A stretch of DNA of 20,939 bases from a virus: the IMG/VR virus record IMGVR_UViG_3300035663_000127, positions 1 through 20,939 of that record, one strand, 5' to 3'. Shown here in pieces: positions 1 to 20,939 of the stretch. How positions within the stretch are numbered: position 1 is the first letter of the stretch; each line of letters starts with the position of its first letter. Position numbers and translations under genes: made by a program. The notes under the pieces are model-generated. The model did no database searches and was not told the origin of the DNA. It was given only the letters and a program-made list of their open reading frames with translations.

Positions 1-2
1 AA

Positions 3-169
3 CTTCTTTTAATGAAGGCATACGCCCTTTATTACCATGACTATAAAACGAGGTCAGTAGAACAACCCAAAGTTAGCGTTAATGAAGTCAGGCTTTAGAT
101 GTTGATATTGAATCTGCAATCATGGAATGGAAAACAGACTATTTAAGCTACTTAGCAGATACAGAATAA
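3..169 (+). pseudogene. Broken ORF remnant at left edge
   Basis: One frame is open from the left edge to a TAG at 96-98 (residues reading MKAYALYYHDYKTRSVEQPK and onward). A second frame then continues to a TAA at 167-169 and ends DIESAIMEWKTDYLSYLADTE-like. The two segments would make one continuous reading if the frame changed near 90-97, so this may be the 3' end of a frameshifted gene, or a read error. No family is recognised. Its stop codon merges directly into the attC-like palindrome that follows, as in cassette-type genes. Low confidence because the fragment is short and cut by the window edge. Confidence 0.3.
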
Positions 170-295
170 CGTTTGAGTGTATAAGAAGTGGCGGATTAGA
201 ACTCCAAAACTTTCAGCAAGCACAAAACTTAATTAGAAAAACAAAACTTTAAATTAACCGAAAACCCGCCATTTTTTATACACGCTGTTAGTGGC
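167..295. repeat. attC-like imperfect palindrome (cassette boundary)
   Basis: An 18-base arm at 177-194 pairs with 266-283 with two mismatches (GTGTATAAGAAGTGGCGG against the complement of CCGCCATTTTTTATACAC). Outside the arms lie TAAC at 167-170, overlapping the upstream stop codon, and GTTAGTGGC at 287-295. Long imperfect palindromes with TAAC and GTTA outer boxes resemble integron attC sites, and from memory similar elements are widespread in flavobacterial genomes. The outer boxes do not match the strict RYYYAAC/GTTRRRY consensus, and no integron integrase is in the window, so the assignment is tentative. Confidence 0.45.
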
Positions 296-318
296 TGGGC
301 TTATAAAATTTAAACACA

Positions 319-534
319 ATGACAAAAGAAGAATTAGAAATTGCAAAACAAAAAATGAAAGACTACCGAGATATTTTCGGTGGCGAATTGAGTAGAAAAG
401 ATTTGATTGATGATGCAAATAGCATTTTTCAATTAGAAACTATTTTAAATTATCATTACGATTATATCAATGATATGGCGAGTGATGCTCAAAGTAGTTT
501 GTCAAATTTCAAACGTGAGATAGGCGTCTTTTAG
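319..534 (+). CDS. Hypothetical 71-residue protein in a cassette-like setting
   Basis: The protein is small, charged and mostly predicted helical: a Lys/Glu-rich N-terminal helix (MTKEELEIAKQKMKDYRDIF) is followed by an Asp/Asn/Tyr-rich helical segment. No family is recognised. The ATG is preceded by an A-rich stretch (taaacaca), usual for initiation in Bacteroidetes. It is the only intact plus-strand gene I accept. It is framed by GTTAGTGGC (287-295) and its exact complement GCCACTAAC (539-547), and a plus-strand terminator lies about 100 bases downstream. It therefore probably belongs to the host or to a mobile cassette, not to the phage late operon, which runs the other way. Confidence 0.5.
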   Translation: MTKEELEIAKQKMKDYRDIFGGELSRKDLIDDANSIFQLETILNYHYDYINDMASDAQSSLSNFKREIGVF

Positions 535-538
535 CCTT

Positions 539-547
539 GCCACTAAC
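539..547. repeat. Right copy of the 9-bp inverted repeat framing the 71-codon ORF
   Basis: GCCACTAAC is the exact reverse complement of GTTAGTGGC at 287-295. In integron cassettes the start of a cassette is complementary to the first box of its own recombination site, which this pair imitates. No palindrome follows it, so a complete second attC-like site is absent. The site could have been interrupted by whatever was inserted to the right. Confidence 0.4.
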
Positions 548-630
548 AAGAAATCATTCGACATACTGAAAGTTCATTTGAAACATTGGATAAATTAAGA
601 AACTTATAATCCAAAAATCATTTAAGTATT

Positions 631-658
631 AGCCCTTCCCCCGAAGGGCTATTTTTTT
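631..658 (+). terminator. Rho-independent terminator, plus strand
   Basis: An 8-bp perfect stem, AGCCCTTC (631-638) with GAAGGGCT (643-650), closes on a CCCC loop and is followed by A and seven T (651-658). The T-tract is only on the plus-strand side. It would end transcripts coming from the 71-codon ORF or beyond, before they run into the convergent phage lysis genes. Confidence 0.8.
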
Positions 659-819
659 GCCCAGCCCGACCTACCATAGCTATATTAGGCGAACCCTATT
701 TAATCATGTTTATAGTCCTTGTAAGCCGATATTAGCCCCTTAAAGGTGTATAGCCCTATTTTAGCCCAAAAATGGCTTAAAATGGACTTAAAACGCATAA
801 TAAAGGGGGGTGACCAGCC

Positions 820-839
820 AAAAAAAGCTATTTTTAGCC
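820..839 (-). terminator. Weak candidate terminator after endolysin
   Basis: On the minus strand GCTA-AAAA-TAGC is followed by seven T (826-820). The stem is only four base pairs, with little support from the flanking G run, so it would be weak. It lies about 50 bases past the endolysin stop codon, where the late operon should end. Confidence 0.25.
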
Positions 840-888
840 CCTTTTTAGCCCTTATAAGCTAACAAACCAACAAACCAATAGACCAGCC

Positions 889-1548
889 TTATTTCGTTTG
901 AAAAGACCATATACCGAACCCATAATACCTAGAATGGGTAAACCAATTATCGTTCAAATATTTTTTATTCAAGGCACCAGCCTGAGATTGTAAAGGTTGA
1001 TAAACAGAACCAACGAATTTACTTTTATGTTCTTGAACTTCTGGAACGATCGCCGTAATATGACCAGACCTAGAAGTTATCTTTTGCTTTGCCACGATTA
1101 TAACTATCTGTCCAATATTTGCCAAACCTTGTGCTTTCTGCAAATCAGTTTCTTTTTTCCACCCAAAATCATCAGCGAATTCTACAAACCAGTCATATAA
1201 TGAATTAGCATTTAATTCTTGTACCGTTTCTGCGTACTTCGGCTCTAGGTCCAAGCCTTTCTGCAAATCTGCAACTGCTTTTGGGTACCACCATACCCGA
1301 GGAAGATATCCCCCAGCTAAATTACAATAATCAAAAGCGTAAATATTGCAGTAAGTAGCAACCATCTTACCACCAACGAACTTCTGAACGTACCTTTGTG
1401 AATGTTCAACATCAAGAAAGTTCACAATATCAGTTAATGACTTAGGGCTCCCATCACCCTTTGGCATATTTTCTTCATTCAATGGATATGCTTTACTTCC
1501 AGAATTCCTAGTAATTAGCTTGTTTGATCTTAGAATTGCTTTTTTCAT
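889..1548 (-). CDS. Endolysin, cysteine (CHAP/NlpC-P60-like) peptidoglycan hydrolase
   Basis: 219 residues. The likely catalytic core has a Cys in TYCNIYAFDYC (C67), a conserved AxxxANxGQIVIIVA segment (about residues 139-153) and a His in SGHITAIVPE (H163). Cys followed by a GH-hydrophobic-V-P motif is the usual order in CHAP and NlpC/P60 amidase/endopeptidases used by phages to cut peptidoglycan. There is no signal peptide, so release would need the holin. The start codon overlaps the stop of the spanin-like gene as ATGA. It is the last gene of the late operon, consistent with a holin-spanin-endolysin cassette. The family is fairly sure; the exact bond cut is not determinable here. Confidence 0.75.
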   Translation of the reverse strand: MKKAILRSNKLITRNSGSKAYPLNEENMPKGDGSPKSLTDIVNFLDVEHSQRYVQKFVGGKMVATYCNIYAFDYCNLAGGYLPRVWWYPKAVADLQKGLDLEPKYAETVQELNANSLYDWFVEFADDFGWKKETDLQKAQGLANIGQIVIIVAKQKITSRSGHITAIVPEVQEHKSKFVGSVYQPLQSQAGALNKKYLNDNWFTHSRYYGFGIWSFQTK

Positions 1549-2177
1549 AGTAGTTTAATTAGTTTCTTTTTACGTGGAAATCTTAATTTGAATAGAACTC
1601 CAAGTTCGTATCTTGGTAATCCACCAGTAGGGCTGAATGAAGCTGACATACGATATCCAAATTCCTTTTTATCAAGTACGGTTACTGATAGTCCAGTATA
1701 AAAGTTCTTGAAATCAGTTCCAACATTGCCACCAAGAAATACCTTTATTCTATTTTCTTCAATTATATTCGTAGTGATGATAGGAAACTTCAATTTATAA
1801 GCCCCATACATACGTTGGATTCTGTTATTGGTGACTTCACTTTTAATATATAAGTCTACACTATCATTACGCAACGTATCTGCGTAGTACCTTGTCGTTA
1901 GGTAATCATTAGATATCTTTTTGCAGTAATTGGTATCTGTATATGGTATCTTGATTGTGTCAGATGGTAATACGACGAACCTTTCAGTAGGGTAATACAC
2001 TGGGAATTCACGGACTATGGTATCAAACTTGTATATGGTTTGAATTGTATTGGTATTTTCAACCTTTCCACCTTTACATTGTTGTAGATATAGAATGTAA
2101 ATTAATAGAATTCCAAAGGCAATGAACCAGATTCTATTTTCTTTCAGCATCAGTTTCAGATTTGTCATCATCATCAT
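1545..2177 (-). CDS. Membrane-anchored lysis protein, spanin-like candidate
   Basis: 210 residues with one N-terminal membrane anchor (about 16-32, WFIAFGILLIYILYLQQC). A long periplasmic part is rich in Tyr, Asp and Thr, with a C-terminal segment of alternating hydrophobic residues and Gly (FLGGNVGTDF, YRMSASFSP, YELGVLFKLRF) that looks like beta strands able to meet the outer membrane, and a basic end (RKKKLIKLL). Position between holin and endolysin is where Rz-type proteins sit. It resembles small membrane proteins seen next to holins in Bacteroidetes phages, but I cannot name a family with certainty. Four consecutive Met codons open the gene and overlap the Asp run of the holin gene by 44 bases, so the true start among them is undecided. 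Confidence 0.5.
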   Translation of the reverse strand: MMMMTNLKLMLKENRIWFIAFGILLIYILYLQQCKGGKVENTNTIQTIYKFDTIVREFPVYYPTERFVVLPSDTIKIPYTDTNYCKKISNDYLTTRYYADTLRNDSVDLYIKSEVTNNRIQRMYGAYKLKFPIITTNIIEENRIKVFLGGNVGTDFKNFYTGLSVTVLDKKEFGYRMSASFSPTGGLPRYELGVLFKLRFPRKKKLIKLL

Positions 2178-2583
2178 CTTGGTCTTTCTTTGGATTCAGC
2201 TTGTCAATGATTGCACCAAACAAAGAATGACCAGTGATTTTTTCCAAGTTTTCATCAAGACTTTTGATTTCAATAAATGCAATCAAACCAGACACCATCT
2301 TTGTTGCTGGAAAGTCTGGAAAGAAAAGCAATTCAAGTGCATGTGCTGCAATGATTGCAATTGAATAAGCAATGTATTTTGGAATAGTTCTGAACATCTT
2401 TTTGCTTTCAATCTTTTTTCCAGATTTTTTTGCTGCAAGAATTCCAGTCACAAGGTCTGCAACAACAAAAAATCCAACAGCAATCATGAACCATTTTATT
2501 GGTGACAAGAATGCAAAAAGATAGGTCAATGCAATTGCAATGACATTCAGTTTGAAAATCAAAAGTGTTTTCAGCTTCAACAT
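2134..2583 (-). CDS. Phage holin (holin_4-like)
   Basis: 149 residues with three to four hydrophobic helices (about 8-25, 30-48, 70-87 and a shorter one near 92-110). Between helices 2 and 3 is the motif FFVVADLVTGILAAKKSGKK, a charged turn typical of the toxin-secretion/phage-lysis holin family (PF05105-like). The C-terminus is hydrophilic, with a five-Asp run. The protein would form inner-membrane holes that free the endolysin. The A/T-rich leader matches neighbouring starts. Synonymous codon use is unlike most of the window: almost no GTA or ATA and no TTA or CTA, with Ile nearly always ATT or ATC. This is shared with the neighbouring 2605 gene and with the 3' part of the 2939 gene. Confidence 0.75.
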   Translation of the reverse strand: MLKLKTLLIFKLNVIAIALTYLFAFLSPIKWFMIAVGFFVVADLVTGILAAKKSGKKIESKKMFRTIPKYIAYSIAIIAAHALELLFFPDFPATKMVSGLIAFIEIKSLDENLEKITGHSLFGAIIDKLNPKKDQDDDDDKSETDAERK

Positions 2584-2604
2584 TTTTTTATTTTTGTTTG
2601 ATTT

Positions 2605-2913
2605 TTATTCAACTATACTAACAATATATCCAGCTTCTTCATAAGCTTTTGCAGCATACTTTTCAGCCATCTTCAAATCTTGAATTTCACCTTTAGCAAG
2701 TGTAACATTCAGATGCTGATTCACAACATCACAAGCTATTGGTTCTTGTCTATTATAGAAATCTTCATCTTGAAATAAGATTCCAGCAACTTCCATTGTC
2801 TTTCCATCAGCACGTGCAACAAATTCAAGTCTGTTATAAACAGAAGGAATTTCAACTGTTGTTCCATTGATGATGATTTTCTTTTCAGCTGTTGCACAAA
2901 TTTGTAAAGCCAT
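2605..2913 (-). CDS. Small protein downstream of fibre gene, unknown function
   Basis: 102 residues with no recognised domain. It looks like a small mixed alpha/beta protein: an N-terminal KKIIINGTTVEIPSVYNRL strand region, a central QDEDFYNRQEPIACDVV part, and a C-terminal helix ending YEEAGYIVSIVE. By eye it resembles the 98-residue protein at 17680-17976 in length, in the KKI...E-hydrophobic-P start, in a central (E/K)PI element and in the final (E)xGYxV. Both genes directly follow a fibre gene, so a role as fibre chaperone or fibre cap is a reasonable guess only. Codon use matches the holin gene. Confidence 0.55.
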   Translation of the reverse strand: MALQICATAEKKIIINGTTVEIPSVYNRLEFVARADGKTMEVAGILFQDEDFYNRQEPIACDVVNQHLNVTLAKGEIQDLKMAEKYAAKAYEEAGYIVSIVE

Positions 2914-2938
2914 GATTTTATTTTTTAATTATTAATTT

Positions 2939-3808
2939 TTAAGGAAGGTCATTATATCTTCTCCAACCTGCACCATTCCACATGTTCAATTCATTTGTTG
3001 TTGTATTAAAAATAAACAAACCAATTGCTGGTGCAGCAATTGCATTTCTTTGTGCTGTTGTCATTCTTGGGAATAAAACACCACGAGTTGTTGAATCCAT
3101 CTGGCAAAGTGCTGAAGGTGACAATAAAGCACCATTGCTTCCAATTTTTGTCTGACCAGTTCCAGTCACAACAAAATCATCTTGTGTGTTTGCGCTGTTT
3201 CTGACACGAATTGCAAGGTCTGTTGACAATGCACCTTTTGAAAATACATCAATAACAGCACCATCAAGAATCTGATTTCCAATTGAAAGCTGTTTGCTTT
3301 GTGAAAGTCGCATTGCTTCTGTTGCTGGAATAGCTGTATTATTGGTATTCGCCCAGCTCCATCTGGTGCCTTGACCTACCGCTTGTTGTGCTAATCCAAA
3401 AAATCCTACTCTTATACCATTCGTATAACTTGAATGCCTTTGCCAGTTTGTATTAGTATTGAAAACACCAAGAGGCCTTTCATATACTTGCTCTAGCGGG
3501 GTAGAATCTAAATTTGTATCTGCATACATGTGAACTCTGGCTATTGGAGCCAAAGTGCCAAAGGCTAATCTTTTTGTAGCATCGTAATACTTGAATGAAT
3601 TATCTTGAGAAACCTTTCCAGCCTTTTGAAATACAATATTCTGGTCAGTTCCACCAGTGATAGGAGTTACATTAATTGTCAAGCCTAATAATGCTGGCAA
3701 GTCCAATACATTAACTTTACTATCAATTAAATTAAAGAATTGCTGCTGAGTTGGTATATCACCAGTCTCAAACCATTGCTTTATCTGTAAATCTGTGAAT
3801 ACTGCCAT
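2939..3808 (-). CDS. Tail fibre / receptor-binding protein
   Basis: 289 residues. The N-terminus (MAVFTDLQIKQWFETGDIPT) looks like an attachment domain. The middle is Asn/Thr/Gly-rich strand-forming sequence. The C-terminus carries the pattern DSTTRGVLFPRMTTAQRNAI, then GLFIFNTTTNELNMWNGAGW, which is common at the ends of Bacteroidetes phage fibres and surface proteins. It would form or tip a fibre contacting the host surface. Its ATG overlaps the stop of the connector gene by one base. Codon use changes inside the gene near 3340: the 5' half uses GTA and ATA freely (7 of 11 Val, 4 of 8 Ile), while the 3' part uses ATT for all nine Ile codons I read, suggesting a recombinant gene. Confidence 0.7.
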   Translation of the reverse strand: MAVFTDLQIKQWFETGDIPTQQQFFNLIDSKVNVLDLPALLGLTINVTPITGGTDQNIVFQKAGKVSQDNSFKYYDATKRLAFGTLAPIARVHMYADTNLDSTPLEQVYERPLGVFNTNTNWQRHSSYTNGIRVGFFGLAQQAVGQGTRWSWANTNNTAIPATEAMRLSQSKQLSIGNQILDGAVIDVFSKGALSTDLAIRVRNSANTQDDFVVTGTGQTKIGSNGALLSPSALCQMDSTTRGVLFPRMTTAQRNAIAAPAIGLFIFNTTTNELNMWNGAGWRRYNDLP

Positions 3809-4422
3809 TATCTTATTGCTCTAATATTATAACTCTTTCTTGGATTAGCATAATCAGTACAATCTACCGAATAAACTATCGTGTCTAAGGTCCAATTTAC
3901 ATCACAAAGATAATTCTTAAATCTAGAATTGCAGATATTCGCTTTACTATTCATATCCTTAATCAAATCTGCACGACCTTGTTCATTTACTGGAACGCTA
4001 GTATCTTCATTCATTTCTCTTAGCCCGTATTGGGTGACATTCCTACCTACCCAAAGTAAAAACCTAGCATAGCAGCGAAATACAAGGAATGGTATTAATA
4101 AATTATAATAGAATGTTCCTAATTGGTTCGCTTGAAAGTCTGTAGGGTTTATATCTGGCTGAGAACCTACATTTGCAGTTAAAGATTTGTATACAATCTT
4201 ATCATAGAAAACATAGTCATTGATATTGTAAGCTGTCAATGCATCCCATATAGTAATTATTTGTCCGTCGAACTTACTAAGAATTTCATAGTACATCAAA
4301 TCACCAACCAAAGGGCGAAGATCATATTCCTGGGCATCATTAATGCTAGGAGTAATCATTCTATCCTCAATATTCAAACTGAATTGAGTAATATCCTTTA
4401 TATTTTGTTTATCGATTAACAT
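3808..4422 (-). CDS. Head-tail connector (gp6-like adaptor) with a carbohydrate-binding-like insert
   Basis: 204 residues. The N-terminal part (INDAQEYDLRPLVGDLMYYE, about 27-46) and the helical middle (LLIPFLVFRCYARFLLWVGR) match the all-helical adaptor proteins that sit under the portal in Bacteroidetes phages. Between them, residues about 58-97 (WDALTAYNINDYVFYDKIVY, then KSLTANVGSQPDINP) have the W-Y-N-D-V-Y-K-Y-P pattern of small CBM5/12-like carbohydrate-binding modules. It lies directly after the portal gene, which supports the adaptor call. The C-terminus has two Cys and ends RKSYNIRAIR. Role at the neck is inferred; the insert is read from the pattern alone. Confidence 0.6.
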   Translation of the reverse strand: MLIDKQNIKDITQFSLNIEDRMITPSINDAQEYDLRPLVGDLMYYEILSKFDGQIITIWDALTAYNINDYVFYDKIVYKSLTANVGSQPDINPTDFQANQLGTFYYNLLIPFLVFRCYARFLLWVGRNVTQYGLREMNEDTSVPVNEQGRADLIKDMNSKANICNSRFKNYLCDVNWTLDTIVYSVDCTDYANPRKSYNIRAIR

Positions 4423-5633
4423 TATTCTTCTGGTTCTGTTGGTTCTGTTGGTTCTGTTGGTTCTTCATTACTATAACCAATTAATTCACGTTTTTCTTCA
4501 TTTGTTAGAACATCGAAGAACGCTGGATCAACTCCAAATATATTCAAGCTACCTATGGTCCAATCTAAATTCAAATCTTTGTAAAGCATTTCGAATGCCT
4601 TGGTGCATAAGTTCTGGTATGGTATAATTACACTACTGAATAGCTTCATAGAGTTTTGAATAGCTTGGGAATTACCCAAACCATCATCTGTCTTTAATCC
4701 AATAAGAACTGGTGGAACTCCAAAATTCCTTGCAACTTTATGAGCAACCCTATTAGTTGCGCCATCAACTGCATCTAGCATTTCTGCTAATGGGTAAACA
4801 AGTATTTCTGGTAGTTGTTCCCTTGTTGAAGCATTAAGAACAAGAACGGTGCTGGCATCTTCACCAGTAAATTCTTTCAAATTATCATCAAAATGGTCTG
4901 AATCTGTTTTACCAAAATCGTCTTTCTGCTTATTGTCTATATCACCTACGGTTGAAATGATTACATTCGGACGAAAACCCCTAGTGATATTCCTATTTTC
5001 TAAATTAGCCAATGCCCCATCACTTAATACATCATTCAAAGCACTACTCCAATCTGGAACTGGATAATATTGTGAATAAGGAGATTTCACATAAACGTAA
5101 AGCATCTCACCTATTTGTTTTCCATGCTCTTTCATTTGAGCATCTATTTGTTTTACCCTATCGATTTCATTCATATAGGAATAGCAAGGATAAACTATTG
5201 AAGAATTCTTTTTAAAATGATCAGTTCCATAAGTATCATTGTAACATAGGCAACCATCATCCATCTTTCTAACTTGTTGTAAAGGCACAAGATAAACTGC
5301 ACCAACCTTTCCGTCAAGTCTATATTTGATATTCAATACAAATCCACTGAATAAAGCAAGTTGATATGCCATTTCAGCTAGTAATGAATCTGCAGTTTGT
5401 GTTGGATTAACCTTTAGATTAGCACTAGCTTCATTTGTGAAACCATCTGCTTCTACGAATTGCTTAATTTTTGTAACGCATGAAGTGGCAGTACCACTTG
5501 AAGAAACTGCATTTAATAGGGTATTGGGTAGTATATTTTCACGACCATACTGAATAACCCCATCTAGTCTTGATATTGAATGTTCGGGGATAGCAGCATA
5601 AATGAATTTGAGAATCTTACTGCTCAGGCTCAT
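4422..5633 (-). CDS. Portal protein
   Basis: 403 residues. The portal forms the dodecameric DNA channel at the capsid vertex. The features fit the SPP1/HK97 portal class: an N-terminal helical part; a clip/wing region rich in Tyr and Pro (YVYVKSPYSQYYPVPDWSSA); a central DGALANLENRNITRGFRPN helix; and the conserved late stretch VARNFGVPPVLIGLKTDDGL followed by a long helix with SVIIPYQNLCTKAFE. The length is usual for short portals. The C-terminus is an acidic EPT tandem repeat. The gene starts within the last codons of the 83-residue gene and ends in a one-base overlap with the connector gene. It lies downstream of the capsid gene, not upstream as usual. Confidence 0.85.
   Translation of the reverse strand: MSLSSKILKFIYAAIPEHSISRLDGVIQYGRENILPNTLLNAVSSSGTATSCVTKIKQFVEADGFTNEASANLKVNPTQTADSLLAEMAYQLALFSGFVLNIKYRLDGKVGAVYLVPLQQVRKMDDGCLCYNDTYGTDHFKKNSSIVYPCYSYMNEIDRVKQIDAQMKEHGKQIGEMLYVYVKSPYSQYYPVPDWSSALNDVLSDGALANLENRNITRGFRPNVIISTVGDIDNKQKDDFGKTDSDHFDDNLKEFTGEDASTVLVLNASTREQLPEILVYPLAEMLDAVDGATNRVAHKVARNFGVPPVLIGLKTDDGLGNSQAIQNSMKLFSSVIIPYQNLCTKAFEMLYKDLNLDWTIGSLNIFGVDPAFFDVLTNEEKRELIGYSNEEPTEPTEPTEPEE
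4432..4463 (-). repeat. 9-bp tandem repeat encoding EPT repeats
   Basis: GGTTCTGTT (plus strand) occurs at 4432-4440, 4441-4449 and 4450-4458, with a partial fourth unit GGTTC. It encodes the portal's Glu-Pro-Thr tail. In-frame repeat-number change would lengthen or shorten the tail without breaking the gene. Confidence 0.8.
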
Positions 5634-5868
5634 TGTCTGTAGTATTATTTGTTTTTTTCTTCTTCTTAGTAACCTTTGAAGAATCAGCTAATGGGTAATC
5701 TATTTTTTCATCAATTACTTCCGTATTGATTTTTGTAATACAACCCCCAATACCAGAAGCTATTAACTTTTCTGCTAGTTCATCTGTCAAATTATCATTC
5801 GTGACAATCCCAAACTGCCTAGAAACAATTCTTTGTCCTGGTATCATTGAATATTTTCTATTTTGCAT
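5617..5868 (-). CDS. Small head-module protein, paralogue of 8713-8910
   Basis: 83 residues, no named family recognised. The core reads RKYSMIPGQRIVSRQFGIVT followed by NDNLTDELAEKLIASGIGGC. The 65-residue protein at 8713-8910 has the same plan: (R/K)KYSxxxG, then (I/V)TNDxLTDELAxxxI, then a Gly-containing strand and a Lys-rich end. Here the tail carries a run of five Lys followed by an Asn/Asp/Glu-rich end. It overlaps the 66-residue gene upstream and the portal gene downstream, so it is translated together with the portal. A minor capsid, decoration or packaging-related role is possible, but nothing proves it. Confidence 0.65.
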   Translation of the reverse strand: MQNRKYSMIPGQRIVSRQFGIVTNDNLTDELAEKLIASGIGGCITKINTEVIDEKIDYPLADSSKVTKKKKKTNNTTDNEPEQ

Positions 5869-6058
5869 CTTGTTCTATAATGTATTTAGATAATTTATAC
5901 CAAGCGTAATGCCTATCTGTCCAACAAGACCTACAAAGTTTCTGATCTGTCCAAATAGCTTCAAATTGGGTGAGTAATTCTATACGATTCCTCACTTTAT
6001 TAAAAGGAACGGAGGTTAGTTCACGTATCAAGTCGAGATTGATTGAATTTGCCTCCAT
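5858..6058 (-). CDS. Hypothetical 66-residue CxxC protein
   Basis: No family recognised. The N-terminal half is a helix (LDLIRELTSVPFNKVRNRIE). The C-terminal half holds LCRSCWTDRHYAWYKLSKYI, with a single CxxC, a nearby His and several aromatic residues, which might bind a metal or stabilise a dimer. AAAGGA lies immediately before the ATG. It follows the tail-tube candidate by 17 bases and overlaps the next gene by 11, so it belongs to the head operon. Its small size and tight packing suggest a head-completion or connector accessory, which is inference only. Confidence 0.55.
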   Translation of the reverse strand: MEANSINLDLIRELTSVPFNKVRNRIELLTQFEAIWTDQKLCRSCWTDRHYAWYKLSKYIIEQDAK

Positions 6059-6075
6059 TCCTTTAATTTTTAGTT

Positions 6076-6657
6076 CTAGATGCTAATAGCATCCAACCCA
6101 CTGATATTATTTGCTAACGTATCGGCTGGTTTGTAAAGCATTGGTAAGTTAGGAACATTACCACTCATGGTAACCCTATAAACCGTATCATCATTGATAA
6201 GTACACCAGTACCATTACCAGTACCAGCGGTAGCTTTCAAACCGAAATTATCAAACCCTAAAGCAGTAGAATTTGCAAGCCCGTAAGCCTCAATGTGTCC
6301 AGCATTAGTTTCAACTAATACAAACATATCTTCTACGTTTACTAGTTCGTTTACAGCTTTTCTTTCTACATCAAACTCAAAGTAAAGTGCAAGAATTACT
6401 GCTTGGTTGAACAAGTTAATTGTATCACCAGCGGTAAGTTCGTAGGTTCCTTGATGCTTTTCTTTCTTTCCAATGAATTTCTTCAAAGTAGCACCTAATA
6501 CAAGTGTGAAAGCAGTAATCTCTCCATCAACTCCGAAAGTAACGCTATCAATGTCAGATATCTGACCGATGTATACTCTTTTATTTAAGCCACCTAATTT
6601 CTTAAGTGCTTCACACGTAGGGTCTAACCCTAGTGTTAAAAATGAACATGTTGCCAT
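6076..6657 (-). CDS. Probable major tail tube protein
   Basis: 193 residues. The sequence is strand-rich with many Gly, Thr and Val, one Lys-rich turn (LKKFIGKKEKHQGTYELTAG) and a helix with a long loop in the middle (NLFNQAVILALYFEFDVERK). The C-terminal half (AGHIEAYGLANSTALGFDNF, then DDTVYRVTMSGNVPNLP) resembles the last strands of tail-tube or tube-like capsid proteins, where a GL...G...DD...V pattern is common. It immediately follows the major capsid gene with an A-rich leader, as highly expressed structural genes do. The alternative is a capsid decoration protein; I cannot separate these by eye. Confidence 0.45.
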   Translation of the reverse strand: MATCSFLTLGLDPTCEALKKLGGLNKRVYIGQISDIDSVTFGVDGEITAFTLVLGATLKKFIGKKEKHQGTYELTAGDTINLFNQAVILALYFEFDVERKAVNELVNVEDMFVLVETNAGHIEAYGLANSTALGFDNFGLKATAGTGNGTGVLINDDTVYRVTMSGNVPNLPMLYKPADTLANNISGLDAISI

Positions 6658-6685
6658 TTATTTATTTATTTTTTTAATTTAACAA

Positions 6686-7678
6686 TTACCCTACGTAAAC
6701 TACTTTCTGTGTCTGAGTAACTACGGTAGCCCCTTGAGTGAAAACACCCTTGAAGAAACGAGTTTCAGCATTGTTTGCAACTTTGTCAATTTGAATAAAA
6801 GAAAAATCAGAAGTTGCATCAGTTCCCCAGATAAGGTCTGACATACGACCAGCAATCATTGTGTTCTCAGGCAATGGAACAAAAGTAATCTTCACTCCTA
6901 AGAAATAATAGTTACCAGCATTGTCTACAGAAAACTTATCTCTGAAAGTTTGATCAGTATTGTAGATATTGATAAACTGCATATGGCTTTCTGGTGCATA
7001 AATTCTTAATTCACCTAGCATGCTTCCTTTCAACAATACGGTTGGGATTGCAGCATAAACCAATTTATATTCGTCCCAGATATTGGTAGCATCGATAGTT
7101 GTTCCAGCGATATTGAAAGCAGTTCCACCAGCACCATTATTGTAAATAAGATAAGAAAGGATTCCATCACACAAAGTTAAAGGCGCAGCAAGAGCATACG
7201 CTTTAGTTTCTGCAGTAATCATACCTCCAAGTGGGGCAGCAGCAACAGCAGCTTTAGTAGCAGTAGTCATTCCATTCCAGAAATTCATTTCAGCTTTTCT
7301 ACTCATTTTTGTAGCGTATGTTTCCATAACGATACGAACCCATTCTTGGTTGATACTTTCCCATGCACCAGAACGCATACCAGCAGAGAAACGTGTAAAA
7401 CGTAAATCTTCTGGGCACCACTCTTGGTAAGACATGTACTTACAAGGGCGAAGAATTCCATCATTAATAGTAATATCACCAGAAGGAGTTGGAACTCCGC
7501 ATACATAGGCTTGTAAATCTACATCTACTCCCATTTCGGTAATAATTGTTTCGGCTTTGATGTCAGTCAACAACCTTACTTTGTTTTCAGAAATAGTTTC
7601 ATTCTGAAATAATACTTCCATAAAGATTTCTTGGAACGCTGGTCCTACGAATTCTATTGGTGAATAATTAATTGCCAT
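6686..7678 (-). CDS. Major capsid protein (HK97-fold type)
   Basis: 330 residues. The N-terminal arm (IEFVGPAFQEIFMEVLFQNE) leads into Thr/Ile-rich strands and the E-loop region. Helical spine segments include the one around QEWVRIVMETYATKMSRKAE. An Ala/Gly-rich region follows. The C-terminal A-domain pattern (IYAPESHMQFINIYNTDQTF; FIQIDKVANNAETRFFKGVF, then TQGATVV) is characteristic of Bacteroidetes phage capsids. The position after protease, scaffold and small head proteins supports the call. The leader is very A/T-rich (aaattaaataaaaaataaaaa), as expected for a strongly translated gene in this phylum. No sign of an N-terminal delta domain; the protease/scaffold is encoded separately. Confidence 0.85.
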   Translation of the reverse strand: MAINYSPIEFVGPAFQEIFMEVLFQNETISENKVRLLTDIKAETIITEMGVDVDLQAYVCGVPTPSGDITINDGILRPCKYMSYQEWCPEDLRFTRFSAGMRSGAWESINQEWVRIVMETYATKMSRKAEMNFWNGMTTATKAAVAAAPLGGMITAETKAYALAAPLTLCDGILSYLIYNNGAGGTAFNIAGTTIDATNIWDEYKLVYAAIPTVLLKGSMLGELRIYAPESHMQFINIYNTDQTFRDKFSVDNAGNYYFLGVKITFVPLPENTMIAGRMSDLIWGTDATSDFSFIQIDKVANNAETRFFKGVFTQGATVVTQTQKVVYVG

Positions 7679-7712
7679 TTTTTATTTTTTATTTAATTTA
7701 ACATTTCATTTT

Positions 7713-8297
7713 TTATAGTATTCCGTAAGTCCATCCAAAAGGCTGTATCTTCTTCCAGTCAACTCCTTGACTAGGAGACCCGTAATACCTTGTATAGGAT
7801 TCATTCGCGGCAAGTTTACTTACAAACTTATAAAGTTCTAGGAATTCTGCCTTATCAGTCACATAAAGTTTTACCTTTCCAGGACTTATACGTTCAATAG
7901 CAGCTGGATCAAGTCCAAACTTTTTTATAATTGTATCAATGTCCTTTTGCATTTCTGATTTCTGTAATTTACTATCTGGATTCTCGTTCACCATCATCAT
8001 AGAAGGTTGCACTGGTTCTGCGTCAGAAACCTTTATAGAATTTTTATCAGCATACAGATACTTTCCATTTACCAATTTATATAGCTGGTAAGGTCTGCTT
8101 GGATCAATATCGTACATAGTTTTTATTCTGAACAATGCCTTATCTGTTCCTTGGGTTGAAGTGTACCAAAATTCAGTACCAGCCCTTAGCTTTGACCATA
8201 ATGCTTTCGATGTATATTCAGCTGGTGTGAATTTAACTACTGCGGCTTGTGCAGCACGTTTTCTGTCGAATTCTAATCTTTCTTTGTGATTAAACAT
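7713..8297 (-). CDS. Head-module protein with shared N-terminal tag, unknown function
   Basis: 194 residues, no named family recognised. Residues 4-20 (HKERLEFDRKRAAQAAV) match residues 3-20 of the preceding protein (PWKERLKLDRARDSQAAV) and, more loosely, the C-terminus of the protease/scaffold (PWSKRIKQDQAIKDLI). The rest has a small strand-rich region with many Tyr (about 42-85), a Met-rich linker (PSMMMVNENP), and an alpha/beta part with IIKKFGLDPAAIERI and KVKLYVTDKAEFLELYKF. It lies directly upstream of the capsid gene and overlaps the previous gene by 8 bases. Either an internal head protein delivered by the tag, or a decoration protein; the tag idea is inference. Confidence 0.6.
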   Translation of the reverse strand: MFNHKERLEFDRKRAAQAAVVKFTPAEYTSKALWSKLRAGTEFWYTSTQGTDKALFRIKTMYDIDPSRPYQLYKLVNGKYLYADKNSIKVSDAEPVQPSMMMVNENPDSKLQKSEMQKDIDTIIKKFGLDPAAIERISPGKVKLYVTDKAEFLELYKFVSKLAANESYTRYYGSPSQGVDWKKIQPFGWTYGIL

Positions 8298-8709
8298 AGT
8301 TATTTTCTGGTTTTCTTACTCCATTACCCCATAGGGTATAGAATGGTTTTTTTAAGTCTTTTTGTTTCTTTACGTATGCGTCATGCAATTTTTGTGCAGA
8401 TGCATATAGTTTCTTAGATAGTTGGTTAGTTTTATCCCAATTTTTATATGCGTCAGCAACTTTCTTTGAAGTAGCTTTAGTTTCTGGGGTTTGTAATCCA
8501 TTGGAATTTTGGTACATTACTTTCAGTTCAGCTTCTAAATTCTTATAATCTGACCATGCTTTATCCGCAGCGATAGCAGCTTTCTGATAGTCCTTTCCAG
8601 CAGTTTTTACATTTGGGGGCAAACCATTACTTGGAGGTCCAGAAAAGCTAACAGCTGCCTGAGAATCCCTTGCCCTATCCAATTTTAATCGTTCTTTCCA
8701 AGGCTGCAT
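8290..8709 (-). CDS. Helical head-module protein with shared N-terminal tag
   Basis: 139 residues, no named family recognised. After the N-terminal PWKERLKLDRARDSQAAV segment there is a Pro/Gly linker (GPPSNGLPPN). A long Lys/Ala-rich helical region follows (about 38-120, with KDYQKAAIAADKAWSDYKNL and KKLYASAQKLHDAYVKKQKD), likely coiled coil and strongly basic. The end is FYTLWGNGVRKPENNYV. A basic helical protein of this kind could sit inside the capsid near DNA. Its ATG lies three bases past the preceding stop codon. Function unknown. Confidence 0.6.
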   Translation of the reverse strand: MQPWKERLKLDRARDSQAAVSFSGPPSNGLPPNVKTAGKDYQKAAIAADKAWSDYKNLEAELKVMYQNSNGLQTPETKATSKKVADAYKNWDKTNQLSKKLYASAQKLHDAYVKKQKDLKKPFYTLWGNGVRKPENNYV

Positions 8710-8712
8710 GTC

Positions 8713-8910
8713 TTACTTCTTTTTAGGTTTAGCACTAGCTTTAGGTAGCTTTACTTTGTTCTCCAAAATCACAGAACCAAGCAATGACGGATTCTTTTTT
8801 ATAAAATGATCTGCCAATTCATCAGTTAATTGATCATTGGTGATTAGTGAGTTTGGACCATAAGGTCTAAAATCTACACCTTCCTTAATGGAATATTTCT
8901 TAGTTGCCAT
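8713..8910 (-). CDS. Small head-module protein, paralogue of 5617-5868
   Basis: 65 residues. The core KKYSIKEGVDFRPYGPNSLI, followed by TNDQLTDELADHFIKKNPSL, aligns by eye with the 83-residue protein before the portal gene. The tail is Lys-rich (LPKASAKPKKK). The start codon lies inside the end of the protease gene (11-base overlap), so it is coupled to it. A duplicated small gene with one copy after the protease and the other before the portal suggests related but separate jobs in head assembly. No family name can be given. Confidence 0.65.
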   Translation of the reverse strand: MATKKYSIKEGVDFRPYGPNSLITNDQLTDELADHFIKKNPSLLGSVILENKVKLPKASAKPKKK

Positions 8911-9481
8911 TTATCAAATCTTTTATAGCTTGATCTTGCTTAATTCTTTTTGACCATGGAGTGTCAGACTTTTGCTCTGCACCAGAAGAACCAACTATTC
9001 CACTATCTCCAATTACCAATGCTTTCATTGAATCAAACTCAGTTTTGATAGCAAGAACTTGTGCTTGTAATTCTGTCTTTTCACTTTCAGTTGAAGCAGT
9101 TAATTCAGCAATCTTAGCTTCCAATAATGCATTCTTTTCAGTAAGTTCAGTATTTGCAGCAATAGTTTCTTCAAGTTTCTTAGCCTCGTCTGCTGGTTCG
9201 TCTGTAGAAGCGGTTGGCATGATTAAGTCTGTAACTAATCCTTCTGTTACGATAATTCTTGTTCCATCATCAAAAACATACTCACCATCTGCTACTGGCA
9301 TTGTCATTTCTTCATCACTAAATACTGCAAGTTGTAGGGCAAGTTCACCATCGTGATAAATTTTGGTACCATCTTCAAGTACTGCCATCAATCCAACTAC
9401 GTTTCTTGTTGGGAATAAAGAAATTACCTTATTCATTAGTAATTCCAGTTTGCTTAGTTTGTTCGTTACTTCAGTATTCAT
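8900..9481 (-). CDS. Possible nested scaffold protein from an internal start
   Basis: Residue 220 of the protease ORF is an ATG (9481-9479) preceded by an A-rich stretch (aaatctaacaataacaaagaa), the usual initiation context in this window. It lies exactly at the linker between the protease domain and the scaffold-like part. A separate 193-residue product would equal the coiled-coil scaffold with its C-terminal motif, as with Nu3 inside the C gene of phage lambda. Inference from layout only. Confidence 0.4.
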   Translation of the reverse strand: MNTEVTNKLSKLELLMNKVISLFPTRNVVGLMAVLEDGTKIYHDGELALQLAVFSDEEMTMPVADGEYVFDDGTRIIVTEGLVTDLIMPTASTDEPADEAKKLEETIAANTELTEKNALLEAKIAELTASTESEKTELQAQVLAIKTEFDSMKALVIGDSGIVGSSGAEQKSDTPWSKRIKQDQAIKDLINGN

Positions 9482-10138
9482 TTCTTTGTTATTGTTAGAT
9501 TTATATTTTGCTAATATTAGGTCGGTATATACCGCTTTAATTTGTTTTTGACTTTCTAGATATCCAGTTGCGAAACCCATTTCAATAGCTTTTGCAGAAC
9601 CTAGATTTGTATCTTTTTTCATTAGATCATTAAGTTCAATCTTCTCATTCTCTTTTAGCTTTAGACCATTAGAATAGAAATCGAACATTTTGTTCTCAGA
9701 TGAACGGACTTCATTACTAACAGATTGAAGTTCATCAGCAGTTAATTTCATGCCAGTTAATTGTTCTGGACCTAGCCATGGATTGTGAATTACAAATTCA
9801 GCATTCTTAGATAGATACCTTTCTGAACCAGCCATGAATATTACCGTAGCAATACTATTTACCTTATAACCTTTTGTGATTATTTTTTTACCCGAGTTAA
9901 TTAACTGATCGTAGATATCGAAACCTTGTGAAACAGATCCTCCATTTGAACGAATTATTACTTCAATAACATCGGCATCTGCATTGGCAGCAAGGAATTC
10001 AGCGACCATATCACTACTTACAGATTTGTCTTGCAAACCTAAGTCTAGAGTTCTAGGATCAGGAGTTCCTATATTACCTTCTATTCTTAATGTAGCCTTA
10101 TTCATATTACAAATATATTGATTAAATTTATATTCCAA
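8900..10138 (-). CDS. ClpP-type prohead maturation protease fused to a scaffold-like C-terminus
   Basis: 412 residues from the upstream ATG. The protease domain (about 12-200) shows IIRSNGGSV (61-69), the nucleophile Ser in VNSIATVIFMAG (S95), His in FVIHNPW (H118) and a plausible third residue Asp in KKDTNLG (D176): the ClpP-like triad of phage head proteases. After an Asn/Lys linker (213-219), residues 220-412 hold a small strand-rich part and a Glu/Ala-rich coiled coil (about 320-375), and end in PWSKRIKQDQAIKDLI. The scaffold part would guide capsid assembly and then be cleaved. M12 (ATG 10105-10103) may be the true start, since a TAnnTTTG box lies four bases upstream of it. The gene follows the tape measure and opens the head block. 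Confidence 0.8.
   Translation of the reverse strand: MEYKFNQYICNMNKATLRIEGNIGTPDPRTLDLGLQDKSVSSDMVAEFLAANADADVIEVIIRSNGGSVSQGFDIYDQLINSGKKIITKGYKVNSIATVIFMAGSERYLSKNAEFVIHNPWLGPEQLTGMKLTADELQSVSNEVRSSENKMFDFYSNGLKLKENEKIELNDLMKKDTNLGSAKAIEMGFATGYLESQKQIKAVYTDLILAKYKSNNNKEMNTEVTNKLSKLELLMNKVISLFPTRNVVGLMAVLEDGTKIYHDGELALQLAVFSDEEMTMPVADGEYVFDDGTRIIVTEGLVTDLIMPTASTDEPADEAKKLEETIAANTELTEKNALLEAKIAELTASTESEKTELQAQVLAIKTEFDSMKALVIGDSGIVGSSGAEQKSDTPWSKRIKQDQAIKDLINGN
10110..10117 (-). promoter_or_regulatory. Candidate Bacteroidetes -7 box before the head block
   Basis: The minus strand reads TATATTTG, an exact TAnnTTTG match, four bases before the ATG at 10105. TTG lies 18 bases upstream at 10138-10136, a partial -33 element. 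It sits between the tape measure stop (10165) and the protease. If used, the transcript would be leaderless or nearly so and would start protein synthesis at M12. Confidence 0.4.
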
Positions 10139-10164
10139 TTATTTTTTGTTAAAGTTCAATTATT

Positions 10165-13100
10165 TTACCTCAAGGTTGCTTGATTCCTTGTCGTGATTAA
10201 ATTTGAATTCACCCTATTAATATCTGTCACCTTTGTTATAATCTGCAGATCGGCTATGGAATTAGCTATGTTCGCTGCTAACCTATCATTAGCTAAAGAT
10301 GATGAAACACTCTGGCTGATAGCATTAGTTGTAAAGCCCCCATCGGCTAGTCCAGTGAGCCCCATACTACTAAGCCTACCAACCCTTGTAGGTTCTATAA
10401 TATTTGATACAAAATTGGCAATTCTAGGAACCTTCAATGTCTTATGGTCAATTACATATTCGTCTTTGTGGTAAGTGTAATCTTTGGGTCCAAGTGCCAT
10501 ACTTACAGAACGTGGATCACCACTACCAGTATATCCACCCTTATCAAATGGTGGAGGTGGAGGTTGCTGGGCTGCGATAATACCAATTTGTGCGGCACCA
10601 GTAGCCGCTGCAATACCAGCAAGTATAGCACCAGCAAAAGGTACTGGGTTTGCAAATTGTGCTACTACTGCAGAAGCAGTTGATATAATTGCTTGTACAA
10701 TCTGAACCCCCTTATTGAAGTTGAATTGTTCTACATCAATTTCATATTTCTTTTTAGCTGCCTCTAATTCTAGCTTTTCAATTTGTTTTTGCTTTTGTTT
10801 TTGTGTAAGAGTTGAATTCTCAATAGCTTTCTTTTCTTCACCAAGAACCTTATCAATAGCATCTTTTGAATTATTGAATATAGAATTTACAGAATCAGCA
10901 AATGTAGTGGTGATTCCAGAAATTGTATTGGCTACCGTATTAAATGTTTCTATGAATTTATCTCCAAGAATTGGAGCAGTCTTTTTAGCTTTATTTAACT
11001 CGTCATTGAGTTCTATAATCTTTGTGGTGATAGCATCCAATTGATCTTGTTCTTCCTGGTCTATGAAACCATCTACGTCGAATAAGTCTTTTGATTGTGC
11101 TAGTATCTTCTGTTGGGTATCAATCTGAAGTTGTATTAAAGCCTTCGCTTTTTTATTCTCATCAAGTATTTCACGCTCAATAGCTAATCTTTTTAATTCA
11201 GCTTCTTTATTGATATCGATTATATTCCTTTCGAAAGTCTTAGCCCTGAAACCTTCTCGTTTCTTATCAGCCTCAGCTTCGTACTTATCTTGAATCTGTT
11301 TCTTTTCTTTCTCAAACTTTTCAGTAAGTTCTAATATCCTAGCATCTAAGATTTGTTGAGCATAGGTCTTCTCACTATTTTCTAATTTTGTATTTGTCTT
11401 GATAGCATCTAATTCTTGTTGTAAAGAAGTAACAAGCTGTGTATAAGATATTTTTAATGCTTCTTGTTCACGCTCTTGTTGACTTTTTATATTTTCAATT
11501 CTATCTTGAGTACTTTCCCTATTTAATTTTCTTTCAAAGTCATATAATTGTTGAAGAATTTCCTTTTCTTTATTCGCCGCATCCCTTTGTTTATCCCTTA
11601 ATTCTTTTAATCTATTTTCTCTTTCCTGATCTGTTTCCTGACCTTCTTTTATTGCAAATGCTGCGAATTGTTCTAGTATTATTTGTTGTTGCCTTGTATT
11701 ATCTTCATAATTTTTTCTGGCTTTGTCTTGTTCTATAATTAAGTTGTCACGTAATATTCTTGCATTCGTTATAGCTAAATCATTATTTTTTTTCCTCCTT
11801 TCAAATGCTAATGTCTCATCTGCATCTATACGTTTATTCCTAGCTATCTGGTAGGCATCAGACAATGCTTGTTCATCTCTAATTAATTGTTCTAGCTTTT
11901 CTTCTTGTAGCTTTGCTTGTATTTTTGCTTTGATACCTTCTATAACTCTTGCCTGTGCCGCTGCGACATCCTTTAAGAACGCTTCTTCATCACTTAAATT
12001 CTTAAGAGTGGTTCCATAAGTTTTATTGATTTCATTAATTAAATCTTTCCTTTCTTTTGAACCTTTGTTAGTATTTTTTAAAGCAGTGAATAATGCATTA
12101 GCTTTAGTTATCTGAATATCTTCTTGAATTGCAGCTTCTTTTATGGCAGCATTATAGGCTTTTTGCGCCTCTGTTAATTCTTTCTGAGCGTTCCTTTGTT
12201 TTATTAAATATGCAACAAGAATACCAATGGCAATTACAAATACACCAATACCAGTAGTTGCTAATGCAATTCTAAATGCTTTTAAAGCACCAGTAGAAGT
12301 TCCAACTACTGCAGTATAGATACCTTGCTGAATTGATGCTGCCTTTGTCTTTACCGTATTGAGTGTTGACAGAATTGCGCCTTTCTGTGCTGCAATATTT
12401 GCTACTTGTTGCGCTATTGATACACCCCTTAATGCCTTTTCTTGAACTATTTGTATTGCTGCATTTTCTCCAGTAACCTGATTCAATACATCCAATGAAT
12501 CTGTTACTGCATTGGCACTATCGAATGTATCATCTAATGCTTCTTTGGCTGGGTTCTTAGGTTCTCTATTTCCAAACTCGTCAACTTTACCAATTGCCTT
12601 GTCAATTTCAAATTGTGTTTCTCTTATAGCATCATTTGTCTTTTTATATTCTTCTGAATTTAAGTCTAAGGTCTTAGCTTGTTCTTTAAGTTTTTTAAGT
12701 TCATCATTCAATGAATCTAATGACCTAGTATTTTCTTTAGCCTCATCAGAGTTTTCTTCCATACCATCGGTCATCTTCTTTTGCTCTTGCCAAGCAAACT
12801 TGAAACCAATAGCAACCCTTTCTGTTTCTTCTTCTAATTCTTGTAACGCTTGAGCATTCGATATTATCTGTTGATCAACTGCAGAAGCACTATCACCAAA
12901 AGTATCTAACCCTTGTGCCGCATCGATTATTCCAGTTCCAAAACCACCAACTACCTTTCTTGATTTTTGTAGTTCTTGTTGTTGTTGTATTAATTCAACT
13001 TGATTTTTTTGAAGTGCCTCCTTTTGTGCTAATAATGGGGTGAGGACCTTTTTTAAAGCACCCTCGTAATCCCCAACAGAACCAGTATAGTTACCAGTAG

Positions 13101-13530
13101 CTTCTTGGAGTTCGTTCATCCTCTCCTTTATAGCTAGTGTCTGAGCCTCTAATGCTTTACCTTCTTCTGTTCCAAATCTTTGTTCTTTTGATAGAGCATT
13201 CAACTTTAATTTATTTGCCGAATACTGGGAACTCAATTTATCATAGCTACCTTCTAGTTGTTCATTAGCTTTAGCTTGATTTTCTACAAGTTTTTTATTT
13301 TTGTTGAATTGGTCATTCAGAACAGCAAGTTTCGTTTCTTGTTGTACCAATTGCTTATTAAGTTTTTCTCTTTCAGCTGCACCTAAGTCTTTACTCTTTA
13401 GTTTCTTATTCAAGTCTTCAACTTCAAACTTAGTTTCTTGAATCTGACCTTTAAGTTTTACAGCATTCTTTTCATACTGGCTAGTGTCCAGAGTTACTTC
13501 TACGATCGCTGATTTTTTTATAGCTGCCAT
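10165..13530 (-). CDS. Tail tape measure protein
   Basis: 1121 residues, the longest gene here. The N-terminal third is an almost unbroken Lys/Glu/Gln-rich coiled coil. A membrane-like helix lies at about 418-441 (TTGIGVFVIAIGILVAYLIK), followed by a second long coiled coil. Near 940-993 is an Ala/Ile/Gly-rich hydrophobic stretch (FAGAILAGIAAATGAAQIGI), then QQPPPPPFDKGGYTG and DEYVIDHKTLKVPRIANFV, the usual C-terminal signature of tape measures. The protein sets tail length and is thought to help DNA cross the membrane. At roughly 0.15 nm per residue the tail would be near 170 nm. The ATG overlaps the previous stop as TAATG. Non-contractile versus contractile tail: no sheath gene is seen, so a siphovirus is likely. 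Confidence 0.85.
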   Translation of the reverse strand: MAAIKKSAIVEVTLDTSQYEKNAVKLKGQIQETKFEVEDLNKKLKSKDLGAAEREKLNKQLVQQETKLAVLNDQFNKNKKLVENQAKANEQLEGSYDKLSSQYSANKLKLNALSKEQRFGTEEGKALEAQTLAIKERMNELQEATGNYTGSVGDYEGALKKVLTPLLAQKEALQKNQVELIQQQQELQKSRKVVGGFGTGIIDAAQGLDTFGDSASAVDQQIISNAQALQELEEETERVAIGFKFAWQEQKKMTDGMEENSDEAKENTRSLDSLNDELKKLKEQAKTLDLNSEEYKKTNDAIRETQFEIDKAIGKVDEFGNREPKNPAKEALDDTFDSANAVTDSLDVLNQVTGENAAIQIVQEKALRGVSIAQQVANIAAQKGAILSTLNTVKTKAASIQQGIYTAVVGTSTGALKAFRIALATTGIGVFVIAIGILVAYLIKQRNAQKELTEAQKAYNAAIKEAAIQEDIQITKANALFTALKNTNKGSKERKDLINEINKTYGTTLKNLSDEEAFLKDVAAAQARVIEGIKAKIQAKLQEEKLEQLIRDEQALSDAYQIARNKRIDADETLAFERRKKNNDLAITNARILRDNLIIEQDKARKNYEDNTRQQQIILEQFAAFAIKEGQETDQERENRLKELRDKQRDAANKEKEILQQLYDFERKLNRESTQDRIENIKSQQEREQEALKISYTQLVTSLQQELDAIKTNTKLENSEKTYAQQILDARILELTEKFEKEKKQIQDKYEAEADKKREGFRAKTFERNIIDINKEAELKRLAIEREILDENKKAKALIQLQIDTQQKILAQSKDLFDVDGFIDQEEQDQLDAITTKIIELNDELNKAKKTAPILGDKFIETFNTVANTISGITTTFADSVNSIFNNSKDAIDKVLGEEKKAIENSTLTQKQKQKQIEKLELEAAKKKYEIDVEQFNFNKGVQIVQAIISTASAVVAQFANPVPFAGAILAGIAAATGAAQIGIIAAQQPPPPPFDKGGYTGSGDPRSVSMALGPKDYTYHKDEYVIDHKTLKVPRIANFVSNIIEPTRVGRLSSMGLTGLADGGFTTNAISQSVSSSLANDRLAANIANSIADLQIITKVTDINRVNSNLITTRNQATLR

Positions 13531-15497
13531 TAGTTTGATATTAAGATTAAGACTACTTGAGTACTATCCTTGCTGGTTACCTTATACTGCTGAATTTCAT
13601 TTATATAAAAATAAGCATTAAAGTAATCTATCCATATTGGTAAACTGAAATCTAGTTTATTGATATCTATGTTAGATAAGCGAAGTAAACAAGTAATAGA
13701 TTTGCCTTTATTTATAATCAAAGATAATTGCGGGTAGTTCTCGGTCAATAAATTTTGAAAAACCAAATCGTCAAAGTATACATTCGGTTGTACTGGGGTG
13801 AAGAAACCTCCTGGCTGAATTGTAAGTAAAGCCGAAGTATCTTGCTCAATATATGCTATTCTTGGCTGAACTTGTGTAAATACTGGACCATCAAAGCAAG
13901 GTATCCATGCCAAAGGTATTGTGCCTGAGTATGAATTAAGCCTTATTGTTGCTGCGAATACTGATAAAAATAATTCTTGTTGAGTTCCAGTTGGTGCTGA
14001 ATTTACAACTATATTACCTTCACCATAGTTTCCAAGCCTCATAAGATATTCGTCTTGATCATCACCTACATACCTAAAATAATTATTTCTAAAGTATTCC
14101 TTAGATATGAAATTGATTACTGGAACTTGTTCTATATCCAACTTATCCGACCAATCATTAGCTATTGGTATATTGGTAATAAGTTTTTCATATTTGAATA
14201 TCTTGACTACATTACTTGTCTGTTCTTGTTGGAATGTTAGTCCAAATTGATTACATAGTGTTAGTAGAAAATCAGTCAACTGAATATCTGGTAGTGTACC
14301 ACCAAGAGTAATGAAGTTGAAAGCAAAGTTAATTTCTAAATCACCGCTATCTTCTTCAGAAGGTACTATATTGAATTCTAATGTACTACCAGCGTAAATT
14401 TTACATTGTTGTAAATTTATTCTAACAGCACCCCTACCAATATCTAATGTGAATGAACCTACTATATTTGTAAGTGGCTGTATGCCTGACACTACTGGTA
14501 TAATATTAAATAGCTGGGTATTTCCATCCTTGTCTACATAATCTACTAATATCTGAGTAGTTGTCGCAGCTGGTGGTGCTAATGTGTCTGTCTCGTATGT
14601 GATATTGTAATCTATAGTTAATTTGCCACCATCTAGAGTACAGAAAGAAGATGCAATTTGCCTTGTCGGACTTAGGAAGAATGGGGTAGTTGGTATGCTC
14701 AATGTATCTCCTAGCCTAAAATTAAAGCATGGAGTATCTAATATATGATTCGTATTAGTATGAAAGTTTATAGGTACAAAGCCAGGATTGTTGTTGCTTA
14801 CATCGGTGCCCAAAGTATAAATAAAATTATTTCTTAATGAATAGTTTTTATCCCTTTGCCATAAGGCACTCCATGGAATAATCATCTTTTCAAGTAATGG
14901 ATCATTGTCGTACCATTCGCTATCTATTATCAAACCTAGAATATCAAATATCCTTTTGAATAAATACTTTACATAGATAGCTGGATATAATTTTGAGAAG
15001 TCAACATTACTACCAGCCAGAAAAAACAATTCTCCATAATCAATATTTGGATATATGTAAACATCTGTCCAGACATTACTCCTTGAAGATATTGTAGTTG
15101 ATATGTTCCAGTATTGGCTATATTCACAACCAACTAACAATGATTGTAAACTTCTATCTTGGATATTAGCAAACAGATTAGCATTTGTACCATATATTTG
15201 CATTTCATATTCAAACTTAGTTGCAGATACTAAATTAAAATACCCTTTCACTTGAAGAATTCCATCTGTGTAAATTTCAACTGGAACATTTTCGTAAGGA
15301 ATATCAGAAGTGCTTAGAATGTTATTATTAATTTCTAGTATAAGATTATTCCTACTTGTTGCTGGTATCTTGAAAGTGTTGGAATATGAACCATTCCTAT
15401 TTTCAATGCTGAATAAATTATTCACTTCAAATGAAACTACTATTTCCTCATTTGTGAATAGGTCTAATGCCTCACCATTTACTACGATCTCTGTCAT
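13530..15497 (-). CDS. Tail tip / baseplate hub candidate
   Basis: 655 residues, strand-rich throughout. Near the N-terminus is FEVNNLFSIENRNGSYSNTF, then KIPATSRNN (about 23-51), a pattern I associate with large tail proteins of Bacteroidetes phages, where an NRxGSYSxTxxxPxT motif recurs. The body is rich in Asn, Ile and Thr with many aromatics and no coiled coil. In transcription order it lies between the 281-residue tail protein and the tape measure, overlapping the first by four bases and the second by one. A hub (Tal-like) role at the tail tip is the best guess; the motif is recognised but its function is not proven. Confidence 0.55.
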   Translation of the reverse strand: MTEIVVNGEALDLFTNEEIVVSFEVNNLFSIENRNGSYSNTFKIPATSRNNLILEINNNILSTSDIPYENVPVEIYTDGILQVKGYFNLVSATKFEYEMQIYGTNANLFANIQDRSLQSLLVGCEYSQYWNISTTISSRSNVWTDVYIYPNIDYGELFFLAGSNVDFSKLYPAIYVKYLFKRIFDILGLIIDSEWYDNDPLLEKMIIPWSALWQRDKNYSLRNNFIYTLGTDVSNNNPGFVPINFHTNTNHILDTPCFNFRLGDTLSIPTTPFFLSPTRQIASSFCTLDGGKLTIDYNITYETDTLAPPAATTTQILVDYVDKDGNTQLFNIIPVVSGIQPLTNIVGSFTLDIGRGAVRINLQQCKIYAGSTLEFNIVPSEEDSGDLEINFAFNFITLGGTLPDIQLTDFLLTLCNQFGLTFQQEQTSNVVKIFKYEKLITNIPIANDWSDKLDIEQVPVINFISKEYFRNNYFRYVGDDQDEYLMRLGNYGEGNIVVNSAPTGTQQELFLSVFAATIRLNSYSGTIPLAWIPCFDGPVFTQVQPRIAYIEQDTSALLTIQPGGFFTPVQPNVYFDDLVFQNLLTENYPQLSLIINKGKSITCLLRLSNIDINKLDFSLPIWIDYFNAYFYINEIQQYKVTSKDSTQVVLILISN

Positions 15498-16339
15498 TGA
15501 GTTTGTACTAATAATTCTGTTGAATACTTCACTTGAATATTATACCTAGCTACTCCGTCACCATCTTCATATAGGTTGAAATCATTTTCTTCAATAAGTA
15601 TAGGTAGGAATGTATTACCTAGAACAAATGCTTGTATTGAAAACTTTAGACTCTTGATAAAATTAAGGTGACTAATTGGTATCTCACCGCTCAATACTAA
15701 TACCTTGTCGTAAACCCCAGTAACACTAGAGTATCGCTGAATATTATTTGTATTCTTATAAATTTGCTTATTCTCTATTCCAACTTGATATGTCTTCTTT
15801 CCTTGAAAACAATAGCTTGACCATCCACCCATTGGATTCAGCCAAGTAACATTGATATCCCATGGAGTACAGAAATCATAAGTATCTAAGCATGTATCAA
15901 AAACAAATTCAACTAGGTAAACATTATTTGGATTGCCAGAATCTTCGAATAATACATAGAAAGTTCCAACTTGATTGACTGAAAATATGAAATATCCAAA
16001 TGCTAAAGTAAGCCATTCTGGGTAATAGTTACCAGATAATACATAACCTACTGGTACCGCTTGTAACGGCAGTGTATCTGTTAAACAAAGTGTATGGGTA
16101 ACACTAGGCGCAACAGCAGTTACAGTGAGTGTAATCGTGTCGTGGAATACATTTAAGGAATTATTTATAGTGAATACATAAACCCCAGCTACTGGAACAA
16201 CATCAACTTCCAAAGTATAGTCAACTCCATTATATGTGAAACCAATATTATCTGGTTCATTTACCATATACAAACCTAGAGTAGAATCTAAGTAAGTAAA
16301 ATTTCTATACTGGTATTGATTAATTGTAAAAGCTGCCAT
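15494..16339 (-). CDS. Tail protein, distal-tail-like candidate
   Basis: 281 residues. The N-terminal half is beta-sandwich-like (alternating Val/Thr/Tyr, with VAGVYVFTINNSLNVFHDTI). The second half starts with INVTWLNPMGGWSSYCFQGK (about 163-182), a WLNxxGGxxxYxF pattern frequent in Bacteroidetes phage tail proteins, and ends in a strand-rich part (SIQAFVLGNTFLPILIEEND). There is no signal peptide or membrane segment. It shares an ATGA overlap with the 655-residue gene. A distal-tail or baseplate ring role fits the position. Confidence in the precise function is low; confidence that it is a structural gene is high. Confidence 0.5.
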   Translation of the reverse strand: MAAFTINQYQYRNFTYLDSTLGLYMVNEPDNIGFTYNGVDYTLEVDVVPVAGVYVFTINNSLNVFHDTITLTVTAVAPSVTHTLCLTDTLPLQAVPVGYVLSGNYYPEWLTLAFGYFIFSVNQVGTFYVLFEDSGNPNNVYLVEFVFDTCLDTYDFCTPWDINVTWLNPMGGWSSYCFQGKKTYQVGIENKQIYKNTNNIQRYSSVTGVYDKVLVLSGEIPISHLNFIKSLKFSIQAFVLGNTFLPILIEENDFNLYEDGDGVARYNIQVKYSTELLVQTQ

Positions 16340-16340
16340 A

Positions 16341-17153
16341 CTATCCGACTATTAAATTTTCTTCAATTATCATTACTCCAATTCCTTGCTCACCTTCTGG
16401 GCAAACTATATAATTGTATGCTCGATCTGTTATTACTTTCGTCAGAACATTACAACAAGCACCACCGTATATTGGTTCAACTTGGCAAATGAATTCATTA
16501 TTTGCTATTCTTGATTGTAACCTTGCATGAGGACTTGCCCCATTGATAGCATAGTATATCTGGCTTAGATAATTCCAACCAGTAAATAAGGTAATTGGCA
16601 AAGAATATAATGCTAAGAAATCAGCGAAAGCATCTATCGCGATTATATCAATTCTAAAATAAGTGTACATGGAATCATCGAATCCTGGCACTGGCGGTTG
16701 AATTACAAAAGTATTCTTAAGAACTGAAGATATATCCAAGTAAGCGGTAGCATCCATCTTATGGTAAACTACCAAGTCTACAAAATTTGTTTGCGTTGGG
16801 TAACCATAGTAAACACGATAAGCAAAAGGAACTACTTGGTAGAAAGTCCTTACTAATTGTGGTAGTGTCGGGTCTGGTCCGATGAAATCTGTATCTGTGT
16901 ATATGTCAAAGTTTATTGAATCATAGCTTATAACAGAGTGAAAACCAGCGTAAGGACCATCTGGCACCCAGAATTGGTAAGATTGTTCATAATATGGATA
17001 TGGAACTAGACCAGATAATCTGAAAATTGTCTTTCCATTACCATCATCGGTTGCCGTTTGGTAGCCTTGTGTATAAAAAGGGCTATCAACTCCGAAAAGA
17101 ATTTTAACGTGAGCTGAATACCACTCTTGATCAATAGGTGTAAGTATGTTCAT
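16341..17153 (-). CDS. Tail structural protein, unknown
   Basis: 270 residues, no family recognised. It is unusually rich in Tyr and Phe (VPYPYYEQSYQFWVPDGPYA; FYQVVPFAYRVYYGYPTQTN) and in strands. The C-terminal part holds four Cys (FICQVEPIYGGACCNV and VCPEGEQ) and ends in an Ile/Val-rich strand. It begins in a four-base overlap with the neck-type gene and stops one base before the next ATG. The pairing and similar character with the 281-residue protein suggest that the two form a common tail or baseplate substructure. Confidence 0.45.
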   Translation of the reverse strand: MNILTPIDQEWYSAHVKILFGVDSPFYTQGYQTATDDGNGKTIFRLSGLVPYPYYEQSYQFWVPDGPYAGFHSVISYDSINFDIYTDTDFIGPDPTLPQLVRTFYQVVPFAYRVYYGYPTQTNFVDLVVYHKMDATAYLDISSVLKNTFVIQPPVPGFDDSMYTYFRIDIIAIDAFADFLALYSLPITLFTGWNYLSQIYYAINGASPHARLQSRIANNEFICQVEPIYGGACCNVLTKVITDRAYNYIVCPEGEQGIGVMIIEENLIVG

Positions 17154-17680
17154 ATTTCAAAATTCAAAGATTCAATATTATCAAATTCCTTAAGTATGCT
17201 TGTTGTAATACTTTCAGCCCATCTATCGCCAAGTTTTGATTGCATATCGGCTAGAAGTTTATCTAAATTAATATCTTCCAACAAATTACTAGGTTGCCCT
17301 TTGTAAAATTGCCAAATACTACTACCATTCTTGTTGATAGCGGCTGCAACTTGGTATACACTAAGGTCTGATACCCCTTTCTGTGACATCCACTTACCAA
17401 TTTCTGTAGTTGGTGGAGTTGAAGATGCAGAACTCTGGGGCTCACGACCATATATCAACCAATAGATATAATCATTTACTAAAACTTCTATTCCATTAGG
17501 TCCTAGAACTTCTTCACCACTATTAGCAAGACTACCAGTTGAATTTACAACTGCAGAAAAATTCTTTTTTGTCTTTGTATACCTTTTTACCTTTTTATTT
17601 TCAATAGCATATTGGAACTGCTTAATATAATTAGCAGCGAATTCTTTCAATACTTCTTTCTCAAATATACTTAGTGGCAT
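17150..17680 (-). CDS. Neck / tail-completion protein candidate (HK97 gp10-like)
   Basis: 176 residues. A helical N-terminus with a basic patch (IENKKVKRYTKTKKNFSAVV) is followed by a Ser/Gly strand region, then YIYWLIYGREPQSSASSTPP, a short W-containing helix (IGKWMSQKGV) and YQVAAAINKNGSSIWQFYKG. The order resembles small neck or tail-completion proteins, in which a basic N-terminal helix and a loop with Gly-Arg-Pro are usual. No catalytic motif is seen. The gene overlaps the preceding one by one base (TAATG) and the following one by four. The alternative is a minor tail protein of unknown fold. Confidence 0.4.
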   Translation of the reverse strand: MPLSIFEKEVLKEFAANYIKQFQYAIENKKVKRYTKTKKNFSAVVNSTGSLANSGEEVLGPNGIEVLVNDYIYWLIYGREPQSSASSTPPTTEIGKWMSQKGVSDLSVYQVAAAINKNGSSIWQFYKGQPSNLLEDINLDKLLADMQSKLGDRWAESITTSILKEFDNIESLNFEI

Positions 17681-17976
17681 TATAGCTGGTTTACTGAATA
17701 TCCTTGTTCTGTAATGTATTGAGCCATTCTATCATCTAGTTGCGAATCTAAATCATCAAATGGAATTTCTTCTATTTCTGATGCAACAAATGAATTCAAG
17801 CTAAGATTAGTTTCTATTGGCTTTTTTCCATCGTTACAAACTAGATAACATTCAATTGAATTATCTATTGTTACCCTCTTTGATATTGTGGCTCTTACAA
17901 ATGGAAGTTCAATATTCTTTCCTTCTTGATCTTCCATTGTTATTTTCTTATTACCTATTCCTTCAATATGTATCAT
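17680..17976 (-). CDS. Small protein after the beta-helix fibre, possible fibre partner
   Basis: 98 residues, no recognised domain. It begins with strands (GNKKITMEDQEGKNIELPFV), has a central ECYLVCNDGKKPIETN segment and an acidic linker (ASEIEEIPFDDLDSQLDD), and ends in a helix plus EQGYSVNQL. By eye it matches the plan of the 102-residue protein at 2605-2913 (KKI start, (E)IP/ELP, central PI, final GYxV). That protein also follows a fibre gene directly. The ATG lies one base after the fibre stop, so the two are translated together. A chaperone or clamp for fibre assembly is conceivable. Confidence 0.5.
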   Translation of the reverse strand: MIHIEGIGNKKITMEDQEGKNIELPFVRATISKRVTIDNSIECYLVCNDGKKPIETNLSLNSFVASEIEEIPFDDLDSQLDDRMAQYITEQGYSVNQL

Positions 17977-17977
17977 G

Positions 17978-19249
17978 TTAATTAGTATATAAAGGGTTAA
18001 TATAAAAGTTTCCTACTACTGGGTTTGAAGGTGCTACATTTCCCTTGCTTCCTTGTGAAAGAATGGTTCCACCCGTATTTGATATTGTCGGGTTCACTCC
18101 ATCACTCACTAGTGTTGAACCCATTAAAGACAAAGTGCCACCGCTCACACCTATTACTTTACCTAATATATTTTTGACAAGTGAATTTCTAATTAATAAA
18201 CTTCCATTGCTAAAGTTATTTGCCCCAGAATTAGAATTTCCAATTTCCAAAACTACATTAGAAATCGCATTATTTATACTGAACAATGGTCTACTCATGA
18301 TTGCTTTCTTGATCTTTATATTAACAATTCCAGCAGTATTTGTGAAAGCATTACTCACAATGATTGCAGCTTGTGTAACATTGCTTGTGTCAATAAGTTC
18401 ATCAAGTTCAATATTCACTTCACCTCCTATCATATTGTCATAATAAAAGTGCGCGTGATTTCCACCAACTGCATTATTAGGAATATCAAAAGACTTTGCT
18501 TTTATGTTTGCCTTTCCTGTCCAACTTGTTCCACTTATCCAAAATATACCATTGGAAGGGTTGTTGTATGTACACCTACATAATCCACCTATTACAGCAT
18601 TGATATTTCCACTTAGCCTACATGAGAAATTCCTACCAAGTGATATATAATCGTATCTAACTCTCAAATTAATTAGTCCATCTTGTGGTAGTATGCTGTT
18701 GCTTAGATTATTTCCATTTAGAATATCGAATTCTAAATTCAAAATAGCAGTTGGATTGTTTTTTATGTTTATAATTGGTCCAGAACAATAAACAACCTTT
18801 GAATATCCAAGCCAGTACCAGTTTCCAGTCAATGCTGTTCCACCTTCAAATGGAGAAGCGTTTATCAAATTTGTAAAGGAATAAACATTTGAACCTTCCT
18901 CTCCATAAATTGAAACCCCATCTTTAACTACGTTAGCATAAACGTAATGATCTCCAGGTCTTAGAACTATTGTATCACCAGCTAAAGAAGCTGATAGAGC
19001 AGAGGATATACTTTGAAAAGGCAAGTCCAACCTTTCACGTAGCCCAGTTCCGTCATCCCCATACAAAGGATCAACATAAATTGTCTGTGATACTGGTATC
19101 TCACTACTGACAGAGTTCAATATATATGTTTTTAATGCTAATAGGCTGATATTATCAGTCTGGTTTGCGGCAAGGTCTACTATTGCTAGTAAATCATCAT
19201 CGGATATATCTGGAACTTTGATTGGTGGTAATTGTGTTATTCTTGGCAT
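17978..19249 (-). CDS. Beta-helix tail fibre / tailspike-like protein
   Basis: 423 residues. Residues 1-50 (MPRITQLPPIKVPDISDDDL and onward) look like a particle-anchoring domain. From about 57, TIYVDPLYGDDGTGLRERLD, then PFQSISSAL and GDTIVLRPGDHY, match the first turns of a right-handed beta-helix of the kind found in tailspikes and DUF1565-type proteins. Most of the rest is Asn/Ser/Gly/Ile repeats consistent with helix coils, ending in a short C-terminal cap (PSNPVVGNFYINPLYTN). No enzymatic residues can be named by eye. It would bind or cleave surface polysaccharide. An A-rich leader (aaataaaaactt) precedes the ATG. Confidence 0.65.
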   Translation of the reverse strand: MPRITQLPPIKVPDISDDDLLAIVDLAANQTDNISLLALKTYILNSVSSEIPVSQTIYVDPLYGDDGTGLRERLDLPFQSISSALSASLAGDTIVLRPGDHYVYANVVKDGVSIYGEEGSNVYSFTNLINASPFEGGTALTGNWYWLGYSKVVYCSGPIINIKNNPTAILNLEFDILNGNNLSNSILPQDGLINLRVRYDYISLGRNFSCRLSGNINAVIGGLCRCTYNNPSNGIFWISGTSWTGKANIKAKSFDIPNNAVGGNHAHFYYDNMIGGEVNIELDELIDTSNVTQAAIIVSNAFTNTAGIVNIKIKKAIMSRPLFSINNAISNVVLEIGNSNSGANNFSNGSLLIRNSLVKNILGKVIGVSGGTLSLMGSTLVSDGVNPTISNTGGTILSQGSKGNVAPSNPVVGNFYINPLYTN

Positions 19250-19259
19250 AAGTTTTTAT

Positions 19260-19736
19260 TTACGGATTAATAGGGTTTCCTAATTCATCTAACAAAGGAG
19301 GCCCACTTTCTGTTTGAATTGTAGGAGGGCATATTGTTTTTGAAATTATTGTGAATGAAAGACCATACCCACTAGCTGTTCCAGCTAATTGCCTATACTC
19401 TGGCGTCTTAGAAACATTTGATATGCTGACTGGGTTATTTTCGTATAGTTCAAAAATGAACGCATCACTAAGCGCATCCATAGCGGCAATAATAGCTTCT
19501 CTCTCTAAGTTGCTTGTTTCTGGTCTATCTTGGTCCCAGAATAAAATTACCAAGTCATTTGTTTGATTATCATTTTGAATATCCCAAGTTGTTCGAACTG
19601 GCATTAGGTGTATTTGTGGGAATGCCTCATTATAATCTAGGCTTCCATCGGTTCTACGACCATGCATAAAATGCCCAGTAGGATTAACGATAATCGCTAC
19701 ATTCCTTATCAAATCAACGATTTCTTGATAACTCAT
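19260..19736 (-). CDS. Tail terminator / tail-completion candidate
   Basis: 158 residues. The N-terminal helix (MSYQEIVDLIRNVAIIVNPT), the strand PQIHLMPVRTTW, and the segment DLVILFWDQDRPETSNLERE followed by a helix with AIIAAMDALSDAF give an alpha/beta layout like small tail terminator proteins. The C-terminus is Pro-rich (PPLLDELGNPINP). It starts within the -1 extension of the chaperone gene (19714-19736 overlap), so translation of the two is linked. The position near the chaperone fits a tail-completion role. Assignment by layout only. Confidence 0.4.
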   Translation of the reverse strand: MSYQEIVDLIRNVAIIVNPTGHFMHGRRTDGSLDYNEAFPQIHLMPVRTTWDIQNDNQTNDLVILFWDQDRPETSNLEREAIIAAMDALSDAFIFELYENNPVSISNVSKTPEYRQLAGTASGYGLSFTIISKTICPPTIQTESGPPLLDELGNPINP

Positions 19737-20441
19737 AATTCCTTTGCCTTATTTCTGTTAGTTTCTTTTCAAACTCTGCCTTATCCTTTTCAAATAACAA
19801 TGTAAAAAATATAGTTTCTGCTGGTGTATCAAGTATCGATTCATACTTAGTTACATCACCATTAGCTAGTGTATTCAATGTCTTAAAGAACCCGTACTTT
19901 TCAAAAACTTCAATTCCAGCTTCTTCTTCTTCCTCTGTTATTTTATTTCCTTCGCCTAATTTAGCGAAACGTTCATAAAACTTAGATAATTGCTCAAAAA
20001 AAAATTAGCAAGTCCTATCACTTCTGTAACTGGTTTATCATCTATTTCAATTCCAGTATATGTTTTCACTATTGAACTGGCAGCATTTATTGAATCTTTA
20101 CCATCAAGCATAGCGATAGCTTTCTTAGCTTCTTCTAATTTAGCCCAGCTTTGATGCCCGATATAATAATCTTTGTATTCATCAGATACGTTGTTGTACT
20201 TTAACAATTCATCTGGTGAAAAGACAAATGATATAGTAGGGTATATTTGTAGCATGTTCTCTGCTGAGATAAAATCAACTTCATCGTATGGTAAGCCCAG
20301 CATTATAGCTATTCTTCTTTTGAAACTTCCATCATCGTAGTTAATTAATTCAACATACTTCTTGAAAGTAACTTCCTTCCATTCTTCTGGCACATTTACT
20401 TGATACAGCCCTAAAGTAGATTTGACATTAAATTTTACCAT
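19714..20441 (-). CDS. Probable -1 frameshift fusion product of the chaperone gene
   Basis: If the ribosome slips back one base on the T run, about 148 residues of the zero frame continue for about 94 residues in the -1 frame to a TGA at 19716-19714, giving about 242 residues. The extension reads FEQLSKFYERFAKLGEGNKI, then an Glu run, FEKYGFFKTLNTLANGDVTK, YESILDTPAETIFFTLL and a basic helical end. Its length, helical character and LANGDVxxYE pattern look like genuine chaperone sequence, and no start codon of its own is seen. The alternatives are a sequencing indel in the homopolymer or a real mutation. Confidence 0.55.
19956..20441 (-). CDS. Tail assembly chaperone candidate, unshifted product
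   Basis: 161 residues. The N-terminus (VPEEWKEVTFKKYVELINYD) is a common start for phage tail assembly chaperone-type proteins. It is followed by helical sequence (RRIAIMLGLPYDEVDFISAE; KLEEAKKAIAMLDGKDSINA) and a short hydrophobic end (LANFFLSNYLSFMNVSLN). These chaperones bind the tape measure and tube protein and are not part of the virion. The start was chosen because a TAnnTTTG box lies four bases upstream, after the terminase terminator. A nine-T run at 20004-19996 near the end allows a -1 shift into a 94-codon open frame, as in lambda G/GT. Unusually, it sits far from the tape measure. Confidence 0.55.
   Translation of the reverse strand: MVKFNVKSTLGLYQVNVPEEWKEVTFKKYVELINYDDGSFKRRIAIMLGLPYDEVDFISAENMLQIYPTISFVFSPDELLKYNNVSDEYKDYYIGHQSWAKLEEAKKAIAMLDGKDSINAASSIVKTYTGIEIDDKPVTEVIGLANFFLSNYLSFMNVSLN
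19995..20004 (-). promoter_or_regulatory. Candidate -1 frameshift slippery site
   Basis: The minus strand reads AAT-TTT-TTT-TTG-AGC, nine T in a row, so the tRNA pairs T-TTT-TTT or T-TTT-TTG can both re-pair after a one-base backward slip. The zero-frame stop lies 13 codons further on. A small stem (19951-19968) overlaps that stop but is about 27 bases from the run, too distant for a usual stimulator. Confidence 0.55.
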
Positions 20442-20445
20442 AAAA

Positions 20446-20453
20446 CAAATGTA
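20446..20453 (-). promoter_or_regulatory. Candidate Bacteroidetes -7 box for the tail operon
   Basis: The minus strand reads TACATTTG, an exact TAnnTTTG match, with TTTT between it and the ATG at 20441. The upstream -33 region is T-rich but has no TTTG. It lies just after the terminase terminator, where a new transcription unit is expected. The resulting mRNA would be leaderless or almost so. Confidence 0.45.
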
Positions 20454-20469
20454 TAGAATTAGTATAAAT

Positions 20470-20499
20470 AAAAAAAGCCCCCGATAGTATCGGAGGCTT
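20470..20499 (-). terminator. Rho-independent terminator after terminase
   Basis: The stem pairs 20475-20479 with 20495-20499 and 20481-20485 with 20489-20493, with one C/A mismatch and an AGT loop. On the minus strand it is followed by a run of seven T (20476-20470), partly shared with the stem foot. It ends the terminase transcript before the tail operon. Between it and the terminase stop (20504-20573) there is only AT-rich sequence. Confidence 0.8.
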
Positions 20500-20573
20500 C
20501 CTTAATAAGCACAAATTTTACAAAAAACATAACAGACAAGCAAATATAGTATTTTTTTATTAAAAACATCGTA

Positions 20574-20939
20574 TTAGTATTTTTTAGTTTTTATTGTAGT
20601 TGGAGGCTTTAGTTCATAGAACATTCTTAGCATCATGGCATCCGACATATCTGGTGATCTTCCTATAAATTCTTTTATCCTTTCTTTTGGTACTACTGCC
20701 TTTCTTCCGTCTTTGTCAACATCCTTTTGTTTTACTTGTTCAAGTTCTTGAATTAGCATTTCCTTATCTTGAATTGTAATGTCCAGCCAAGATATCCTAT
20801 TAGAATTTATATATTCAGCAAGTTTGTAATAGCATTGGCTCTTAAGGTTTATGAAGTTCTCATTATTCAAAGCGCGACTATTGTTAACGAACCCAGAGCA
20901 TTTAAGAATATCCTTACACCCTCCACCTATACCATCCTC
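20574..20939 (-). CDS. terL: Terminase large subunit, C-terminal part (cut by window edge)
   Basis: The frame is open to the right edge (121 visible residues) and begins inside EDGIGGGCKDILKCSGFVNN, matching the D-G-xG-GG-xxD stretch of the terminase RNase-H-like nuclease domain. SRALNNENFINLKSQCYYKL and IPKE-like sequence (VVPKERIKEFIG) follow. The end, RSPDMSDAMMLRMFYEL, carries the last catalytic Asp region (SDAMM) typical of these nucleases. The enzyme cuts and pumps phage DNA into the head; the ATPase domain lies outside the window. A TTG at 20870 is not a start, because the conserved sequence continues upstream. The terminator that follows separates this gene from the tail operon. Confidence 0.9.
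   Translation of the reverse strand, partial: EDGIGGGCKDILKCSGFVNNSRALNNENFINLKSQCYYKLAEYINSNRISWLDITIQDKEMLIQELEQVKQKDVDKDGRKAVVPKERIKEFIGRSPDMSDAMMLRMFYELKPPTTIKTKKY

Follow-up and report, generated by a model that had tools for sequence, protein, structure and literature searches.

Candidate scaffold-copy tags at the N termini of two proteins in the head operon of an uncultured Bacteroidota-type phage

Results

Genes and peptides at the head locus

We analyzed a virus record of 20,939 bases (IMGVR_UViG_3300035663_000127, positions 1 to 20,939), here called the window, from an uncultured Bacteroidota-type phage. The - strand carries its structural genes, which are, in order, those of the tail tape measure, protease/scaffold, 65-aa protein, 139-aa protein, 194-aa protein and capsid protein (Table 1). 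The 139-aa and 194-aa genes, which overlap by 8 bases, are two and three genes downstream of the protease/scaffold gene and lie directly before the major capsid gene. The protease/scaffold matches Pfam CLP_protease (4.8e-16), the PHROG head maturation protease (1.3e-31) and the NCBIfam ClpP-related head maturation domain. Its alignment with homologues begins at residue 12, and because the homologues begin at an internal ATG, its true start is probably the ATG at 10105, the TTG at 10138 being about 11 codons too early. A structural protein of Cellulophaga phage phi46:1, identified by MS, shares 43% identity with the capsid protein. The 65-aa protein has a paralogue in the window, an 83-aa protein at 5617-5868 (LITNDQLTDELADHFI and IVTNDNLTDELAEKLI, respectively); the closest relatives have a member of the 65-aa kind after the scaffold and one of the 83-aa kind before the portal gene.

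Table 1. Features of the head locus in the window
Feature	Position	Strand	Remarks
ClpP-like prohead protease fused to scaffold	8900..10138	-	412 aa counted from TTG
Scaffold C-terminal motif PWSKRIKQDQAIKDLINGN	8903..8959	-	conserved at the C terminus in relatives
65-aa small head-operon protein	8713..8910	-	kept in relatives; without tag
139-aa protein	8290..8709	-	basic, net +12; N-terminal tag, Gly/Pro-rich linker, predicted helical hairpin
139-aa tag, residues 3-20 PWKERLKLDRARDSQAAV	8650..8703	-	top window match to the profile of other phages' scaffold tails
194-aa protein	7713..8297	-	basic, net +8; N-terminal tag helix, then alpha/beta body of unknown fold
194-aa tag, residues 4-20 HKERLEFDRKRAAQAAV	8238..8288	-	terminus comparisons, profile search, codon comparison
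Major capsid protein	6686..7678	-	330 aa; presumed partner of the motif

The first-pass annotation of this DNA had described a peptide shared by the end of the scaffold and the beginnings of the 139-aa and 194-aa proteins, which start MQPWKERLKLDRARDSQAAV and MFNHKERLEFDRKRAAQAAV. All three peptides are indeed at the positions claimed, on the - strand, and comparison of the three proteins outside them, where they had been called unrelated, gave no clear relationship. The two smaller proteins had also been called head proteins, a label whose sole basis is gene position.

We compared the 30-residue termini of the 25 window genes in 1200 pairs. The N termini of the 139-aa and 194-aa proteins were the highest-scoring pair (51, p about 5e-5), and the scaffold C terminus with the 139-aa N terminus came fourth (score 40, pair p 3e-4); compared directly in this test, the scaffold C terminus and the 194-aa N terminus scored 18, which is not significant (p 0.12). 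Among all other window termini, the scaffold tail matched the 139-aa N terminus best, with a family-wise p of 0.005, meaning that a shuffled scaffold tail finds an equally good match among the window termini in about 0.5% of cases. The scaffold tails of six relatives (L002, L008, L010, L011, phi46:1 and L026) each ranked the 139-aa N terminus first of 49 window termini, those of L002 and L008 alone being significant singly. The likenesses of the 139-aa N terminus to the scaffold and to the 194-aa N terminus are beyond chance. The link between the 194-aa protein and the scaffold is transitive only, running through the 139-aa protein, to which the 194-aa protein is strongly linked. The third-ranked of the 1200 pairs was a different one: a 281-aa tail-region protein (15494-16339) and a 161-aa protein (19956-20441) have in common an N-terminal STLGLY(M/Q)VN(E/V)P.

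The motif is conserved at scaffold ends

Using a capsid-protein alignment, we fetched 54 loci from viral contigs. The first-pass annotation had asked whether the motif is conserved in homologues, and on the scaffold side it is kept: a strict match was present at the scaffold end in 46 of the 51 loci with upstream sequence, the window included (those without it were L011, L022, L032, L033 and L047). The protein that bears it is the one before the capsid gene, or before a small protein of 60-100 aa. Among the nearest relatives it reads PWxKRIxxD, and in the other loci (F,W,Y)xx(M)TxLE(K,R)xR. When leave-one-out profiles were run against all ORF termini, the scaffold C terminus scored best in 18 of 20 genomes, the exceptions being G021 and the window itself, where the 139-aa N terminus outscores the scaffold. 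At L022 (4871-5998) the scaffold ORF continues in frame into a protein of the 65-aa type and has no C-terminal motif, which is either a true fusion or a sequencing error. The capsid ORF of L047 (5809-7002) is about 60 residues longer at its N terminus, with a hydrophobic stretch; its start is probably misplaced.

The protease ahead of the motif is either ClpP-like (the window clade and phi46:1) or an XkdF-like S78 protease (L014 and L020); L024 and L059 encode the protease in an ORF of its own, with the motif on the scaffold ORF. Two unrelated protease families thus precede the same scaffold-tail motif, which separate scaffold genes have as well, the capsid proteins being related throughout. 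Because it occurs in all these settings, the motif is a feature of the scaffold that goes with the scaffold part and not with the type of protease. The suggestion that it also serves as an address for the protease itself is not supported, since the motif stays with the scaffold where the protease has its own gene.

A profile from other phages finds the tags

We scanned the 6522 residues of the window proteome with a profile made from the scaffold ends of other phages, the window being excluded. The best match was not the window's own scaffold tail, which came second (13.9 bits), but residues 3-15 of the 139-aa protein (16.2 bits; 0 of 60 shuffles). The 194-aa N terminus was third at 9.9 bits, a score for which we calculate an expectation of about 0.45 anywhere in the window and about 0.02 if the search is limited to the first ten positions of the 25 genes. 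A profile of the MT-type tails alone did not pick up the PW-type tails of the window; the evidence linking the two motif types is therefore position, phi46:1 and the mixed profile.

Codons and predicted structure

The two tags have 11 identical residues, and at 8 of these 11 the codons differ synonymously. Because identical residues are so often encoded differently, it is, on the codon evidence, the peptide, QAAV included, and not the DNA that selection has held. A recent duplication of the tag DNA between the 139-aa gene and the scaffold is ruled out by a DNA similarity not above that of shuffles, and between the 139-aa and 194-aa genes it is made unlikely by the synonymous divergence. QAAV is common to the 139-aa and 194-aa tags only and is absent from the scaffold tail; that it might be a cleavage site is speculation.

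Both tagged proteins are basic, in contrast to most of the window's virion proteins, which are acidic. Single-sequence models predict a helical tag followed by a low-confidence region in both. The 139-aa protein is modeled as a helical hairpin (pLDDT 75 overall, with a block of 81-94 over residues 31-110), and the alpha/beta body of the 194-aa model is unreliable (pLDDT 58). Fold searches with these models gave no significant match, and a simple-moment test of the tag for an amphipathic helix was negative.

The tagged proteins are rare among relatives

Searches for homologues of the 139-aa and 194-aa proteins in viral contigs, 24 related records, phage records and PDB sequences yielded none that was usable, nor was there a usable match in Pfam, PHROGs, NCBIfam or PADLOC. 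Apparent 194-aa homologues in L004-L006 were spurious, being antisense matches with stops. The tag on the 139-aa and 194-aa proteins is therefore known from one genome only. Searches of 23 related records, each with the scaffold tail of that record as query, gave no clear case of a second protein with a tag, so most of these phages do without such proteins. A tag-only scan of viral contigs gave 55 pattern matches, of which tblastn confirmed 0, although 22 residues can hardly be confirmed in this way, and a search of genome contigs with two capsid profiles for prophages found none.

G021 encodes a UvrB/C (UVR) motif protein of 77 aa (L095:3611-3841) that starts MPPEGYEERKELQRHRD and matches the scaffold-tail profile as strongly as the 139-aa N terminus does. 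It might be a second tagged protein. It is encoded in an early, non-structural region, however, and does not match the scaffold tail of its own phage, and matches of equal strength occur about once per 1785 ORFs; the match is probably chance. A single profile match is therefore not to be relied on, and it is the combination of two neighboring genes, their position, their likeness to each other and their differing codons that makes the case for the tag.

Discussion

The motif at the scaffold end is most likely a coat-binding peptide, by analogy with 80alpha, whose scaffold docks on the capsid protein through its last 16 residues (PMC5644958). The best explanation of our data, to which we give a probability of about 0.6, is that the 139-aa and 194-aa proteins imitate the scaffold through scaffold-copy tags and are thereby drawn into the head as it forms. 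According to this model, the last ~15 residues of the scaffold would, as the procapsid assembles, bind to the capsid protein on its inner face; the N termini of the two proteins would be a diverged copy of this peptide, joined to unrelated basic bodies and pulling them into the procapsid as though they were scaffold. They would remain there as internal proteins, probably contacting DNA or being ejected, and the tag may be removed after the shared QAAV. We infer that the tagged proteins bind capsid protein, are encapsidated, are trimmed and function as cargo. The shared address label proposed in the first-pass annotation is thus the best-supported reading, given a scaffold-end motif kept across relatives, its presence at the very beginning of two neighboring late genes just upstream of the capsid gene, and the differing codons; the protease as an addressee is the part that lacks support.

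Three other explanations bear on the same observations. The tagged proteins may not be cargo at all but accessory scaffolds or determinants of capsid size or shape, which would bind capsid protein via the copied peptide and modulate assembly like CpmB in SaPI1. The confidently predicted helical hairpin of the 139-aa protein is a body type of scaffold-like proteins, and SP and CpmB do have a common C-terminal capsid-binding motif (PMC5644958); the tag in the window, however, is N-terminal and sits on two proteins with unrelated bodies, one of which looks alpha/beta, albeit at low confidence, rather than coiled coil. We consider this explanation unlikely. Less probable still is a chance likeness to the scaffold tail, in which the 139-aa and 194-aa N termini would be paralogous to each other and have another role, for example as a shared helical N-terminal domain. 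Their mutual resemblance does far exceed that of either to the scaffold, and they alone have QAAV, but chance sits poorly with the family-wise p and with a 139-aa N terminus that is top for the scaffold tails of six other phages and for the window-excluded profile.

The partner of the tag could also be the scaffold core or the protease rather than the capsid protein, as is held for the T4 capsid targeting sequence (CTS) and core, where propeptides associate with core proteins (PMC9026906, PMC5694885). Like peptides could self-associate, but a copy of the scaffold end would more simply bind that end's own partner. The C terminus of the P22 scaffold binds coat protein, which also counts against binding to the core. 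Scaffold C termini do the same in 80alpha (PMC5644958), and we regard a core or protease partner as improbable.

The proposed imitation of the scaffold has its nearest counterparts in three known systems. In T4, a short N-terminal peptide, the CTS, on the unrelated internal proteins IPI, IPII, IPIII and Alt, which are basic, loads them into the prohead (PMC9026906), and in the window, too, otherwise unrelated proteins have a short N-terminal peptide in common. The CTS, however, contains the L/I-x-E motif at which gp21 cleaves and has not been described as copying a scaffold C terminus, whereas the window has a ClpP-like protease (CLP_protease) whose cleavage motif is not known and tags that read KERLKLDRARDSQAAV and KERLEFDRKRAAQAAV. 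Because neither a gp21-type protease nor L/I-x-E at the tag end is present, the window system is not a member of the T4 type, though it would work like one. In 80alpha and SaPI1, as proposed here, a second protein uses the short coat-binding motif of the phage scaffold, RIIK (PMC5644958), and the window resembles 80alpha SP in having a conserved motif at the extreme C terminus of the scaffold. The RIIK sequence itself is absent, the motif being PWxKRIxxD or (F,W,Y)xxMTxLE(K,R)xR; both 80alpha and SaPI1 motifs are C-terminal and CpmB comes from a satellite and redirects capsid size, whereas the copy in the window is N-terminal and on two proteins of the same phage. The first 30 residues of P1 DarB, an N-terminal capsid targeting signal, are enough for a reporter to be taken into the head (PMC9024508), but the Dar N termini gave no consensus and a separate scaffold is not known in P1. 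Finally, the head operon of phi46:1 has the same order of a ClpP-like protease/scaffold, ending KPYAEMTALERRRYAREIE, a small protein and the capsid protein, but no tagged proteins between scaffold and capsid gene.

A scaffold-copy tag on cargo would be new with respect to T4 CTS, P1 DarB and 80alpha SP/CpmB; no earlier account of one in this phage group turned up in the open-access literature, our coverage of which is far from complete. The fuller proposal that this phage mimics its own scaffold to load cargo, having moved the peptide to the N termini of at least two unrelated basic proteins, with QAAV after it as the place where the ClpP-type prohead protease frees the cargo, we offer tentatively, as possible but with the odds against it. 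If true, phages of a group with a ClpP-like protease would have a portable tag for loading the head, independent of the T4 one. Because they lack homologues, internal head proteins are difficult to spot in small siphophages; if cargo bears a copy of the scaffold tail, each genome would hold its own key, and the scaffold C terminus would predict other head-bound proteins. Such a mechanism would also provide a loading tag, short and swappable, for a group of Bacteroidota phages.
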